Below are positions 1 to 64,000 of a stretch of DNA of 64,000 nt, one piece after another. Numbering within the stretch: position 1 is the first letter of the stretch; every line of letters starts with the position of its first letter. This DNA comes from Maribacter aquimaris (GTDB lineage Bacteria; Bacteroidota; Bacteroidia; Flavobacteriales; Flavobacteriaceae). The DNA is taken from contig NZ_JABTCF010000002.1 in assembly GCF_014596745.1 (NCBI RefSeq), positions 62,001 to 126,000 of the forward strand. Direction: 5' to 3'. The translations under genes were made by a program, and so were the position numbers. Below the pieces are notes generated by a model, which saw nothing but the letters and a program-made list of their open reading frames with translations, was not told where the DNA came from and did no database searches.

Positions 1-1
1 A

Positions 2-697
2 GCGCGCAGGGTTCGCGACAATACCACAAAACACACCTTGGATAATGTTGAAAAAGTGGGTGAGGCCGTCATTAATGTAGTCACTTATGAAATCGTTCAA
101 CAAATGTCGCTCTCAAGTACTGAATATCCTCAAGGGGAAAATGAGTTCTTGAAGGCTGGCCTTACCATGTTGGAATCCGATTTGGTGAAACCCTTTAGGG
201 TAGCGGAATCACCCGTTCAGTTTGAATGTAAGGTAACCAAGATCGAACCGTTGGGAAAAGAAGGTGGGGCCGGAAACCTTGTTTTTTCCGAAGTGGTTAA
301 AATACATATCAACCCCAATATATTGGACGAAAATGGTAATATAGACCAATTTAAGATAAATCAGGTTGCCCGCATGGGAGGCAATTGGTATTCTAGGGCC
401 AATAAAGGGATGTTCGAAGTTCCCAAACCATTGTCGAGTATGGGGATTGGGGTAGAAGCCATTCCGGAAGGAATCAGGAACAGTACGGTTTTAACAGGCA
501 ATGACCTTGGGAAATTGGGTAATGTAGCGAAATTACCTTCAAGAATCGAAATAGGGGAATTTATCAGTTCAAACGAAGGAATATCTTCTTTGGCAACAAA
601 CAATGACCTTCAAACCATACATCGTAAGGCCAAGGAATATCTTGACCGGGACGAAGTGCTTTCAGCCTGGAAACTGCTTTTGGCAAACGAATTGTAA
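2..697 (+). CDS. flavin reductase family protein, 3' part only
   Basis: The reading frame is open from the first bases of the window without a start codon, so the gene begins upstream. The visible part starts with the residues ARRVRDNTTKHTLDNVE, typical of the middle of FMN-binding split-barrel flavin reductases of Bacteroidota, in which the flavin domain comes first and a family-specific C-terminal region follows. About 230 residues are visible out of an expected 290 or so. The C-terminal half (EVPKPLSSMGIGVEAIPEG) matches my memory of the family. The likely role is NAD(P)H-dependent reduction of flavin or of a quinone-like substrate in the cytoplasm. The TTG at 38 is internal, not a start. 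Confidence 0.8.
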   Translation, partial: ARRVRDNTTKHTLDNVEKVGEAVINVVTYEIVQQMSLSSTEYPQGENEFLKAGLTMLESDLVKPFRVAESPVQFECKVTKIEPLGKEGGAGNLVFSEVVKIHINPNILDENGNIDQFKINQVARMGGNWYSRANKGMFEVPKPLSSMGIGVEAIPEGIRNSTVLTGNDLGKLGNVAKLPSRIEIGEFISSNEGISSLATNNDLQTIHRKAKEYLDRDEVLSAWKLLLANEL

Positions 698-906
698 ATA
701 ACTATTTGGTCAGTTTTTATGAAGCCATTTGTAAAACCCTTAACTTGGCGGCAAATTGTTTTTATCTATTTGATGGAGTCTTTCCCAATCTGTTATACTC
801 GGGAAGGAAAGTTTGCCACAACAAAGAATAGGAAGAGGCAGGTAGTAAGCCTTAAAGGCATCAATAAAAAAATTAATACAGAATACAATTAGATAATTAT
901 CAAAAG

Positions 907-1284
907 ATGGAAATACAAGGAAAAATCAAGAAGATAGAAGAGACCAAAACCTTTGGAAGCAATGGTTTTAGAAAAAGGGAAGTGGTAATAACCACCGAAG
1001 AGCAGTACCCACAACAAATCCTAGTCGAGTTTATACAGGATAAATGTGATTTGTTGAACAGCTATCAAGTTGGTCAGGATGTAAAAATCAGTATTAATAT
1101 CCGAGGGCGTGAATGGACAAACCCACAGGGAGAGGTAAAGTACTTCAACTCTATTCAAGGATGGCGCATTGAGAATCTTCAGGCAGCGGAAGGCAATGCC
1201 GATATTCCACCAGTACCGCCTATGGATGCTTTTGAGCCTGCCGATAACATCAATGAGGAGGATCATGATGATCTGCCTTTTTAA
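907..1284 (+). CDS. DUF3127 domain protein
   Basis: This 125-residue protein matches the DUF3127 family, which is confined mainly to Bacteroidota. The N-terminal 95 residues carry the family pattern: MEIQGKIKKIEETKTFGSNG, then KREVVITTEEQYPQ and an invariant-looking FIQDKCDLL. The last 30 residues are acidic and proline-rich (PPVPPMDAFEP, ending in DDLPF), which recalls the acidic tail of single-stranded DNA-binding proteins. The fold is expected to be OB-like, so nucleic-acid binding is a reasonable inference but is not demonstrated for the family. It stands alone, with a strong terminator 27 bp after the stop codon. Confidence 0.88.
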   Translation: MEIQGKIKKIEETKTFGSNGFRKREVVITTEEQYPQQILVEFIQDKCDLLNSYQVGQDVKISINIRGREWTNPQGEVKYFNSIQGWRIENLQAAEGNADIPPVPPMDAFEPADNINEEDHDDLPF

Positions 1285-1310
1285 TAGGACAATGGATCAA
1301 CAATACGAAA

Positions 1311-1333
1311 AGACCCGGAAGGGTCTTTTTTTT
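1311..1333 (+). terminator. rho-independent terminator after the DUF3127 gene
   Basis: A perfect stem AGACCC (1311-1316) / GGGTCT (1321-1326) with a GGAA tetraloop is followed by seven more T residues. It closes the single-gene DUF3127 unit before aat. Confidence 0.85.
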
Positions 1334-1388
1334 GTCCTTGTTTTTAGATAACTTCCGCTATTGAATCAATGTTTTTCTTAAAAAACCT

Positions 1389-2057
1389 GTGGTGAAAAAG
1401 AACGGTATTCATAAACCATTGGTATTCCTTACCAATGAAATTTATTTTCCTCCAGTAGCGGATGCCAATAGCGAAGGATTGGTGGCTGTTGGTGGGGACC
1501 TTTCCCCAGAACGTTTGTTATTGGCCTATAAGCGGGGTATTTTCCCTTGGTTCAACGAAGGCTCTATGGTAATGTGGTGGAGTCCCGATCCTAGAATGGT
1601 ATTGTACCCTGACCAGGTGAGGATTTCGAAAAGCATGCGTAAGGTCTTGAAGGGCGATCAATTTCAATTGACCAAGAACACATCGTTTGAACAGGTGATC
1701 GATCAATGTGCAAGGATAAAACGCAAGGGTCAAGACGGTACGTGGATTACCCAGGATATGAAGAAAGCCTATCTGAAATTACACGCTATGGGATTTGCAC
1801 AATCTTATGAGGTTTGGGAAGAAGGCAGGTTGGTCGGGGGACTCTATGGTATTGATCTAGGCCATGTATTCTGTGGGGAAAGCATGTTCAGTACCGTGGG
1901 CAATGCATCAAAGTTTGCTTTTATCAATTTGGCCAAGGAGCTTGGTCAAAAAGGATATCGTCTTATCGATTGTCAGATATATACCAGCCATTTGGAAAGT
2001 CTCGGGGCCCAGGAAATCCCAAGGGAGGATTTTATGGAAATTTTAAAGAATATGTAA
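1389..2057 (+). CDS. aat: leucyl/phenylalanyl-tRNA--protein transferase
   Basis: Aat adds Leu or Phe from an aminoacyl-tRNA to N-terminal Arg or Lys of proteins, creating an N-degron for ClpS/ClpAP. The 222-residue length is normal for the family. Recognisable blocks in order are FPPVADANSEGLVAVGGDLS, LLLAYKRGIFPWF, MWWSPDPRMVL, GTWITQDM, YEVWEEGRLVGGLYGID, FCGESMFS and LIDCQIYTSHLESLGA. The start is a GTG at 1389 or the next codon, GTG at 1392; no ATG precedes the conserved FPP block in frame. The gene is isolated, and about 1 kb of poorly coding DNA follows. Confidence 0.95.
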   Translation: MVKKNGIHKPLVFLTNEIYFPPVADANSEGLVAVGGDLSPERLLLAYKRGIFPWFNEGSMVMWWSPDPRMVLYPDQVRISKSMRKVLKGDQFQLTKNTSFEQVIDQCARIKRKGQDGTWITQDMKKAYLKLHAMGFAQSYEVWEEGRLVGGLYGIDLGHVFCGESMFSTVGNASKFAFINLAKELGQKGYRLIDCQIYTSHLESLGAQEIPREDFMEILKNM

Positions 2058-2065
2058 GGGTTGAA

Positions 2066-2105
2066 TTGAATTTTAGGGAACTGGACTAGGTTTTTTTAGG
2101 AAGTT
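2066..2105 (+). repeat. dispersed repeat, copy 1
   Basis: Bases 2066-2090 are identical to 19282-19306 (25 bp, with core TTTAGGGAACTGGACTAGG), and the similarity continues through a T-run and AGGAgGTT-like bases for about 15 more positions. Both copies lie in intergenic DNA, here just after aat. It may be the edge of a small non-autonomous element or a conserved regulatory RNA end; nothing more can be said from two copies. Confidence 0.6.
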
Positions 2106-2270
2106 TTGGTTGTACACAGTATTTATTCAAGTTCAGAGATTGTTTAAATAACATTAATTACGCTTATGGTCCCATAATTTTTGAAACTATGGGCCTAGAA
2201 TACTAATGTCACAAATTAAAGGAGAAATGGTTTGCTTTTTACCTCAGTTCTTTGTTGCTTATCGTTGTTT

Positions 2271-2618
2271 CTATTCCTTGCTTTTTGGTTTAATGGTTCC
2301 AATCAATTCCCTAATGGTTCCATTACCAAAATATTGGTATACGTAAGTTTTTCCTGTTGCAAAGTCCGAATACAGGGAAACGATAGTCTTATCGTGTTCA
2401 ATCCAACCGGTTAATGTTGTATGTTCATTCAAATGAATAGTTTTGATTTTTTCATTTGCATCAGCTCCTGATGTTCTTTCAATCCAATACAATTCTGTAT
2501 CAGAACTAAATGTCAGGTCAATTTTTACATAATCTTTAAAATCATATTCAAATTCTTTATCGTAAATATTTTCAGTGGTCATATTTAATTGGGAAAAAGC
2601 CATTGAAGAAAATAGCAT
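2271..2618 (-). CDS. small hypothetical exported protein, 5' end doubtful
   Basis: From the ATG at 2618 this encodes 115 residues beginning MLFSSMAFSQ, the end of a signal peptide. The same frame continues upstream as KKLKNILLCLT, which would complete a classical signal peptide, but it then meets TGA (2652-2654) with no ATG. That spot contains a tandem duplication of CTG plus seven A residues, so slippage may have removed the real start. The rest (ELYWIERTSGADANEKIKT and TYVYQYFGNGTIRELIGTI) is not a family I recognise. It is either a short secreted protein with a reduced signal or a decaying gene. Confidence 0.4.
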   Translation of the reverse strand: MLFSSMAFSQLNMTTENIYDKEFEYDFKDYVKIDLTFSSDTELYWIERTSGADANEKIKTIHLNEHTTLTGWIEHDKTIVSLYSDFATGKTYVYQYFGNGTIRELIGTIKPKSKE

Positions 2619-2651
2619 AGTTAAGCAAAGAAGTATGTTTTTCAGTTTTTT

Positions 2652-2905
2652 TCAGTTTTTTTTTCAATTCCGCAAACTTGCTAAATTCTGATATTGAGTT
2701 ATAAATTCCGCGTTTTATTTTCAAAAATCCAATGCTTTTCAATTCCGAATTGTTCACGTTTGAGTGATTTCCGAGATTGTTGGCAACTTGTTTGTGCATG
2801 GCTAGTTGCGTGGTTAAGCACGTAATTTAGCAAATAAAAACCGTCCCGACGGTTTGGGAGAAAATCCGCAAGAAATTTCGTAAATAGGCTTTTACCAGCC
2901 ATTAA
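2652..2905. repeat. intergenic element with a perfect inverted repeat
   Basis: This stretch has no convincing gene. It includes a perfect inverted repeat, AAACCGTC (2838-2845) / GACGGTTT (2848-2855), around two bases. Short open frames overlap in two minus-strand frames, and the sequence resembles the AT-rich intergenic repeats scattered through marine Flavobacteriaceae; that resemblance is from memory and untested. It may be a remnant of a mobile or recombination-prone element. Confidence 0.35.
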
Positions 2906-3070
2906 TTTTATACGGCTTAATTTTGATTCCCTTTAAATTGATAATATAATCAAAAAGAACAAAAGAGAGAATAAAGGTCAGGATACACGGTGAAGCTTTA
3001 GACTTCGACAATCCCGAGGGTTCGGGAATAATCCTCTCTTTTTTACGACTTAAACCACGTTCAGTTCTGC
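2906..3070. other. gene-free stretch with nested inverted repeats
   Basis: Two nested inverted repeats occupy this 3' flank of the lipid kinase gene. The outer arms are AAAAGAGAG (2961-2969) and CTCTCTTTT (3034-3042). The inner hairpin is TCCCGA (3012-3017) / TCGGGA (3022-3027). There is no T-run directly after the inner hairpin on the minus strand, so it is not a textbook terminator for the operon ending at 3071. No open frame looks real. Confidence 0.45.
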
Positions 3071-3955
3071 TTAAGCTATAACCTTTAGACTTTCTTTTAA
3101 AACCTCTAAATGCAATTCTACAGGGTTTGTTCTCTTCAATTCGCCATCCAGCTCAAAAATGATTTCTATGTCCTGATTTTCTATTTTTATTGTAGCATTT
3201 TTAACCCTATGATAAGAATATTCCTTGATTTTATGCTCGTATTTGAGTAGAAATAAAAATGCGAAATAAAGGATTTTAAATTTATTCAATCGATCAATTA
3301 TCACAACATCCAGAAATCCGTCATTTAAAATTGCCTTTCTTGTAATGGAGAAATTATAGCCCATGATATTGGTGTTCGATATGAAAACTAAAAAAGGGTT
3401 TAAGACCGCTTCTTTCCCATTAATTTCAATGGTGTATTTTGCATCATTTTTAAATGACCTGATTGATTGTAAAGTTGCTTTTAGATAAGTAAACAATCTT
3501 CTGTTCGAAGAGCTTTCAAAATTTGAAATCGTATTGGCGGCAAATCCAAAACCAATGTTGCTGAAAAAATATTCCCCATTGATTCTACCTACATCAATAG
3601 AGGTAGCTTTTTGCTCTTTGATGCGTTGAATGGCTTTTTTTATGTTTTTCGGGATTTTAAGGTTTCTTGCCAACCCATTACCTGAACCAATAGGGATAAT
3701 CCCAAGTAATATCTTAGAATTGACCAAACAGGATGCTACTTCGTTGATCGTGCCATCACCCCCACAGGCAACGATGATTTCAGCTTTTTCGTTTATGGAC
3801 TGTTGTACTAAAAGTGTCGCATGTCCTTTATAGGAGGAATGTTTTACAACAATTGAAAAATAGTTCTTTTCAAAATATGCCGATAGATAATGCTTTGTAA
3901 TTCGGGACTTCCCTTTACCGGCAATTGGATTTACTATGAAGTGGACTATTTTCAT
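3071..3955 (-). CDS. diacylglycerol/lipid kinase family protein (YegS/BmrU type)
   Basis: The 294-residue soluble protein has the DAGK catalytic-domain signatures: IVNPIAGKGKS near residue 7, the nucleotide-binding GGDGTINEV at 65-73, and IPIGSGNGLARNL just after. It should phosphorylate a lipid (diacylglycerol, or a sphingolipid-like or other lipid alcohol) at the inner face of the membrane using ATP. It is the last gene of the pump operon and overlaps the preceding LTA-synthase-like gene by four bases (ATGA). A lipid kinase next to a phosphoglycerol-type transferase is logical: that class of enzyme releases diacylglycerol, which a DAG kinase would recycle. That coupling is inference. Confidence 0.88.
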   Translation of the reverse strand: MKIVHFIVNPIAGKGKSRITKHYLSAYFEKNYFSIVVKHSSYKGHATLLVQQSINEKAEIIVACGGDGTINEVASCLVNSKILLGIIPIGSGNGLARNLKIPKNIKKAIQRIKEQKATSIDVGRINGEYFFSNIGFGFAANTISNFESSSNRRLFTYLKATLQSIRSFKNDAKYTIEINGKEAVLNPFLVFISNTNIMGYNFSITRKAILNDGFLDVVIIDRLNKFKILYFAFLFLLKYEHKIKEYSYHRVKNATIKIENQDIEIIFELDGELKRTNPVELHLEVLKESLKVIA

Positions 3956-5919
3956 TCGTTCACTTTTAAGGATAGTCCGTTATTATTGTACAGATGGTCG
4001 GCCACTTGAAAATATGAAATGGTTTCTTTAAGAAAATCTTGGTTCATAGGCTTTGCAACCAAACTATTGTCATCTCTTTTCCAATTATAGAAATTAGCCT
4101 GTTTTTGATCCCCTAAGATCATAAGTTCATGACCCTTTAATAATCCTAATTTTCTATAGTTGCCAATAAAGGCACGTTCATCAGTCTCTTCCATTTTTAG
4201 AATGTCCTGTCCAAAAAGGTTACTTTCATAAGTCCAGTCCAATTGTGCAAATAATGTGGGGAAGATATCGACTTGGGAACAAAGTCTGTCAATATGTTGT
4301 TGTTCTACACCATCAAGATTTAATATCATTGCCGGAATATGATAATTGGCTACATCGAGTTCCCAACGACCTGCACTGCTGGCACAATGGTCTGCCATTA
4401 ATATGAAAACGGTATTTTTAAACCAAGGTTTTTGTTTTGCATTTCTTAAGAATTCTTGAATTGCGAAATCGGTATATTTAATGGCTCCGTATCTTCCTGT
4501 ACCTGATGGAATACTAATTTTATTGGCGGGATAAGTGTATGGCTTATGGTTCGAAGTAGTCATTATAAAATCAAAGAAAGGCCGTCCTGTGGCAAAGGCC
4601 GAATCGGCTTCTTTTATTACCTTTTTATAAATATCTTCATCACAAACCCCCCAGGCATTTTCAAAAGTTACTTCTTCATCCGCGATATTCTTACGATTGG
4701 TTACAATATCTGCAGATGGTAGAAACCCTCTTCCCCTGTCCACAATGTCAAATCCATTACCACTGAAATATTTGTCCATATTGTCAAAATATCCGTCGCC
4801 CCCATAAAAGAACGTCCTTGAGTATCCTTTACCCCTGAATACCTCGCCAATAGTAAAGAGATTATTATTTTTCTTTCGTTTAACAATACTTCTCCCAGGC
4901 GTTGGGGGAATTGAAAGTGTAATGGCTTCCATTCCGCGAACTGTCCTAGTGCCAGTTGCCATTAAATTGTCGAACGATAGTCCCACTTGCGATAAGGAAT
5001 CCAATGTTGGGGTTAACATATTTTCATTGCCAAAAGCCCCCAAATATTTTGCACTTAAACTCTCAATGCAAATAAAAATAATGTTAGGTTTCTTCTCTTC
5101 ACCATCATTTCTAATATATCTACGTATGCCCGTAGATGGCGCATAGATGCTGTCTTGAAAAGTTTTTATGTTTTCATTTACCTTTAAGAACGCTTCTTTG
5201 ATTGGCTCGGTTTTGTAAAACTCAGGATAGCTAAGTTCATTATTCCGAAAAGCTGCAAAAAAAGAATAAATACCTGCTTTTGAAAGCTCATTGTTATAGC
5301 GATTATCTGAAATCTCGGCATTTTCATTTTTGATAAACAAAGTAAAAATCAAGGCAATACCCAATATGATTACACTTGGCAGTAAGCGGATTTTAAATGG
5401 ATCTGTGCTTTCAAAAGTTCTCTTGAATATTCGTAATCTTATAAAGAGTATAACCGTAAGCATGACAAGTATTCCTATACTTCCAATCAAAATAGGTATA
5501 GGATATGATTCATTTATATTCTTAACGACCTCGTAAGTGTATATTAAATAGTCAACTGCAATAAAATTGAATCTTCTCTGGAATTCTTCCCAAAAAGTGA
5601 TTTCTGCAAAGAATGAAAAGAAGATTATTAGCACGCCCACTATAAAGCCTGTATAACAAATAATCCTATCTGCCATAGTACCATTAAGACCTTTGGGTAC
5701 TATCAAAAAATATAAAGTAGCGATTAGGGCAAAAAATGAAACGGTACCGATATCGTAAAAGAGCCCAATAAGGAATGTGGTAAACACGGTAATAACACCA
5801 TGGTCGATTTCTGAAAAATTCCAAATAAGAAAAATGACTCTCAATAACAACGAAATTCCTAGGAACAAAAGGATGAAGCCTTTTAACAATTCGAACCGTT
5901 TTGTAAATCCTATTTTCAT
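3952..5919 (-). CDS. LTA synthase-like sulfatase-fold phosphotransferase
   Basis: This 655-residue protein has about five N-terminal membrane segments (roughly residues 10-30, 45-70, 80-105, 140-160 and 180-200) and a periplasmic alkaline-phosphatase/sulfatase-fold domain from about residue 275. Visible motifs are IFICIESLSAKYLGAFGNEN, the expected threonine nucleophile region GTRTVRGMEA, FFYGGDGYFDNMD, and ADHCASSAG with metal-ligand Asp-His. Related enzymes transfer phosphoglycerol or phosphoethanolamine from lipids to glycans, lipid A or polymers. It overlaps the HD-domain gene upstream and the lipid kinase downstream by four bases each. Its acceptor is unknown; envelope modification during metal stress is inferred from context. 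Confidence 0.88.
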   Translation of the reverse strand: MKIGFTKRFELLKGFILLFLGISLLLRVIFLIWNFSEIDHGVITVFTTFLIGLFYDIGTVSFFALIATLYFLIVPKGLNGTMADRIICYTGFIVGVLIIFFSFFAEITFWEEFQRRFNFIAVDYLIYTYEVVKNINESYPIPILIGSIGILVMLTVILFIRLRIFKRTFESTDPFKIRLLPSVIILGIALIFTLFIKNENAEISDNRYNNELSKAGIYSFFAAFRNNELSYPEFYKTEPIKEAFLKVNENIKTFQDSIYAPSTGIRRYIRNDGEEKKPNIIFICIESLSAKYLGAFGNENMLTPTLDSLSQVGLSFDNLMATGTRTVRGMEAITLSIPPTPGRSIVKRKKNNNLFTIGEVFRGKGYSRTFFYGGDGYFDNMDKYFSGNGFDIVDRGRGFLPSADIVTNRKNIADEEVTFENAWGVCDEDIYKKVIKEADSAFATGRPFFDFIMTTSNHKPYTYPANKISIPSGTGRYGAIKYTDFAIQEFLRNAKQKPWFKNTVFILMADHCASSAGRWELDVANYHIPAMILNLDGVEQQHIDRLCSQVDIFPTLFAQLDWTYESNLFGQDILKMEETDERAFIGNYRKLGLLKGHELMILGDQKQANFYNWKRDDNSLVAKPMNQDFLKETISYFQVADHLYNNNGLSLKVNE

Positions 5920-6512
5920 CTTATTCGTATTAATTGTTTTAGTTTGTTTAAATTTTCTTGTTTCCCTTTTTCCAAGACCTCTTTACCGTATGTGGTCTTA
6001 AACCGATACTCCTCCAGAAATTTAATATTGAGGAGATGCCATTCGTTATCGGTCATAACGGTGTCACAAAATAGTTCCCATTCCTTTCGCAAGAGCATAT
6101 TCCTGTACATGTAATTAGTGGTTCCCAGATGGAACAAATCGGCATCGCAAAGTACTTTCTCATATACATCCATAGGATTTTGGGGCATCTTTGTGGCATC
6201 GATACAAGAAAGCACCCTTTCAATTTCGGTTTGCGGACAATTGGCTTTTGAAAGATATTGAGTAGCCAATCGTTTACTTACTTCTTCGTGTCCTTCATAG
6301 GTTTCCGAGAAACCTGTATCATGAAAGCAAGCCGCAATAGCTATGAAATCCACTTCTTTTGGTTGTAATCCTATGGCATTGGAAATCAAAAAAACGTTGT
6401 CGATTACTTCTTGCGTATGGGCAAAGTTGTGGAAGGGGAGATTCTTACATTTGTCATTTTGAAGTATCTCCGAACAATACCTCGTAATGCTTTTAATTGT
6501 CATCGCTGTCAT
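5916..6512 (-). CDS. HD-domain phosphohydrolase family protein
   Basis: The 198-residue cytoplasmic protein has an HD-superfamily metal site: HNFAHT (His28, His32), the HD pair in ACFHDTGF (His64-Asp65), and His75 in YEGHEEVS. A later Asp in CDADLFHLG completes the pattern. Families of this form hydrolyse phosphate esters of nucleotides or nucleotide second messengers, but the substrate cannot be read from the sequence. It overlaps the 162-residue membrane-protein gene by 20 bp and the LTA-synthase-like gene by 4 bp, so translation is probably coupled. The start at 6512 gives MTAMTIK; the second Met (6503) is also possible. Confidence 0.8.
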   Translation of the reverse strand: MTAMTIKSITRYCSEILQNDKCKNLPFHNFAHTQEVIDNVFLISNAIGLQPKEVDFIAIAACFHDTGFSETYEGHEEVSKRLATQYLSKANCPQTEIERVLSCIDATKMPQNPMDVYEKVLCDADLFHLGTTNYMYRNMLLRKEWELFCDTVMTDNEWHLLNIKFLEEYRFKTTYGKEVLEKGKQENLNKLKQLIRIR

Positions 6513-6981
6513 TGTCCGGGTCTAAATGAATCATATCAGCATCATGTCTAATTTCAGTATGGCGAATCACACCTCCACTCAATCCTACATATTTGGAAAT
6601 TATTGTCGAGGTTATAGCGAGTATCAGAACAATTGAAAAACAATATTTAGTATATTTTGATTTTTTATGGAGTAGAAACAGAGCGGCAAGGGACACCCCT
6701 CCTAAAATCAAAATAGTGGTAAAAAACAACTCTGCATATTCTTCATGGTTATGTAAAAGTGTCTCGCTTACTCCAGGAAAATCCTCAACAATTTCCGCAG
6801 CCCCTTCACCTGTATTAAAGGCAGCAATGGATGTTAAGGCACTGAATACAAAAATACCCAGTGATGTGTTCTTTACTTGGTGGTTCTTTATGATATAGCC
6901 TGAAATCAATACCAGAAAACCAACCAAAACACCAACAATGGGTAGATGGTTTATCACTAAATGTATATTTGCGTCGTTCAT
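6493..6981 (-). CDS. DUF2231-like four-helix membrane protein
   Basis: The 162-residue protein has four predicted membrane helices and a His/Asp-rich cytosolic or periplasmic tail (RHTEIRHDADMIHLDPDNDSDDN). Its N-terminus, IHLVINHLPIVGVLVGF, is built like that of the DUF2231 protein at 13484-13951 (IHAMVIHFPIALILVGF), and both also carry a mid-protein His-Glu-Glu (HNHEEYA versus LHEEAA). The two are therefore probably paralogs under one regulator. The His-rich tail could bind metal. It lies 30 bp after the adaptor gene in the pump operon. The function of this family is not established; a heme or metal redox role is a guess. Confidence 0.75.
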   Translation of the reverse strand: MNDANIHLVINHLPIVGVLVGFLVLISGYIIKNHQVKNTSLGIFVFSALTSIAAFNTGEGAAEIVEDFPGVSETLLHNHEEYAELFFTTILILGGVSLAALFLLHKKSKYTKYCFSIVLILAITSTIISKYVGLSGGVIRHTEIRHDADMIHLDPDNDSDDN

Positions 6982-7011
6982 AACATTGTTTTCATTATTT
7001 AGGTTTCTGTT

Positions 7012-8181
7012 TTACTCTGTTATCAAGTTAAATGCCCCATTGGTTAGAAATTCCGTGTTTGGTTTAAAATCAGCTGCATTAAGGATTTGGGTAAATCCAT
7101 TATTTGTAGCACCTATTTTGACCAATACCCTTTTGAAGTTTGTATTATCTTTTTTTACAAGTACAAAAAAGTCATTATCAATGTTCGATACAGCTTCGGA
7201 TGGTAATGCTGGATATTCTGCTGAAGTGGTCAGGATTTCAGCCTCAATGTACATTCCAGGGGCAAATAGTTGTACTTCCTCATCATTTACAAGATCCCCA
7301 TGTATCTCCACGGTTCTACTTTGGGCATTTATCGACTTGTTGACTAAATGAACCACTCCTTTATATACATTGCCCGTGTCGTTTTGCAATCTTACATTGA
7401 TTTGCTGCCCTTTTTTGACCATAGGTAGGTCCTTTTCGAAAATCTTCAATTCTATGTGAAGGTCGTCGGTATTGGTAACGGTTACAGCAACATCAGAAGG
7501 GTTTAGGTACATTCCTTTACTTGCGTTTATTGTAGTCGCATACCCTGATAATGGTGAAACTACACTAATGACTGACCGAATATTTTCGCCCGTAAGGGTA
7601 TTCGGATTGATGTTCATAAGGCTCAACCTCTTTTTAAGGGATTGATATTGTGCCATGGTCACGGTATATTCCGATTCAGCCTTTAAGAAATTCTTTTGGG
7701 AGGTGACATTATCCGCCATTAACTCTTTCTGGCGTTCATAATCGGATTTCAAATAGCTCAAACGTCCTTTGGCTTCCAAAAAATCTTGTTGCACCTGAAT
7801 ATATTCTGGGTTTTCAATGGTGAACAATACTTGACCTTTTTCAACCTTATTCCCAGGTAATAGATTGATGTTCTTTACATAGCCGGCAAAGTAGGCGCTA
7901 ACATCGGCTTGGTTCTGTGGGGGTACTGCGAACATACCGTTCGCTTTCACAACTGTATTGAACTCTTGCATCGATATTTTCCCCAAATCCATTCCACCAG
8001 ATTTAAATTGATTTTCGGTAATTATTATTGCATCTTGGTCTTTAATCCCCATCGTTACACCTGTGTTGGCCGTTTCTGGTTTTACTTTTGGGTTACAGGA
8101 AGCCAATGTTAGTGTCAGCAGTAAAAGAATGCTTGTTAAACTTATAACATGGGTAAAATTGTTGACTATATCTTTCATCAT
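7012..8181 (-). CDS. RND efflux periplasmic adaptor (membrane-fusion protein), lipoprotein
   Basis: This 389-residue CzcB/CusB-type adaptor links the inner-membrane pump to the outer-membrane channel. It has a lipoprotein signal ending LASC (Cys29). Next come a split barrel/lipoyl region (VKANGMFAVPPQNQADVSA, then GYVKNINLLPGNKVEKGQVL), a helical hairpin (residues about 125-190), a second lipoyl half (VVSPLSGYATTINASKGMY) and beta-barrel domains. Its ATG overlaps the stop codon of the fused pump gene by one base (TAATG), indicating translational coupling. Conserved His/Met metal-binding extensions typical of CusB are not obvious. Lipid anchoring would place it on the periplasmic face of the inner membrane. 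Confidence 0.92.
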   Translation of the reverse strand: MMKDIVNNFTHVISLTSILLLLTLTLASCNPKVKPETANTGVTMGIKDQDAIIITENQFKSGGMDLGKISMQEFNTVVKANGMFAVPPQNQADVSAYFAGYVKNINLLPGNKVEKGQVLFTIENPEYIQVQQDFLEAKGRLSYLKSDYERQKELMADNVTSQKNFLKAESEYTVTMAQYQSLKKRLSLMNINPNTLTGENIRSVISVVSPLSGYATTINASKGMYLNPSDVAVTVTNTDDLHIELKIFEKDLPMVKKGQQINVRLQNDTGNVYKGVVHLVNKSINAQSRTVEIHGDLVNDEEVQLFAPGMYIEAEILTTSAEYPALPSEAVSNIDNDFFVLVKKDNTNFKRVLVKIGATNNGFTQILNAADFKPNTEFLTNGAFNLITE

Positions 8182-11100
8182 TAATTGATTAAATAATTTA
8201 ATTCTAAAACTGTGGCGTTATACTCATTAAGGTTCTGTAGATAGGTGATTTGAATATTTTTGGCACTTTCCAATAGCTGTACATACTGTAAGAAATCTAT
8301 CTCTCCGTTTAGAAATGATTTTGATGCACTTGTAGTTAATTCTTCTGCTAGTTTGCCACCAGTGGTTTCATAATAATCAACGGCCTCTTGGAATTTCTTT
8401 AAATCGGATAGCAAGGCTTGATACTTTGATGCCAATTGTATTTTGTAATTTTCAGACTCATCGGCCATTATCATAGTCTCTGTTTTTGCCGCATTGATTT
8501 TTGCCTTGTTCGCCCCGAACCATAACGGAATCGAGACACCCGCCTGGAAACCATTGTATCGCTTCGCATTAACACCATTATTAGTGCCCTGAAAGACTGA
8601 CATATGTAAATCTGGAAGTAATCTTTGCCTTTCCAAAGAGAGAGAGGATCTACTCAGTTTTTGAGCGGAATCGTAATACAGTATTCCAGGATGATCACCA
8701 AAATTCGGTTGTTGTAATTCCAGTTTGGGTAAACTGTTCTCTTCTACGATAATCAACGAATCTGTCTGCATCCATTGATATAGCATCGTAGATGCTTTTG
8801 CCACGCCTGCTTTAGTTTGTGCAAGCAAAATGGATATTTCTTTTTGCTTGGCCTCTGCCGTAAGTTTTTCCAATAAATTGGTTTCCCCTACAGCATATCG
8901 CTTATCGGCAGCCTTGGAAAACTGACCATAGAGACTATCTAGAAATTTGTATTGTTCTACAAGACTGTTATTGTATACCACATTGTAATAGGCTTTATAA
9001 ACCTCTTTGGTCAAGGTTCTTTCATTTAATCGGTACTGTTGGTTTGATAACTCAACCTTATATTTTTCTACCTTACGTTGGGCACCATAAATCGTTGGGA
9101 ACTGTAAGGACTGGCTAATTCCGAAAACATCCAATGGAAGCCCGTTATCCGCAATATTATTTTCGTCGGAACTATAATAAACTTGGGTTTTATCCAAGTT
9201 AAAAGCACTTCCAACCAATTGTTCGGATTGCTGCACTCTTTTGGCAGAAGCTTTAAGTCCATAATTGTTCTCAATCGCAATTAGAACTGCTTGTTCTGCA
9301 TTGATAGTGCTCTGTTGGGCACTTCCGACAACCGGTAAGAATATTAAGGCTATGATACCAAGTACTTTTAAATTTATTTTTTTCTTGATCTTAGGATGAT
9401 GCCCCTTCCTATCGAACATTGCATATAGGATAGGTAGTACGATTAGGGTCAAAGCTGTTGCCGTAATCAGTCCACCCACAACAACTGTTGCCAAAGGTCT
9501 CTGTACCTCTGCCCCTGCTGAGGTCGAAATTGCCATAGGCAAAAAGCCCAAAGCTGCTGCTGCTGCTGTTAACAATACAGGGCGCAATCTGTTTTTAGTT
9601 CCCATTAAAATTCGCTTATTAATATTGCTGACACCGTGTGCTTTGAGCTCCTTAAATTCTTCGATCAACACAATACCGTTTAGCACGGCAATCCCAAAAA
9701 GGGCAATAAAGCCTACACCTGCCGAAATACTAAACGGTAAACCTCGTAAGTAAAGTAACATAACGCCACCAATGGCGGACAGAGGAATAGCACTATAGAT
9801 CATTAAGGCTTCCTTTACGGAATCGAAAGCAAAATAGAGTAAGACAAAAATCAGAACCAGTGCGATTGGAACTGCGATTTTCAATCTAGCCGTTGCGGTA
9901 CGTAGATTTTCAAATTGCCCTCCATAACTTATAGAATAGCCGGTCGGTAGTTTAATATCCCTTTCTATTATGCTCTGTACATCCTTAACCACCGATTCTA
10001 AATCGCGATTACGAACGTTTACACCTACTACGATGCGCCGTTTTGTATTATCACGTGAAATTTTAGCTGGTCCTTTGGTATAACTTATTTTAGCGAATTC
10101 GCTTAATGGTAATTTCATTCCATTGGGTAATGATACCGAGGCCGTTTCTATGTTTTCAATATCCCTTCGGTGGGCATCATCATAACGAATCACCATATCG
10201 AATTGCTTTTCACCTTCGAAAACAGTTCCTGCGGGCATACCTGCAAAACCCATGGTGACAACTTTATTCAAGTCTTCGATATTCAAGTTGTACTTAGCAA
10301 TTTTTTGTCTGTTATATTTAACGGTCATTTGAGGTAACCCAGCAGTTTTCTCAACGGAAATATCGGCAGCACCTTCGACGTTTTGGATTGCTTTTTCTAT
10401 TTCTAAGGCTTTATTATAGAGAACATCCAGATTCTCACCGAAAACCTTAATGGCCAAATCTGCACGTACTCCTGTAATCAATTCGTTGAATCTCATTTCG
10501 ATAGGTTGGGTAAACTCGAAATCGACACCGGCTATTTCGGATAGGGCATCCTTAAATTTATCGGCTAATTCGTCCTTGGTCTCTGCGGAAACCCATTCCC
10601 CTTTTGGCTTCAATTTGATGATGACATCACTTTCTTCCATTGACATTGGGTCTGTTGGAACTTCAGCAGCGCCTATTCGACTTACAACCTGCTCCACTTC
10701 GGGGAATTTCTTCAATATTTTTTCCATTCGAGTAGTAGCCTCAATGGTTTTACTTAATGATGTTCCCGTTTTCAATACAGGTTGAATTACAAAATCACCT
10801 TCGTCCAATGTAGGCACGAATTCGCCTCCCATTCTAGTGTATAGAAATGCAGTAATTGCCAACAAACCTATAGCCATACCCAATACCAATTTCTTTTTAC
10901 GCAATGCCCAAGAAATAGTGGGTTGGTATTTTTCTTCAAGAAATGCGATTAGTTTGGATGAAATCGTTCGTTTTTCGGTATTTGAAGGTTTGATAAACAA
11001 AGAAGCCATTACTGGAATGTATGTAAAACACAGTACCATGGCACCTGTGAGTGCAAAACTGAATACCAAAGCCATTGGGCGGAACATTTTACCTTCTACA

Positions 11101-12515
11101 TTTACCAAAGAAAGAATAGGAATGAATACGATGATAATGATCAACTGCCCAAAAACTGCAGAGTTCATCATTTTAGACGCACCTTGATATGTGATTTGAT
11201 CTATTAAGCCTTGCCTTTGGTTTTTTGGAAGAGCCAATAATTTAGTTCGTTGATTGGTGATTTTAAAGGCAATAAACTCAACAATGATCACTGCACCATC
11301 GATGATTATTCCAAAGTCTATCGCCCCTAAGCTCATCAAGTTGGCATCTACCCCAAAAATGTACATTAAGGAGAGGGCAAAAAGCAAGCTCATTGGAATA
11401 ACCGATGCTACCACTAAACCAGAGCGTAGGTTGCCCAAAAGTAGTACTACTACGAAAATCACGATTAAACATCCCAAAATCAGGTTTTCCGCAATAGTAG
11501 CTGTGGTTTTCGCAATAAGTTCGCTCCGCTCTAGAAAGGGATTAATAGAAATGCCTGGAGGTAATGATGATTGTATTTCAGCCACACGTTGTTTAACCGC
11601 TTCTATAACAGCATTAGAGTTGGCATCCTTCAGCATCATTACCTGTCCCAATACTTTTTCTCCCTCACCGTTTCCTGTAATTGCGCCAAAACGGTTGGCA
11701 TGACCAAAGCCTACTGTAGCAATATCCCTTACAAAGACGGGTATATTTCCTGTACTGGTTACTACAATGTCTTCAATATCCTGTACGGAACCCACAAGTC
11801 CTTCACCTCTTATAAAGTAGCTTTCATTAGCTTTTTCTATGTAACCGCCCCCGGCAACGCTATTGTTTTTTTCCAATGCACTGAACACATCAAAGATGGA
11901 TACGTTCATGGAGCGAAGTCGTTCAGGGTTAATAGCAACCTCATAGGTCTTTAAATAGCCTCCCCAAGTATTTACTTCTACCACGCCTGGAATGCCTGAA
12001 AGTTGACGTTTTACCAACCAATCCTGAATGGTACGCACATCAGATAAAGAATACTGTTCCTTATGTTTTGCATCAACATCTATTACATATTGATAAATTT
12101 CACCCAAGCCTGTGGAAACAGGACCCATAAATGGTTTGCCAAAACCCGCGGGGATTTTTTCTTCAGCACTTTTTATTTTTTCTGCGATTAGCTGACGGGG
12201 TAAATATGTACCTAAATTATCATCGAAGACGACTGTAACAACCGATAGACCAAACTTGGAAACGGAACGTATTTCTTTTACCCCCGGTAAGTTTGCCATT
12301 TCTAACTCTACAGGGTAAGTCAAAAACTTTTCTACATCTTCAGTAGCCAGATTTCTGGAGGTTGTGATGACCTGTACCTGGTTGTTGGTTACATCGGGTA
12401 CCGCACCTATAGGAATATTGGATAAGGAATATAAGCCAAAGCCAATAATACCCGCAGTAAACAAGAGAACTATGAGTTTGTGGTGTATACTGTATTGGAT
12501 AATACGTTCTAACAT
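8181..12515 (-). CDS. czcA: CzcA-type heavy-metal RND pump fused to a TolC-like outer-membrane factor
   Basis: Residues 1-1045 form a complete 12-helix HME-RND proton antiporter. Its TM4 signature, DFGIIIDGAVIIVE (residues 400-413), is of the divalent-cation (Zn/Co/Cd) class rather than the Cu/Ag class. Residues 1048-1066 form a hydrophobic segment ending GSA-Q that looks like a signal peptide with a cleavage site. Residues 1067-1444 (378 aa) are a TolC/CusC-type outer-membrane factor (EQAVLIAIENNYGL, AYYNVVYNN, AGVSIPLWFG). The frame is continuous. The first gene of the operon, it is preceded by a four-repeat operator and a -7 box. Such fusions occur elsewhere in Bacteroidota; processing into two proteins is inferred. 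Confidence 0.93.
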   Translation of the reverse strand: MLERIIQYSIHHKLIVLLFTAGIIGFGLYSLSNIPIGAVPDVTNNQVQVITTSRNLATEDVEKFLTYPVELEMANLPGVKEIRSVSKFGLSVVTVVFDDNLGTYLPRQLIAEKIKSAEEKIPAGFGKPFMGPVSTGLGEIYQYVIDVDAKHKEQYSLSDVRTIQDWLVKRQLSGIPGVVEVNTWGGYLKTYEVAINPERLRSMNVSIFDVFSALEKNNSVAGGGYIEKANESYFIRGEGLVGSVQDIEDIVVTSTGNIPVFVRDIATVGFGHANRFGAITGNGEGEKVLGQVMMLKDANSNAVIEAVKQRVAEIQSSLPPGISINPFLERSELIAKTTATIAENLILGCLIVIFVVVLLLGNLRSGLVVASVIPMSLLFALSLMYIFGVDANLMSLGAIDFGIIIDGAVIIVEFIAFKITNQRTKLLALPKNQRQGLIDQITYQGASKMMNSAVFGQLIIIIVFIPILSLVNVEGKMFRPMALVFSFALTGAMVLCFTYIPVMASLFIKPSNTEKRTISSKLIAFLEEKYQPTISWALRKKKLVLGMAIGLLAITAFLYTRMGGEFVPTLDEGDFVIQPVLKTGTSLSKTIEATTRMEKILKKFPEVEQVVSRIGAAEVPTDPMSMEESDVIIKLKPKGEWVSAETKDELADKFKDALSEIAGVDFEFTQPIEMRFNELITGVRADLAIKVFGENLDVLYNKALEIEKAIQNVEGAADISVEKTAGLPQMTVKYNRQKIAKYNLNIEDLNKVVTMGFAGMPAGTVFEGEKQFDMVIRYDDAHRRDIENIETASVSLPNGMKLPLSEFAKISYTKGPAKISRDNTKRRIVVGVNVRNRDLESVVKDVQSIIERDIKLPTGYSISYGGQFENLRTATARLKIAVPIALVLIFVLLYFAFDSVKEALMIYSAIPLSAIGGVMLLYLRGLPFSISAGVGFIALFGIAVLNGIVLIEEFKELKAHGVSNINKRILMGTKNRLRPVLLTAAAAALGFLPMAISTSAGAEVQRPLATVVVGGLITATALTLIVLPILYAMFDRKGHHPKIKKKINLKVLGIIALIFLPVVGSAQQSTINAEQAVLIAIENNYGLKASAKRVQQSEQLVGSAFNLDKTQVYYSSDENNIADNGLPLDVFGISQSLQFPTIYGAQRKVEKYKVELSNQQYRLNERTLTKEVYKAYYNVVYNNSLVEQYKFLDSLYGQFSKAADKRYAVGETNLLEKLTAEAKQKEISILLAQTKAGVAKASTMLYQWMQTDSLIIVEENSLPKLELQQPNFGDHPGILYYDSAQKLSRSSLSLERQRLLPDLHMSVFQGTNNGVNAKRYNGFQAGVSIPLWFGANKAKINAAKTETMIMADESENYKIQLASKYQALLSDLKKFQEAVDYYETTGGKLAEELTTSASKSFLNGEIDFLQYVQLLESAKNIQITYLQNLNEYNATVLELNYLIN

Positions 12516-12541
12516 TTTTACTGGATTATTAATTTATATCC

Positions 12542-12598
12542 CAAATGTATTTGGTGTACCTAAGAGCCATCTAAATGGTTTCTTAAGATTGGCTTAAG
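12542..12598 (-). promoter_or_regulatory. promoter and four-repeat operator of the efflux operon
   Basis: Read on the plus strand, hexamers CTAAGA (12560), CTAAAT (12571), CTTAAG (12582) and CTTAAG (12593) begin exactly 11 bp apart. After a 10-bp gap lies the -7 box CAAATGTA (12542-12549; TACATTTG on the coding strand). No -33 TTG is present at the usual distance, as expected for an activator-dependent promoter. The same layout occurs at 13977-14033 and 16072-16128. The 11-bp period is that of OmpR-family DNA sites, so the regulator encoded at 15399-16067 is the natural candidate. Confidence 0.7.
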
Positions 12599-12633
12599 AA
12601 TGGTTTTCCTTCGGTAAATGATAAAAAACAAAA

Positions 12634-12654
12634 GCCCTGAAAATTATTCAGGGC
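12634..12654 (-). terminator. terminator of the DUF2231-rubrerythrin unit
   Basis: The stem GCCCTGAA (12634-12641) / TTCAGGGC (12647-12654) has a 5-base loop and is followed on the minus strand by a T-rich tail. It lies 43 bp past the rubrerythrin stop codon and insulates the efflux operon promoter from that unit. Confidence 0.75.
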
Positions 12655-12697
12655 CTTTGCCAATCGCTATTAAAAACTAACCATCAATCAAAAGTCT

Positions 12698-13405
12698 TTA
12701 TAGGGCGTCTATTTTAATAAATAATTTTGCATCGGTCATGGAAATTTCACAGCGCGATGGTGCTGTGGTCGCATAGGTGTTCCCACAAGTTGGACATAGA
12801 TAATACACGGAAGGCAATGATTTTACATTTCCTTCTTCCAAAACTTTTAAAGCATTTATGTAAAAATCCCTGTGCTTTTGTTCTACTTTGTATGCATATG
12901 TCAAACTTATTTGTGCCATATAATTACCTGCTGCATTGGCATCCTTGATGAAGTTTGGGTACATTGTATTAAACTCATAGCTTTCGCCTTCAATGGCATT
13001 CTTTAAATTCTCCTTGGTTGTTCCCACACTAAATTCTGGAGTAACGGTTGGTATTTGCTCCCCCATTCTTTGAATAACGACCTTATGATTATTGGCGTGT
13101 ATCAATTCCGCCCCGGATGCAGCCTTGAAAAGCAGCGCTATTTCCGGGTAGCCTTCTTCAGCCGCTTTTTTACTGAAAGCGGCATATTTAGCATGTGCGG
13201 TCGTTTCACCTTTAAACGCATCTTTCATATTTTGAATGGTTGATTTTTGAGGGTCCTCTTTTTCTTTAACTACTGCCATGGCTGTTTCAGCCACTTCTTT
13301 TGAAGGTTTGATTTCAATTTTGTCTACTGTATTATTCTTACAAGATTGAAAAAGCATACTTGAGAATACCATTCCAATTGCCAATACCGCTACTGATTTT
13401 TTCAT
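12698..13405 (-). CDS. lipoprotein rubrerythrin-family protein with altered rubredoxin site
   Basis: The start at 13405 (MKKSVAVLAIG) gives 235 residues with a lipoprotein signal (LFQSC, Cys22); an upstream in-frame ATG at 13444 would bury the signal. The ferritin-like four-helix domain shows the di-iron ligand patterns GETTAHAKY, GAELIHANNH, EGESYEF and VEQKHRDF. The C-terminal rubredoxin-like knuckle has CPTCG but then CEIS, so one of four iron-binding Cys is Ser. Rubrerythrins reduce peroxide. This one should sit in the periplasm on a membrane anchor, downstream of a DUF2231 membrane protein that might feed it electrons (inference). Confidence 0.85.
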   Translation of the reverse strand: MKKSVAVLAIGMVFSSMLFQSCKNNTVDKIEIKPSKEVAETAMAVVKEKEDPQKSTIQNMKDAFKGETTAHAKYAAFSKKAAEEGYPEIALLFKAASGAELIHANNHKVVIQRMGEQIPTVTPEFSVGTTKENLKNAIEGESYEFNTMYPNFIKDANAAGNYMAQISLTYAYKVEQKHRDFYINALKVLEEGNVKSLPSVYYLCPTCGNTYATTAPSRCEISMTDAKLFIKIDAL

Positions 13406-13483
13406 TTTATTTATTTTTAAATATTTGAGTAAGTGTATGTCCACATTTCCGTGGGTTTTCTATATTTTTTATAAGATTCGATT

Positions 13484-13951
13484 TTAGTTGGTTGATTGAT
13501 TTCCAAAATCGGGAAGAGCCAATTCTATACCTGCCCCGTGTTGAAAAACCAATTGCCCACCTAAATATCCTGTTCGTGCCACCGACCCAACTAAGGCAGT
13601 AAATAGGATGATCCCTACCCATTTAGACCACGTTCTTTCAAATTTGAAATAGTACAATGACACGCGAAATAATGCCGTTATAATAGCAAGCCATAACGTT
13701 ATGGTAGCAGCTTCCTCGTGTAGTTCCATGGGTTTTTGTAGAATGCCATCTGTCATTCCGTCCCCAGCATAACTTCCGCTTATATAAGCTACTATGGCCC
13801 CTAAAGCACCTAATAGCAAAAGATAAAATGAGGTATCTTTGAAAAATTGTTTTTTACTGATAAGAGCTATGATTTCTGAGAAAAATCCAACTAGGATCAA
13901 AGCAATCGGAAAGTGGATAACCATTGCGTGAATGTGTGGTGATGTTAACAT
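13484..13951 (-). CDS. DUF2231 membrane protein
   Basis: The 155-residue protein has four membrane helices. The family's N-terminal His pattern is IHAMVIHFPIALILVGF, and a central HEEAA follows. It is 78 bp upstream of the rubrerythrin gene on the same strand, has its own operator and -7 promoter, and resembles the 162-residue protein at 6493-6981. DUF2231 proteins are often found beside metal or redox genes; their activity is not known to me. A role in passing electrons to rubrerythrin or in metal handling is a hypothesis from position only. Confidence 0.85.
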   Translation of the reverse strand: MLTSPHIHAMVIHFPIALILVGFFSEIIALISKKQFFKDTSFYLLLLGALGAIVAYISGSYAGDGMTDGILQKPMELHEEAATITLWLAIITALFRVSLYYFKFERTWSKWVGIILFTALVGSVARTGYLGGQLVFQHGAGIELALPDFGNQSTN

Positions 13952-13976
13952 TTTAATGTGATTTTTAATTACACAT

Positions 13977-14033
13977 CAAATGTATAGGCACCAACTTAAG
14001 ACTGAATTAAGTAAAACTTAAGTTTGGCTTAAA
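13977..14033 (-). promoter_or_regulatory. promoter and four-repeat operator of the DUF2231-rubrerythrin unit
   Basis: On the plus strand CTTAAG (13995), ATTAAG (14006), CTTAAG (14017) and CTTAAA (14028) begin exactly 11 bp apart, followed after 10 bp by the -7 box CAAATGTA (13977-13984). The geometry equals that at 12542-12598 and 16072-16128. The distal repeat overlaps the last codon region of the sensor kinase gene, which ends at 14029. Confidence 0.72.
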
Positions 14034-15402
14034 ATGAGATGGTGAACGTTGTGCCTATACCAAATTCACTATCTACATAAATTTTGGCGTTTATGGCATC
14101 GGCGGCCTTTTTGGCTATGGATAGACCTAAACCGTTTCCCGGGATGTTTTTATGGTTTAGAGCATCGGATCTAAAAAAGCGTTTGAACACATTATTTAGA
14201 TCCTCTTTTTTAATACCGATACCTTCATCTTGGATTTTACAAATTATTTTTGAATCCATACGTGCGATTTCGATATGTATTGTGGAACCCTCCTTAGCAT
14301 ATTTTATGGCATTACCGATAATATTTTCCATGATCAATGTGGTGTAATATTGAGGTGCCATTTCTTCCAATAGAACCCCTTTCTGGAAAGCTATTGTAAG
14401 TTTCTTTTGTAAGATAGGAGTCTTGTTCCTAGAGAGAATTTCGTCTATTATGTTAGGTAAAGGGACCAAAGAACGGTCAACTGTTCTTGAATTGACATCT
14501 AACCTGGCAAGCAGTAAAAGTTGTTCAATCGTGGCGGTCATCCGGTCTATTTCCGTAAGACTAAATTTGATTTTATCCTCATATTCCGATTGCTCTCTGG
14601 GCTTTCGAATCAATACCTCAAGCGTACCTTTTAATGTTGATAAAGGTGTTCGTAATTCGTGGGAAGCATCAGAGGTAAATTGCCGCTTTCTTTCGATAGT
14701 ATTTTCAATACGCTGTAATAGCTCGTTAATGCTAAACGACAAATCGTAGAGCTCATCTTTGTTATGTGGAAGAATAACCCTTTCATTCAAACTATTCTGA
14801 GTAATTCTTTTTGTTGTTTCGGTTATTACCTTTACAGGTATAATCCCCCGCCCTGCCAAGTATCTAGACATGAAATATAGTCCCGCTAAAAGAAATAAAT
14901 AAGAAATAACCAAAACATTTCTTAGATTAAGCAATACCATTTTTGAGGATTCCAACGACATGGCCGCTAGAATAAAGCCTTTGATCTTTCCATTCTGCTC
15001 GATAGGGATTTGAACTTGTCGGATAGCCCTATTGTTGAGGGTTTCGTTAAAGTGACCGCCAAATTTTTGCTCAGGATTGTAAGCGAGGACGTGATTTTTC
15101 AGGTTGGGGGAATTATCCATAAATTTCCCGTTTTTATCCAATATTTGGATAAAAACAGGGTTTATTTGTACTTCTAGGTGCTCCCTTTCTTCCCACTCCT
15201 TTTTGTTCTTTATCTTAATACTATCCCCGACAATCCTTATTTCGTCGGTATGTTTTTCAGCCTCGAAAGATAGGTCATTGTCAAGATTTTGGTATACCGT
15301 TCCCTGCACTACAAAATAAACAACTGTAAAAGCCACGGCCATGGTCACGGCGGTGGCAATCATATAATGTAATGCTATTCTGTTTTTAAAACTTAATCTC
15401 AT
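14029..15402 (-). CDS. sensor histidine kinase, CusS/CzcS-like
   Basis: The 457-residue kinase has two membrane helices (about residues 12-33 and 160-180) around a 125-residue periplasmic sensor. A HAMP linker follows, then the phospho-acceptor helix DASHELRTPLS (His248) and the ATPase blocks N (ENIIGNAIKYA), G1 (DEGIGI), F and G2 (GNGLGLSIAKK). It should sense periplasmic metal or envelope state and phosphorylate the response regulator whose gene it overlaps by four bases. The gene lies beside a CzcA-type pump, which supports a divalent-metal signal, although the sensor domain itself shows no obvious metal motif. Confidence 0.92.
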   Translation of the reverse strand: MRLSFKNRIALHYMIATAVTMAVAFTVVYFVVQGTVYQNLDNDLSFEAEKHTDEIRIVGDSIKIKNKKEWEEREHLEVQINPVFIQILDKNGKFMDNSPNLKNHVLAYNPEQKFGGHFNETLNNRAIRQVQIPIEQNGKIKGFILAAMSLESSKMVLLNLRNVLVISYLFLLAGLYFMSRYLAGRGIIPVKVITETTKRITQNSLNERVILPHNKDELYDLSFSINELLQRIENTIERKRQFTSDASHELRTPLSTLKGTLEVLIRKPREQSEYEDKIKFSLTEIDRMTATIEQLLLLARLDVNSRTVDRSLVPLPNIIDEILSRNKTPILQKKLTIAFQKGVLLEEMAPQYYTTLIMENIIGNAIKYAKEGSTIHIEIARMDSKIICKIQDEGIGIKKEDLNNVFKRFFRSDALNHKNIPGNGLGLSIAKKAADAINAKIYVDSEFGIGTTFTISF

Positions 15403-16067
15403 ATTTCTTTAGCTACATAGCCTACCCCACGAACGGTTTGAATATAGTTTTCATCTTCACTTAACTTTAATTTTTTACGAAGTGCATTAATATATACGTC
15501 AATCACTCCAGTATTGTATTCGAAATGGATATCCCAAACACTTTCAATGATTCGGGTTCTTCGGCAAACTATACCCTTGTTCCGTATTAGATATTCCAAC
15601 AAGGCAAATTCTTTTTGGGTAAGACTAATTTCTTCTTCAGATTTAAAGACTTGATGGGTTGCAGTGTTCAAGGTAATGTTTCCAAGTTTAAAAATGGAAT
15701 GTTCCCCGGATTTGGGTCTTAGTTGGACTTTTATCCGTTCCAAAAGTTCTTCAAAATGAAAAGGCTTTTTGATATAATCGTTAGCACCGGATTGAAGTCC
15801 GAAAATGGTTTCATCAACGGTATCTTTTGCTGTTAAAAATATAACTGGCGTTTCTTTATACTCCTTTCTGAATAGACGACAGATTTCAATACCACTGACA
15901 CCAGGTAACATCCAATCCAATAGCAACAAATCATATTCCCCGGAAAGAGCCAGTTGAAGACCTTTATTGCCTTCATCGGCAATATCCACAGCATATGATT
16001 CTTCTTCCAATCCTTGTTTTAGGAAGTTGAATATACCTGGCTCATCTTCTACGATTAATATTCTCAT
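15399..16067 (-). CDS. OmpR-family response regulator, CusR/CzcR-like
   Basis: The 222-residue protein has a receiver domain (Asp51 in LLLLDWMLPG, Lys in DYIKKPF) and a winged-helix DNA-binding domain (SLTQKEFALLEYLI, YINALRKKL, IQTVRGVGYVA). It is first in a two-gene operon with the kinase. Its own promoter (16072-16128) carries the repeat array also found before the pump operon and the DUF2231-rubrerythrin unit, so autoregulation is likely. Its ATG is only four bases after the -7 box, suggesting a leaderless or nearly leaderless transcript. Confidence 0.93.
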   Translation of the reverse strand: MRILIVEDEPGIFNFLKQGLEEESYAVDIADEGNKGLQLALSGEYDLLLLDWMLPGVSGIEICRLFRKEYKETPVIFLTAKDTVDETIFGLQSGANDYIKKPFHFEELLERIKVQLRPKSGEHSIFKLGNITLNTATHQVFKSEEEISLTQKEFALLEYLIRNKGIVCRRTRIIESVWDIHFEYNTGVIDVYINALRKKLKLSEDENYIQTVRGVGYVAKEI

Positions 16068-16071
16068 ACTA

Positions 16072-16128
16072 CAAAAGTTACGTATTTAAATTAAAGCGAC
16101 ATTAGACTTTTCTTAAGATTTGCTTAAA
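16072..16128 (-). promoter_or_regulatory. promoter and four-repeat operator of the two-component operon
   Basis: On the plus strand ATTAAA (16090), ATTAGA (16101), CTTAAG (16112) and CTTAAA (16123) begin 11 bp apart. After 10 bp comes CAAAAGTT (16072-16079), a one-mismatch form of the -7 box (AACTTTTG on the coding strand). The two weaker hexamers are promoter-proximal, so this is the most degenerate of the three sites. Confidence 0.62.
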
Positions 16129-16498
16129 AAGGTTTTGCAATAATATATGGGTGTTAAAAATGAATCGACTTGGTGTAAACTGAAGGTATTACAATTAACT
16201 GGGGAGAAATTCACTTGTTAATTAAAACAAAGAAGTTTCAGATCTAAATTATAAGATATATTGCTACCGAATAATGTCGTTTTGTAACCTTACACTTTTT
16301 GAAGCATTCCCAAAAACTAGGACTTTATAAAATTAGAATTTCGTAATTCATCCCTTATTTGAACATATATAAAGATAAGAATTTCAGATGATGGACTAAA
16401 TACAAACTCGGTAAGGCTACAAAGGATAAGATAAAATTACCAGGTCTGAAAATGGGGAATTCAATCGTTAGATGCCATTTTATATTATGTAAACCATA
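16129..16498. other. gene-free AT-rich stretch between two operons
   Basis: This holds the 3' flank of the beta-barrel gene and the far upstream side of the regulator promoter. I see no open frame above about 20 codons with coding character, no RNA gene and no clear terminator. Confidence 0.5.
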
Positions 16499-17413
16499 CT
16501 AAAGGGTTTTTTTGTCCAAATCAAGTAAATAACCCACGGATAGATTAAAAAATCCGGTTGTTTTTAAATCAGTTTCTGATTTTACGGGAGAAGGAAAGTT
16601 AATGTTGTACCCAACCTCAAAATCCCATGATTTGGTAGATATCGAAAAAGGTAAGTTAATTTGGGTGTTCAGCAAATCGAAAATATCATCATAAATGATT
16701 TCCGCTGATGGTTCATTGATTTGAGCGTTTAATTGCTCCAATGCAATAGTTTGTTGTGCGATAAGAAAGTTGATTTTGGGTCTAAATCTTACAACTGACT
16801 TTTTTTGTCTAGCAATGGTTATGTTGGCATATGTTCGGGATGATATTTGAAAAGAACCATCAGTTCCGAACAAATAGGAAACACCAAGTGTAGTTCCTAG
16901 GTTTCGTTTTTTGGTTCGTAACCCGACACCTAAACTTAACGAGTTTGTAAAGGTGTCCCAACCATCGGCATAAAAAAACCGGGTATATTCAGCATTATAG
17001 GTCACCCGTTTATCCTTCCCCATGGTGTTGAAATAACCCACTGAAACATTGGTATAATCCCAGTTTGGTTCAAAGGTTTCGTATAAAATACCGGAAACAC
17101 TTACATTGAATCCTGAAGAACTATAATAGGATACTTGTGGAACGATACTGAATTGGTCGATGCCGGAATCGCGACCAGAGAAGAACGTATTATTATAAAA
17201 CGATGTGTTTACGTAAATGAAATTATAGGTATTGAATGAGTTTAAAATATCATCTATAAATTGTTGTTCGTTGAAGAAAAGTTCATCCAAAAGTAAATCT
17301 ATTTCATCTTCTTCCGGTTCTTGGGCATATAAATCAACAGAGGTTGCCACTGTAAACAGTAGCAACCAAACTGCGAGTAATCCTTTGCTGGATATTATGG
17401 GATGGTATTTCAT
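16499..17413 (-). CDS. putative outer-membrane beta-barrel protein
   Basis: The 304-residue protein has a signal peptide ending LYAQ and an acidic helix-like segment (EEDEIDLLLDELFF). Many alternating hydrophobic strands with aromatic ends follow (NVSVSGILYETF, NVSVGYFNTMG, SLSLGVGLRTK), ending in a strand-like VGYLLDLDKKTL. It is most likely a small outer-membrane barrel; I do not recognise a named family. It is the last gene of the ECF sigma operon, 13 bp after the LTxxQ protein gene, so it may be either the effector or the sensor of an envelope-stress circuit. Confidence 0.65.
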   Translation of the reverse strand: MKYHPIISSKGLLAVWLLLFTVATSVDLYAQEPEEDEIDLLLDELFFNEQQFIDDILNSFNTYNFIYVNTSFYNNTFFSGRDSGIDQFSIVPQVSYYSSSGFNVSVSGILYETFEPNWDYTNVSVGYFNTMGKDKRVTYNAEYTRFFYADGWDTFTNSLSLGVGLRTKKRNLGTTLGVSYLFGTDGSFQISSRTYANITIARQKKSVVRFRPKINFLIAQQTIALEQLNAQINEPSAEIIYDDIFDLLNTQINLPFSISTKSWDFEVGYNINFPSPVKSETDLKTTGFFNLSVGYLLDLDKKTL

Positions 17414-17426
17414 CTTTTAGTGGATA

Positions 17427-17948
17427 TTAATTTCCTCCTCCATTTCCGTTACCGTTCCCGTTTCCACTACCGGAACCTTGTCCGTTTCTACCGCGTTCAC
17501 CATCACCTCCAAAACCATTTTGATTTCTCATTTCACCTTGACCGCTGGATTGCCTGTTTTGTTGTACCCGTTCACGTAACATTTGGCGTTGCTCTTGAGT
17601 CAAGGATTGTCTGAATTGGTTTCTTACTTGGCGCAACTGACCTTCTTGATTTTCACATAATTGGTTTTGCTGATTGGAGAAAGATTCCCTTAATCGTAAT
17701 CTTATTTGTTCCCTTGTTTGGGTTTTGTCCTGCAAAATGGCCAACTGTTCATCGGTCAACGTTGCTCGAAGTTGTTCCCGATTCTGTAGCATCAATTTAC
17801 GTTGTGTTTGTAGCATTTCTTGTTGTTCCGTTGACAACTGGTTCATGATTGGGGAAAGATCGGTTTCTTGTGCAAAAAGAAAACTACTTGAAGTTAAAAG
17901 CATGACAAAACCGAAAAGTGCGATTAATGTTTTTAATGTTGTTTTCAT
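17427..17948 (-). CDS. exported LTxxQ-repeat protein (Spy/CpxP-like)
   Basis: The 173-residue precursor has a signal peptide ending LFAQ. A Gln- and Arg-rich helical body carries three LTxxQ-like motifs (LSTEQ, LTDEQ, LTQEQ), the mark of the periplasmic Spy/CpxP family, and the tail is glycine-asparagine rich (GSGNGNGNGNGGGN). Spy and CpxP are metal- or stress-induced chaperones and inhibitors of envelope-stress signalling. Its place after a sigma/anti-sigma pair suggests an extracytoplasmic feedback role. Overall similarity beyond the motif is weak because the composition is simple. Confidence 0.65.
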   Translation of the reverse strand: MKTTLKTLIALFGFVMLLTSSSFLFAQETDLSPIMNQLSTEQQEMLQTQRKLMLQNREQLRATLTDEQLAILQDKTQTREQIRLRLRESFSNQQNQLCENQEGQLRQVRNQFRQSLTQEQRQMLRERVQQNRQSSGQGEMRNQNGFGGDGERGRNGQGSGSGNGNGNGNGGGN

Positions 17949-18020
17949 GATTATTATTTTTTATTGTTAGGTACTTTTAATTATTAGAAACTGAAAGTTT
18001 GAAAAAGTTTGTTTTTAATT

Positions 18021-18572
18021 TTATAAAACGACATTTTCAATAAGGCTTTTTTCGATGTAATCATCTATTAATGAGTCTTCTATAATGATGGAATTAATAA
18101 ATATATTTTCCAGTTGTTGTTCAGATAGTTCGGCATCAACGATTATTTCGTTTAGGATATAATCATCCATAAAACCATCCATGTCCGCATCATCTACGAG
18201 AAGTGACGAAACCAAAAAATCATCGGAATTCAAATCCATTGAATTTATTTGCTCAACATTTGCATCTTGTGGTTCAATGGTTGTAGGGTCATTTTGCAGC
18301 CAAATAGTAAAACCTATCAATAGAATAAGTGAAGCTGCAATCGGATAGGCTATCATTGGCTTTAGCCCAAATACGGTTCGTTTTTGTTCTTTTTCCATGG
18401 GTAAACTTTTTAAAATATTGTTTTTGGATATAGAGAAATAGTTATCCGGAACATTCATTCCCAGATACTCTTTATGCGCTTGGGCAAGTCCTTTTTTATC
18501 GATATCATCATTAAAAAAGCCTTTTACGTATTGCCCAATAGGGTTCTTACTGTTTTTATTCTTCTTTGCCAT
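18021..18572 (-). CDS. putative anti-sigma factor
   Basis: The 183-residue protein has a basic cytoplasmic N-terminal region of about 75 residues, one membrane helix (PIAASLILLIGFTIWL, near residues 75-92) and a very acidic periplasmic region of about 90 residues rich in Asp, Ile and Leu. That layout, directly after an ECF sigma gene, is what an anti-sigma factor looks like. I do not see a ZAS zinc motif (HxxxCxxC), so it would belong to a divergent class. The periplasmic part may contact the LTxxQ protein encoded next. Confidence 0.6.
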   Translation of the reverse strand: MAKKNKNSKNPIGQYVKGFFNDDIDKKGLAQAHKEYLGMNVPDNYFSISKNNILKSLPMEKEQKRTVFGLKPMIAYPIAASLILLIGFTIWLQNDPTTIEPQDANVEQINSMDLNSDDFLVSSLLVDDADMDGFMDDYILNEIIVDAELSEQQLENIFINSIIIEDSLIDDYIEKSLIENVVL

Positions 18573-18596
18573 GGTATATATTAGACCTTTTGATTT

Positions 18597-19169
18597 TCAA
18601 TTAGTTTGTATTGTATCGCTGATAATTTCCTTTTCGATTGTTTTTACCGCGCTATAATAAGACGATTTCAGGGTATTCTCACTCACATTCAAGATTTCCG
18701 ATATTTCATGAAAGCTCAAATCATCAAAGTATTTCATTTGAAATACGCGTTGTTGTTTTTCTGAAAGGCTCGAAATAATGGAATGAAGTTTCAGTTGTAC
18801 CTCGTTGCCATCAAAATAGGCATCCTGGGTTAGATTGCTGAGGTAACTTTTGGTGGCGTCGTTTTGATAAAAAGCAGATTCTAATTTGTTCTTTTCCAAA
18901 AATCGGATGCATTCGTTATATGCAATCCGAAACATCCAAGTGTGTAGTGCGCTATTTTCCTTAAAATTTTGAATGCCCTTATAAACCCTAATGAAGGTAT
19001 TTTGGAGCACATCATTGGCATTGTCGTGGGTCAGTACAATTTTCCGGATATACCAATAGAGTCGTTCTTGATGAATATCAAGTAAATCCTTGAAAGCCTT
19101 ATTTTTTAACTTTGGATTCTTTAATCTTCTTATGAGCTCGGTTTCTCCTTTTATGGGTTTTATTGCCAT
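18597..19169 (-). CDS. ECF-family RNA polymerase sigma factor
   Basis: The 190-residue sigma-70 factor has region 2 (LYWYIRKIVL, DANDVLQNTFIRVYKGI, WMFRIAYNECIRFL) and region 4 (LSEKQQRVFQMKYFDDLSFH, EISEILNVSENTLKSSYYSA), and no region 1 or 3. It heads a four-gene minus-strand operon: sigma, putative anti-sigma, LTxxQ protein, beta-barrel. The promoter it recognises cannot be read here; the 168-bp upstream region shows no TAnnTTTG box, which fits transcription by an alternative sigma or by itself. Bacteroidota have many such units, often controlling envelope genes. Confidence 0.93.
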   Translation of the reverse strand: MAIKPIKGETELIRRLKNPKLKNKAFKDLLDIHQERLYWYIRKIVLTHDNANDVLQNTFIRVYKGIQNFKENSALHTWMFRIAYNECIRFLEKNKLESAFYQNDATKSYLSNLTQDAYFDGNEVQLKLHSIISSLSEKQQRVFQMKYFDDLSFHEISEILNVSENTLKSSYYSAVKTIEKEIISDTIQTN

Positions 19170-19281
19170 GAGGCGTCCTTTGCTTATTAGACCCTATACT
19201 TATCGAATAGTTTGTTTTATATTTAAAAGATACTGGAATTAAAATTTAGGACCTTCCAAAATGGGCAATCTTATCGTTTAT

Positions 19282-19325
19282 TTGAATTTTAGGGAACTGG
19301 ACTAGGGTTTTTATAGGAGGTTGTG
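19282..19325 (+). repeat. dispersed repeat, copy 2
   Basis: Bases 19282-19306 repeat 2066-2090 exactly, with weaker similarity for about 15 more bases. It lies between the broken lipoprotein gene and the sigma factor gene. Confidence 0.6.
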
Positions 19326-19337
19326 TCAGCTGTAGTT

Positions 19338-19766
19338 TTATTTTTTATTTATGTCTTTTTCAATTCCTGACACAGCTTTATCCATTTTAGCTTTTACATA
19401 TTGTACCTGAAAAGGAGTAATACTAATGGTAAATCCATTTCTCCAGTAGAAACTCACTGCTTGATTTTCCTTATGTACGAGTACTACTATTGGGATTCCT
19501 TTCTCTAAATCCATGAAAGATAAGTTCTCTGAATTCTTCAAAATCAGTGAATCATTTATGAATTATCCGAATTCAATTTTTTGAATAAAAGGATCGTCCA
19601 AAATTGAACTGGTCATTATTGCAGAAACAATAACACCTTGTGCTTTGTAAAATTCATTTTCATTATACTCTTCAAATGATTTTTCTCTACAAGAAATAAC
19701 TATAAATAGTAAGAAGCCTAATAGATAAATGAAAAATGGACTTTTTTTCAACATTAGGAATTTCAT
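19338..19766 (-). pseudogene. small lipoprotein gene interrupted by one stop codon
   Basis: From the ATG at 19766 the product has a lipoprotein signal (LLFIVISC) and runs 67 residues to IQKIEFG, then hits TAA (19563-19565). The same frame continues without further stops for 74 more codons (FINDSL, then FMDLEKGIPIVVLVHKEN to KDINKK). A TAT or TAC (Tyr) in place of the TAA would give a smooth 142-residue protein. It is therefore better read as one nonsense-mutated gene, or a sequencing error, than as two genes. I do not recognise the family. Confidence 0.65.
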
Positions 19767-19947
19767 TTTTCAAAATACTTACAACAATTGGATATCGTAA
19801 CAAGTTACTATAACTATCAAATTTAAGGAATATAGTTGCTAGTGCTAATATTCATTTTTTGTAAATACTTAGTAATCAGTGGATATTCCATCCTTTAGAT
19901 AAATATTTCCATCCCATTGTTCCACCGAGAAGGTTTACCCTACCATA

Positions 19948-20620
19948 TCATCGATCCATAAGGCGAAGCGCTTCGCGACGACTTAAGTTTGCCAATTCGT
20001 GATTCGCGACGAAAGCTTTGACCCACTCCGGGTTGGTTCTGCTGTATTCCCTCAAAACCCATCCAATGGCCTTATTGATAAAAAACTCCTTGGAGCCCAA
20101 AAGCCGTTGTATGATATGGCCTAATCTAAAGGTATCGATGTCGTCCTTTCGTTTTAATTGATACAGCAAACAACAGCGTTGCAACCAAATGTTCCCCGAG
20201 GCCAGCCATTTTTCAAGGTAAGTGTCCAATTGCCCGGGATAAAGCACAAAATAGGGTCCGATCAATTTAACGGCAATATAATCCACAGTGTCCCACCACG
20301 ACTTGTGGGTTACCATGTACTCCAATATTGAAATATCGCTTATACTGAATTGTTTGGTGTATTTAAAAACCAATTCCTGGGCAAAGAATTGATACTCCCG
20401 TTGCGGTTTTTGGCCATAGGATTTTAACCAATGCGTGGAGCTTTTCTTTTGGAGGTAAATACGATTGTACCAAAAAGGGTCTCTGGATTTCCTTCCGTTT
20501 TGGGGATGTTAACCCATAAAACTCAAACTGGTTGCGCATATAGGCTTTTTGTCCTTCTGCGATCTGGGGATTTGAATGGGCCTCGAATTCTTGCTCCAAA
20601 GTCTGTAAATAATCGGTCAT
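19948..20620 (-). pseudogene. AlkD-like DNA alkylation repair protein, frameshifted
   Basis: The N-terminal part (MTDYLQTLEQEFEAHSNP to LVKILW) and the C-terminal part (EYMVTHKSWWDTVDYIAVKL to RREALRLMDR) together make one complete HEAT-repeat AlkD-type glycosylase of about 224 residues. They are in different frames. Removing one of the two G residues at 20412-20413 changes WPKTATG into WQKPQREYQFFAQELVFKY, the expected family sequence, and restores the frame exactly. It is a single-base insertion next to an A/T run, real or a sequencing error. Family members excise 3- and 7-alkylpurines; WWDTVD is the catalytic-site region. Confidence 0.85.
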
Positions 20621-20627
20621 TTATGTT

Positions 20628-21227
20628 CTAATACAAAGTATGGTCGTGGTTCATGGGCAAGGCAATTCTTTTATTTATCAAATGACCTTCCGCGTTGAAC
20701 CAAAAATCATAATCGGTACTGTTCTTACCATTTTTACTTGTAATGTTCAACTTGTAGATATTGCTTGGGAGCAATAAGTTTTGAAAGGTGTTTTTTAATT
20801 GGGAGTCCTCACTTTCGTTTTTGTTGGATGCGTATTGCTGGTACATTCGTTTTATCCTGTGTTTTTCGAAAGTAGAGGATAACAGTCTTTTTATTTCTTG
20901 AAGGGTTTCATCTGGTACGTCTATCTCATTGATCTTGAATCCTGAATTCAGTAATTCCCCTGATTCATTAAACCTTAAATTATAATGCAAACGATTTTTT
21001 TTGAACTTAAGAATGTACGTAGAACCGAGACTATCTACTTCTTTATAGAAGCGTTTCCTTTTAATGTTATGCCCGGCAAGGGATGAATCCAATGGTATAT
21101 CGGGAAACTGGGATTTTTTTATACGGAATTCCCGCTCGTAATTATCCTGACCTTGACATATAAGTGTCCCACAAAATAACAGAATCATTACTTTTAATAT
21201 GGAAGTCATTGTTGATGTATGCATCAC
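20628..21227 (-). CDS. hypothetical exported protein
   Basis: The 199-residue protein has a signal peptide (VMILLFCGTLICQGQ, probably cleaved after GQG or Q). The mature part is basic and predicted mixed alpha/beta, with a repeated pattern of a strand pair: HYNLRFNESGELLNSGFKIN, then DYDFWFNAEGHLINKRI. The two 'xFNxxGxL' segments suggest an internal duplication of a beta-hairpin unit, as in PepSY/BLIP-like or YopX-like secreted folds. No family is named with confidence. It is 8 bp upstream of the frameshifted AlkD gene on the same strand. Confidence 0.65.
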   Translation of the reverse strand: MMHTSTMTSILKVMILLFCGTLICQGQDNYEREFRIKKSQFPDIPLDSSLAGHNIKRKRFYKEVDSLGSTYILKFKKNRLHYNLRFNESGELLNSGFKINEIDVPDETLQEIKRLLSSTFEKHRIKRMYQQYASNKNESEDSQLKNTFQNLLLPSNIYKLNITSKNGKNSTDYDFWFNAEGHLINKRIALPMNHDHTLY

Positions 21228-21277
21228 CTTAATTTATTTTATCTTGTAATATATACTCAGAAAATGGAGCTTGGCCT

Positions 21278-21841
21278 TTAAACCTCATTATATCTAAAAC
21301 AATCGATTTCATGGTCGTTGACCATACCTATGGCCTGCATAAAGGCATAGACCACGGTGCTACCCACAAATTTAAACCCTCTCTTCTTTAGGTCTTTGCT
21401 CAGTGCATCCGAAATTGCCGTGGTTGCAGGGCCGTTTTTATAGTTTTCAATATTGTTTTTTAAGGGTGCGTGATTAACGAATCCCCAGACATAATTACTA
21501 AAACTTTCAAATTCGTCCTGTACTTTCATAAACGCTAAAGCATTGGAAACTGTTGCACGAACCTTTAATTTGTTTCTGATGATTCCGGCATCCTGCAATA
21601 GGGTTTGGATCTTATCTTCTTCATAAGTGGCAATTTTCCTATAGTCGAAGTTGTCAAATGCCTTTCTGAAATTTTCGCGTTTTTTAAGAATGGTAATCCA
21701 GCTTAGTCCGGCCTGAAAGGTTTCCAATACCAAAAATTCAAAAAGTAAGGCATCATCCTTTACGGGTGACCCCCATTCTTCGTCATGGTAAGCTTCATAA
21801 AGGGCATCACCCAAGCACCATCCACATTTGTGTTTATCCAT
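21278..21841 (-). CDS. tag: DNA-3-methyladenine glycosylase I
   Basis: The 187-residue enzyme matches Tag throughout: CGWCLGDALYEAYHDEEWG at the N-terminus (zinc Cys and His ligands), LFEFLVLETFQAGLSWITIL (the aromatic/Glu pocket), the hinge AGIIRNKLKVRATVSNA, and the C-terminal KKRGFKFVGSTVVYAFMQAI with GMVNDHEIDCFRY. It excises 3-methyladenine from alkylated DNA. It lies near the AlkD-like pseudogene, so the pair may once have been a local alkylation-repair group. A second alkylation-type gene, the Atl at 55248, is far away. Confidence 0.96.
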   Translation of the reverse strand: MDKHKCGWCLGDALYEAYHDEEWGSPVKDDALLFEFLVLETFQAGLSWITILKKRENFRKAFDNFDYRKIATYEEDKIQTLLQDAGIIRNKLKVRATVSNALAFMKVQDEFESFSNYVWGFVNHAPLKNNIENYKNGPATTAISDALSKDLKKRGFKFVGSTVVYAFMQAIGMVNDHEIDCFRYNEV

Positions 21842-21941
21842 GTCATTTATCTATAGAATAAAGATATGGATTAATATGATTTTCAATAGACCGGTTTTAT
21901 GTTTTCTAACCAATGTGGTTTATGGTTTTTAGTAGGGGTGA

Positions 21942-22020
21942 AACATGTTCTTTCCGCTTTGCCGATGGATCGGCACTTGGCTTATATCCACGAGGTGGAA
22001 AATCCCGGAAAGAACATGTT
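21942..22020. repeat. long inverted repeat enclosing two hairpins
   Basis: Arms AACATGTTCTTTCCG (21942-21956) and CGGAAAGAACATGTT (22006-22020) are perfect 15-bp inverted repeats. Between them are a perfect hairpin GCCGAT (21961-21966) / ATCGGC (21969-21974) and a small hairpin CCAC (21988-21991) / GTGG (21995-21998). The transcript could fold as a three-way junction. It lies between tag and a small secreted-protein gene, 12 bp past the latter's stop codon. It may be a REP-like element, a structured 3' end or a protein-binding site. Confidence 0.65.
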
Positions 22021-22032
22021 CCATGGCTTGGT

Positions 22033-22392
22033 TTATATGGGTATTAATTCACCGCGTCCCAAAGCCTTCTCGTAGTCCGCTTTCACCTTGGGAAAAACCT
22101 TGAAGAAGCGTTGACCATCCAAAGGTTTAAGAATTATTTCCGTTTCACCGTTTTGGGATGATACCACTTGGGAAACTTCAACTTTTTTACCTATGATTCC
22201 TTTATAATCGGCGATTCCACCTCTTTTAATGATAAAATTCCTTTTTGGGAAATGAATGTATTTAAACTCCAACCCGGAAGAAGGTGTTCCTAAAATAAAA
22301 ATACTCCCTTTCTCTATGGGAAATTCAGTCTGTTGTCCTTTAACCCATCCAAAACATAATAAAACAGTGGTTAAAAAAATTAGCTTTCTCAT
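22033..22392 (-). CDS. small exported protein of unknown function
   Basis: The 119-residue precursor has a signal peptide ending KGQQ. The mature domain is small, basic and probably all-beta (SIFILGTPSSGLEFKYIHFP, KKVEVSQVV, TEIILKPLDGQRFFKVFP). No metal or catalytic motif is apparent and I do not recognise the family. It is transcribed alone, away from the TetR gene, and its 3' end abuts the inverted-repeat structure at 21942-22020. Confidence 0.6.
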   Translation of the reverse strand: MRKLIFLTTVLLCFGWVKGQQTEFPIEKGSIFILGTPSSGLEFKYIHFPKRNFIIKRGGIADYKGIIGKKVEVSQVVSSQNGETEIILKPLDGQRFFKVFPKVKADYEKALGRGELIPI

Positions 22393-22502
22393 AAAAATTG
22401 TGTTTAAAAATTAATGATTTGATTATAAATTAAGCTGAAATCAAAAATAATAAAATAGATAGTAAAACAACCGTTAAAAAATAGTTAAACAACCATATAA
22501 TG

Positions 22503-22523
22503 ATAGTAATACTATTATATTTG
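22503..22523 (+). promoter_or_regulatory. TetR promoter with abutting palindrome
   Basis: A perfect palindrome ATAGTA-A-TACTAT (22503-22515) touches the -7 box TATATTTG (22516-22523). It is 22 bp before the TetR gene's ATG. Two AAACAACC direct repeats lie just upstream. This is the usual place for an autorepressor site, so it is the probable operator of the TetR protein controlling the whole export operon. Confidence 0.55.
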
Positions 22524-22545
22524 ATCAACATAAAAATTGAAGATC

Positions 22546-23229
22546 ATGGATCGTTTGTTACAATCTGTTAAAATAAACATCAACGAAAATATCTATGTAA
22601 AAGATCCTGAATCCTCGGATTTGGGAAAGCGGATCATCGAGGAAAGTATCCTTATGATCAATGACATGGGTTTCGAAAGTTTCACCTTCAAAAAGTTGGG
22701 GGCTAAGATTGGTTCTAACGAGAGTTCCATTTACCGCTATTTTGAGAACAAGCACAAATTGCTCTTGTATTTAGCCTCCTGGTATTGGGGATGGTTGGAA
22801 TACCAGTTGGTCTTTGCCACCAATAGTATAAGCAATCCAAAAGAGAAACTCGAAAAGACGATTGAAATCGTTACCAAAGCCACTGAGGAGGATTCCTCTT
22901 TTTCACATATCAACGAGGTGTTGTTGAACAAGATCGTTATTAATGAGTATTCCAAATCCTATTTGACGAAGGAGATTGATGCCGAGAATAAAGAAGGCTA
23001 TTTTATAATCTATAAAAGATTGGTCACGAGAATCAGCGATATGATCAAGGCTATCGATCCCGATTATCCCTATGCGTCAAGTCTTGCCAGTACAATCCTG
23101 GAAGGATCGCTGCATCAGTATTTTCTAAGAGATCATTTTCCTTCATTGACCGACTGTCATGCAAAAAATGCCCCAACAGCCTATTTCTTGAACTTGGTTT
23201 TCAGCATTCTAATACCAAAGACTAAATGA
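22546..23229 (+). CDS. TetR/AcrR-family transcriptional regulator
   Basis: The 227-residue regulator starts at ATG 22546 (MDRLLQSVK); an upstream in-frame TTG at 22537 is unlikely. A helix-turn-helix is visible at about residues 30-75 (IIEESILMINDMGFESFTFK, then KKLGAKIGSNESSIYRYF, ending with NKHKLLLYL). The C-terminal ligand domain is not diagnostic. Its stop overlaps the start of the ABC gene by four bases (ATGA), so it is co-transcribed with the exporter it probably represses. The palindrome at 22503-22515 is a candidate autoregulatory site. Confidence 0.88.
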   Translation: MDRLLQSVKININENIYVKDPESSDLGKRIIEESILMINDMGFESFTFKKLGAKIGSNESSIYRYFENKHKLLLYLASWYWGWLEYQLVFATNSISNPKEKLEKTIEIVTKATEEDSSFSHINEVLLNKIVINEYSKSYLTKEIDAENKEGYFIIYKRLVTRISDMIKAIDPDYPYASSLASTILEGSLHQYFLRDHFPSLTDCHAKNAPTAYFLNLVFSILIPKTK

Positions 23230-24899
23230 CCAAAATAATTATGACCACATGGCAACGGTTAATAGGGCTGTTGCGCTTGGATAAAAGGGATATTTTTCAA
23301 GTTTTCTATTATGCGATATTTGCCGGTGTTGTTAACCTATCCTTACCCCTGGGTATTCAGGCCATCATCAATTTGTTGCAGGGTGCCCAAATAAGTACTT
23401 CGTGGATCGTACTTGTGGTATTGGTCACGATAGGAGTGGCATTTGTTGGGATACTGCAATTAATGCAAATACGGATTATTGAAAATGTACAACAGAAGAT
23501 ATTCACCCGTTCATCTTTCGAATTTGCCTATAGGTTTCCCAAAATAAAGATGAGTGAGTTAAGTAATTACTATCCGCCGGAACTGGCGAATCGGTTTTTC
23601 GATACACTTACGGTCCAAAAAGGAATATCAAAGATCTTGATTGACTTCCCTGCAGCGTTGTTGCAGATTATATTGGGTCTATTGTTGCTTTCATTTTACC
23701 ATCCCTTCTTTATCATTTATGGCATCTTGTTGTTGCTGTTGATCTACGTGGTGTTCAAGTTTACTGCACAGAAAGGGTTGGATACGAGTTTAAATGAGTC
23801 TAAGAGTAAATATAAGGTAGCCCATTGGCTTCAAGAGGTGGCGCGATCAATCGTTAGTTTTAAACTTTCAGGTAAAACGTCCCACGCCTTGGACAAGAAT
23901 GATGAACTGGTTTCTGAATATCTAAAATCAAGAGAGGGCCATTTTAGGATTTTGGTCCTGCAATACATCCAAATGATTGGGTTTAAAGTTTTGGTGACTG
24001 CCGGTCTGCTCATCATTGGGGGGCTGTTGGTTTTGAACCAAGAGATGAACATCGGGCAGTTTGTTGCGGCGGAGATCATTATTCTTTTGGTCATTAGTTC
24101 TGTGGAAAAACTGATTTTGGGGTTGGAAACTTTTTATGATTTATTGACCTCCTTGGAAAAGTTGGGACAGGTCGTTGATAAGGAATTGGAACCGCAGGAG
24201 GGCGAAATTTCCTTTGGGGAAGATGTGCCCCTATCTGTGGAGTTGGAGCATGTTTCGTATAAAGTGCCTGGAAGTAAAAAGATGGTTATCGATGATGTGA
24301 GTCTAAAGATCACACCTGATTCCAGGATGCTCATTAGGGGTAAAAGCGGTTCCTTAAAGACCACTTTATTGCGGATTATATCCGGCATAATGGAGGCGGA
24401 TTCCGGAGGTGTATACGTGAATGGTAACTCATTGGATGCTTTGAACCTTAATAGTTATCGTTCTCAAATAGGCCATACCTTACCAGGGGAATCCCCTTTT
24501 GAAGGCACCATCAGGAACAATATTACATTTGGTGATACCTCTATTTCACAAGAAAGGATCAATTGGGCCATTGACAAGGTTGGCCTAAATCAATTCGTAA
24601 AAGAACAACCCCAAGGGTTGCAAACGGTCCTTTATCCTGAAGGGCAGCAAATACCGTTTACGGTGTCTAAAAAAATTGTCCTTGCGCGCAGTATTGTGAG
24701 AAATCCGAAATTACTCCTCTTAAAAGATCCCTTAGATCAATTTGATAAAGAGGAGGCCATAGATCTTATTCACTTTTTAAGTGATCCCGACAATGGTTGG
24801 GCCTTAATCGTAGTTAGTGAAAATAAGCGATGGATCGATCATTGTACGCATATCGTAACCATGGAACGAGGAAGAATAATCAATGAAAAAGTAATCTGA
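23226..24899 (+). CDS. ABC exporter subunit with degenerate, probably inactive nucleotide-binding domain
   Basis: The 557-residue protein has a six-helix ABC exporter membrane domain (residues about 15-320) and a C-terminal ABC fold, but every ATPase motif is altered. Walker A is GKSGSLKTT (372-380; Leu377 replaces Gly). The LSGGQ signature is FTVSKK (478-483). Walker B is LLLLKDP (496-502; Lys for Asp, Asp for catalytic Glu). The H-loop His is Glu532, and the Q-loop Gln is absent. The frame is intact and codon use is normal, so this looks selected rather than decayed. It is co-transcribed with an HlyD adaptor and TolC, so it probably acts in export or as a scaffold without ATP hydrolysis. 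Confidence 0.85.
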   Translation: MTKIIMTTWQRLIGLLRLDKRDIFQVFYYAIFAGVVNLSLPLGIQAIINLLQGAQISTSWIVLVVLVTIGVAFVGILQLMQIRIIENVQQKIFTRSSFEFAYRFPKIKMSELSNYYPPELANRFFDTLTVQKGISKILIDFPAALLQIILGLLLLSFYHPFFIIYGILLLLLIYVVFKFTAQKGLDTSLNESKSKYKVAHWLQEVARSIVSFKLSGKTSHALDKNDELVSEYLKSREGHFRILVLQYIQMIGFKVLVTAGLLIIGGLLVLNQEMNIGQFVAAEIIILLVISSVEKLILGLETFYDLLTSLEKLGQVVDKELEPQEGEISFGEDVPLSVELEHVSYKVPGSKKMVIDDVSLKITPDSRMLIRGKSGSLKTTLLRIISGIMEADSGGVYVNGNSLDALNLNSYRSQIGHTLPGESPFEGTIRNNITFGDTSISQERINWAIDKVGLNQFVKEQPQGLQTVLYPEGQQIPFTVSKKIVLARSIVRNPKLLLLKDPLDQFDKEEAIDLIHFLSDPDNGWALIVVSENKRWIDHCTHIVTMERGRIINEKVI

Positions 24900-24900
24900 T

Positions 24901-26253
24901 ATGTTGAATATTTCACACAACAAATTAAACCAAAAGGTTTCTTTGGAACGATTTTCTTCTGCCCAAAAGGTATTCCATCAAAGGCACTATAAACATTTCA
25001 ATCGTTTTTTACTGGCCTTTGCACTGGCTGGTTTCATTATTCTTTTTTTGCCGTGGACACAAAACATCAATAGCAAAGGATATGTAACCACCCTAAAACC
25101 TGATCAACGCCCACAAACCATTCAATCACCAATTCCAGGTAAAATTGAGGAATGGTATGTTCAGGAAGGTGATTACGTTAAAAAAGGGGATACGATTCTA
25201 CACATCTCCGAAATAAAAAACGAATATTTCGATCCCAGGTTGGTAGAACGTACCGAGCTTCAAATTAGGGCCAAGGAAGGTTCGGTCACTTCTTATGAAA
25301 GTAAGGTGAAAGCATTGAACAATCAAATAGGCGGACTGGTTAGGGAAAGGGGGCTGAAGTTAGAACAAGCCAAGAACAAATTACTGCAGTCAAAACTTAA
25401 GGTAAAGAGTGACAGTGTTGATCTTGAGGCAGCAGGGACGAATATTGAGATTGCCCAGCGACAATACGACCGTACAGTGCAATTGCAGGCCGAAGGTTTG
25501 AAGGCGATGACCGATGTAGAACAAAAACGACTAAAGCTTCAAGAAACACAGGCCAAGTTGATTTCCCAGGAAAACAAGTTGTTGTCGGCCCGAAATGGGA
25601 TTTTGAATGCCCAAGTTGAGATAAGTCGGGTAATGGCCGAATACACCGACAAAATATCAAAGGCAGAGAGCGATATGTTTACGGCACAGTCGAATCAATT
25701 CGATTCTAAGGCACAGGTAACCAAGTTGGAAAATCAATTTACCAACTATCAGATGCGCAATGACCTGTACTATATTCGTGCTCCCCAAAACGGATATATC
25801 AATAAAGCGATACAGGCTGGTATCGGAGAGACTTTTAAAGAGGGTGATCGATTGGTGGGTATTATGCCCGCCGATATAGACATGGCTGTTGAGAGCTATG
25901 TACAACCCTTGGACCTTCCCCTATTGCATATTGGAGAAAAGGTACGTATTCAGTTTGATGGTTGGCCTGCCATAGTTTTCAGTGGATGGCCCAATGTTTC
26001 CTATGGAACCTATGGTGGCAAAGTAGTGGCTATAGAAACCTTTATCAGTGAAAATGGTATGTACAGGGTATTGCTGGCCCCTGACCCTGATGATCATCCA
26101 TGGCCAGAGGCAATTCGTGTGGGTTCAGGTGCGAGTACGATTGCCCTTTTGGAAGATGTTCCCATATGGTATGAATTATGGAGACAATTGAACGGTTTCC
26201 CCCCAAATTACTATCAGCCGAACAACGTAAAATCAGGATCCAAAAAGAAATAG
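24901..26253 (+). CDS. HlyD-family membrane-fusion protein
   Basis: The 450-residue adaptor has one N-terminal membrane helix (FLLALAFALAGFIILFLPW region, near residue 40), a lipoyl half (SPIPGKIEEWYVQEGDYVKK), a long coiled-coil hairpin (about residues 110-270) and the second lipoyl half (RAPQNGYINKAIQAGIGE). A beta-barrel domain follows (VESYVQPLDLPLLHIGEKV). It spans the periplasm between the degenerate ABC protein, one base upstream, and the TolC protein, two bases downstream. Sequence order and spacing are those of a type I-like tripartite exporter. Confidence 0.9.
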   Translation: MLNISHNKLNQKVSLERFSSAQKVFHQRHYKHFNRFLLAFALAGFIILFLPWTQNINSKGYVTTLKPDQRPQTIQSPIPGKIEEWYVQEGDYVKKGDTILHISEIKNEYFDPRLVERTELQIRAKEGSVTSYESKVKALNNQIGGLVRERGLKLEQAKNKLLQSKLKVKSDSVDLEAAGTNIEIAQRQYDRTVQLQAEGLKAMTDVEQKRLKLQETQAKLISQENKLLSARNGILNAQVEISRVMAEYTDKISKAESDMFTAQSNQFDSKAQVTKLENQFTNYQMRNDLYYIRAPQNGYINKAIQAGIGETFKEGDRLVGIMPADIDMAVESYVQPLDLPLLHIGEKVRIQFDGWPAIVFSGWPNVSYGTYGGKVVAIETFISENGMYRVLLAPDPDDHPWPEAIRVGSGASTIALLEDVPIWYELWRQLNGFPPNYYQPNNVKSGSKKK

Positions 26254-26255
26254 GC

Positions 26256-27659
26256 ATGCGCAATTTTATTATTTTCCTATGCCTTGTATGGTGCGTTTCG
26301 CTTCAGGCCCAAACACAGGATACATTGGTTTTAAGGTTCAACGAGTATTTGGGGTATGTGAAAAAGTACCATCCTATAGCAAAACAAGCCGAATTGCAAT
26401 TGAGTATTGGGCAAGCGAATCTAATGAAGGCCCGTGGTGGTTTTGATCCCAAAATAGAAGTTGATTACGGTCAAAAGAAATTCAAGGGGACCGAATATTA
26501 CGACCGTTTGAATGCAACCTTCAAGGTTCCAACATGGTATGGAATTGAACTCAAAGGGAATTTCGAACAGAATGATGGGGTCTATTTGAATCCTGAAAAT
26601 ACGGTTCCCCCAGACGGTTTGTATAGTGCAGGTATTTCAATGTCGGTCGGACAAGGTTTATGGATCAACGACCGAATGGCCACCCTGAAAAAGGCGAAAT
26701 ATTTCAAGAATCAGTCCAAGGCCGATCGTGACCTCTTGGTCAATCAAGTGCTTTTTGAAGCTTCGTTGGCCTATTTCGATTGGTTGAAAGCATATCATGA
26801 AGCTTTGGTGTATCATAACTTTTTGGAAAATGCAAGAATAAGATTCGAGGGAATAAAAAGTAGTGCCAAGGCGGGTGAAATAGCGGCCATCGATACCGTG
26901 GAGGCAAAAATAGTTATGCAATCCAGGGCATTGGGACGTGAGCAGGCCAATGTAAGGTTAATGAAGCAAACGCTAGAGCTTTCCAATTTCTTGTGGTTGA
27001 ATGAAGGTATACCTGTTGAATTGCAATCGAATGTGGTTCCTGAGACCTCTATTGAAAGGGAAATTGATCGTACCTTGGAAATATTGGGAAAGCCGCTCGA
27101 TAGTTTTTTGCTCGAAGATCACCCTAAATTGAAATCATTGGGATATAAAATAGAGGGCTTACGTGTGGAAAAAAGGCTAAAAGCGAATCGATTGTTGCCG
27201 AAGATAAATCTAGAGTATAATTTTTTGACCGAGACCCCGGAGTTTGTCAATTCGTTTCAAACCACACAGTACAAAGGTGGGTTCAGTTTTCAATTGCCCT
27301 TATTTTTACGGAAGGAGCGAGGGGACTTGAAATTGGCCAAATTCAAATTACAGGATGCACAATATGAGTTGGATAATACGGAAATCCAGATCAAGAACAA
27401 GATTTTGTCCATTTACAGGGAACTGGAATCCTTTGAGGACCAAAATCCACTTATCAACGAAATAGTTCAAAATTATAATACGCTTTTAAAGGCAGAGGAA
27501 CGCAAATTCAGTTTTGGGGAAAGCTCATTGTTTTTGGTCAATTCCCGGGAGGGTAAACTCATCGATGCTGAATTAAAGAAGATAGAGGTACGGAACAAAT
27601 ACTTCATCGCCAAAGCGAAACTATTCCAAAGTCTTGCCGTGAATCCCCAGAACCTGTAA
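26256..27659 (+). CDS. TolC-family outer-membrane channel
   Basis: Start at ATG 26256 gives MRNFIIFLCLVWCVSLQAQ, a clean signal peptide; the frame extends upstream into the HlyD gene but this is not needed. The 467-residue protein has TolC-type repeats: helices with AKQAELQLSIGQANLMKARG, FDPKIEVDYGQKKF, and the second half ERKFSFGESSLFLVNSREGK. It should form the outer-membrane exit duct for the HlyD/ABC pair. Bacteroidota have several paralogs; the substrate of this one is unknown. Confidence 0.9.
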   Translation: MRNFIIFLCLVWCVSLQAQTQDTLVLRFNEYLGYVKKYHPIAKQAELQLSIGQANLMKARGGFDPKIEVDYGQKKFKGTEYYDRLNATFKVPTWYGIELKGNFEQNDGVYLNPENTVPPDGLYSAGISMSVGQGLWINDRMATLKKAKYFKNQSKADRDLLVNQVLFEASLAYFDWLKAYHEALVYHNFLENARIRFEGIKSSAKAGEIAAIDTVEAKIVMQSRALGREQANVRLMKQTLELSNFLWLNEGIPVELQSNVVPETSIEREIDRTLEILGKPLDSFLLEDHPKLKSLGYKIEGLRVEKRLKANRLLPKINLEYNFLTETPEFVNSFQTTQYKGGFSFQLPLFLRKERGDLKLAKFKLQDAQYELDNTEIQIKNKILSIYRELESFEDQNPLINEIVQNYNTLLKAEERKFSFGESSLFLVNSREGKLIDAELKKIEVRNKYFIAKAKLFQSLAVNPQNL

Positions 27660-27764
27660 TCAACTATAATATAAGTATCGATACGCTAAATTCGGATTTG
27701 TAAGGTTATAGAAATAATTGCTACCAATGTGACCTAAGTTACCAATGGAATTTAGTTTCATAAG

Positions 27765-27772
27765 TAACTTTG
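27765..27772 (+). promoter_or_regulatory. -7 box before the thioredoxin-like gene
   Basis: TAACTTTG matches the Bacteroidota -7 consensus TAnnTTTG and ends 21 bp before the ATG at 27794. No clear -33 element is seen. Confidence 0.45.
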
Positions 27773-27793
27773 CCGTTTTTAAAAACAATACTT

Positions 27794-28432
27794 ATGAATA
27801 CAAGCGTTTTGGAGAATTTGGAGCTTACTACAGAGGAAATTATACAAAAAGGAATAGAAAAGGGGATGTCATATCCTGACTATAGAGCGTTAATGGATGG
27901 TTTGGCGGCAGCGGGTAAGGCTACAGGGCCCGAAGTGTCCGAGGATATGGTCAATTATACCCTCCTGAACCAACGACGTATGAAGCGTTTGGACAAAACC
28001 TTGAAAATCGATGAAGCATCCGCAGATAGGATAAAAGGTTACACGGGTAATAAGGTAACATGGTTGGTTTTGACCGAAAGTTGGTGTGGGGATGCTGCAC
28101 AGTCCTTGCCAATGATCCATAAAGTCGCTGCCTTAAATGACGATATCTCCCTGAAAATAATCCTAAGGGATGAAAACCTCGAAATCATGAACCGCTTTTT
28201 AACCAATGGTGCCATGAGCATTCCCAAATTGGTCATGGTCGAGGATGCTTCCGGTAAAATATTGAATGAATGGGGCTCAAGACCTAAGACAGCACAGCAA
28301 ATGGTCGTCGATTATAAAAACGAACATGGTGTGCTAACACCCGAATTTAAGGAAGAACTACAAGTTTGGTATAATAAGGACAAGGGGCAGAGTATGCTGA
28401 ATGATCTTTTGGAGTTACTTGCCTTGAAATAG
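27794..28432 (+). CDS. thioredoxin-family protein with single-Cys active site
   Basis: Start at ATG 27794 (MNTSVLENLEL) follows the -7 box at 27765; the upstream TTG at 27770 is inside that promoter. The 212-residue protein has a thioredoxin fold after about 80 helical residues. The active-site segment is LTESWCGDAAQSLPMI, so the second Cys of CxxC is Ala. The cis-Pro is in MSIPKLVMV. Proteins of this type in Flavobacteriaceae are annotated only as thioredoxin family; a monothiol peroxidase- or reductase-like role is possible. It converges on and overlaps the TonB-like gene by 18 bp. Confidence 0.82.
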   Translation: MNTSVLENLELTTEEIIQKGIEKGMSYPDYRALMDGLAAAGKATGPEVSEDMVNYTLLNQRRMKRLDKTLKIDEASADRIKGYTGNKVTWLVLTESWCGDAAQSLPMIHKVAALNDDISLKIILRDENLEIMNRFLTNGAMSIPKLVMVEDASGKILNEWGSRPKTAQQMVVDYKNEHGVLTPEFKEELQVWYNKDKGQSMLNDLLELLALK

Positions 28433-29143
28433 GTAAGTGATCGTTCCTTTTTGTACTGCTTTTGAGGAGGTGTCAAATTTGGCTTTTAAAGCATAGGTAA
28501 TCGCATTGTCTACCAGACACCCATTGGAGGTGCCGGAACTTTTTGCGTTAAAGCTGGCATCGGTCACATTGCCGAGTGCATCGACTTCAATATTGATGAC
28601 TACTTTTCCCCCTTCGATACAGGTATAGATAGGTGGGGGTAATTTATAATTGTTCCTGTCCACAAGCGAATAGGAGACTGAAGTTCTCCTTGCCGCGAGA
28701 AAATTGGTCCGCTCTTCTTTTTGGGCTTCCCTTTCCCCCAGCAATTGTTTCTTTTCCTCCCTTTGTTTGGCCAATTCCTTTACCTTGGCCACATAATCGG
28801 AATCCATACCATCATATTCAGAAGCGTCATCGGATGCATTCATGGCTTTTTCCTCTAATATCTCTTCAAGGGTTTTCAAGGGTTCGGGATTTCCAAAACT
28901 AGGTTTTGCAGTTTCATTGAAGGCCATATGGCTTTTAATGGGGTCCTGTTGCTGCAATTCTTCCAGCATCTTTTCCTCTTCCTTGATCAATTCTTCGAGC
29001 ATATCCTCATCCAAGACCAATTCAACCACATACTCGTCCTCTTCTTGTTGTCCGCCAAGATGAATGTTGTAAAGCCCCAAGACCACAATGGCCATGGAGA
29101 ATACGGTTATGAGTAATGATAGCTGTTGACGGTTAAGTTGCAT
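28415..29143 (-). CDS. TonB-like energy transducer
   Basis: The 242-residue protein has one N-terminal membrane helix (LSLLITVFSMAIVVLGL), an acidic Glu-rich coiled coil (residues about 45-65), a linker, and a C-terminal domain of about 80 residues (VVINIEVDALGNVTDASFNA, LVDNAITYALKAKF) with the TonB-like strand-helix-strand pattern. TonB couples the proton-motive force to outer-membrane transporters. Its place at the end of the ftsX-DUF3098-uppP-truB run is common in the family. No ExbB/ExbD genes are adjacent. Confidence 0.72.
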   Translation of the reverse strand: MQLNRQQLSLLITVFSMAIVVLGLYNIHLGGQQEEDEYVVELVLDEDMLEELIKEEEKMLEELQQQDPIKSHMAFNETAKPSFGNPEPLKTLEEILEEKAMNASDDASEYDGMDSDYVAKVKELAKQREEKKQLLGEREAQKEERTNFLAARRTSVSYSLVDRNNYKLPPPIYTCIEGGKVVINIEVDALGNVTDASFNAKSSGTSNGCLVDNAITYALKAKFDTSSKAVQKGTITYLFQGK

Positions 29144-29206
29144 AAGGCTATAACCTAGATTTTATTAAAATATTTTAATTATTCGTTGAAATGGTTTCCT
29201 TTTTAC

Positions 29207-29926
29207 TTAAGAATCCATAACATTCCCTGGATTAAGCAGTGTTTCAGCAAAAACGTTAGGGTCTGTGGCTATATCTACGTTATAATCACCTATTTTGGTT
29301 CTTCGAAGGGTTGATAAGTGGCCCCCTGATTGCAATGCCTTGCCAAAATCATGGGCTAAGGAGCGTATGTAGGTCCCTTTGCTACAGACTACCCTGAATT
29401 CGATTTTTGGTAAATCTATTTTGGTGATTTCAAACTCGGAAACAGTTACCTGTCTTTTTTTGATTTCAACTTCCTTGCCTTCGCGGGCATATTCATATAA
29501 ACGTTTCCCGTCTTTCTTTAAAGCGGAGAATACAGGCGGTACCTGTTCGATCTCCCCGATAAAACCGGCTGTGGTCTCGTGGACCAAAGCATCTGAAATA
29601 TGGTCGATCGGAAAGGTTTCATCCACTTCGGTTTCCAGGTCAAACGAAGGTGTTGTGGCTCCTACGGTAATCGTTCCCGTATATTCCTTTGCTTGCCCCT
29701 GAAGGTCGTTTATTTTCTTGGTGAATTTACCTGTGCAAACCAGTAAGAGGCCTGTGGCCAATGGGTCTAATGTGCCGGCATGCCCTATCTTGAATTTTTT
29801 TAGTGAGAATTTCTTGCGAATAGCCCACTTGAGTTTATTCACGGCTTGGAACGATGACCAGCCCATAGGCTTGTCGATCAAAAGCAATTGCCCTTCTAAA
29901 AAATCTTCTTTTGACAATGATTTCAT
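29207..29926 (-). CDS. truB: tRNA pseudouridine(55) synthase
   Basis: The 239-residue enzyme makes pseudouridine at position 55 of tRNA. It has [16 protein letters not shown], the catalytic-Asp motif [49 protein letters not shown] and the C-terminal [17 protein letters not shown]. The protein is normal length for the short Bacteroidota form. It is 44 bp after uppP. Confidence 0.97.
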
Positions 29927-29970
29927 TAAAAGGCGTTTTTAGGTTTTTTCAAAGTTAGCGGATACGGAAT

Positions 29971-30765
29971 TTAAACCCAGTAACTGTATGTAATGGCTAT
30001 GAGTCCTACTATCAGGCAGTAAATGGCAAAATAGCTCAATTTGCTTTTCTTTACCAATTGGATCATCCAAGTACAGGCAGCCAAACCGGCAATGAACGCC
30101 GCGATGAACCCTGCTCCCATGGCAAAGGTATCCTCACTTTGGATACTTAGTTCCCCACTCAGAAGGTCTTTGCCAATTTTGCCGAAGATTAAGGGGACTA
30201 CCATTAAAAAGGAAAAACGTGCCGCTTTGGTCTTGTCGACTCCCAATAGTACAGAGGTTGAAATCGTAGCCCCTGATCGAGAAATACCCGGTAGCATGGC
30301 AATGGCTTGGGAGACCCCAACGATGAATGCATTTTTATAAGACACTTTCTTATCGGTGTCCTTGGCCTTATCGGCAAAATACAGCAATACCGCAGTAATC
30401 AACAACATAAACCCGACAAAGCGGATATCACCTCCAAAAAAGGCTTCCAATTGTTTTTCAAAAAAGAGGCCAATCAATACGGCAGGTAGCATTGAGATTA
30501 TGATTTTTAAGGTAAAACGGGTTTCCTCGTTCCATTGAAACCGAAAAAGCCCTTTAATGATCTCCCAAACGTCTTTCCTGAATACTACCATAGTACTGAG
30601 TGCCGTTGCAAAATGCAGGATCACGGTAAACAATAAACTTTCTTCAGGCACCGAGTGGTCTCCCAATATAGCTTTTCCTAATTCTAAATGTCCACTGGAT
30701 GATACCGGAAGAAATTCGGTCAGACCTTGGATGATTCCAAGGATAATTGCGTCAAATGTTTCCAA
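29971..30765 (-). CDS. uppP: undecaprenyl-diphosphate phosphatase
   Basis: The 264-residue integral membrane enzyme recycles undecaprenyl diphosphate to the monophosphate carrier used for peptidoglycan and O-antigen. It has the family motifs GLTEFLPVSSSGHLEL near the N-terminus and MLPGISRSGATIS in the middle, and about eight helices. It directly abuts the DUF3098 gene (stop at 30766, start at 30765), a conserved pairing in Bacteroidota with ftsX and truB. Confidence 0.97.
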   Translation of the reverse strand: METFDAIILGIIQGLTEFLPVSSSGHLELGKAILGDHSVPEESLLFTVILHFATALSTMVVFRKDVWEIIKGLFRFQWNEETRFTLKIIISMLPAVLIGLFFEKQLEAFFGGDIRFVGFMLLITAVLLYFADKAKDTDKKVSYKNAFIVGVSQAIAMLPGISRSGATISTSVLLGVDKTKAARFSFLMVVPLIFGKIGKDLLSGELSIQSEDTFAMGAGFIAAFIAGLAACTWMIQLVKKSKLSYFAIYCLIVGLIAITYSYWV

Positions 30766-31035
30766 TTACTTGCGTTTCTTATGGGGATTTAACAAAATGG
30801 CATATATCTCGATCCCGAGACCGATCAATACCAAGGTTGGGGCCAATCGGATTCTACGAAAATTATAGATATCTTCATTAAAGACATTCGGGTCGTTGCT
30901 ACCTCCCCCGGACATGAGTATAAAACCCATGGTGATAAAGGCAATCCCTAGAAACATGAACAAATAATTCTTTTTATGAAATATGAATTCATGCTTAACA
31001 GCTTGTCCATTTGAAATGTTTTGCTTTTGAGCCAT
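30766..31035 (-). CDS. DUF3098 membrane protein
   Basis: The 89-residue protein has two membrane helices (FMFLGIAFITMGFILM and APTLVLIGLGIEIYAILL) joined by a short loop with GGGSNDPNVFN, matching DUF3098. The family is found with ftsX and uppP in Bacteroidota. The role is unknown; a part in cell-division or envelope assembly is inferred from position. Confidence 0.9.
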   Translation of the reverse strand: MAQKQNISNGQAVKHEFIFHKKNYLFMFLGIAFITMGFILMSGGGSNDPNVFNEDIYNFRRIRLAPTLVLIGLGIEIYAILLNPHKKRK

Positions 31036-31177
31036 GTCGCAAATTTAATGAAGTCAGACTTATTATTTTTATTTAACCGGGAATTTATGCTTTTATTACA
31101 ATTTCTTAACTTTTTTCGAAGGTTCCAGTTTCATTGGGAAATTGATATTTCGCCTGAAAGAACCGGTAGGACCTGTG

Positions 31178-32056
31178 TTAATAATACAACTCGTCGGTCC
31201 TGAGGTTTAGGAAACGTTGTGTAGCAAAATAAGTGCTGATCAATGAAATCAAAACGCCTAAAACAAAAACACCCACGAAGAGTAAGATGATCAAAGTGCT
31301 ATCTTGAAGAAGGTTGAACTCGGTGAAGTTTCTATCCAAATAGATCAACACACCACCCAAGCCCATGAGGGCAATCAGTGCACCCAACATACCCAGTTTT
31401 ATATTCGTCCAAATAAATGGTCTTCGAATGAAAGTCTTGGTGGCCCCTACCATTTGCATGGTTTTAATGATAAAGCGTTTGGAGTATATGGATAATCGTA
31501 TGGAACTGTTGATGAGTAGAACGGCAATAAACGTGAAAATAGCACTTGCCACAAGGATCCAAAAACTGATTTTTTTTACATTATCGCTTAGCAGGCCAAC
31601 CAAGGGTTTGTCATAACTTACTTCATCGACATAGTTCTTTTTGGAAATTTCGGTGGCAATTTCCTCAATTTGTTCCGGCGAAACAAAATCGGCATTCAAT
31701 TGTACATCAATGGAATTCTTTAAGGGGTTGTACCCTAGGAAATCGATAAAATTCTCACCAATATCCGCACTGTGCTGTTCGGCGGCCTCTTCCTTGGAGA
31801 CATAGGTGGCCGTTTTGGTGTATTCGGCCATGGCCAAACTCTTTTGTAGCTGGTCTACCTCGACCTCCTTGGCGTTTTCCTTTAAGAAAACCGAGACGGT
31901 TATCTGTTCCTTGAAATGATCGGCCATTTTTTTGGTATTCAGTACCAATAAACCAAGAATACCCAAAAGAAAAAGTACCAACCCAATACTTAAAACCACG
32001 GAGAAATACGAAGAGATTAATTTTCGTTTTTGGTATCGTTCAAAAGATTTGCTCAT
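31178..32056 (-). CDS. ftsX: cell division protein FtsX
   Basis: The 292-residue permease-like protein has one N-terminal helix (VVLSIGLVLFLLGILGLLVL), a periplasmic domain of about 110 residues (FKEQITVSVFLKENAKEVEV through YDKPLVGLL) and three C-terminal helices. FtsX with the ATPase FtsE relays division signals to peptidoglycan hydrolases. FtsE is not in the window, as is usual for Bacteroidota. It heads a minus-strand run to DUF3098, uppP, truB and the TonB-like gene. Confidence 0.93.
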   Translation of the reverse strand: MSKSFERYQKRKLISSYFSVVLSIGLVLFLLGILGLLVLNTKKMADHFKEQITVSVFLKENAKEVEVDQLQKSLAMAEYTKTATYVSKEEAAEQHSADIGENFIDFLGYNPLKNSIDVQLNADFVSPEQIEEIATEISKKNYVDEVSYDKPLVGLLSDNVKKISFWILVASAIFTFIAVLLINSSIRLSIYSKRFIIKTMQMVGATKTFIRRPFIWTNIKLGMLGALIALMGLGGVLIYLDRNFTEFNLLQDSTLIILLFVGVFVLGVLISLISTYFATQRFLNLRTDELYY

Positions 32057-32127
32057 GCTTGGAATACTTCAATATGTAAAAATAGGAAAGTAAATTGATA
32101 TTTACGCCTATAAAAATAGGCAGGGTT

Positions 32128-34008
32128 TTATCTTTTTAAACTAAAATGCCCTTTTAGCACCTTTCCATCAATATGTATGGCGTACCAATAGTCGTCCGAT
32201 GGAAGGGCTGTATTGTTAAAACGGCCATCCCATTGAAACGGGGCATTTTTCGTGTGTTTGATAAGCATCCCGTAGCGATTGAAAATCATAACTTCATAAC
32301 TGGCGTAAGCCTCAATGCCCTCGGGAATGAATAAATCATTGACTTTGTCCCCATTCGGGGTAAAGAATTTTGGAATCACAAGATGTACGTACTCCATAGG
32401 GGTGGTGCCGCATCCATTCTTTTCACTTACAAAAACCGTATAATGTCCGCCTGGCGTATTCTCAAAGACAGGGCTCCCCTGATAGGAGTTTCCGTCCAAG
32501 GAGTATACGAAATCGCCCGTATTCGCCATGTGGACCTCAAGGGTGTAATCATCCGAGGTTATATAATCGATTACTGGAGTATTCAATTGGATTAGATTGA
32601 TGGTTTTAGTAGCTGAGCAACCATTCCCATCGGTTATTTTCACGGTGTACTGGCCTGGAGTATCCACCTCGATTTCAACGGTGCTTTCTCCTGTACTCCA
32701 TTCGTATTGCATGTTCAATAGACCAGCAGAAAGTACAATAGCGCCTCCCTCACAAAAAATAAGATCTTCATCTATAGGCATTGGAGGTGTATAGAAATCA
32801 ACCGATATTCCCGTTCGGGCATCGGATGTGCATTCTGTCATAGTTGATGTGGCCTCCGCGTAATAGTTTCCTTGGCTTTGTGGTTTGTAGGTCGTGTTGT
32901 TCTCGAGAAGAAGGTTGCCGCCCGTTGGGGCATCATACCAATTCACTTGTGTATTGGCCGGCACCGTGACAAGGATTACCTCACCTAGATCCTGACATAA
33001 AGTAATAGTGTTATAAGCGCTACTGGGAGGGTCCGGTTTGGGGACGATAATGATGTCGAAAACTTCCGATTGCGTATTGCATAACGAATTATTGAGGTTT
33101 ACGAGGTCCTCGGCAACTTTTACCCGATAAAAAATAGTGGAAGTAATAGCCGGAGGGGTATAATCTTGATTGGTTTCACCTACAATATCAACCCAGTTTT
33201 CACCATCGGTACTTTCTTGCCATTGGTAAACGTGTGTGGGGTATATCGAATAATCAGGATGGGCGGTAAGATGCGTGCTTACGGGGCCATAATCCTCACA
33301 GACCAATATATTCGTTTCATTTTGGTCATTGGAGATATCAATAAAATCCCCACAAGTTCTAAAAACAATGTCATCAATGGCCAGATCGTTGCCACATCCA
33401 CCGGCACCGTTGTTCAGCATTTTCAATATAACGGAAGTCTGTCCGGGTCGGGTTTGGAACAAAAGGGCGTATTGTTCCCATACGGGGGACGTTTTGTCCT
33501 GAATTTCCCCCGTATCTCCCGATGCCAATAAATCGGTTCCTGTGTTGTCCCAAATCTGAAATCGTACGTTTATGGGAATACCATTACCATTACAACCGGA
33601 TTTAGGATGTAAATTCATCAACCAGGATGAAAATTCATAGGATGTATTTTCACATAATCCTGTTACGGTCCTTTGGTAAAATTCCCCAGGGGTATAACTG
33701 GCATTGACGATAAAAGCTTTCCCATTACTATCGTTCGGGGTGTGGTCATTCGTGTTGAACCAATCGTAATAGGCCGTATTGCTAGAGATGGTGTATTTGC
33801 CGTCTATGGGTTCCCCGCTAATATAGCTATAGGAGGTGGTGCCCGTAGGTAATGGCGGGCCGTTGGTCGTGCCAGCCCCAAAATCCTCAGTAAAAATAGG
33901 GTCTCCGGAATTGCCACCACAAAATCCCAATTGGGCGTGAGCGACAAAAATCGATAATCCCCAAAACAGGAGGGCGATACCAATTAAATTGTAATTTGAT
34001 TTCTTCAT
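32128..34008 (-). CDS. large exported protein with T9SS type B sorting domain
   Basis: Start at ATG 34008 gives MKKSNYNLIGIALLFWGLS and a signal ending AHAQ (626 residues); an upstream ATG is in frame but would hide the signal. An N-terminal domain of about 200 residues (GGNSGDP to LAIDDIVFRTCG) resembles carbohydrate-binding-like beta sandwiches, then Ig/PKD-like repeats (QWQESTDGENW, VNWYDAPTGGNLLL, YEWSTGESTVEIEVDTPGQY). The C-terminus is the gliding-type sorting domain, FFTPNGDKVNDLFIPEG, ending LPSDDYWYAIHIDGKVLKG. It should be exported by type IX secretion and may be an adhesin; its ligand is unknown. Confidence 0.9.
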   Translation of the reverse strand: MKKSNYNLIGIALLFWGLSIFVAHAQLGFCGGNSGDPIFTEDFGAGTTNGPPLPTGTTSYSYISGEPIDGKYTISSNTAYYDWFNTNDHTPNDSNGKAFIVNASYTPGEFYQRTVTGLCENTSYEFSSWLMNLHPKSGCNGNGIPINVRFQIWDNTGTDLLASGDTGEIQDKTSPVWEQYALLFQTRPGQTSVILKMLNNGAGGCGNDLAIDDIVFRTCGDFIDISNDQNETNILVCEDYGPVSTHLTAHPDYSIYPTHVYQWQESTDGENWVDIVGETNQDYTPPAITSTIFYRVKVAEDLVNLNNSLCNTQSEVFDIIIVPKPDPPSSAYNTITLCQDLGEVILVTVPANTQVNWYDAPTGGNLLLENNTTYKPQSQGNYYAEATSTMTECTSDARTGISVDFYTPPMPIDEDLIFCEGGAIVLSAGLLNMQYEWSTGESTVEIEVDTPGQYTVKITDGNGCSATKTINLIQLNTPVIDYITSDDYTLEVHMANTGDFVYSLDGNSYQGSPVFENTPGGHYTVFVSEKNGCGTTPMEYVHLVIPKFFTPNGDKVNDLFIPEGIEAYASYEVMIFNRYGMLIKHTKNAPFQWDGRFNNTALPSDDYWYAIHIDGKVLKGHFSLKR

Positions 34009-34158
34009 GGTTACTCTAAGAACTGGGCAAATGATGCTGCATTTTGCCGAAATCTGCAACTGATGGATACCAAAGATAATCTTCACAATCCGGAAAACCA
34101 TACCCAATATTCTCAGATTGTAAGTCCATATAATCTTTTCCCTTTCAAGGATTAAACT

Positions 34159-34166
34159 TATTTTTG
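34159..34166 (+). promoter_or_regulatory. -7 box before leuS
   Basis: TATTTTTG matches TAnnTTTG and lies 26 bp before the leuS ATG. No -33 TTG at the usual spacing. Confidence 0.4.
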
Positions 34167-34192
34167 TCCAGTATAGTTAAGAAAGATAAGAC

Positions 34193-37100
34193 ATGCAGTA
34201 CAATTTCAATGAAATTGAGGCCAAATGGCAGAAATTTTGGGCCAAAAACCAAACTTTTAAGGCAGAGAACAATTCCGATAAGGAAAAATTCTATGTGTTG
34301 GACATGTTTCCTTACCCTTCAGGGGCCGGACTTCATGTCGGACATCCGTTAGGGTATATCGCCAGTGATATTTATGCCCGGTACAAACGCCACAAAGGGT
34401 TTAATGTGCTACATCCGATGGGGTATGATTCTTTCGGACTTCCAGCCGAGCAATATGCTATTCAAACAGGACAGCACCCGGCCATTACTACCGAAACCAA
34501 CATTAAACGGTATCGGGAGCAATTGGATAAGATCGGTTTCTCTTTTGATTGGAGCCGGGAGGTACGTACCTCAAACCCAAAATATTATAAATGGACCCAA
34601 TGGGTCTTCATTCAGTTGTTCAATTCTTGGTACAATAAGGATTCGGACAAGGCTGAGGATATTGAGACATTGATCGCCCAATTCGAGAAAGAAGGGAATT
34701 CAAATGTAAATGCGGTATGTGATGATGATATCGTCGAATTCTCCGCAACCGATTGGAAAGGTTTCTCGAACTCAAGGCAACAAGAAATATTATTGCAATA
34801 CCGATTAACGTACTTGGCGGAAACCGAAGTAAATTGGTGCCCTGGTTTGGGTACGGTTTTGGCCAATGATGAGATTGTAAACGGGGTTTCGGAACGTGGG
34901 GGCCATCCTGTGGTTCGCAAAAAAATGACCCAATGGAGCATGCGGATCACGGCGTATGCCCAGCGTTTGTTGGACGGTCTGGAAAAGGTCGATTGGCCAC
35001 AACCCTTAAAAGATTCGCAGACCAATTGGATCGGGAGAAGTGAAGGGGCTTCGGTAACATTCCATACGGTCACTTCCGGGGAGGTAGGAAAGACATACCC
35101 CATAGAGGTGTTTACCACGCGACCCGATACTATTTTCGGGGTTAGTTTTATGACCCTGGCCCCAGAACACGATTTGGTTTCTGAAATCACTACTTCGGAG
35201 CAAAAAGCTGAGGTAGAAGCGTATATTGAGGCTACGGCCAAACGCTCGGAACGTGATCGTATGGCCGATGTGAAAACCATTTCAGGTGCATTTACGGGTG
35301 CCTATGCGGAGCATCCTTTTACCAAGGAACCTATCCCTATTTGGATAGGTGATTATGTTTTGGCGGGTTATGGTACGGGAGCGGTGATGTCCGTACCTTG
35401 TGGGGACCAGCGTGATTATGATTTTGCGAAGCATTTCAATATTCCCATTCCCAATATTTTTGAGGGAGTCGATATTTCTGAAGAGGCTTTTTCGGATAAA
35501 GGCTCGGTGGTAATCGCCAATTCGGATTTTCTAAACGGATTGCCGTATAAGAAAGCCGTAAAAAGGGTCATTTTTGAGTTGGAGAAAATGGGTCAGGGTA
35601 AAGGAAAGATAAACTACCGATTACGGGATGCGGTATTCAGTCGGCAACGCTATTGGGGAGAGCCTTTCCCAGTGTACTATGTAGATGGTTTACCGCAAAT
35701 GATCGATGCAGAGCATTTGCCTATAACCTTGCCCGAAGTTGAAAAGTATTTGCCTACCGAAACCGGTGAGCCGCCCTTGGGCAATGCGACGGTTTGGGCC
35801 TGGGATCGCCTCAAAGCGGAAGTAGTTAAAAATGAATTGATTGATAATGTAAATGTATTTCCGTTGGAATTGAACACCATGCCCGGTTGGGCGGGTAGTT
35901 CCCAGTACTTTAATCGGTATATGGATCCTACCAACGACAATGAGATCTTTTCCAAGGATGCCATCAACTATTGGCAAGATGTGGATTTATATATTGGCGG
36001 TAGTGAGCACGCTACGGGGCATTTGTTGTATTCCCGTTTTTGGCAAAAGTTCATGTTCGATAAAGGTTTGGTGCCCAAGGATGAGTTTGCGAAAAAATTG
36101 ATCAATCAGGGGATGATCACGGGGACGAGTGCTTTTGTGTATTCTCTAAATTTACCATTTGGATTTAATCTTCGTGATGAGAAGAATAAAACAACTGAAG
36201 AGGATAAAGAAGCTTATTCTTCTTTTTTTGAGGCAATATTTATAAATAAATCTATTTATGATTGTCGGTCTAATTTATCTGATTCTCAAAAAAAGCAGTT
36301 AAAGTGTTTTGTTGATGAGTTGATTGATGAATATCATAGTTTGAATCCTAATCATATTATAGATAGAACTTTTGATTTCCTTACTGATTTTGAATCATAT
36401 TGTTATCCAATTCATGCAGATGTGTCATTCGTAAACGCATCGGATGAATTGGATATTGAAGCTTTCAAAGAATGGCGATTAGAATATAAAAATGCTAGAT
36501 TTTTAAAAGAGGATATTGGAAAATACATTGTTGGCCGCGAAGTCGAAAAAATGTCCAAGTCCAAATACAATGTGGTGAGTCCGGATGAGATCTGTGAGGA
36601 ATACGGGGCGGATAGTCTGCGTTTGTACGAGATGTTCCTAGGGCCCTTAGAGCAGTCCAAACCGTGGAATACGGCCGGTATTACGGGAACACACGGATTC
36701 TTAAAAAAATTGTGGCGTTTGTATTTTGATGAAAAGGGAGCCAAGTTCAATGATGCCGAACCAACCAAGGATAATCTTAAGACCTTGCATAAGACCATTA
36801 AAAAGGTTGAGGAGGATATCGAGAATTTCTCATTCAACACCTCGGTGTCGACTTTTATGATCTGTGTGAACGAACTTTCCGCCCAAAAATGTACCAGCAG
36901 GGCCATTTTGGAGCCTTTGGCGATATTGGTTTCCCCTTATGCCCCCCATATTGCCGAGGAGCTTTGGGAGCAATTGGGACATAACGAATCGATCGCTACG
37001 GCACCTTTCCCTGTTTTTGATGGGAGTCACTTGGTCGAGAGCAGTAAACAATATCCTATTTCTTTCAATGGTAAAATGCGTTTTATGTTGGAATTGCCTT

Positions 37101-37228
37101 TGGATCTGGATAAGGATGGAATCGAGGCTGCGGTGATGGCACACGAAAAAACACAAAAACAACTGGAAGGTAGAACCCCTAAAAAAGTTATTGTGGTTCC
37201 GGGTAAGATCGTGAATATCGTAGAATAA
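34193..37228 (+). CDS. leuS: leucine--tRNA ligase with expanded, AT-rich insertion
   Basis: The 1011-residue enzyme is longer than usual for the phylum (about 920-950). It has HVGH (48-51), KMSKS (786-790) and the editing-domain motifs TTRPDT-like FTTRPDTIFG and GTGAVMSVP. Residues about 651-738 (bases 36143-36406) form an insertion between AFVY and PIHADVSFVNASDELDIE, where E. coli LeuRS has its leucine-specific domain and where related enzymes have only 25-30 residues. The insertion has about 26% G+C by hand count versus 48% just downstream. The frame is intact and both active sites are normal, so it is probably functional but mosaic. Confidence 0.95.
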   Translation: MQYNFNEIEAKWQKFWAKNQTFKAENNSDKEKFYVLDMFPYPSGAGLHVGHPLGYIASDIYARYKRHKGFNVLHPMGYDSFGLPAEQYAIQTGQHPAITTETNIKRYREQLDKIGFSFDWSREVRTSNPKYYKWTQWVFIQLFNSWYNKDSDKAEDIETLIAQFEKEGNSNVNAVCDDDIVEFSATDWKGFSNSRQQEILLQYRLTYLAETEVNWCPGLGTVLANDEIVNGVSERGGHPVVRKKMTQWSMRITAYAQRLLDGLEKVDWPQPLKDSQTNWIGRSEGASVTFHTVTSGEVGKTYPIEVFTTRPDTIFGVSFMTLAPEHDLVSEITTSEQKAEVEAYIEATAKRSERDRMADVKTISGAFTGAYAEHPFTKEPIPIWIGDYVLAGYGTGAVMSVPCGDQRDYDFAKHFNIPIPNIFEGVDISEEAFSDKGSVVIANSDFLNGLPYKKAVKRVIFELEKMGQGKGKINYRLRDAVFSRQRYWGEPFPVYYVDGLPQMIDAEHLPITLPEVEKYLPTETGEPPLGNATVWAWDRLKAEVVKNELIDNVNVFPLELNTMPGWAGSSQYFNRYMDPTNDNEIFSKDAINYWQDVDLYIGGSEHATGHLLYSRFWQKFMFDKGLVPKDEFAKKLINQGMITGTSAFVYSLNLPFGFNLRDEKNKTTEEDKEAYSSFFEAIFINKSIYDCRSNLSDSQKKQLKCFVDELIDEYHSLNPNHIIDRTFDFLTDFESYCYPIHADVSFVNASDELDIEAFKEWRLEYKNARFLKEDIGKYIVGREVEKMSKSKYNVVSPDEICEEYGADSLRLYEMFLGPLEQSKPWNTAGITGTHGFLKKLWRLYFDEKGAKFNDAEPTKDNLKTLHKTIKKVEEDIENFSFNTSVSTFMICVNELSAQKCTSRAILEPLAILVSPYAPHIAEELWEQLGHNESIATAPFPVFDGSHLVESSKQYPISFNGKMRFMLELPLDLDKDGIEAAVMAHEKTQKQLEGRTPKKVIVVPGKIVNIVE
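36140..36530 (+). other. AT-rich mosaic segment inside leuS
   Basis: By hand count 63 of 240 bases in 36181-36420 are G or C, against 58 of 120 in 36541-36660. Codons shift to AT-rich synonyms (tta, aaa, gat, aat) and the protein has an unusual acidic, aromatic composition. The shift spans the leucine-specific-domain position and ends before the KMSKS region. It looks like recombination with DNA from a lower-GC relative. Confidence 0.7.
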
Positions 37229-37249
37229 AAGATAAGGTTTTAGAACAGG

Positions 37250-37285
37250 AAGCCGCTTTCCATTTTTGGGGAAAGCGGCTTTTTT
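37250..37285 (+). terminator. terminator after leuS
   Basis: A perfect 12-bp stem AAGCCGCTTTCC (37250-37261) / GGAAAGCGGCTT (37270-37281) with an 8-base loop and a T-run closes leuS, 22 bp past its stop. Confidence 0.9.
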
Positions 37286-37317
37286 ATGTGTAAACGAATT
37301 TTTAATGATTAAGTAAT

Positions 37318-37438
37318 ATACCCCCTATTAAAATGATAAACAATCTTATAAAAGGTTAAAAAAATGAATGTATCCCTAAAATAATAGGGGTATAATATCA
37401 AAAAATATGTAGTTGAACGGATACACCCCTTATATTTG
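37318..37438 (+). promoter_or_regulatory. ald control region with repeated CCCCTA boxes
   Basis: The 5' region of ald holds several related boxes: ATACCCCCTATTA (37318-37330), CCCTA (37374-37378) paired with TAGGG (37385-37389), the reverse-orientation TAATAGGGGTAT (37382-37393), and ATACACCCCT (37421-37430). The last abuts a -7 box TATATTTG (37431-37438), 65 bp before the ATG. This pattern suits binding of a multimeric regulator such as an Lrp/AsnC protein; the one encoded at 39474-39944 is near. The link is inference. Confidence 0.5.
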
Positions 37439-37503
37439 TAACAATAATTTTTTTATTCCAAACTATAATCACAATTTTACTTCATAATCTAAAACCATAT
37501 ACT

Positions 37504-38604
37504 ATGACAGTAGGTATTCCAAAAGAGATTAAGAACAATGAAAGTAGGGTGGGCATGACGCCTGCCGGTGTTTTTGAATTGGTTCATAAGGACCATAAGG
37601 TATTTGTGCAAACCGGAGCTGGGGAAGGTAGTGGCTTTTTCGATGAAGACTACAAGCAGGTAGGCGCCGTTATTTTGGATACTATTGGTCAGGTATATAG
37701 TATGAGCGAGATGATCGTAAAGGTGAAGGAGCCCATTGAAGAGGAATATGGCCTTATTCAAGAAGGGCAGGTAATATTCACCTATTTTCATTTCGCGTCG
37801 AGTGAACCTTTAACCAAGGCGATGATCGAAAGTGGGGCAATTTGTATTGCTTATGAAACCGTAGAGGATGAGGAGGGTACGTTGCCATTATTAACACCTA
37901 TGTCCGAAGTTGCCGGTCGAATGGCCATTCAACAAGGGGCCAAATATCTCGAAAAACCTAAGAAAGGGCGTGGTGTATTATTAGGGGGGGTACCTGGTGT
38001 TCCTCCGGGAAGGGTATTGGTTTTGGGGGCCGGGATCGTTGGTATCCAAGCCGCTAAAATGGCTGCTGGCTTGGGGGCCCATGTCACAATCCTCGATATC
38101 AACATGAAACGCCTGCGGTATGTCAATGATGTAATGCCTAGTCATGTGGTTACCGAATTTTCTAATGAATATAATATTCGAAAGCATGTAAGAACCCACG
38201 ATTTAATCGTTGGTGGGGTGTTGGTGAAAGGTGCCAAAGCCCCTAATTTGATTACCCGTGACATGCTAAAAACAATGCATCCTGGTACGGTAATCGTCGA
38301 TGTTGCGGTAGATCAAGGGGGCTGTGTGGAAACCACTAGGCCTACTACCCATGAAGATCCTATTTATATTATAGATGATGTGGTTCATTATTCAGTGGCC
38401 AATATGCCGGGTGCTGTACCGTATACTTCTACAGTGGCCCTTACCAACGTGACCTTGCCCTATGTTTTGGCCTTGGCCAATAAGGGATGGAGAAAGGCCT
38501 GTGCTGAAGATGGATCTTTGAAAAAGGGGTTGAACATCGTTGAAGGGGAAGTTATTTTCAAAGAAATCATAGAAGCCTTCGGTTGGGATGCTGCAATGGC
38601 ATAA
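37504..38604 (+). CDS. ald: alanine dehydrogenase
   Basis: The 366-residue NAD-dependent enzyme interconverts alanine and pyruvate plus ammonia. It opens with the conserved MTVGIPKEIKNNESRVGMTP, then YFHFASSEPLTKAM, the Rossmann motif VLVLGAGIVGIQAAKMAAGL, and a C-terminal VDQGGCVETTRPTTHEDPIY with catalytic-site residues. Length and order are normal. It is transcribed alone from a region with repeated boxes (37318-37438) and closed by its own terminator; an Lrp-family gene lies about 0.9 kb downstream on the other strand. Confidence 0.97.
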   Translation: MTVGIPKEIKNNESRVGMTPAGVFELVHKDHKVFVQTGAGEGSGFFDEDYKQVGAVILDTIGQVYSMSEMIVKVKEPIEEEYGLIQEGQVIFTYFHFASSEPLTKAMIESGAICIAYETVEDEEGTLPLLTPMSEVAGRMAIQQGAKYLEKPKKGRGVLLGGVPGVPPGRVLVLGAGIVGIQAAKMAAGLGAHVTILDINMKRLRYVNDVMPSHVVTEFSNEYNIRKHVRTHDLIVGGVLVKGAKAPNLITRDMLKTMHPGTVIVDVAVDQGGCVETTRPTTHEDPIYIIDDVVHYSVANMPGAVPYTSTVALTNVTLPYVLALANKGWRKACAEDGSLKKGLNIVEGEVIFKEIIEAFGWDAAMA

Positions 38605-38628
38605 AAAGTACATTTTGTCAGTAAAATC

Positions 38629-38655
38629 AACCCCGTCAATTTTGGCGGGGTTTTT
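38629..38655 (+). terminator. terminator after ald
   Basis: Stem AACCCCG (38629-38635) / CGGGGTT (38646-38652) with a T-run, 25 bp past the ald stop. Confidence 0.85.
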
Positions 38656-38730
38656 GTTTTAAACAGTATCCATCCTTTAAAGATGGGAAACTTTAGTATT
38701 TTAGTTGATAATAGTAAAAACAGAAAAGTT

Positions 38731-39426
38731 ATGATGGGATATTATATATTGATTGGTGCCATTGCCCTTGTGAGTTGGCTGGTGAGCAGTAAACTGAAAA
38801 GTAAATTTAAGTTCTACTCCAAAGTGCATTTGCAAAATGGAATGAGCGGGGCTGAGATTGCAGAGAAAATGTTGGCCGATCATGGAATCAGGGATGTAAA
38901 GGTGGTTTCCACTCCGGGAATGTTATCGGACCACTATAATCCAAAGAATAAAACCGTTAATTTGAGCGAAGGCGTATATAGTCAAAGAAACGCTGCCTCT
39001 GCGGCTGTGGCTGCCCATGAATGTGGCCATGCCGTTCAGCATGCCCAAGCCTATGAGTGGTTGACCTTAAGGTCTAAGTTGGTACCTATTGTCAGTGTTA
39101 CCTCAGGAATGTCTATGTGGGTTGTTTTTGGTGGATTGATGCTCGGTGCGGCTGCTGGGGTAGGATTCGGATATTGGGTAGCCGTTGCAGGATTGGTGAT
39201 GATGGGTATGGCCACTTTATTCAGTTTTATCACCTTACCCGTTGAATATGATGCCAGTAATAGGGCATTGGCATGGCTAAAGGCTAAACATATAGTGACA
39301 CAGGAAGAATACAAAGGTTCGGAAGATGCTTTGAAGTGGGCTGCCCGTACTTATTTGGTGGCAGCCATTGGTTCCTTGGCCACTTTGGTGTATTGGGGAT
39401 TGCAAGTATTGGGAGGTAGGGATTAA
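38731..39426 (+). CDS. zinc metallopeptidase, YugP family
   Basis: Start at the ATG pair at 38731 gives MMGYYILIGAIALVSW; the longer frame from 38683 begins before any plausible signal. The 231-residue membrane protein has an N-terminal helix, a zinc site in AAVAAHECGHAVQHAQAYEW, and two C-terminal helix pairs (SMWVVFGGLMLGAAAGVGFG and LVMMGMATLFSFITLP). It matches the membrane-bound zinc peptidase family (YugP-like, PF04298 in my memory). The substrate is unknown. Downstream is a bidirectional terminator. Confidence 0.9.
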   Translation: MMGYYILIGAIALVSWLVSSKLKSKFKFYSKVHLQNGMSGAEIAEKMLADHGIRDVKVVSTPGMLSDHYNPKNKTVNLSEGVYSQRNAASAAVAAHECGHAVQHAQAYEWLTLRSKLVPIVSVTSGMSMWVVFGGLMLGAAAGVGFGYWVAVAGLVMMGMATLFSFITLPVEYDASNRALAWLKAKHIVTQEEYKGSEDALKWAARTYLVAAIGSLATLVYWGLQVLGGRD

Positions 39427-39450
39427 TAATCTCCCAACAATAATATGGAA

Positions 39451-39475
39451 AAGACGCCCACTGGCGTCTTTTTTT
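39451..39475. terminator. bidirectional terminator
   Basis: Perfect stem AAGACGCC (39451-39458) / GGCGTCTT (39463-39470) with T-run on the plus strand; it lies between convergent genes and can serve both. Confidence 0.8.
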
Positions 39476-39944
39476 ATATGGTGATCTGTCTGTCGATCTG
39501 TTGGTTTAGGGAAATAAAGGTTTCCGTTCTTGAGACACCTTCGATTTGTTGTATTTCTTTATTCAATACATGCATTAAATGCTCATTATCCTTACAGAGT
39601 ACTTTGATAAGGATCGACCAATTTCCGGTGGTGTAATGGCACTCCAAAACCTCTGGGATTTTTTCCAATTGCTTTACGGCGACAGGATTGCTCATGGCCT
39701 TATCCAGGTAGATGCCTATATATGCCATTGTGGTGTAGCCTAATACCTTTGGGTTGATGATGAATTTAGAGCCAGACAATAACCCCGAGGCTTCCAGTTT
39801 TCGTAAGCGTTGGTGGATTGCGGCACCGGAGATACCGATGCTTCTGGCAATTTCAAGAACGGGTTTCCGGGCATCATTCATTAGAAACCTTAGGATTTCC
39901 TTGTCAATGCCATCGATTTTAACATTTTTATCGTCAGATTTCAT
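39474..39944 (-). CDS. Lrp/AsnC-family transcriptional regulator
   Basis: The 156-residue protein has an N-terminal helix-turn-helix (IDKEILRFLMNDARKPVLEI, ARSIGISGAAIHQRLRKLEA) and a C-terminal RAM ligand/oligomer domain (AYIGIYLDKAMSNPVAVKQL, EVLECHYTTGNWSILIKVLC). Such regulators sense amino acids. It follows the saccharopine dehydrogenase-like gene on the same strand by 47 bp and sits close to ald, so amino-acid catabolism is the likely target. Confidence 0.92.
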   Translation of the reverse strand: MKSDDKNVKIDGIDKEILRFLMNDARKPVLEIARSIGISGAAIHQRLRKLEASGLLSGSKFIINPKVLGYTTMAYIGIYLDKAMSNPVAVKQLEKIPEVLECHYTTGNWSILIKVLCKDNEHLMHVLNKEIQQIEGVSRTETFISLNQQIDRQITI

Positions 39945-39991
39945 GGTTACATTTCAGAATGAAAGTAAAAATACGAAATTTGAAAGCAATG

Positions 39992-41365
39992 TTAATTACC
40001 TACACTATCCGGATTGTAGCCTAAATACGGTACTTCGTATTCCTTAAAATTGATTCCATAGTTCTTCAATTCCTTTAAAATAGGGTCATAGACCTCCTTG
40101 GCTATAGGTATTTGGACCCCGGGTGTCTTGATCTTACCGTTTAGGATCAATAGGGTGGCAATGGCAACCGGGAGTCCCACCGTTCTGGCCATGGCCGTAT
40201 GAAAGCGATTCTCGCCAATGACGACCATATTGGCATCGATCTGCAATTTTTTACCATGGAGTTCATAGCCAAACTTATGGTACATCACGATCATATCCTT
40301 GTCGTCTTCATCCAAGGTCCAAGAATCTTCAAGTATCAATTGTAGGATTTGTGCCGGGGTGGCATGGTCTAAGGGAATGGTCTTTTTTGCATCAAAAATA
40401 TTCAGTTCGGATAGCATTTCCCATTTGCTGTCATCCTGGTCTATTTTCAGATAATGTCTTAGCTTCAATTCAACCGAATCGGTTGGGGAATAAGGCAGGA
40501 ATAAATTCGTGAATTCACGGTATGACATTCCTTTTGAGTTTTCAATGGTATAGCTGTCATCGGTCATGCCCAGCTGTACGAACATATTCCATGCTTTGGA
40601 AAAGCCCACCCTGCGCATTGTACCCCTGTAAAGGGTAAGGGCATCCTGTAATCCGTATGCCTTACGGTATTTTAGGGAATCACGATTCGCATAACCTTCG
40701 AACTTGCCGTATCCTTCTATTTCGAAAAATTCGGTTCGTCGAAATAGCTTATGGTAGGGTATGTATTTATAGGTGCCTTCCTGAATGAATTTTGCCGCGC
40801 CACCCTGTCCGGCCAGGACAACATTCCTAGGATTCCAAGTAAATTTGTAGTTCCAGAGGTTATTGTCGCTTTCGGGGGCGACCAAGCCTCCGGTAAACGA
40901 TTCGAACAGTATTATTTTTCCACCTTGATCCGTAATTTGGTCAATGACCTGCATAGCGCTCATGTGATCGATTCCTGGATCTAGACCGATCTCGTTCATG
41001 AAGATGAGGCCTTTTTTCCGTACGGTTTCATCAAGGGCCCGGATTTCAGTACTGATGTAGGAGGCGGTAACTAAGTTTTTATTCAGTTCGACGCAATCCT
41101 CCGCTACTTTGATATGGAAACGGGCGGGTAGCATGGAGACCACAATGTCACTGTCTTTAATGGCCTTTTTGCGATCGTCATTCTTTAGTATATCTAAATG
41201 GATTACTGTACAATTGGGGTGGTCCTTTACCGAAGAAGGAATCCCTTCTGGATGTATGTCGCCAATGGTTAGGTGCAGTTTTTCGGTAATGGATTTGTCC
41301 AAAAAGTAGTCCAGTAAATATGAAGTTGATTTACCGGCACCTAAAACAAGTATTTTTCGCAACAT
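39992..41365 (-). CDS. saccharopine dehydrogenase family protein
   Basis: The 457-residue enzyme has a Rossmann motif at the N-terminus (ILVLGAGKSTSYLLDYFLDK), the substrate-domain segment NEIGLDPGIDHMSAMQVIDQ, and FESFTGGLVAPESDNNLWNY. It fits saccharopine dehydrogenase/reductase proteins of the lysine alpha-aminoadipate route, and Bacteroidota carry this form beside an Lrp regulator. The reaction in this organism (lysine degradation or a carboxynorspermidine-type step) is not fixed by sequence. It precedes the Lrp gene and is probably co-transcribed. Confidence 0.9.
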   Translation of the reverse strand: MLRKILVLGAGKSTSYLLDYFLDKSITEKLHLTIGDIHPEGIPSSVKDHPNCTVIHLDILKNDDRKKAIKDSDIVVSMLPARFHIKVAEDCVELNKNLVTASYISTEIRALDETVRKKGLIFMNEIGLDPGIDHMSAMQVIDQITDQGGKIILFESFTGGLVAPESDNNLWNYKFTWNPRNVVLAGQGGAAKFIQEGTYKYIPYHKLFRRTEFFEIEGYGKFEGYANRDSLKYRKAYGLQDALTLYRGTMRRVGFSKAWNMFVQLGMTDDSYTIENSKGMSYREFTNLFLPYSPTDSVELKLRHYLKIDQDDSKWEMLSELNIFDAKKTIPLDHATPAQILQLILEDSWTLDEDDKDMIVMYHKFGYELHGKKLQIDANMVVIGENRFHTAMARTVGLPVAIATLLILNGKIKTPGVQIPIAKEVYDPILKELKNYGINFKEYEVPYLGYNPDSVGN

Positions 41366-41447
41366 GAACTTTGATTACTTTTACGGTTAAAACGGTTAAC
41401 TAAGGTATCAAATTGTGATATATATAAATAATTAGGCAGATTAAGTT

Positions 41448-41846
41448 ATGAACAAAACAATTTTTTGTACAGGTATTCTCTTAGGGGTGCTTGCTGTTAT
41501 TTTGGGTGCTTTTGGGGCGCACGGTTTGGAAAAGATGGTTGATGCAGATGCGATACAGACCTATGAAACGGGTATTCGGTATCAAATGTACCATGCCTTG
41601 TTCCTGATGATTTTGGCGAATACGCGTTTTGTGGGGGAAGAGAAGAAGAAAACCGTGTTTTACTTTATACTTATTGGGGTTGTGTTGTTTTCGTTTTCGA
41701 TTTACCTTTTGGCAATCAATGCATTGGTCGCTTTCGATTTTAGAAAAATAGCCTTGTTGACCCCGTTAGGGGGAACCTTACTGATTGTGGGTTGGACGGT
41801 GTTGGCGTATCGGGTGATCAAGGGTAACCCGAAGGTGGGTCAGTAG
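41448..41846 (+). CDS. DUF423 membrane protein
   Basis: The 132-residue protein has four membrane helices and the family's N-terminal block ILGAFGAHGLEKMVD followed by YETGIRYQMYHALFLMILA. DUF423 proteins are small inner-membrane proteins of unknown function. It stands alone between a diverging dehydrogenase gene and hemD. Confidence 0.9.
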   Translation: MNKTIFCTGILLGVLAVILGAFGAHGLEKMVDADAIQTYETGIRYQMYHALFLMILANTRFVGEEKKKTVFYFILIGVVLFSFSIYLLAINALVAFDFRKIALLTPLGGTLLIVGWTVLAYRVIKGNPKVGQ

Positions 41847-41911
41847 TATGGCTCGGTGTTTCTTATGCGTTTGGTGTGGATATTGGGCTTGGCGGTATTA
41901 TGTAATAAAAA

Positions 41912-41931
41912 AGGCCTCAAAATTGAGGCCT
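41912..41931 (-). terminator. terminator between DUF423 and hemD genes
   Basis: Perfect stem AGGCCTCAA (41912-41920) / TTGAGGCCT (41923-41931). On the minus strand it is followed by a T-run, so it chiefly serves hemD, and probably the plus-strand gene too. Confidence 0.8.
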
Positions 41932-41936
41932 GATGT

Positions 41937-42683
41937 TTATTTTTTATTTACCGTGGTTATATACTTTTGAAGCGCCATGGTCATTGACGGCGTGTCGGGT
42001 GTCGGCGCTTTGATGTCGATGCGCAGACCAGCCCCTGTGGCAGCCTTCACTGTGGAATTTCCAAATACGGCAATGCGTGTGTCCTTTTGTTCAAAATCCG
42101 GGAAGTTCTTAAGCAATGATTCTATTCCTGATGGACTAAAGAAGACCAAAACATCGTAATATACATCCCTCAAATCAGAAAGATCGCTGATAACTGTTTT
42201 GTAAAAGATACCCCTTGTCCAGTCAACACCCAGTTCATCCAAGGCTTCTGGTGCATGTGATTTTAAGACATCGGAGGAAGGAAGAAGAAACTTTTCATCC
42301 TTATATTTTTTGATCAAAGGAAGAAGGTCGATAAAATGCATTTTACCTACATAAATCTTACGTTTCCTATAGACTACATATTTTTGTAAATAATAGGCAA
42401 CCGCTTCGGACTGGCAAAAATATTTCATGGAGTCCGGTACTTTGAAACGCATTTCATCGGCTATCCTAAAGAAATGGTCTACAGCATTTCTACTACAAAG
42501 AATGATGGCCGTGAAATTCTTTAAATCTATCTTTTGTTGTCGAACGCTTTTGGCATCAACCCCTTCAACATGAATAAAAGGTCTGAAGTCCACTTTCACT
42601 TTTTCCTTGTCAATGAGTCTGGAATATGGGGAATTTTCCATTTTAGGCTCAGGCTGCGATACCAAAATTGTCTTTATTTTCAT
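41937..42683 (-). CDS. hemD: uroporphyrinogen-III synthase
   Basis: The 248-residue enzyme closes the tetrapyrrole ring. HemD is poorly conserved, but the Bacteroidota form is recognisable: TILVSQPEPKMENSPYSRL at the N-terminus, AIILCSRNAVDHFFRI, KFLLPSSDVL, and the C-terminal VLVFFSPSGIESLLKNFP, IAVFGNSTVKAATGAGLR. It is the last gene of a run with DUF4271 (5 bp gap) and the glycosyltransferase gene. Confidence 0.88.
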   Translation of the reverse strand: MKIKTILVSQPEPKMENSPYSRLIDKEKVKVDFRPFIHVEGVDAKSVRQQKIDLKNFTAIILCSRNAVDHFFRIADEMRFKVPDSMKYFCQSEAVAYYLQKYVVYRKRKIYVGKMHFIDLLPLIKKYKDEKFLLPSSDVLKSHAPEALDELGVDWTRGIFYKTVISDLSDLRDVYYDVLVFFSPSGIESLLKNFPDFEQKDTRIAVFGNSTVKAATGAGLRIDIKAPTPDTPSMTMALQKYITTVNKK

Positions 42684-42688
42684 AAATC

Positions 42689-43345
42689 CTAGTCTTTTAG
42701 ATAGCTCCCGATGAGGATTAACGGTGCGATTTCAAGAGCGCAAAGGTACAAAATAAAATAGAAAAAATAGCTTGTGATCAATTTTTGATGATTCCTCAGG
42801 ATTGTGATCCAGCCGATTATGTTTATCAATAAAATTAGAAGAATGGCCACGTATACCACAGGTTTGGAGCCTAATAGGATGTAAGTTAGAATGATGTTGG
42901 CCAAAAACATGATCATGCCACTGTAATTGAAATAGGACAATTTCTTGAAAAGGACCTCGGTAATCATTTTTTTAATGCCAAAAATGTATCCATTACCCAA
43001 CTGCAATCCTAATTTGAGGAAGATATATACGATAACGGCCCCTAAAATCCACGGAAAGGCCAAAGTCTTACTGGAATGGTCGTTTTCCAGTATAATATTC
43101 AGGGCCAGGTATATAAAAAGGGAAAAGTTGATAATGAGGAACAGGCCCCAAAACAGATTAAACCAATTCATCAGTTTCTCCTTTTTGTTATACATGAAAA
43201 TGTACTTGTTGTTAAAAGGAAGTATGATGAAATTCAAAAATCGGGAATAAAACACATTTTTCGCCAAAACCAAGAATAGAAGGCTTAGCACCACCAAGAT
43301 GGTTATCCAATCGTTCGTAATCGTATTTCGAAGAATGGCCTCCAT
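42689..43345 (-). CDS. DUF4271 membrane protein
   Basis: The 218-residue protein has about six membrane helices, with YSRFLNFIILPFNNKYIF at the N-terminal side, and matches DUF4271. The gene is typically next to hemD in Bacteroidota. Its start overlaps the glycosyltransferase stop by one base. Function unknown; a link to heme synthesis or to isoprenoid-sugar transfer is only positional. Confidence 0.88.
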   Translation of the reverse strand: MEAILRNTITNDWITILVVLSLLFLVLAKNVFYSRFLNFIILPFNNKYIFMYNKKEKLMNWFNLFWGLFLIINFSLFIYLALNIILENDHSSKTLAFPWILGAVIVYIFLKLGLQLGNGYIFGIKKMITEVLFKKLSYFNYSGMIMFLANIILTYILLGSKPVVYVAILLILLINIIGWITILRNHQKLITSYFFYFILYLCALEIAPLILIGSYLKD

Positions 43346-45012
43346 TAGTCCAATTTTATCGTTTTACTGTTCAAGCCGTATCGCAAACCGTTCTCAGAAA
43401 TTACAATTTTAAAATATTTGGGGGCGTCGGTTTTCTTCGGCTTTGGTAGTTTAAACGTGAAAAGTGTGGAATCATTTGAAGAAAGATGCATTAATTGTGC
43501 ATTTTCGGGAACCATGTCTACCCCAACAAGTTCTTTAAATTGCTTTGCTTCGTTCAAATAGGCAATGGCGAACTTTAATTTCTTCAAGGCAATATCCTGG
43601 TCATAAGGATTATACACCTTTACCACATGCCTTTCATCATTCAATTCGAATTTTTCATCTTCGACAATACAGCGTAATTTTCTGAAGGATTCAAAATCGT
43701 CCATAAACATACCATAATACACACTACCACTGTCCTTAGGGAAGGCAATGTCCTTTTTGTCGAGGTATTTTGAAATATAGAGCACTTTCTTGTGTTGTAC
43801 CGCTTCTTCCGAATTATCTATTGAATATTGGTTTTGTCGATAGTTGATGTTGTTCAGGGAATAGGAGGTTTTTCCTGTATAAAATGCATACATGGGTGCA
43901 TTGCGGTATGAGTTTTCAAAGACCACGGGGTTGTCACCTGCCTTTTCCTGTATCTGTGACATCCAGGCTTTATTGCCGTGTGTTTCGTAGTGAATGGGAA
44001 ACAATGGCTCGTAAATTAAGCCGACCCTAAGAATGAGGATAATGGCAATGTTTATAAGGGCAAGCCTAAAAAGCCATTTCCGAACATTTTCGTGCTCCAA
44101 CATATAGGAAAAGACAAGAATGGCCATAGGTATTGAAACAACGATGATCCATTGGGTCTGCACCCGTCGGTTGAAACTCGATATAAAAAAGAAAATCAAG
44201 ACACCATACGTTAAATAAAGAAGGGCCTTCGTAAATAGGTCCTTGGCACGGCTTTTTGCCAGGGCATAGTAAACGAACGGGAATGTAAGTCCGAATATCG
44301 CCACTAGGTTCACCAAAAATCCCAAAGTGTATTTGTTGAAGTTATATGGGGCATTGGGACGTTCGAAGAGGTGATATTTTATGGAGATGTAATCGTGTTC
44401 ATATAGCCATAAAAAATGGGGGGAATAGCATAATAAAGCGGTGATTACGGCCAGCCATGCATATTTGTTAACGACCAATTTAAGGTTTGAGAGCAGCACA
44501 AAGAAAATTACCAGGACAGCGTGGTATTTACTGTACATGAGTGCAGCCATGATCATACCCAACACAATCCCAAGGACAAATGATGGTTTTTTAATGAATC
44601 GCTTGTATACCAATAGGAACAATGCGGTAAAAAAAAGCAACGGAGTGTCCGGCAAGGTGAAAAATCCGTAGGCATTGAGCAAGGTCATCGAGAAAACGAG
44701 GGCAAAAAAATGAGGCACAAATTTTTTCTTGTCGGGATTATCGATGGCCAGCCACAATAAAATAAAAGTACCGGCCGATAAGAGGCAACTAACAAAACGT
44801 ACCCCTAACTCGCCATCGAAGAAATAACTACCGATTTTAATCATTAGGGCTACCATGGGAGGGTGGTCAAAGTACCCCCAAGCCAAGTTTTTGGCATAAT
44901 GCCAATAATAGGCTTCATCGAAAATCAGTTCTGTGAAGTTGGCCTGTAAAAGGTTAAGGACCAATATGGATCCCAACAGGTAGTAAAATAGTTTAGGTAA
45001 TTTCAATGACAT
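43345..45012 (-). CDS. GT39-type membrane glycosyltransferase
   Basis: The 555-residue protein has about 11 membrane helices in its first 360 residues and a soluble C-terminal domain. It carries the GT-C/GT39 acidic motif FDEAYYWHYAKNL, then WGYFDHPPMVALMIKIG. Such enzymes transfer a sugar from a polyprenol-phosphate carrier to proteins, lipid A or polymers. The diverging neighbour at 45147 encodes a polyprenol-phosphate mannose synthase, its likely donor maker. It is first of three minus-strand genes with DUF4271 and hemD. Confidence 0.88.
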   Translation of the reverse strand: MSLKLPKLFYYLLGSILVLNLLQANFTELIFDEAYYWHYAKNLAWGYFDHPPMVALMIKIGSYFFDGELGVRFVSCLLSAGTFILLWLAIDNPDKKKFVPHFFALVFSMTLLNAYGFFTLPDTPLLFFTALFLLVYKRFIKKPSFVLGIVLGMIMAALMYSKYHAVLVIFFVLLSNLKLVVNKYAWLAVITALLCYSPHFLWLYEHDYISIKYHLFERPNAPYNFNKYTLGFLVNLVAIFGLTFPFVYYALAKSRAKDLFTKALLYLTYGVLIFFFISSFNRRVQTQWIIVVSIPMAILVFSYMLEHENVRKWLFRLALINIAIILILRVGLIYEPLFPIHYETHGNKAWMSQIQEKAGDNPVVFENSYRNAPMYAFYTGKTSYSLNNINYRQNQYSIDNSEEAVQHKKVLYISKYLDKKDIAFPKDSGSVYYGMFMDDFESFRKLRCIVEDEKFELNDERHVVKVYNPYDQDIALKKLKFAIAYLNEAKQFKELVGVDMVPENAQLMHLSSNDSTLFTFKLPKPKKTDAPKYFKIVISENGLRYGLNSKTIKLD

Positions 45013-45119
45013 TGATGATTGTTGGTTTGCGCGTAAAATTACAAATTCTACATGGTAACCAAAAGGTTAAAAAAAATGATAAATAGGAAGTTCGAATTTC
45101 CCAAAAGCGTTTAAAAGAC

Positions 45120-45127
45120 TATTTTTG
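45120..45127 (+). promoter_or_regulatory. -7 box before the mannose synthase gene
   Basis: TATTTTTG fits TAnnTTTG and ends 19 bp before the ATG at 45147. No -33 TTG seen. Confidence 0.4.
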
Positions 45128-45146
45128 TGTAAATTGAAAGAAGTTT

Positions 45147-45875
45147 ATGGCAGGTAGTTTGGTCATTATCCCCACATATAATGAGATTGAGAATATTGAT
45201 GCGATTATAAGGGCTGTTTTTGCGTTGAAGAAAGATTTTCATGTGCTGATTGTTGATGATAATTCACCCGATGGCACAGCTGATCATGTGGTGGGTATGC
45301 AAAAGGAATTCCCCGATCGATTGTTTTTGGAAGTGCGTCATGAAAAATCAGGATTGGGTACGGCCTATATTCACGGGTTTAAATGGGCGATTGCCAAGAA
45401 ATATGATTATATTTTTGAGATGGACGCCGATTTCTCACACAACCCAACCGATCTTTTGCGATTGCATAAGGCTTGTGAAAGCGGGGCTGATGTCGCAGTG
45501 GGCTCCCGTTATAAAAAAGGGGTTAATGTCGTTGACTGGCCGTTGTACCGCATATTGCTTTCCTATGGGGCGTCGTTTTATGTGAAATTGATCACGGGAA
45601 TGCGTGTTCATGACCCAACAGCCGGGTTCGTGTGTTATAGACGACATGTGCTCGAAAGCATAAATCTGGATTCCGTAAGGTTCGTAGGCTATGCTTTTCA
45701 AATTGAAATGAAATTTAGGGCCCACCTTAAAAAATTCAAAATAGAGGAGGTATCGATTATTTTTAAGGATAGGGAAAAGGGGAAATCAAAAATGAGTTCT
45801 TCAATAATAAGTGAGGCCGTTTTTGGGGTTATGAAAATGAAGCTTAAAAGTATTTTCCAAAAAAATCAATTCTGA
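45147..45875 (+). CDS. polyprenol monophosphomannose synthase
   Basis: The 242-residue GT2 enzyme makes polyprenyl-phosphate mannose (or a related sugar) from GDP-mannose. Blocks: VIIPTYNEIENIDAIIRAVF, VDDNSPDGTADHV, the metal-binding DAD in EMDADFSHNPTDLL, GSRYKKG, and DPTAGFVCYRRHVL. No C-terminal membrane domain is present, as in the short DPM1 type. It heads an operon with pyrC (2 bp gap) and DUF4296. The adjacent GT39 gene probably uses its product. Confidence 0.93.
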   Translation: MAGSLVIIPTYNEIENIDAIIRAVFALKKDFHVLIVDDNSPDGTADHVVGMQKEFPDRLFLEVRHEKSGLGTAYIHGFKWAIAKKYDYIFEMDADFSHNPTDLLRLHKACESGADVAVGSRYKKGVNVVDWPLYRILLSYGASFYVKLITGMRVHDPTAGFVCYRRHVLESINLDSVRFVGYAFQIEMKFRAHLKKFKIEEVSIIFKDREKGKSKMSSSIISEAVFGVMKMKLKSIFQKNQF

Positions 45876-45877
45876 TT

Positions 45878-47215
45878 ATGGGTAGGGTTCTGATTAAAAA
45901 TGTGAATATTGTCAATGAGAACAAGGTTTATGAATCCGATGTGCTGCTCGAGGACGAGATCATTCTTAGGATAGCCCCATCCATTAGCGATGCCAACGCC
46001 AAGGTTATCGATGCAGCTGGTAAGTTCCTGCTTCCAGGCCTTATCGATGATCAAGTTCATTTTAGGGAGCCGGGGCTAACCCATAAGGGTGATATTGCCT
46101 CGGAAAGTAGGGCCGCCGTTGCCGGGGGGATTACTTCCTTTATGGAACAACCGAATACCAACCCCCAAACTACGACCATTGAAAAACTCGAAGAAAAATT
46201 CGCACGGGCATCAGAAACTTCCTTTGCCAATTATTCTTTTTTATTCGGGGGTACCAATGATAATCTGGAAGAAATAAAACGATTGGACAAGAATGCCTGT
46301 TCGGGTATTAAGCTCTTTTTAGGTTCTTCCACAGGGAACATGCTGGTCGATAATGAGGTGGTTATCGAAAACATCTTTAGGAATACCGAAATGGTTATCT
46401 CCGCACATTGTGAGGATGAAACCACCATAAAACGAAATTTGGCCGAATATCGGGAAAAATACGGCGACGACATTCCTATAAAATGCCATCCGCTGATCCG
46501 AAGTGCCGAGGCTTGTTACCTTTCTTCCTCAAAAGCCATTGCCTTGGCGAAGAAAACCGGAGCAAGGTTTCATGTTTTCCATCTATCGACGGGTATTGAG
46601 ACCGACTTGTTTCGTAATGACATTCCGTTAAAGCAAAAGCGGATTACCGCGGAAGTATGTATACACCATCTTTGGTTTTCAGATGCGGACTATGATGCTA
46701 AGGGCACATTGATCAAATGGAACCCTGCGGTAAAATCGGCTGGGGACCGCAGTAAACTTTGGGAAGCGCTACTTGATGATCGTATCGATGTCATTGCCAC
46801 GGATCATGCGCCCCATACCTTGGAAGAAAAGAACAATGTGTATACCCAGGCCCCTTCAGGAGGCCCATTGGTACAACACGCATTGCCCGCAATGCTTCAA
46901 AAATACCATGGGAAAATGCTGTCCTTGGAAAAATTGGTCGAGAAAATGTGCCATAATCCAGCAGTATTATTTGATATTGAGAAAAGGGGTTTTATCCGGG
47001 AAGGGTATTATGCCGATTTGGTTTTGGTCGATTTGGACGATCCCTGGAAGGTCACCAAGGAAAATATTGCTTATAAATGTGGGTGGTCCCCTTTCGAAGA
47101 AACTGTCTTTACCTCAAAAATCACGCATACCTTTGTAAATGGACATTTGGCCTATGAACACGGGGAGTTCTCAAAACAGCGAAATGCAAAACGCTTAACT
47201 TTCAACAGGTCGTAA
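45878..47215 (+). CDS. pyrC: dihydroorotase
   Basis: The 445-residue enzyme belongs to pyrimidine synthesis. It has the amidohydrolase pattern PGLIDDQVHFREPG, SFMEQPNTNPQT, GSSTGNMLV, ISAHCEDE, HVFHLSTG and ATDHAPH. The usual HxH is QxH here; I recall that form in many Bacteroidota enzymes, so it is a lineage trait. It lies 2 bp after the mannose synthase gene and overlaps the DUF4296 gene by one base (TAATG). Confidence 0.95.
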   Translation: MGRVLIKNVNIVNENKVYESDVLLEDEIILRIAPSISDANAKVIDAAGKFLLPGLIDDQVHFREPGLTHKGDIASESRAAVAGGITSFMEQPNTNPQTTTIEKLEEKFARASETSFANYSFLFGGTNDNLEEIKRLDKNACSGIKLFLGSSTGNMLVDNEVVIENIFRNTEMVISAHCEDETTIKRNLAEYREKYGDDIPIKCHPLIRSAEACYLSSSKAIALAKKTGARFHVFHLSTGIETDLFRNDIPLKQKRITAEVCIHHLWFSDADYDAKGTLIKWNPAVKSAGDRSKLWEALLDDRIDVIATDHAPHTLEEKNNVYTQAPSGGPLVQHALPAMLQKYHGKMLSLEKLVEKMCHNPAVLFDIEKRGFIREGYYADLVLVDLDDPWKVTKENIAYKCGWSPFEETVFTSKITHTFVNGHLAYEHGEFSKQRNAKRLTFNRS

Positions 47216-47643
47216 TGAAGAATTTAATAGTGCTTGTTTTTGTTCTGATTTTGTGTTCCTGTGGGGATAAACTGATCAAAGAACCGGATGGTTTAATACC
47301 CAAGGATGAAATGGTGGATATCCTTAGTGATTTGGCCATTTTAAATGCGGCTAGAAATGCCAACCCAAAGATATTGGAGGAACAGGATATTGAACCTACA
47401 CGTTTCGTTTTTGAAAAATATAAAATAGATAGCCTGCAATTTGTCACCAGCGATACGTACTACGCATCCTTGCCAAAAGAATATGAGGCGATGTACGTGG
47501 AAGTCGAGGAGCTTCTCAATAAAATAAAAGATAGCATGACTGAGGCAAAAAAGATAAAGGACAGTTTGTTGTTGGTCAATAGGATTAAAAAAAGTCCCAT
47601 AAAAAAACAAAATACAAAAGAGGCTAAGGATTCTCTTCCTTGA
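47215..47643 (+). CDS. DUF4296 lipoprotein
   Basis: The 142-residue lipoprotein (signal ending LCSC) carries the DUF4296 segment: LIPKDEMVDILSDLAILNAA, FEKYKIDSLQFVTSDTYYA. The C-terminal tail is Lys-rich (KKIKDSLLLVNRIKKSPIKK). The family is often next to pyrC in Bacteroidota; function unknown. Its last 20 bp overlap the end of the convergent epimerase gene. Confidence 0.88.
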   Translation: MKNLIVLVFVLILCSCGDKLIKEPDGLIPKDEMVDILSDLAILNAARNANPKILEEQDIEPTRFVFEKYKIDSLQFVTSDTYYASLPKEYEAMYVEVEELLNKIKDSMTEAKKIKDSLLLVNRIKKSPIKKQNTKEAKDSLP

Positions 47644-48634
47644 ATATTTTACAACAAAAGTTGATGGTTTCCTTCATGTCCTCAAATTGAAATCCAAGTG
47701 TGTCTTTGATTTTTTCATTATCATAGACCTCCGGTTGCATTAAGGACTTAATGGTCTTCTTGGTGATCTTTCGCTTTCCTCCGATCATGAGGCTTCGTAA
47801 ATAGTCAAAAAACCGGGCCAAATTCAATTGCCATACCCTTAATATTTTGGATGGAGCTTTTTTTCCCAACGCTTTTGCCAATATGGCCAATATCTCTTTA
47901 TAGGTTATGTTTTCAGCAACGGCAATGAATCGTTGGTTGACAATTTCTGAATGCATTAGGGTGGTCATCATTTTAACAACATCGTTCACGGTAATGAAAC
48001 CAGTGCCTCCCGGCGGGTAGTAATTTTTGGCATTGTTGGCGATCGTGAAAAGATTGCCACTGCCTTGTTGCCAGAACCCCGGGCCAATAATTACACCCGG
48101 ATTAACGATAACAACGTTTAGACCTTCTTGCGAACCACGCCAAACTTCCATCTCGGCCCTGTGTTTCGTTAGCGCATACACATTTGCCTCTTGGCCAGAC
48201 CAATCATTTTCCTCGGTGGCTTTATGGCCTTCTGCACTTTTTCCAATCGCCCCGATGGTACTCACATAACACAGTTTCTTGACTTTATTCGACAGGCAAA
48301 GGTTTACAATATTGGCAGTGCCTAGGGCATTTACCTTCTTTAGTTTGTAATAATCCTTAGGGTCAAATGAAATTAGTGCGGCAGCATGGTAAACGTAATC
48401 CACATTCTTGAATGCAGTCTCCAAAGCAGGAACGTTATTGATGTCGGCCAATACCCAATCGATAGTGTCAAAAAGCTCTGAAGCTTTTTCTTCTACGTAG
48501 TAAGAAAAGACTTTTTCAACTTGTTTCAGATTGCTACCCTCCCTGTAAATTGCACGGACTTTGGCGTTGTTTTGAAGCAAATGCAACAAAAGATGCGCCC
48601 CAACCAATCCCGTACCTCCTGTTACCAAAACCAT
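47624..48634 (-). CDS. NAD-dependent epimerase/dehydratase family protein
   Basis: The 336-residue extended SDR has GGTGLVGAHLLLHLL (nucleotide-binding GxxGxxG) and HAAALISFDP. The catalytic Tyr region ANVYALTKHRAEMEVWRG is a YxxxK pattern, and VIVNPGVIIGPGFW follows. Related proteins act on nucleotide sugars or sterol-like or dihydroflavonol-like substrates; the substrate is not defined. The ATG is four bases past a -7 box, suggesting a leaderless mRNA. Confidence 0.9.
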   Translation of the reverse strand: MVLVTGGTGLVGAHLLLHLLQNNAKVRAIYREGSNLKQVEKVFSYYVEEKASELFDTIDWVLADINNVPALETAFKNVDYVYHAAALISFDPKDYYKLKKVNALGTANIVNLCLSNKVKKLCYVSTIGAIGKSAEGHKATEENDWSGQEANVYALTKHRAEMEVWRGSQEGLNVVIVNPGVIIGPGFWQQGSGNLFTIANNAKNYYPPGGTGFITVNDVVKMMTTLMHSEIVNQRFIAVAENITYKEILAILAKALGKKAPSKILRVWQLNLARFFDYLRSLMIGGKRKITKKTIKSLMQPEVYDNEKIKDTLGFQFEDMKETINFCCKIFKEENP

Positions 48635-48638
48635 AGTC

Positions 48639-48671
48639 CAAATTTAGGTAAATGAAGGCTAATAAAACCAA
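48639..48671 (-). promoter_or_regulatory. promoter of the epimerase gene
   Basis: CAAATTTA (48639-48646; TAAATTTG on the coding strand) is a -7 box, and CAA (48669-48671; TTG) is a -33 element at N22 spacing. The -7 box ends four bases before the ATG, so transcription should start at or next to the start codon. Confidence 0.5.
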
Positions 48672-48703
48672 TTTCAAATAGGGAAAGGCAATGTAATTCC
48701 TTT

Positions 48704-48711
48704 TATATTTG
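48704..48711 (+). promoter_or_regulatory. -7 box before tyrS
   Basis: TATATTTG fits TAnnTTTG, 26 bp before the tyrS ATG, divergent from the epimerase promoter. Confidence 0.5.
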
Positions 48712-48737
48712 CAGTTGTTATCAAAATAAATACAGAA

Positions 48738-50033
48738 ATGAACACAAATTTCGTCGAAGAATTAGGATGGAGAGGAATGTTACATGATGCTATGCCAGGC
48801 ACCGAAGAACATCTAATGAATGGTATGCAATCGGCCTATGTGGGGATAGACCCTACGGCAGATTCACTTCATATTGGTCATTTGGTTGGGGTAATGATGC
48901 TACGTCACTTTCAATTGGCAGGCCATAAGCCTTATGCTTTATTGGGAGGTGCAACGGGCATGATCGGTGATCCATCGGGAAAATCACAGGAACGGAATTT
49001 GCTGGATGAGGATACTTTGCGTGCAAATCAAGAAGCACTGAGAGCCCAATTAAGTAAGTTTTTGGATTTTGATAGTAACGCTGAAAACGCGGCGATCTTG
49101 GTCAATAATTATGACTGGATGAAGGACTTTTCGTTTTTGGGATTCATCAGGGATGTAGGGAAGCATATCACTGTAAATTATATGATGGCTAAGGACTCCG
49201 TTAAAAAACGGTTGTCCAGTGAGTCCAAAGAGGGTATGTCTTTTACAGAGTTTACCTATCAGTTGGTTCAAGGCTATGATTTTCTCCATCTGTATCAGCA
49301 TAATAACTGTACCCTTCAAATGGGGGGTAGTGACCAATGGGGGAATATCACCACGGGTACCGAGTTGATTCGACGAATCGGAGGCGGTAAGGGTTATGCT
49401 TTGACCTGTCCTTTGATCACCAAGGCCGACGGTACGAAATTTGGAAAAACAGAGGGCGGTAATGTCTGGCTGGACCCCAATAGGACTTCACCTTATAAGT
49501 TTTACCAATATTGGCTGAATACTTCCGATGAAGATGCCGCAAAATATATCAAGATTTTTACCTTCCTAACAAAAGAGGAGATCGATGGTTTGATTTCCGA
49601 ACATGGGGAAGCGCCACATTTAAGGCTCCTACAAAAACGTTTGGCCGATGAGATCACGGTTATGGTACATTCCCAGGAAGATTTGGAAAATGCCAAGAAG
49701 GCGAGTAATATCCTCTTCGGAAAATCAACTTCGGAAGATTTGAAAGGTTTGGATGAGAAGACATTCTTGGATGTTTTTGAGGGTGTGCCCCAAGCTAATA
49801 TCCCAATGTCGGAATTGGATAATGGTTTGGATATGATTGGGGCCTTAGCGGCCAAAACAGGATTTTTAGGTTCCAATGGGGAGGCCCGAAGGGAGCTGAA
49901 ACAAAATTCGATTTCGGTAAATAAGGAAAAAGTCAAGGAGGATTATTTGATAACTGCCAAGGACTTGATTAGCGATAAGTTCGTATTGTTACAACGCGGT
50001 AAAAAGAATTATTTTCTTTTAGTGGTTGGTTAG
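48738..50033 (+). CDS. tyrS: tyrosine--tRNA ligase
   Basis: The 431-residue class I synthetase has [20 protein letters not shown] (HIGH-type), [60 protein letters not shown] and the KMSKS-like [11 protein letters not shown]-terminal S4-type RNA-binding domain follows ([19 protein letters not shown]). Length is normal and no feature is unusual. Confidence 0.97.
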
Positions 50034-50054
50034 TGGAGCATTTTATGGATCAAA

Positions 50055-51035
50055 TTACATGACCATTAGGTTGCAGCCACGAATATCGGAATGGTCAAAA
50101 CGACCTAATATTTCAAAGGATCGGTTTTTGGATTTCTTGCCAAGGTCTTGTGTTGCTATAAACGAACAGGAATTGATGTTGGCAAGGTCAATGACATTGA
50201 TTCCGCCCGTTTTTCCATCGGGGAGGTAACTCAATGGGTCTTCGGTGTCCCTGATAAGTATTTTCATCCAAGGCGGGGTTTTGAAAACGCCATTTCCTTT
50301 GGAATAAGCCTGGGAAAGCAATTCCGTCATACCGTACTCAGAATGGATTTCCGATACCCCAAAGCCTTTTTTCAGGACATCATGAAGTTCTTCCCGGATC
50401 AATTCTTTTCGTCGGCCTTTCATGCCACCCGTTTCCATGACCACCGTATTGTTAAGTTGCAAAGTGTGTTCTTCAACCACATCCAATAAAGCGAAAGAAA
50501 CACCGATTAGCAATGTTTTTACGCCTTGGTTATCGAGTTTGGTCAAGGTTTCGACCAATGCGTCAATTTCGTTCAAATAAAATCCACTGTCTGCATGGTT
50601 GCTTTTTTCAATCAGATCATTGACCATGTAGATCAATGAAGATCCATTGCGTTCCAAATAGGAGGGCAGAAGGGCTAAAATGCAATATTGGGAGACATCT
50701 CCATAGAAATGATCAAACCCCTTGGTAAAGCTTTGCTCATACAGTTTCAATTGGGTCACGTAATGCTTGCTGGTCACCTGTCCCGTTGTTCCACTGCTCG
50801 AAAATACAATCTGTTCCTGGTCTTTGGTCGCAACGACTTTTTTTGATTTGAAAAAATCAATAGGCAAAAAGGGAATTTGCTTAAGTTCTTTGACGTTGGA
50901 TTCCGTTTTGTCCAAATAATGGCAGAATTCCTTGTATACGGAATTGTTCCTCAGCTGAAACCTGAATACGTCGAGTGCCATGGATTCAAACTCCTTTTCA
51001 GTGCTGATGTTGAATATTTGGGTAGTGTCGATCAT
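50055..51035 (-). CDS. LuxE-type acyl-protein synthetase/acyl transferase
   Basis: Start at ATG 51035 (MIDTTQIFNISTEKEF) gives 326 residues; an upstream ATG adds only 11 poorly conserved codons. The protein fits the LuxE/acyl transferase group of Bacteroidota: FRFQLRNNSVYKEF, IPFLPIDFFKSKKV, FSSSGTTGQVTSKHYV (adenylate/ATP-binding-like loop), HSEYGMTELLSQAYS and FIATQDLGKKSKNRSFEILG. It probably activates a fatty acid or aryl acid; the pathway partner is not in the window. Confidence 0.85.
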   Translation of the reverse strand: MIDTTQIFNISTEKEFESMALDVFRFQLRNNSVYKEFCHYLDKTESNVKELKQIPFLPIDFFKSKKVVATKDQEQIVFSSSGTTGQVTSKHYVTQLKLYEQSFTKGFDHFYGDVSQYCILALLPSYLERNGSSLIYMVNDLIEKSNHADSGFYLNEIDALVETLTKLDNQGVKTLLIGVSFALLDVVEEHTLQLNNTVVMETGGMKGRRKELIREELHDVLKKGFGVSEIHSEYGMTELLSQAYSKGNGVFKTPPWMKILIRDTEDPLSYLPDGKTGGINVIDLANINSCSFIATQDLGKKSKNRSFEILGRFDHSDIRGCNLMVM

Positions 51036-51091
51036 TGGTTTCTGACCACAAAGATAATGATACGACAAATTGATTTCAGCTAAAACGGGAC

Positions 51092-51415
51092 TTATTTCAC
51101 TACCAGTTTTCGGGTAATGGTATTGTTGTCCTCAGTGAGCTGTATCACATACACCCCAGGTACCAATCTGGAAATGTTCAAGGAAGTATTGGTGGTTCTT
51201 TCGGTTAAGACGACCTCGCCAAAGACATCATAGACGATAATTTCCTTACGGGCGTTTTTCTCGGTAGTCACATAGACTACATCGTCGTATGCGGGATTGG
51301 GATAAAGTTTAAAGCCTGGGATTTCCTCTTTTCGGGCCATTGTGAAATCCACGGATTCTTGCGCATAAAACACAAAGGAGCATAGCATAAGTAGGATAGC
51401 GTAGATTTTTTTCAT
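51092..51415 (-). CDS. minimal T9SS type A cargo protein, copy 1
   Basis: The 107-residue precursor has a signal (VFYAQ) and about 85 mature residues that are almost entirely the T9SS type A sorting domain: GFKLYPNPAYDDVVYVTTEK, KEIIVYDVFGEVVLTE, LVPGVYVIQLTEDNN, ending KLVVK. There is no room for a functional cargo. It resembles the gene at 51591 (second copy), so it is a tandem paralog pair with 175 bp between them. Confidence 0.88.
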   Translation of the reverse strand: MKKIYAILLMLCSFVFYAQESVDFTMARKEEIPGFKLYPNPAYDDVVYVTTEKNARKEIIVYDVFGEVVLTERTTNTSLNISRLVPGVYVIQLTEDNNTITRKLVVK

Positions 51416-51590
51416 AAGTATTGATTTGGGATCAACACCATAAAGGTAATGAAAGGGGTTTCTTGCAATTTAGAATTGTTGTGAATTTCGATAAAATGTA
51501 GGTGAATAACAGTAGAGGTGCTTTTTGTCGATGTTTTTTGCTTTTCATCGAAAGGGTGATTCCCGGTTTAACACCTTAAAAAGGGAATAA

Positions 51591-51899
51591 CTACTTAATA
51601 ATCAGTTTTCTGGTGGCGATTTTGTTTTTTTCAAATACGCGTAGTACATAGACCCCGGCATCCAATTCAGAAACATTCAACTCTTCCCTAAGTAGGGTGG
51701 TTTCCATAACCTGTGTTCCCAAGACATCGAAAATCAGGATTTTTTTAGGGGCTTTTTCCGTGGTAATGATATATACCTTTCCATTGGTAACGGGGTTGGG
51801 ATATAATTTAAAACCATCAATATCCCCATTGGGCTTCGCATCTTGTGCGTGGCCTATCGAAATAAAAAGTAAAAAGAAAACGAAGTATAGTTTCTTCAT
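51591..51899 (-). CDS. minimal T9SS type A cargo protein, copy 2
   Basis: Start at ATG 51899 (MKKLYFVFFLLFISIGHAQ) gives 102 residues; the frame also extends upstream to 51998 but without a signal. As with copy 1, the mature part (IDGFKLYPNPVTNGKVYIIT, KKILIFDVLGTQVMET, LDAGVYVLRVF, ending KLIIK) is nearly all sorting domain. It may be surface-anchored, bind another exported protein, or be a regulator of T9SS flux. Confidence 0.85.
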   Translation of the reverse strand: MKKLYFVFFLLFISIGHAQDAKPNGDIDGFKLYPNPVTNGKVYIITTEKAPKKILIFDVLGTQVMETTLLREELNVSELDAGVYVLRVFEKNKIATRKLIIK

Positions 51900-52143
51900 A
51901 TAGAGTTTATAGCAAATGGTATACCACAAATATACTAATATTTGTACTTGATGGTTGGTGTAGCACTGGTATTGCAATAAAAAATCGATGAAATGCATAA
52001 GTAGGTGAATTGATCTTCGGGGGTGTGTAACCTTTTCATAATCTAAATGTTATGATAACGTTACGAATTGATGGGCCTCCCAAAGGGTTCCGTGTAATAG
52101 TATTATCTTTACTTTTACGCTTAGTAATGAATTCAATCTATAA

Positions 52144-52830
52144 ATGAAAAAGAAGGACCTTAAAATACTTTTGATCGATGATGAGCCTGACATCTTGGAA
52201 ATCGTCGCCTACAACCTCACTGCGGAAGGTTATCAGGTTTTTACTGCTAAAAATGGTGTTGAGGGTGTGGCCATGGCAAAGAAAAAATTGCCCCATTTGA
52301 TTATTTTGGATGTAATGATGCCCGAAATGGATGGTATCGAAGCGTGTGGTATTATCCGTAAAATCCCTGAGTTGGAAAATACGATTATTACCTTCCTTAC
52401 CGCCCGTGGCGAAGATTATTCCCAATTGGCGGGTTTTGATGCAGGAGCTGATGATTATATTACAAAACCGATCAAACCCAAGGTTTTGGTCCGTAAGGTA
52501 ACGGCACTTCTCAGGAGGTTCAAGGAAGAGACCGCCGTGGCAGAGGAGATTTTTAAGGTTGGGAATATTGTGATCAACCGGGAAGAATATAAAATTGTCA
52601 ATAACGGTACCGAGATCATCTTACCTAGAAAAGAGTTCGAATTATTGTCCCTGCTCACCTCAAAACCCAATAAGGTGTTTAAGCGTGAAGTGATCTTGAA
52701 TAAGGTATGGGGCAATGAGGTTGTTGTCGGTGGGCGTACGATTGATGTTCATATTCGGAAACTTCGTGAAAAAATCGGTGACGAACATTTTAAGACCGTT
52801 AAGGGTGTGGGCTATAAGTTTGTGCTATAA
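52144..52830 (+). CDS. PhoB-like response regulator
   Basis: The 228-residue OmpR-family regulator has receiver Asp56 (LIILDVMMPEMD), the Lys in DYITKPI, and a winged helix (ILPRKEFELLSLLT, HIRKLREKIG, VKGVGYKFVL). It is encoded with the kinase immediately downstream (one-base overlap). The pair resembles RprY/RprX or PhoBR of Bacteroidota, general regulators of envelope or phosphate status; no Pho box is apparent here. Confidence 0.92.
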   Translation: MKKKDLKILLIDDEPDILEIVAYNLTAEGYQVFTAKNGVEGVAMAKKKLPHLIILDVMMPEMDGIEACGIIRKIPELENTIITFLTARGEDYSQLAGFDAGADDYITKPIKPKVLVRKVTALLRRFKEETAVAEEIFKVGNIVINREEYKIVNNGTEIILPRKEFELLSLLTSKPNKVFKREVILNKVWGNEVVVGGRTIDVHIRKLREKIGDEHFKTVKGVGYKFVL

Positions 52831-53876
52831 TGGCTACCCATTTAAAAAAGTCCTATAGGTTTGCCTTAAGGTCGGCATTCTTTATTACCGTATTTTCCTC
52901 TTTGGTGCTTTTCGGTCTACTCTGGTTTTTTGAAACCTTAAACCTTATTCTTCTTGGGGTATTTGCGGTAACCACATTTGTGAGTTCATTGATTGTCTTA
53001 CAGATGCGGATAGAAAAATTCATATACAGGAGAATAAAGAAAATATATGATGATGTGGCCCTATTGGAGTCGACCAGTCTTACTTCTGGCCCTATAACCA
53101 CGGATATGAAGACACTTACGGCGGAGATAGAGAAATTCGCCAAAGACAAGAGAATTGAAATCGACACCCTGAAAATCAGGGAAGCTTACCGAAAAGATTT
53201 TCTCGGCAATGTCTCCCATGAATTAAAAACCCCCCTCTTTACCGTACAAGGGTACATTTTGACCCTGCTCGACGGGGCCATGGAAGACAAGAACATCCGT
53301 AAAAAATATTTACAAAGGGCGAGTAAAGGGGTTGAGCGCCTTATCTATATTGTGAAGGACTTGGATATGATCACCAAACTTGAAGTTGGTGATTTGAATC
53401 TGGAACGGTTAGATTTCGATATCATTGAACTGATTGAGAATGTTTTCGATCTGTTTGAAATGAAAGCGGCCAAAAAGAAGATTGTATTGACCTTCGATAT
53501 GGAATATAAGGACCCGATCATGGTGTATGCCGATCGCGATAAGATACAGCAGGTTTTGACCAATCTATTGGTGAATTCAATCAAATATGGGCAAGAAAAC
53601 GGTACTACGGAAGTAAGCGTTGAGAACTTGATCAAGAATAAAGTGATCGTTCGGGTAACCGATAACGGTGAAGGAATTGCCGCGAATCATATACCCAGAT
53701 TGTTCGAACGGTTTTATCGGGTCGATAAAAGTGGTAGTAGGGCTGAGGGTGGATCAGGCTTGGGGCTTTCCATTGTCAAGCATATTATGGAGGCCCATGG
53801 TGAAAAAATATATGTTGAGAGCGCGGAAGGGGTTGGATCTGAATTTTCCTTTACTTTGGAAAGAAGCCATTCCTAA
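52830..53876 (+). CDS. PhoR-like sensor histidine kinase
   Basis: The 348-residue kinase has two N-terminal membrane helices with almost no periplasmic loop (residues about 13-57), a cytoplasmic linker helix, the phospho-acceptor motif NVSHELKTPLFTVQGY (His130) and ATPase boxes N (LLVNSIKYG), G1 (DNGEGI) and G2 (GGSGLGLSIVKHI). It likely senses through the membrane or a partner protein. It partners the regulator at 52144-52830. Confidence 0.92.
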   Translation: MATHLKKSYRFALRSAFFITVFSSLVLFGLLWFFETLNLILLGVFAVTTFVSSLIVLQMRIEKFIYRRIKKIYDDVALLESTSLTSGPITTDMKTLTAEIEKFAKDKRIEIDTLKIREAYRKDFLGNVSHELKTPLFTVQGYILTLLDGAMEDKNIRKKYLQRASKGVERLIYIVKDLDMITKLEVGDLNLERLDFDIIELIENVFDLFEMKAAKKKIVLTFDMEYKDPIMVYADRDKIQQVLTNLLVNSIKYGQENGTTEVSVENLIKNKVIVRVTDNGEGIAANHIPRLFERFYRVDKSGSRAEGGSGLGLSIVKHIMEAHGEKIYVESAEGVGSEFSFTLERSHS

Positions 53877-53946
53877 AACAAAGGGCAAGTCGATTTTGCC
53901 AAAAAGTATTTCCTTAGATTTGCCGCAAGATTTAATATAACGTGCA

Positions 53947-54618
53947 GTGGGAAGCAAAAACAAGCTGAAAAGATTTAAGGAAAACGAGACATTCAAAAAT
54001 GTGGTTCAACCCAATAGGAAGGAAATAGAGGATGGTTCCTTCCCACTAAAGGGGAATTGGAACACCCATTTCGGCAATGATAACCCGATAGTATTGGAAT
54101 TGGGATGTGGCAAAGGGGAATACACGGTGGGGTTGGCCCGGATGTATCCCGATAAGAATTTTATAGGAATCGATATCAAGGGAGCCCGTTTATGGAGGGG
54201 TGCAAAAACAGCCATCGAGGATGGCATGGGCAATGTGGCCTTCCTTAGGACACAAATTGAACTTGTAGATCGGATTTTTGACCAAAATGAAGTGGCCGAG
54301 ATTTGGATTACCTTTCCAGACCCACAAATAAAATACAAGCGCACAAAACATAGAATGACCAATGAGGTTTTTCTTAAAAAATATGCACAGATATTGGTTG
54401 ACCGCGGATTGGTCCATTTAAAAACCGATAGTGAGTTTATGCATGGCTATACTTTAGGGCTTTTGCATGGCTCGGGTCGCGAAGTGGTCTATGCGAATCA
54501 TGATGTGTATAAGAATGAAGGTAGCCCCAAAGAAGTATTATCAATACAAACTTTCTACGAAAAGCAGTATCTTGAACAAGATAAACCAATAACCTATATC
54601 AAGTTCCGGATAAATTAA
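53947..54618 (+). CDS. trmB: tRNA (guanine(46)-N7)-methyltransferase
   Basis: The 223-residue SAM-dependent enzyme has LELGCGKGEYTVGLARMYPD (SAM site), FIGIDIKGARLWRGAKTA, IWITFPDPQIKYKRTKHRM and the C-terminal KTDSEFMHGYTLGLLHGSG. The start codon is GTG at 53947; no ATG upstream suits the alignment. It is 3 bp ahead of a LysE-type exporter gene. Confidence 0.95.
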   Translation: MGSKNKLKRFKENETFKNVVQPNRKEIEDGSFPLKGNWNTHFGNDNPIVLELGCGKGEYTVGLARMYPDKNFIGIDIKGARLWRGAKTAIEDGMGNVAFLRTQIELVDRIFDQNEVAEIWITFPDPQIKYKRTKHRMTNEVFLKKYAQILVDRGLVHLKTDSEFMHGYTLGLLHGSGREVVYANHDVYKNEGSPKEVLSIQTFYEKQYLEQDKPITYIKFRIN

Positions 54619-54621
54619 CCC

Positions 54622-55251
54622 ATGACACATCTGCTTATTCTTTTTTTTGTCACCTTTTCAGCGGCGTTCATGGCTACGGTTCCGCCTGGGCTTTTGAACA
54701 TGAATGCGGCAAAAACGAGCGTTGAAAAAGGGAAATTGAATGGGATTGTTTTCAGTCTGGGTGTCTCTACCATGATCATGATACAGGCTGTGATAGCGGT
54801 TTATATTTCTAAATATTTACACAGAAATCCTACCGTTGTCGAGGTTTTACTTAAAATCGCCGTGTTGGTATTCGCTTTTTTGGCGATTTACTTCTTTATG
54901 GCAGCAAGGAGCAATAAAAAGAAGGTTGTAAAGCAGGTCAACATCAGTAAACGCAACAGCTTCTATAAAGGCATGCTTTTGGCGGCCATTAATTTATTGA
55001 CCATACCCTATTACAGTGGATTGAATATTATGTGGAATGCCTCGGGGTGGATAAATTTCGAAGTTTGGGATATCTTGGTATTTGTTTTGGCTGCAGGTGG
55101 GGGAACCTTTTCGGTCCTTTATATGTATACGGTGTATTTCAATAAGTTAGAGAACAAGACCGATCGATTCTCCAAGAATTCAAACTATATATTAAGTGCG
55201 TTAATGGTCGTCCTTCTATTGATTACCATTTATAGGATTTTTAACCGATGA
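54622..55251 (+). CDS. LysE-family membrane transporter
   Basis: The 209-residue protein has six membrane helices with the family pattern FMATVPPGLLNMNAAKTSV near the N-terminus. LysE-type proteins export amino acids or small solutes. It overlaps the start of the Atl gene by four bases (ATGA) and lies 3 bp after trmB; the substrate cannot be read from sequence. Confidence 0.87.
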   Translation: MTHLLILFFVTFSAAFMATVPPGLLNMNAAKTSVEKGKLNGIVFSLGVSTMIMIQAVIAVYISKYLHRNPTVVEVLLKIAVLVFAFLAIYFFMAARSNKKKVVKQVNISKRNSFYKGMLLAAINLLTIPYYSGLNIMWNASGWINFEVWDILVFVLAAGGGTFSVLYMYTVYFNKLENKTDRFSKNSNYILSALMVVLLLITIYRIFNR

Positions 55252-55583
55252 AACCTGATAATACCAATTTTTTTCAAAAAGTCTATGAGGTTGCCAAGCT
55301 CATCCCGTATGGAAGGGTGACCTCCTATGGGGCCATTGCCAAATACCTCGGTGCTGCCCGCAGTGCGCGAATGGTCGGTTGGGCTATGAACGGATCACAT
55401 AACATGCCCGATGTGCCTGCGCATAGGGTTGTGAACAAAATAGGGTTGCTTACCGGGAAACATCACTTTGACGGGACAAACCTTATGCAGCAACTGCTCG
55501 AAAGTGAAGGCGTTGAAGTTGTGGATAATCAGATTATCGATTTTGAAAAACGCTTTTGGGACCCTTTTAAGGAGTTGGATTGA
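55248..55583 (+). CDS. alkyltransferase-like (Atl/MGMT-fold) protein
   Basis: The 111-residue protein has the MGMT DNA-binding domain: YEVAKLIPYGRVTSYGAIAK, LGAARSARMVGWAMNGSHN. The methyl-accepting Cys in the PCHR motif is Ala (VPAHRVVN), so it cannot transfer alkyl groups. Atl proteins bind O6-alkylguanine and recruit nucleotide excision repair. Its start overlaps the LysE-type gene. Confidence 0.92.
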   Translation: MKPDNTNFFQKVYEVAKLIPYGRVTSYGAIAKYLGAARSARMVGWAMNGSHNMPDVPAHRVVNKIGLLTGKHHFDGTNLMQQLLESEGVEVVDNQIIDFEKRFWDPFKELD

Positions 55584-55654
55584 TACTATAGGAATCCTCT
55601 ATTTCTGAATGATACTTTTCAATACAATAACTTTAGCTTCTCAGCCCTAAGGCG

Positions 55655-55662
55655 TATCTTTG
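55655..55662 (+). promoter_or_regulatory. -7 box before the Mrp gene
   Basis: TATCTTTG fits TAnnTTTG, 39 bp before the ATG at 55702. No -33 element seen. Confidence 0.45.
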
Positions 55663-55701
55663 TTTTTTTAGATTGAATTTATTTTAAGAACAATTACCGC
55701 T

Positions 55702-56838
55702 ATGAAATTGAACAAGCAAGATATCTTAAAAGCCTTAGAGCATATTACGGTTCCTGGGGAAGGTAAAAACATGGTAGAGAGTGGCGCCGTAAAGAATGTG
55801 CAGATATTCGGCGATGAGGTTGAAATTGATATTACCATTAACAATCCGAGCCTTCAGGCGCGTAAAAAGACGGAAGTCGAAATTCTTAAGATCATTCATC
55901 AAGAAGTCTATGAGAAAGCCAAGATAAAAATAAACCTTACCGTTGATGCACCGGCCAATCCCAAGGTTAATGAAATTAAGGGAAAACCGATTCCGGGTAT
56001 CCAGAATATTATAGCGGTGGCTTCAGGTAAAGGGGGAGTGGGTAAATCCACAGTAACGGCGAATTTAGCGGTTACCTTATCTAAAATGGGCTTTAGTGTA
56101 GGATTGTTGGATGCGGATATTTATGGTCCATCAATGCCTATAATGTTCGATGTTGCCCAAGAAAAACCTTTGGCTGTTACCATAGATGGCAAGTCTAAAA
56201 TGAAACCTGTTGAAAATTATGGGGTTCAATTATTGTCCATAGGATTCTTTACCGATGCCAATCAGGCTGTAATCTGGAGAGGTCCCATGGCTGCCAAGGC
56301 CCTTAATCAAATGATCTTTGATGCCCATTGGGGCAATCTCGATTTTTTATTGATCGATTTACCTCCAGGCACTGGGGATATCCATTTGAGTATTATGCAG
56401 GCGATGCCGGTAACCGGTGCCGTGGTCGTAAGTACCCCCCAAGAGGTAGCACTTGCGGATGCGCGCAAAGGGGTAGCGATGTTCCAACAGGAAAGTATCA
56501 ACGTTCCGGTTTTGGGTATTGTTGAAAATATGGCTTATTTTACTCCTGATGAATTGCCTGATAATAAATATTATATCTTTGGTAAGGAAGGGGCCAAAAA
56601 TTTGGCTGAAAATTTAAATGTTCCATTTTTAGGGGAGGTTCCCTTGGTGCAAAGCATTCGTGAAGCAGGTGACGTAGGTCGTCCTGCCGCATTGCAGGAA
56701 TCCAGTCCAATTGCAACCGCCTTTGAAAATATTACCAAGAAGGTTGTTCAGGAAATGGTAAACAGAAACGAAAATTTGCCTCCTACTGAGGCTATAAAAA
56801 TCACAACCATGGCTGGTTGCTCTACAGTAAATAAGTAA
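55702..56838 (+). CDS. Mrp/NBP35-family iron-sulfur carrier ATPase
   Basis: The 378-residue protein has an N-terminal DUF59/MIP18-like domain (residues about 1-85) and a deviant-Walker-A P-loop GKGGVGKST (109-117). DADIYGPSMP, WRGPMAAKAL and DLPPGTGDIHLSIMQ complete the NTPase. The CxxC usually cited for Mrp/ApbC is absent; the corresponding segment reads MAYFTPDELPDNKYYIFGKE, as I recall for Bacteroidota. It is paired with the NifU protein 5 bp downstream, so the two probably assemble and deliver Fe-S clusters. Confidence 0.93.
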   Translation: MKLNKQDILKALEHITVPGEGKNMVESGAVKNVQIFGDEVEIDITINNPSLQARKKTEVEILKIIHQEVYEKAKIKINLTVDAPANPKVNEIKGKPIPGIQNIIAVASGKGGVGKSTVTANLAVTLSKMGFSVGLLDADIYGPSMPIMFDVAQEKPLAVTIDGKSKMKPVENYGVQLLSIGFFTDANQAVIWRGPMAAKALNQMIFDAHWGNLDFLLIDLPPGTGDIHLSIMQAMPVTGAVVVSTPQEVALADARKGVAMFQQESINVPVLGIVENMAYFTPDELPDNKYYIFGKEGAKNLAENLNVPFLGEVPLVQSIREAGDVGRPAALQESSPIATAFENITKKVVQEMVNRNENLPPTEAIKITTMAGCSTVNK

Positions 56839-56843
56839 AGCGT

Positions 56844-57086
56844 ATGACATCGAATGATATAAGGATCAATGTTGAGAAAGCCCTTGAGGAAATTCGTCCA
56901 TTTCTACAAAGTGATGGGGGTGATATTGAGCTTATTTCGATAGATAACGATAGTTCTGTCAAGGTCAGGTTACAAGGGGCCTGTGTAGGCTGTACTGTAA
57001 ATCAAATGACCTTAAAGAGCGGGGTGGAAATGACCATTAAGAAATATGCACCTCAAATTGAGGAGGTAATCAATATTATTGATTAG
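56844..57086 (+). CDS. NifU C-terminal domain Fe-S scaffold
   Basis: The 80-residue protein is the NifU/NfuA-type domain with CxxC in GACVGCTVNQM (Cys47, Cys50). It binds a 4Fe-4S or 2Fe-2S cluster as a dimer. Encoded 5 bp after the Mrp gene and co-transcribed, it is probably the carrier partner. Confidence 0.95.
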   Translation: MTSNDIRINVEKALEEIRPFLQSDGGDIELISIDNDSSVKVRLQGACVGCTVNQMTLKSGVEMTIKKYAPQIEEVINIID

Positions 57087-57101
57087 TCTATTTTTGTCTT
57101 C

Positions 57102-58838
57102 TTAAATCCTGGCCTGATACGTAAACAGATTATAGTAACGGCCTTCTTTGGCAATAAGTTCGTCATGTGTTCCCTGTTCTGCGATTATCCCATTTTCTAT
57201 GACTAGGATTTGATTTGCCTTTCGAATGGTACTCAACCTATGGGCAATCACAAAAGTAGTACGCCCTTCGGTGAGTTTGGCCAAACTTTTTTGGATCAAA
57301 GCCTCACTTTCAGTATCCAGGTTAGAGGTAGCCTCATCCAATATCAGTATTCGGGGATTGGCAAGAACGGCCCTGGCGATGGCGATTCGTTGCCGTTGTC
57401 CGCCGGATAGTTTAATACCACGCTCTCCGATCAATGTGTCCAGGCCATCATCAAAGCGATCGGTAAATTCGCCAACATAGGCGGCTTTTACGGCACTTAT
57501 CAATTCTTCCTCACTGGCACTGGGCCTAGGGAATAATATATTCTCACGAATGGTACCTTCAAACAGAAAATCGTCTTGCAGAACGACCCCTAAGTATTGG
57601 CGAAAACTGTTAAGATCCACCTTGGAGAGATCTTTACCGTCAATTCGAATCTGACCCGATTGCGGATTTAGAAAACTGGCCGCCAAACCCGCAATGGTAC
57701 TTTTGCCAGAACCTGAACTCCCGACCAATGCCACTACGGATCCCGATTTAACCTCAAACGATATATCGTGAAGTACCTCTTTGTCCTCCTCATAGGCAAA
57801 GGAAACATGCTCAAAGGCCATATCCCCCTTAACATCATCCAATACAATGGTACGTTGGGTTTCATCAGCCTCCGGTGTCATATTCATCAACTCTTCAGTA
57901 CGGTCCAATCCGGCCAAGGCTTCGGTCAATTGACTTCCTATATTACTCATTTGTACGATAGGGGCTACCATGGTTCCCAACAACACGGTGAACATTAATA
58001 AATCCCCAATAGTCAGTTCACCCTGCATGATCTTATAACCACCAAAACCCATGACGCCCGTGGTGGCAATACCGATTAGGAAGGTAGAGGAACTGGTCAT
58101 GAAGGCTGTTGTGGTTAAACTTTTCTTTACATTCTGGAACAATTCCTCAACCCCGGCCTCAAACACTTTATGCTCCTGTTCTTCGGCATTGAATCCCTTG
58201 ATTACGCGAATACCTCCCAGGGTCTCTGTCAATCTGCCTTTGACCTCCGCATTGATTTTACCACGATTGCGAAAAATAGGACGAATGATCTTAAACGCCT
58301 TAAGTGCGATTATTCCGAAAACCGATAAGGGTATAAACGTAAATAGGGTCATACCGGGACTGATCCGAAGTAATAGAACCAAGGATACAATAGCCGTGAT
58401 AATACCACCGACCAACTGTACAAGTCCTGTGCCAATAAGGTTACGTACCCCTTCGACATCGGACATTATCCGAGAAACCAAAGCCCCGGATTTGGCGTTG
58501 TCAAAGTAACTAATGGGTAACGAAAGTACTTTTTTCTGAACCTGGGCCCTTAATTCCGATATCATATATTGGGCTTGTACGCTTAGGATTTTGGTCAAAA
58601 GGAAAGAGGTGACCGACTGTACTAAAATTGCCAAAATAACTACTGCGACCAATACCTTTAGCATTTGAACATCGTTGTTGGCAATAACATCGTCAATCAG
58701 ATATTTGGAAGCGACTGGGGTAACAAAACTTGCTGCCCTGCTGATGATTATCAATAACAAGCCAATAAATACTAGATTCCTTCTAGGCCAAATAATGGTT
58801 TTAAAGGCAGTTAGTATACTTACTTTTTTATGCGACAT
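57102..58838 (-). CDS. ABC exporter, MsbA-like half transporter
   Basis: The 578-residue protein has a six-helix exporter domain and an intact nucleotide-binding domain: Walker A GSSGSGKST, Q-loop VVLQDDFLFEGT, signature LSGGQRQRIA, Walker B ILILDEATSNLD and H-loop IAHRLST. It is a lipid or drug flippase-type homodimer. It contrasts directly with the inactive ABC subunit at 23226-24899. It converges on the NifU gene with 15 bp between. Confidence 0.93.
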   Translation of the reverse strand: MSHKKVSILTAFKTIIWPRRNLVFIGLLLIIISRAASFVTPVASKYLIDDVIANNDVQMLKVLVAVVILAILVQSVTSFLLTKILSVQAQYMISELRAQVQKKVLSLPISYFDNAKSGALVSRIMSDVEGVRNLIGTGLVQLVGGIITAIVSLVLLLRISPGMTLFTFIPLSVFGIIALKAFKIIRPIFRNRGKINAEVKGRLTETLGGIRVIKGFNAEEQEHKVFEAGVEELFQNVKKSLTTTAFMTSSSTFLIGIATTGVMGFGGYKIMQGELTIGDLLMFTVLLGTMVAPIVQMSNIGSQLTEALAGLDRTEELMNMTPEADETQRTIVLDDVKGDMAFEHVSFAYEEDKEVLHDISFEVKSGSVVALVGSSGSGKSTIAGLAASFLNPQSGQIRIDGKDLSKVDLNSFRQYLGVVLQDDFLFEGTIRENILFPRPSASEEELISAVKAAYVGEFTDRFDDGLDTLIGERGIKLSGGQRQRIAIARAVLANPRILILDEATSNLDTESEALIQKSLAKLTEGRTTFVIAHRLSTIRKANQILVIENGIIAEQGTHDELIAKEGRYYNLFTYQARI

Positions 58839-59017
58839 TTATAGGGTTTCAATTTTAGGAGCCTGCAAGTTACTCCAAAAAAATCGGGATTCGAATCTGA
58901 GCTTATTACGGAGTGGTTTTTTGTGTAAAAATTAGCATTTCAATGTACAGTCCATTACATTCACAACACCCAAGTCGATTGATGTCTAATTTTTTTAATA
59001 TTATAGAAACCAATGAT

Positions 59018-61204
59018 ATGCGGATATTTTATTTTTTGATTTTTTTGGGATTGTGTTCCTGCGAAACAGAAGAACTAGTGACGGAACTTGCCGATTGGGA
59101 GGCCCAAGCCGATAATGTTACAATCATCAGGGATGATTTTGGCGTGCCCCATATTTATGGAAAAACGGATGCGGATGCGGTTTTCGGATTGCTATATGCT
59201 CAATGCGAGGATGATTTTAACCGTGTAGAACAAAATTATATTTGGGCTACGGGCCGATTGGCTGAGGTAGATGGGGAGGGAGCCCTGTACAGCGATCTGC
59301 GTGCTAAATTATTCATGACAGAGGAAGAGGCCAAGGCCAATTATGAAAGTAGTCCGGAATGGTTGAAGAAGTTATGCAATGCCTTTGCCGATGGGATTAA
59401 TTATTATTTATATATACACCCTGAAGTTCAACCAAGACTATTGACCCACTTTGAACCATGGATGCCCATGTATTTTAGTGAAGGTTCCATCGGAGGGGAT
59501 ATTGAGCGTATATCAACCGAAAAGGTGAAGGCTTTTTATGAAAGCGGTATGCAGATCCAAGCAATGGAGGAGCTTAAAATCAAAAAAGAAAAGGAAACAG
59601 CCGAGCCCCAAGGGTCGAATGGCATAGCGATTTCTGGAAAATTGACAAAATCGGGTAATGCAATGCTTTTGATCAATCCGCATACCTCGTTTTATTTTCG
59701 GGGAGAGGTACATGTGGTCAGTGAGGAAGGACTCAATGCTTATGGGGCAGTGACTTGGGGACAGTTTTTCGTGTATCAGGGATTCAATGAAAAAACAGGA
59801 TGGATGCATACGTCTACCTATACCGATGTGATGGATGAATTCAAAGAGTCCATTGTAAAAATAGAAGATAGTCTACTATACCAATATGGGGAGGAATTAC
59901 GCCCAGTCAAGGAATCGAAAATTACATTACGGTATAAGAAAGGTGATACATTATTGGCGAAAGTATTTCCTGTCTATCGTACCCATCACGGTCCTATTAC
60001 CCACATGGTCGACGGGCAATGGACTGCCTCCGCCATGATGTGGGAACCTGTAAAAGCCCTTGAGCAATCCTATATCCGCACCAAGCAGGACGGTTATGTA
60101 GGGTTTCGGAAAATGATGGATATCCGTACCAATTCCTCGAACAATACGGTCTACGCCGATGCAGGGGGTAACATTGCTTATTTTCATGGGAATTTTGTAC
60201 CTAAACGGGACACCCAGTTCGATTATTCCCAGCCTGTTGAGGGAAGTAATCCTAAAACGGATTGGCAAGGATTACATACGGTTGATGAGAATATCTTACT
60301 GCTAAACCCAGAAAACGGTTGGTTGCAGAATTGCAATTCCACGCCCTATACCGCTGCTTTGGAATTTAGTCCGAAAAAGGAAAACTATCCTCCCTATATG
60401 TCTTTAGACCGGGAGAACTTTCGGGGGGTACATGCTATAGGTCTTCTAAAGGATAGAAGCGGTTATACCTTGGATAGTTTGATCCAACTGGCCCATGACC
60501 CTTATTTGCCCGCTTTTGAAAAATTGATTCCTACATTGGTCACGGCCTATGGCAAGCATCGGGATGCCCATCCTGGATTGGGAGCGGCTATGAACGTTAT
60601 GCGTAAGTGGGATTTCAAAACTTCAAAAGAATCGGTGGCCATGACCTTGGCCCATTATTACGGTACAAAGGTCTTAAACTGGAGCCGTTCACTAAAAACC
60701 CAAAAACAGCCTACCCAAATGGAATTGTTCAACCATGTGGAAAAATACATGTCATCGGAAGAAATGTTGTCCTTGTTTGAATCGGTAGTATCCGGATTGG
60801 AGAAGGATTTTGGTACTTGGGAAATGCCCTGGGGTGAAGTGAACCGTTATCAACGCCTCAACGGGGCTATTCGTCAACCTTTTGATGATGCCAAACCCAG
60901 TATTCCGATCGGTTTCGCCTCAGGGCGTTGGGGAGCTTTGGCGGCTTATGGGGCACAGTATACCAACAACACGAAAAAAATCTATGGCACTCGTGGCAAT
61001 AGCTTTGTAGCCGTTGTCGAATTTGGTGACCGCGTTAAGGCCAAAAGTATATTGGCCGGCGGGGAAAGTGGCGACCCCGAATCCCCTCATTTCAATGATC
61101 AAATCGAACGTTACGCCAATATGCAGTTCAAAGATGTTGCCTATTACAAGGAAGATGTCCTGAAAAAAGCAAAAAAGACCTATAAACCTGGAGAAAAGAG
61201 GTGA
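59018..61204 (+). CDS. penicillin-acylase-family lipoprotein
   Basis: Start at ATG 59018 gives MRIFYFLIFLGLCSC, with lipobox LCSC (Cys15); the frame runs upstream to 58913 without a signal. The 728-residue protein is an Ntn-hydrolase precursor: alpha part from about residue 30 (VTIIRDDFGVPHIYGKTDAD, YAQCEDDFNRVEQN), a spacer, then the beta chain starting at Ser200 (PQGS-NGIAISG), the nucleophile created by self-cleavage. Beta-chain motifs GWMHTSTY and GQFFVYQGFNE follow. Related enzymes hydrolyse amide bonds of beta-lactams or acyl-homoserine lactones. The lipid anchor would place it in the periplasm. Confidence 0.9.
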   Translation: MRIFYFLIFLGLCSCETEELVTELADWEAQADNVTIIRDDFGVPHIYGKTDADAVFGLLYAQCEDDFNRVEQNYIWATGRLAEVDGEGALYSDLRAKLFMTEEEAKANYESSPEWLKKLCNAFADGINYYLYIHPEVQPRLLTHFEPWMPMYFSEGSIGGDIERISTEKVKAFYESGMQIQAMEELKIKKEKETAEPQGSNGIAISGKLTKSGNAMLLINPHTSFYFRGEVHVVSEEGLNAYGAVTWGQFFVYQGFNEKTGWMHTSTYTDVMDEFKESIVKIEDSLLYQYGEELRPVKESKITLRYKKGDTLLAKVFPVYRTHHGPITHMVDGQWTASAMMWEPVKALEQSYIRTKQDGYVGFRKMMDIRTNSSNNTVYADAGGNIAYFHGNFVPKRDTQFDYSQPVEGSNPKTDWQGLHTVDENILLLNPENGWLQNCNSTPYTAALEFSPKKENYPPYMSLDRENFRGVHAIGLLKDRSGYTLDSLIQLAHDPYLPAFEKLIPTLVTAYGKHRDAHPGLGAAMNVMRKWDFKTSKESVAMTLAHYYGTKVLNWSRSLKTQKQPTQMELFNHVEKYMSSEEMLSLFESVVSGLEKDFGTWEMPWGEVNRYQRLNGAIRQPFDDAKPSIPIGFASGRWGALAAYGAQYTNNTKKIYGTRGNSFVAVVEFGDRVKAKSILAGGESGDPESPHFNDQIERYANMQFKDVAYYKEDVLKKAKKTYKPGEKR

Positions 61205-61348
61205 TTACTGTGTTTAATATCAAGGTTGCTTTAAAAACCACTTGACCTAAACGCAGGAAGCAACCGTAGCCCTATGCAATTGTATTTAGGGATTTGTTTT
61301 TAGGGATTTAATGGATATCTTCCAAAAGTATTTACTTTTAAAAGCTAC

Positions 61349-61356
61349 TAATTTTG
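61349..61356 (+). promoter_or_regulatory. -7 box before the helicase gene
   Basis: TAATTTTG fits TAnnTTTG and ends 22 bp before the ATG at 61379. Confidence 0.45.
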
Positions 61357-61378
61357 AAGTGGTTCAAATCATTGGATA

Positions 61379-63052
61379 ATGCAACAAGAAAAAGCGCTAG
61401 CGATTTTAAAATCGGGCAAAAATGTTTTCCTGACAGGTTCCGCTGGTACGGGAAAGACCTATGTGCTCAATAAATATATCGCTTATTTGAAGGAGCGTAA
61501 GGTGCCCGTGGCAATTACGGCTTCTACTGGGATTGCCGCCACCCACATGAATGGAATGACCATACATTCATGGGCGGGATTTGGTATTAAGGAAAGATTG
61601 ACCAGGGCCAATTTGGTGACCATGCGCACCAAGAAATATCTTAAAAAACATTTGGAGGAGGCTATGATCCTTATCATTGATGAGATTTCAATGTTGCATA
61701 AAAATCAATTGGATATGGTCGATGAGGTACTTCGTTTTTTTAAGGAGGACGATCGGGCTTTCGGGGGTATACAGATTGTATTATGTGGCGATTTTTTTCA
61801 ATTGCCTCCAATAGGAAGGTACGATGAGAAAAGTAAGGACAAATTTTCATTTATGTCCCAAGCATGGTTAAATGCGGATTTAAAAATATGTTATTTGACC
61901 GAACAATATCGTCAAGAAGAAGATAATGTCCTTAACGGAATTTTAAGTGAGATCCGGTCGGCAGCTATTTCGTCTCGGAGCATAGAACTACTTAAGAAAG
62001 CAGAGACAAATGTTTTGGGTAAAAAGGAAACACCGACCCAATTGTTTACGCATAATATGGATGTAGATCGGCTAAACACTTTAGAGTTGGAAAAACTGTC
62101 TGGCCGTTCAAGAAAGTTCAAAGCGGCTACCAAAGGCAATAAAAAATTGGTAGAGACCTTGAAGAAATCCGTTTTGGCCCATGAGTTTCTCGTGTTAAAA
62201 ATAGATGCCAAGGTCATGTTCGTCCGCAATAATCCTGAACAAGGCTATGTCAATGGGACTTTGGGTACGGTTATCGATTTTACTGAAGAGGGATTTCCTA
62301 TTGTAAAGACTTTTGATAAAAAGAGGATAACCGTAAAGCAAGAAACCTGGGGTATACATGATGATTTTGGTAAGGTGTTGGCAAGCTTGGACCAAATACC
62401 CCTACGATTGGCATGGGCCATTACCGTTCATAAATGTCAGGGTATGACCTTGGATACCGCATTGATAGATCTTTCGAAAACCTTTGAACATGGGCAGGGT
62501 TATGTGGCGCTTTCCCGTTTGAGGAATATTGAGAATTTACAGCTTTCGGGGTTTAATGAAATGGCCCTAAGGGTCGATGGACTCGCACTCAAGGCCGATA
62601 TACGTTTTCAGGAACTTTCCCAAATCGTAGATGCCGAGTATGATGATAAAACTTTGGAAGAAGAAACGAGGCAATTTATCAAAGCATGTGGTGGACTTAC
62701 AAATAGTGACGAAATCAAAAAGCACTCAAAAAAAATTAAGGAGAAGAAAGTGAAAAAACTTTCGACTTATGAAATCACCTTGGGGTACCTAAAACAAAAA
62801 ATGCCATTGGAAAAAATTGCCGAAGAGCGCGGATTATCCAAAGGAACCGTCGCTGGTCATTTGATTCGATTGCGAAAAGATCACCCGAACGAGGATCTTG
62901 ATTTTTACAGACCGGATGCCGAACTGCTTGAAAAAGTTGCAAACGCCAAAAAGAAACTAAAGGAAGATACCACAAGTTTGAAGCCCTTACATTTTGCACT
63001 CAATGGGAAAGTGGATTATGAGGATATTAAATTGGCATTGGCTTTTTTGTAA
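61379..63052 (+). CDS. PIF1-like helicase with C-terminal HTH domain
   Basis: The 557-residue protein is a SF1B helicase-like ATPase: Walker A GSAGTGKT (20-27), ITASTGIAATHMNGMTIHSW, Walker B LIIDEISM, CGDFFQLPPIG and the C-terminal SF1 motifs AWAITVHKCQGMTLD and GQGYVALSRL. The last 90 residues carry a helix-turn-helix (LPLEKIAEERGLSKGTVAGHL-like motif after about residue 470). It should unwind DNA or clear obstacles; this architecture is common in Bacteroidota. Confidence 0.9.
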   Translation: MQQEKALAILKSGKNVFLTGSAGTGKTYVLNKYIAYLKERKVPVAITASTGIAATHMNGMTIHSWAGFGIKERLTRANLVTMRTKKYLKKHLEEAMILIIDEISMLHKNQLDMVDEVLRFFKEDDRAFGGIQIVLCGDFFQLPPIGRYDEKSKDKFSFMSQAWLNADLKICYLTEQYRQEEDNVLNGILSEIRSAAISSRSIELLKKAETNVLGKKETPTQLFTHNMDVDRLNTLELEKLSGRSRKFKAATKGNKKLVETLKKSVLAHEFLVLKIDAKVMFVRNNPEQGYVNGTLGTVIDFTEEGFPIVKTFDKKRITVKQETWGIHDDFGKVLASLDQIPLRLAWAITVHKCQGMTLDTALIDLSKTFEHGQGYVALSRLRNIENLQLSGFNEMALRVDGLALKADIRFQELSQIVDAEYDDKTLEEETRQFIKACGGLTNSDEIKKHSKKIKEKKVKKLSTYEITLGYLKQKMPLEKIAEERGLSKGTVAGHLIRLRKDHPNEDLDFYRPDAELLEKVANAKKKLKEDTTSLKPLHFALNGKVDYEDIKLALAFL

Positions 63053-63127
63053 GCTACGGATGTAACCCCTTAGGAAAACTCCCGGTCCAATTTAGGTATT
63101 GGCCATAGCATCCTAGCCAGTTCATAA

Positions 63128-63784
63128 CTACTCTTTGGTAATGATCAGCGTGGCTTTAGAGCCCTCGGACAATAACCATTTATTGGAATAGATCAAATTC
63201 CCCAAATCATCGTACACATCGACCTGTGCGGTATTAGGGCTGGAAGAACCTTCGTTCAGTGCTTCAAAATCCAAACGGTTAAAGCCCTTCTCCAAGTCTA
63301 CGTTTATTCCTTTAAAGCTAGCGGTTAAAAGCACATTGTAGTCTACAATTTCACCGTTCAATGAGATTTTTACACGGTCGCCATCCACGTATTCATGGTC
63401 ACGACAGACGATGCCCACGAATTTTCCATTGCTTTTGATATCACCTAAATACTGATCGCCGAATTTTTCCTTGGAACCTCCCTGTTTCTCGTAGCTCCTT
63501 ATTTTTGGGTCCAGTTTTAAATTATGGCCAGCTTGGAGCATTCCATTATCAAGATTCATATTAACAGGCATTCTGGTGAGTGAATCCCTTAGATTGATAT
63601 TGGGCTTAGGGTCAATTATTGAAGGAATATTCAAGGCAGCACCTTGGGATGTATTATTGTTGTTATCGGGGGTCGTAAGTGGTCCGATTTCCAATGGGGT
63701 ACTATTTGGAATATCGGTTTGTGCCGTCGCATGGAAGGACAGCATCAGCAATAAAGCAAAAATTAAAACAGTTCTTATGTACAT
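63128..63784 (-). CDS. exported protein of unknown function, conserved style
   Basis: The 218-residue precursor has a signal peptide (LLMLSFHATAQ). An Asn/Pro-rich linker (residues 21-75) leads to a beta-rich C-terminal domain with KSNGKFVGIVCRDHEYVDGD, VKISLNGEIVDYNVLL, GFNRLDFEALNEG and YDDLGNLIYSNKWLL. The shape is that of a small secreted beta-sandwich. I do not recognise a named family. It is isolated. Confidence 0.7.
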   Translation of the reverse strand: MYIRTVLIFALLLMLSFHATAQTDIPNSTPLEIGPLTTPDNNNNTSQGAALNIPSIIDPKPNINLRDSLTRMPVNMNLDNGMLQAGHNLKLDPKIRSYEKQGGSKEKFGDQYLGDIKSNGKFVGIVCRDHEYVDGDRVKISLNGEIVDYNVLLTASFKGINVDLEKGFNRLDFEALNEGSSSPNTAQVDVYDDLGNLIYSNKWLLSEGSKATLIITKE

Positions 63785-63932
63785 TACTTAGCCGTAAATT
63801 TCGGAATAAAGATAGCAATTACCCTGCCATAGGGACTTAAAGCCCTGTTAATTTCGTTTAGTTGTTATGGTTGGGGAACATCTTAGCATACAAAAAAAGA
63901 ATCATGGTATTTTAATACGACTATCATATCCT

Positions 63933-64000
63933 TTATTGTACTCCTTCCAATTGCTGCAGGAATGCCTTGTAATTTGTATTGTTCGGATATAACTGAACAA
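63933..64000 (-). CDS. 3' end of a gene running off the window
   Basis: Reading inward from the right edge on the minus strand, one frame is open to a TAA at 63933-63935 and encodes a plausible C-terminus, VQLYPNNTNYKAFLQQLEGVQ-like, of 22 residues. The other two frames read less protein-like. The gene itself lies outside the window, and no family can be given. Confidence 0.4.
   Translation of the reverse strand, partial: VQLYPNNTNYKAFLQQLEGVQ

Follow-up and report, generated by a model that had tools for sequence, protein, structure and literature searches.

A phased four-unit direct-repeat array as the putative operator of an OmpR-family response regulator in Maribacter and its relatives

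Introduction

Within a stretch of 64,000 nucleotides of the Maribacter aquimaris genome (the whole stretch analysed, called the window here), three transcription units with all their genes on the minus strand lie behind the same kind of array of phased hexamers. The units encode a heavy-metal efflux pump, a DUF2231 membrane protein with a rubrerythrin-type protein, and a two-component pair. Which protein would read these arrays, and would it switch the promoters on or off? An earlier note on this DNA had proposed an OmpR-family operator uniting the three units. Here we follow that proposal through the window, the rest of the genome and related genomes.

Results

The arrays, all on the minus strand, occupy 12560..12598 before the CzcA operon, 13995..14033 before the DUF2231-rubrerythrin unit and 16090..16128 before the operon of the response regulator (RR) and its histidine kinase. 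On re-reading, the sequence agreed with the earlier note in the hexamers and their coordinates, in their spacing of 11 bp, in the gap of exactly 10 bp and in the -7 boxes. On the minus strand, the -7 box reads TACATTTG at the CzcA (12542..12549) and DUF2231 (13977..13984) promoters, or CAAATGTA on the plus strand; that of the RR promoter (16072..16079) is imperfect, AACTTTTG, overlaps TAACTTTT and reads CAAAAGTT on the plus strand. A -7-type box at -12 to -5 is described for Flavobacterium psychrophilum (PMC9723704, in excerpt).

Every window position was scored for four phased CTTAAG-like hexamers, with a maximum of 24. At period 11 the highest score was 22 at 13995, followed by 19 at 12560 and 18 at 16090; displacing the first of these arrays by one unit gave the other two of the top five places (18). 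The three best non-overlapping places in the window therefore reached 22, 19 and 18 matches, while 40 windows of 64 kb simulated with an order-2 Markov model never exceeded 17, which rules out a chance origin. Under the same scoring, periods of 8, 9, 10, 12, 13 and 14 gave nothing above 17 in the window. The distal hexamer pair is strong in all three arrays (TTTAAG/CTTAAG-N5-CTTAAG, in keeping with a PmrA-like direct half-site, CTTAAG-N5-(N)TTAAT), and the proximal pair is degenerate and differs by promoter class; the RR array, for example, has TTTAAG and CTTAAG distally and TCTAAT and TTTAAT proximally. Direct repeats of 10- to 11-bp pitch are thus present at all three promoters, which may well be regulated through them.

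A profile of the array built from other genomes, R1, was strand-specific, giving 40.0 (CzcA), 33.3 (RR) and 26.3 bits (DUF2231) on the gene strand and at most 15.4 and 14.3 bits on the opposite strand. When 150 of 3237 first-look candidates from the 4.86-Mb genome were scored with R1, the three arrays ranked first, the next candidate reached 15.9 bits, and no further strong site was present among those scored. A degenerate four-unit pattern (at most three mismatches) was non-discriminating in the same genome, with 63 matches versus 136 for the pattern read backwards; its fewest-mismatch matches were headed by the three window arrays. Three other matches (C27:209589, C11:28927 and C25:188436) were dropped because they were absent from the R1 list and the backward-read control was richer. 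A matrix made from RR promoters only scored the CzcA promoter at 30.5 bits and the DUF2231 promoter at 27.2 bits, against a null maximum of 11.8; after removal of eight Maribacter and near relatives the two sites still scored 30.1 and 27.7 bits. That RR promoters alone recover both effector promoters supports the proposal of one operator for the pump operon, the DUF2231-rubrerythrin unit and the two-component pair.

The proposed array binder (15399..16067, minus strand) has both a receiver domain (PF00072, 103.1 bits) and a winged-helix Trans_reg_C domain (PF00486, 90.2 bits), which places it in the OmpR/PhoB family. Its best NCBIfam model is cztR_silR_copR (TIGR01387) at 223.8 bits, under the cut-off of 279.2, so that subfamily membership is not assigned, and it scores 158 of the 330 bits needed for the PmrA equivalog NF007928. 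In the recognition-helix region 13 of 16 residues are invariant among 12 aligned orthologs. The histidine kinase (14029..15402, minus strand) likewise stays below the cut-off of its best-scoring subfamily, the heavy-metal sensor kinases (TIGR01386, 207.4 of 292.55 bits). Its stop codon, TAA at 14031-14029, falls within the most distal unit of the DUF2231 array.

Among the targets, all on the minus strand, the pump (8181..12515) belongs to the CusA/CzcA family, its score of 1143.2 bits against TIGR00914 far exceeding the cut-off of 701.45, and it is fused to an outer-membrane efflux domain (PF00873 and PF02321, with an DFGIIIDGAVIIVE motif). It is followed by a CzcB/CusB-type periplasmic adaptor (7012..8181; PF16576, TIGR01730) and, possibly in the same operon, by a DUF2231-like membrane protein and an HD-domain-like protein (5916..6981). 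The former has no Pfam match of its own and a relative (L005:10595-11086) that matches PF09990; the latter matches weakly, at 20.7 bits below a cut-off of 22, and its relative (L058:9167-9793) matches PF01966. The second unit comprises a DUF2231 membrane protein (13484..13951; PF09990) and a rubrerythrin-type protein (12698..13405; PF02915) with two ExxH motifs and one CPTC, its start being taken at the ATG of MKKSV. A search of four window proteins for defence systems found none.

The arrays are also conserved in related genomes, as the earlier reading had required. Of 79 usable orthologous loci, 71 have an array before the RR gene, at a threshold above 12 bits with a matrix fitted to the same sites, and the other 8 have no scoring RR array. 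Both distal units keep TTAAG unchanged throughout 70 aligned arrays, which had been selected with a matrix anchored at those units. With the RR-promoter matrix, sites that scored 20 bits or more outside the RR promoters numbered 116 over both strands and were spread over 73 of 80 loci. A few of them are the same arrays read from the opposite strand, and no such site came up in three simulated sets. The kinase stop codon falls within the array in 41 of 68 loci, with different genes behind the array.

Arrays and RR occur together across genomes. In a class sample of 149 genomes, 7 have both, 2 the array only, 4 the RR only and 136 neither (Fisher 4e-8); in a family sample of 199 the numbers are 9, 4, 2 and 184 (Fisher 3e-11). 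This association is partly built in, because R1 was trained on RR-picked loci and some sampled genomes are apparently training loci. Its independent part is that strong arrays (E <= 1e-5) are restricted to RR-holding genomes in both samples, with 31-41 candidates scored per genome under strict filters. One genome has an array about 368 kb from the RR gene on the same contig (G089), compatible with a trans-acting factor, and another has a 37.6-bit array on a different contig from the RR, with no evident -7 box at the expected place (G095). G062, G051, G069, G138 and G249 hold RR homologs of 59-73% identity and no array at threshold.

None of the three window promoters has TTG at array indices 25-33, the expected -33 place, and the claim that they lack a clear -33 element stands. 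Across the labelled sites, the array index at which the best -7 box begins is 51 or 52 in 55 of 57 CzcA and all 11 DUF2231 sites, and 50-52 in 68 of 69 RR-labelled sites. TTG at indices 25-31 occurs 5 times in the 69 RR sites, never in the 11 DUF2231 sites and 17 times in the 57 CzcA sites, in the last always at index 25, within the third repeat unit. With TTG so rare at the expected -33 place, the polymerase would need help.

Four features extend the earlier description: a fixed distal anchor as opposed to a class-specific proximal pair, a kinase stop codon inside an array, a leaderless RR prediction and an array-preceded RNA. Just 4 nt separate the RR -7 box from the RR ATG, which places the predicted start at the A of that ATG, and the RR mRNA is predicted to be leaderless. 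The array starts 62-64 bp before the ATG in 66 of the 71 RR arrays. A standing promoter before the RR array was looked for at 16130-16498 on the minus strand, where there are four near matches to TAnnTTTG and no exact one. In F. psychrophilum 5.5% of the mRNAs mapped are leaderless (PMC9723704), and in Cupriavidus metallidurans leaderless mRNAs are described as enriched in transcription genes, including ompR (PMC7563307, in excerpt). Unlike those mapped mRNAs, ours is a sequence-based prediction, and it concerns one RR gene with a near-fixed array-to-ATG distance across many species.

The array-preceded RNA is a terminator-ended candidate small RNA found in 15 distinct relatives. In this genome it is kept only as the rubrerythrin 3'UTR (12612..12697, minus strand), which carries an intrinsic-terminator hairpin (fold z -4.8) and matches the 3' half of the candidate family; the family profile R2 scores 59.4 bits over 12621-12749, where the 5' half of the match is rubrerythrin coding sequence. 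In four of its sources (the window, L004, L011 and L021) Rfam at gathering score gave no match for the candidate, only a tRNA in L011. The RNAalifold consensus showed no structure beyond the 14-pair terminator, 3 pairs of which have double changes, and single folds were weak in three relatives (z -2.2, -2.0 and -0.8). Duplex energies of 14 candidate RNAs against the start regions of labelled neighbours gave no target signal, with mean z from -0.44 (RR) to +1.81 (DUF2231). Origin as a deletion scar is unlikely, because in L012 and L017 (Aquaticitalea lipolytica) the RNA has its own array while the DUF2231 and rubrerythrin arrays are also present. For the array at L012:10491 (DUF302) and those of the "far_CzcA" group, the ORFs assigned initially are probably not direct targets, since the candidate RNA comes first.

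Discussion

We consider it highly probable, on sequence grounds, that the arrays are operators of the RR at 15399-16067, which would bind as two dimers and act as a class-II activator of the RR-kinase, DUF2231-rubrerythrin and CzcA-CzcB operons. In this mechanism the kinase would sense envelope metal or redox stress, and two phosphorylated RR dimers would then assemble head-to-tail on four half-sites that succeed one another at each helical turn (11 bp) along one face of the DNA. Anchoring of the first dimer would fall to the distal pair, roughly TTTTAAGC-N-AATCTTAAGAA, which is nearly identical across most promoters and species. The proximal pair, with CTAAT/TTAA at RR promoters and TTnAG/CTTAG at pump promoters, is weaker and varies with the promoter; since it occupies the -33 place, 9-11 bp upstream of the -7 box, the second dimer could act there on sigma-A RNA polymerase. 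Positive autoregulation of the RR-kinase operon would be one consequence.

The same binding could instead serve repression, the RR sitting over the -33 region and blocking polymerase until a signal releases it. The overlap of the array with that region, and a graded block by strong distal and weak proximal sites, would fit. Efflux and repair genes are, however, normally induced by such two-component systems, the near-fixed 9-11-bp distance to the -7 box fits polymerase contact, and the scarcity of TTG at the -33 place in 69 RR, 57 CzcA and 11 DUF2231 sites suggests a polymerase in need of help, so that we regard repression as improbable. Less probable again is that another regulator is the main binder. 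The genome has five PF00486 matches, hence four OmpR-family proteins besides the RR, and related winged-helix proteins bind similar repeats, but the arrays follow the RR across sampled genomes, occupy its locus, precede its gene in 71 of 79 loci and do not occur at E <= 1e-5 in sampled genomes without it. That the hexamers, being A/T-rich and helix-phased, are merely curvature or UP-like elements with no dedicated protein is very improbable, given a conserved sequence (the invariant distal TTAAG of 70 matrix-anchored arrays), just three strong sites among those candidates that were scored in a genome of 4.86 Mb rich in A/T, and an array presence that tracks the RR.

Known regulators offer comparisons. 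In E. coli about 10 bp separate the Pho box from the -10 box downstream of it, and four TTAACA-like repeats serve PhoP in B. subtilis. PhoB/PhoP Pho boxes share the layout of 11-nt direct-repeat units, with hierarchical cooperative dimer loading and sigma contact (PMC4415409, in excerpt); half-site, signal and promoter type differ here, the Bacteroidota -7 box being TAnnTTTG. Closer in sequence is the Salmonella PmrA (BasR) box, CTTAAG, 5 bp, NTTAAT (PMC3973317, in excerpt), whose half-site and spacing are near-identical to those of the arrays, a likeness of sites and not proof of the same protein contacts. The PmrA box has two half-sites whereas the arrays have four, and its targets are different. 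Klebsiella PmrA, of the OmpR/PhoB family, binds its two half-sites head-to-tail, half-1 much more strongly than half-2 (PMC3973317). The base-contacting residues of PmrA, Asn188, Asn196 and Arg210 (PMC4660055, in excerpt), have, by eye, no obvious counterparts in the RR helix region NTGVIDVYINALRKKL.

The best-scoring named subfamily for RR and kinase, both under the cut-offs, is that of CopR/PcoR/CusR/CzcR/SilR, also linked to a CusA/CzcA pump. Within that pump family, the pump here differs in being fused to its outer-membrane channel domain. The operators of CopR, PcoR and AgrR are inverted repeats, those of AgrR sometimes accompanied by an additional direct repeat in phase (PMC7380067, in excerpt). 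No such inverted-repeat operator was found at the window arrays, whose units are direct repeats. This suggests that PmrA-like direct repeats serve a regulator whose best-scoring named subfamily has members that bind inverted repeats. Our search of the open-licence PMC literature, mostly at the level of titles and abstract openings, found no description of this operator, and prior publication is possible.

Beyond this locus, we propose tentatively, at a little under even chances, that the array is a portable Bacteroidota control module. A TTT-TAA-G kinase-stop anchor would be combined with exchanged effectors (pump, DUF2231, thioredoxin-like, Rieske, HD or non-coding RNA) and with a leaderless RR mRNA at a near-fixed array-to-ATG distance, and the regulon would include a small RNA that many species transcribe behind an array of its own and that Maribacter releases from the 3'UTR of rubrerythrin. 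Across several orders, sequence by itself is here enough to recognise the putative operator of a Bacteroidota two-component regulator. The rules that follow can be tested directly: the anchor pair is strong and the proximal pair specific to the promoter, 9-11 bp lead to the -7 box, the RR mRNA should be leaderless, and a candidate small RNA would belong to the regulon.

Results

Arrays of four CTTAAG-like hexamers at 11-bp pitch, each with a TAnnTTTG-like -7 box, stand in front of the RR (response regulator), DUF2231 and CzcA genes, in full agreement with the earlier note. The genes lie on the minus strand of a 4.86-Mb genome: RR (16067-15399; 100% identity to the M. polysiphoniae RR, L001), its partner kinase (15402-14029), DUF2231 (13951-13484), rubrerythrin (13405-12698), CzcA with a fused outer-membrane channel (12515-8181) and CzcB (8181-7012), then a DUF2231-like and an HD-like protein. 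Downstream of the CzcA operon, on the same strand, 3071-5919 encodes a sulfatase-family (LtaS/phosphoglycerol-transferase-like) membrane protein and a YegS-like lipid kinase.

The array is real and conserved. When four phased hexamers were scored against CTTAAG at every window position, the three arrays reached 22, 19 and 18 of 24; the maximum was 17 at six alternative periods and 17 in 40 order-2 Markov windows. A matrix scan recovered the CzcA and DUF2231 arrays from RR promoters: 46 columns trained solely on RR-ortholog promoters gave 30.5 and 27.2 bits (maximum over 40 simulated strands, 11.8), and 30.1 and 27.7 bits once eight near relatives (L001, L002, L011, L012, L019, L026, L036, L054) were removed and 63 of 71 sites retained. 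With R1, a sequence-only covariance model of 70 arrays from other genomes, the three arrays were the only own-genome matches with E < 0.05 (150 scored of 3237 first-look candidates). A loose degenerate pattern had no discriminating power in the same genome (63 matches vs 136 for the backward control).

The earlier note had made its three-operon regulon (CzcA pump operon, DUF2231-rubrerythrin unit, two-component pair) depend, among other things, on conservation in related genomes. We fetched 80 RR orthologs (77-100% identity), and the upstream sequence was long enough in 79. An array above 12 bits precedes the RR in 71 of these; the scoring matrix was itself fitted to the 71 sites, and some score no more than 13-20 bits. 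The array starts 62, 63 or 64 bp upstream of the ATG in 66 of the 71, which span Flavobacteriaceae, Fulvivirga, Cyclobacterium, Saprospiraceae, Crocinitomicaceae, Chitinophagales and one Calditrichota-labelled MAG. In that MAG (L078:2698-3360) the RR is 78% identical and the array scores 42 bits, which may reflect transfer or mis-binning. The RRs without an upstream array above 12 bits are those of L003, L004, L029 (its first RR), L042, L070, L071, L074 and L076; all of these except L074 have a listed array elsewhere in the locus. Away from the RR, both strands of the 80 loci (1.06 Mb) hold 143 sites of at least 10 bits and 116 of at least 20 bits, the latter spread over 73 loci, counts that include a few arrays read again on the opposite strand as well as the near-identical L021 and L023; three simulated sets together gave 6 and 0. 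L021 (Winogradskyella MAG) and L023 (Patiriisocius marinus) are identical over the RR-upstream, array and small-RNA stretches that were compared, possibly through mis-binning or recent transfer.

On the RR strand, 188 sites (177 distinct) reach at least 15 bits. They precede RR genes (69: 68 fetched RRs and a second copy in L029), CzcA (57), DUF2231 (11), rubrerythrin (6), a second DUF2231 (3), the HD gene (2), and other, distant or no ORFs (40). Further array-fronted proteins are Haem_bd, thioredoxin-like, VIT1, aquaporin and Rieske types, with more than 200 bp from array to ORF start for VIT1 and aquaporin. The distal pair follows a consensus of about TTTTAAGC-N-AATCTTAAGAA, from which the six rubrerythrin sites (TTTTTAATCAATTCTTAAG) depart most; the proximal pair is class-specific, CTAAT + TTAA in RR promoters and TTnAG + CTTAG in CzcA promoters. 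Nearly all sites have 9-11 bp between array and -7 box. A -33 element is expected around array indices 25-31; TTG occurrences there number 5 among 69 RR, 17 among 57 CzcA and 0 among 11 DUF2231 sites, all 17 CzcA cases at index 25 within the third unit, mostly as TTGAG. The arrangement of array and -7 box is that expected of a class-II activator.

RR and array co-occur. Among 149 class-wide genomes the RR was found in 11, the array in 9 and both in 7 (Fisher 4e-8), and among 199 family genomes in 11, 13 and 9 (Fisher 3e-11), at RR E <= 1e-60 and 1e-80, respectively, and array E <= 1e-3, with the R1 training loci all RR-bearing and some sampled genomes apparently identical to training loci (G261 to L017, G227 to L020). 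Array-only genomes (G038, G120; G160, G165, G207, G315) give weak matches (E 8e-5 to 1e-3). The RR occurs without an array in G051, G062, G069, G138 and G249; 31-41 candidates were scored per genome under strict filters, so that arrays may be missed. The arrays of G095 do not adjoin its RR. One of them (L168:3818; 37.6 bits) precedes a 767-aa ORF on another contig than the RR (59% identical), with no evident -7 box in the usual position.

Ten loci (L004, L011, L013, L018-L021, L023, L026, L054) carry an extra array and -7 box about 200 bp upstream of the CzcA array, with no ATG-started ORF of at least 35 aa between extra array and CzcA. Downstream lie about 125 conserved nt, with a G/U-rich conserved segment and a terminator at the end: a candidate small RNA with its own array (L012:10541-10677, L017:10533-10669, L004:9083-9221 and relatives). 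Its profile R2, built from nine of the ten loci plus L024, matched 41 times across 84 sources; some of these matches are weak or fall on the hairpin's opposite strand. Of 25 checked (second matches per locus, L015 and most weak ones omitted), 18 are preceded by an array, at an identical offset (-50) in 17 cases and at -41 in one; two of these arrays are weak (L007, 9.4 bits; L010, 11.4 bits), and 15 distinct array-preceded candidate RNAs remain once two repeats within a genome and the duplicate in an identical pair are discounted. The other seven (L001, L002, L005, L008, L009, L059, L060) lack an upstream array and map to the 3' end of rubrerythrin, where the window's match also lies. Across 12 whole genomes R2 was strong solely at these loci, with weak terminator-like matches elsewhere. 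Four sources scanned against Rfam gave no match, and pairing support is limited to the terminator hairpin. The region could instead encode a short peptide; by eye, no ORF looks conserved.

Discussion

The array is well explained as the operator of the linked RR, whose binding is predicted from co-occurrence and position, and this reading would carry three sharp extensions. Thirteen of 16 residues in the RR helix region NTGVIDVYINALRKKL are invariant among 12 hand-picked, aligned RRs. The array shares its half-site and spacing with the PmrA box (PMC3973317) and its pitch with Pho boxes (PMC4415409), yet CopR and PcoR, members of the best-scoring kind for the window RR, are reported to bind inverted repeats (PMC7380067). 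The RR falls below the curated cut-offs of PmrA and of the heavy-metal subfamily, and by that test belongs to neither. As for the signal, the pump carries DFG-III-DGA, which we take to resemble divalent-cation (CzcA-type) rather than Cu/Ag pumps, making Zn, Co or Cd the foremost candidates; the rubrerythrin and thioredoxin-like partners suggest redox stress.

In Flavobacterium psychrophilum, where leaderless mRNAs make up 5.5% of mapped mRNAs, the TAnnTTTG box is reported at -12 to -5 (PMC9723704). For RR-labelled promoters the best -7 box ends 3-5 nt upstream of the ATG in 65 of 69, which places the predicted RR transcript start at the start codon. A later protein start is unlikely because MRILIVEDE makes up the opening strand and the acidic pair of the receiver domain. 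In CzcA promoters the box lies mostly 21-30 nt upstream of the start codon (50 of 57). Regulators with leaderless mRNAs are described elsewhere, including ompR in Cupriavidus metallidurans (PMC7563307).

The RR is patchily distributed, present in 11 of 199 family genomes (E <= 1e-80) and missing from the other same-genus genome sampled, which suggests horizontal movement or loss of the module. A labelled kinase ends within 400 bp of an array in 68 of 80 loci, and in 41 of those 68 the array starts exactly 7 bases before the kinase gene end, which puts the stop codon inside the distal unit (TTT TAA G in Maribacter; 14029-14035, minus strand). Common descent alone could have kept this position. 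What follows the stop-overlapping array varies with species: DUF2231, CzcA, thioredoxin-like, HD or Rieske gene, or the candidate RNA. The point of interest at these arrays is this exchange of downstream genes.
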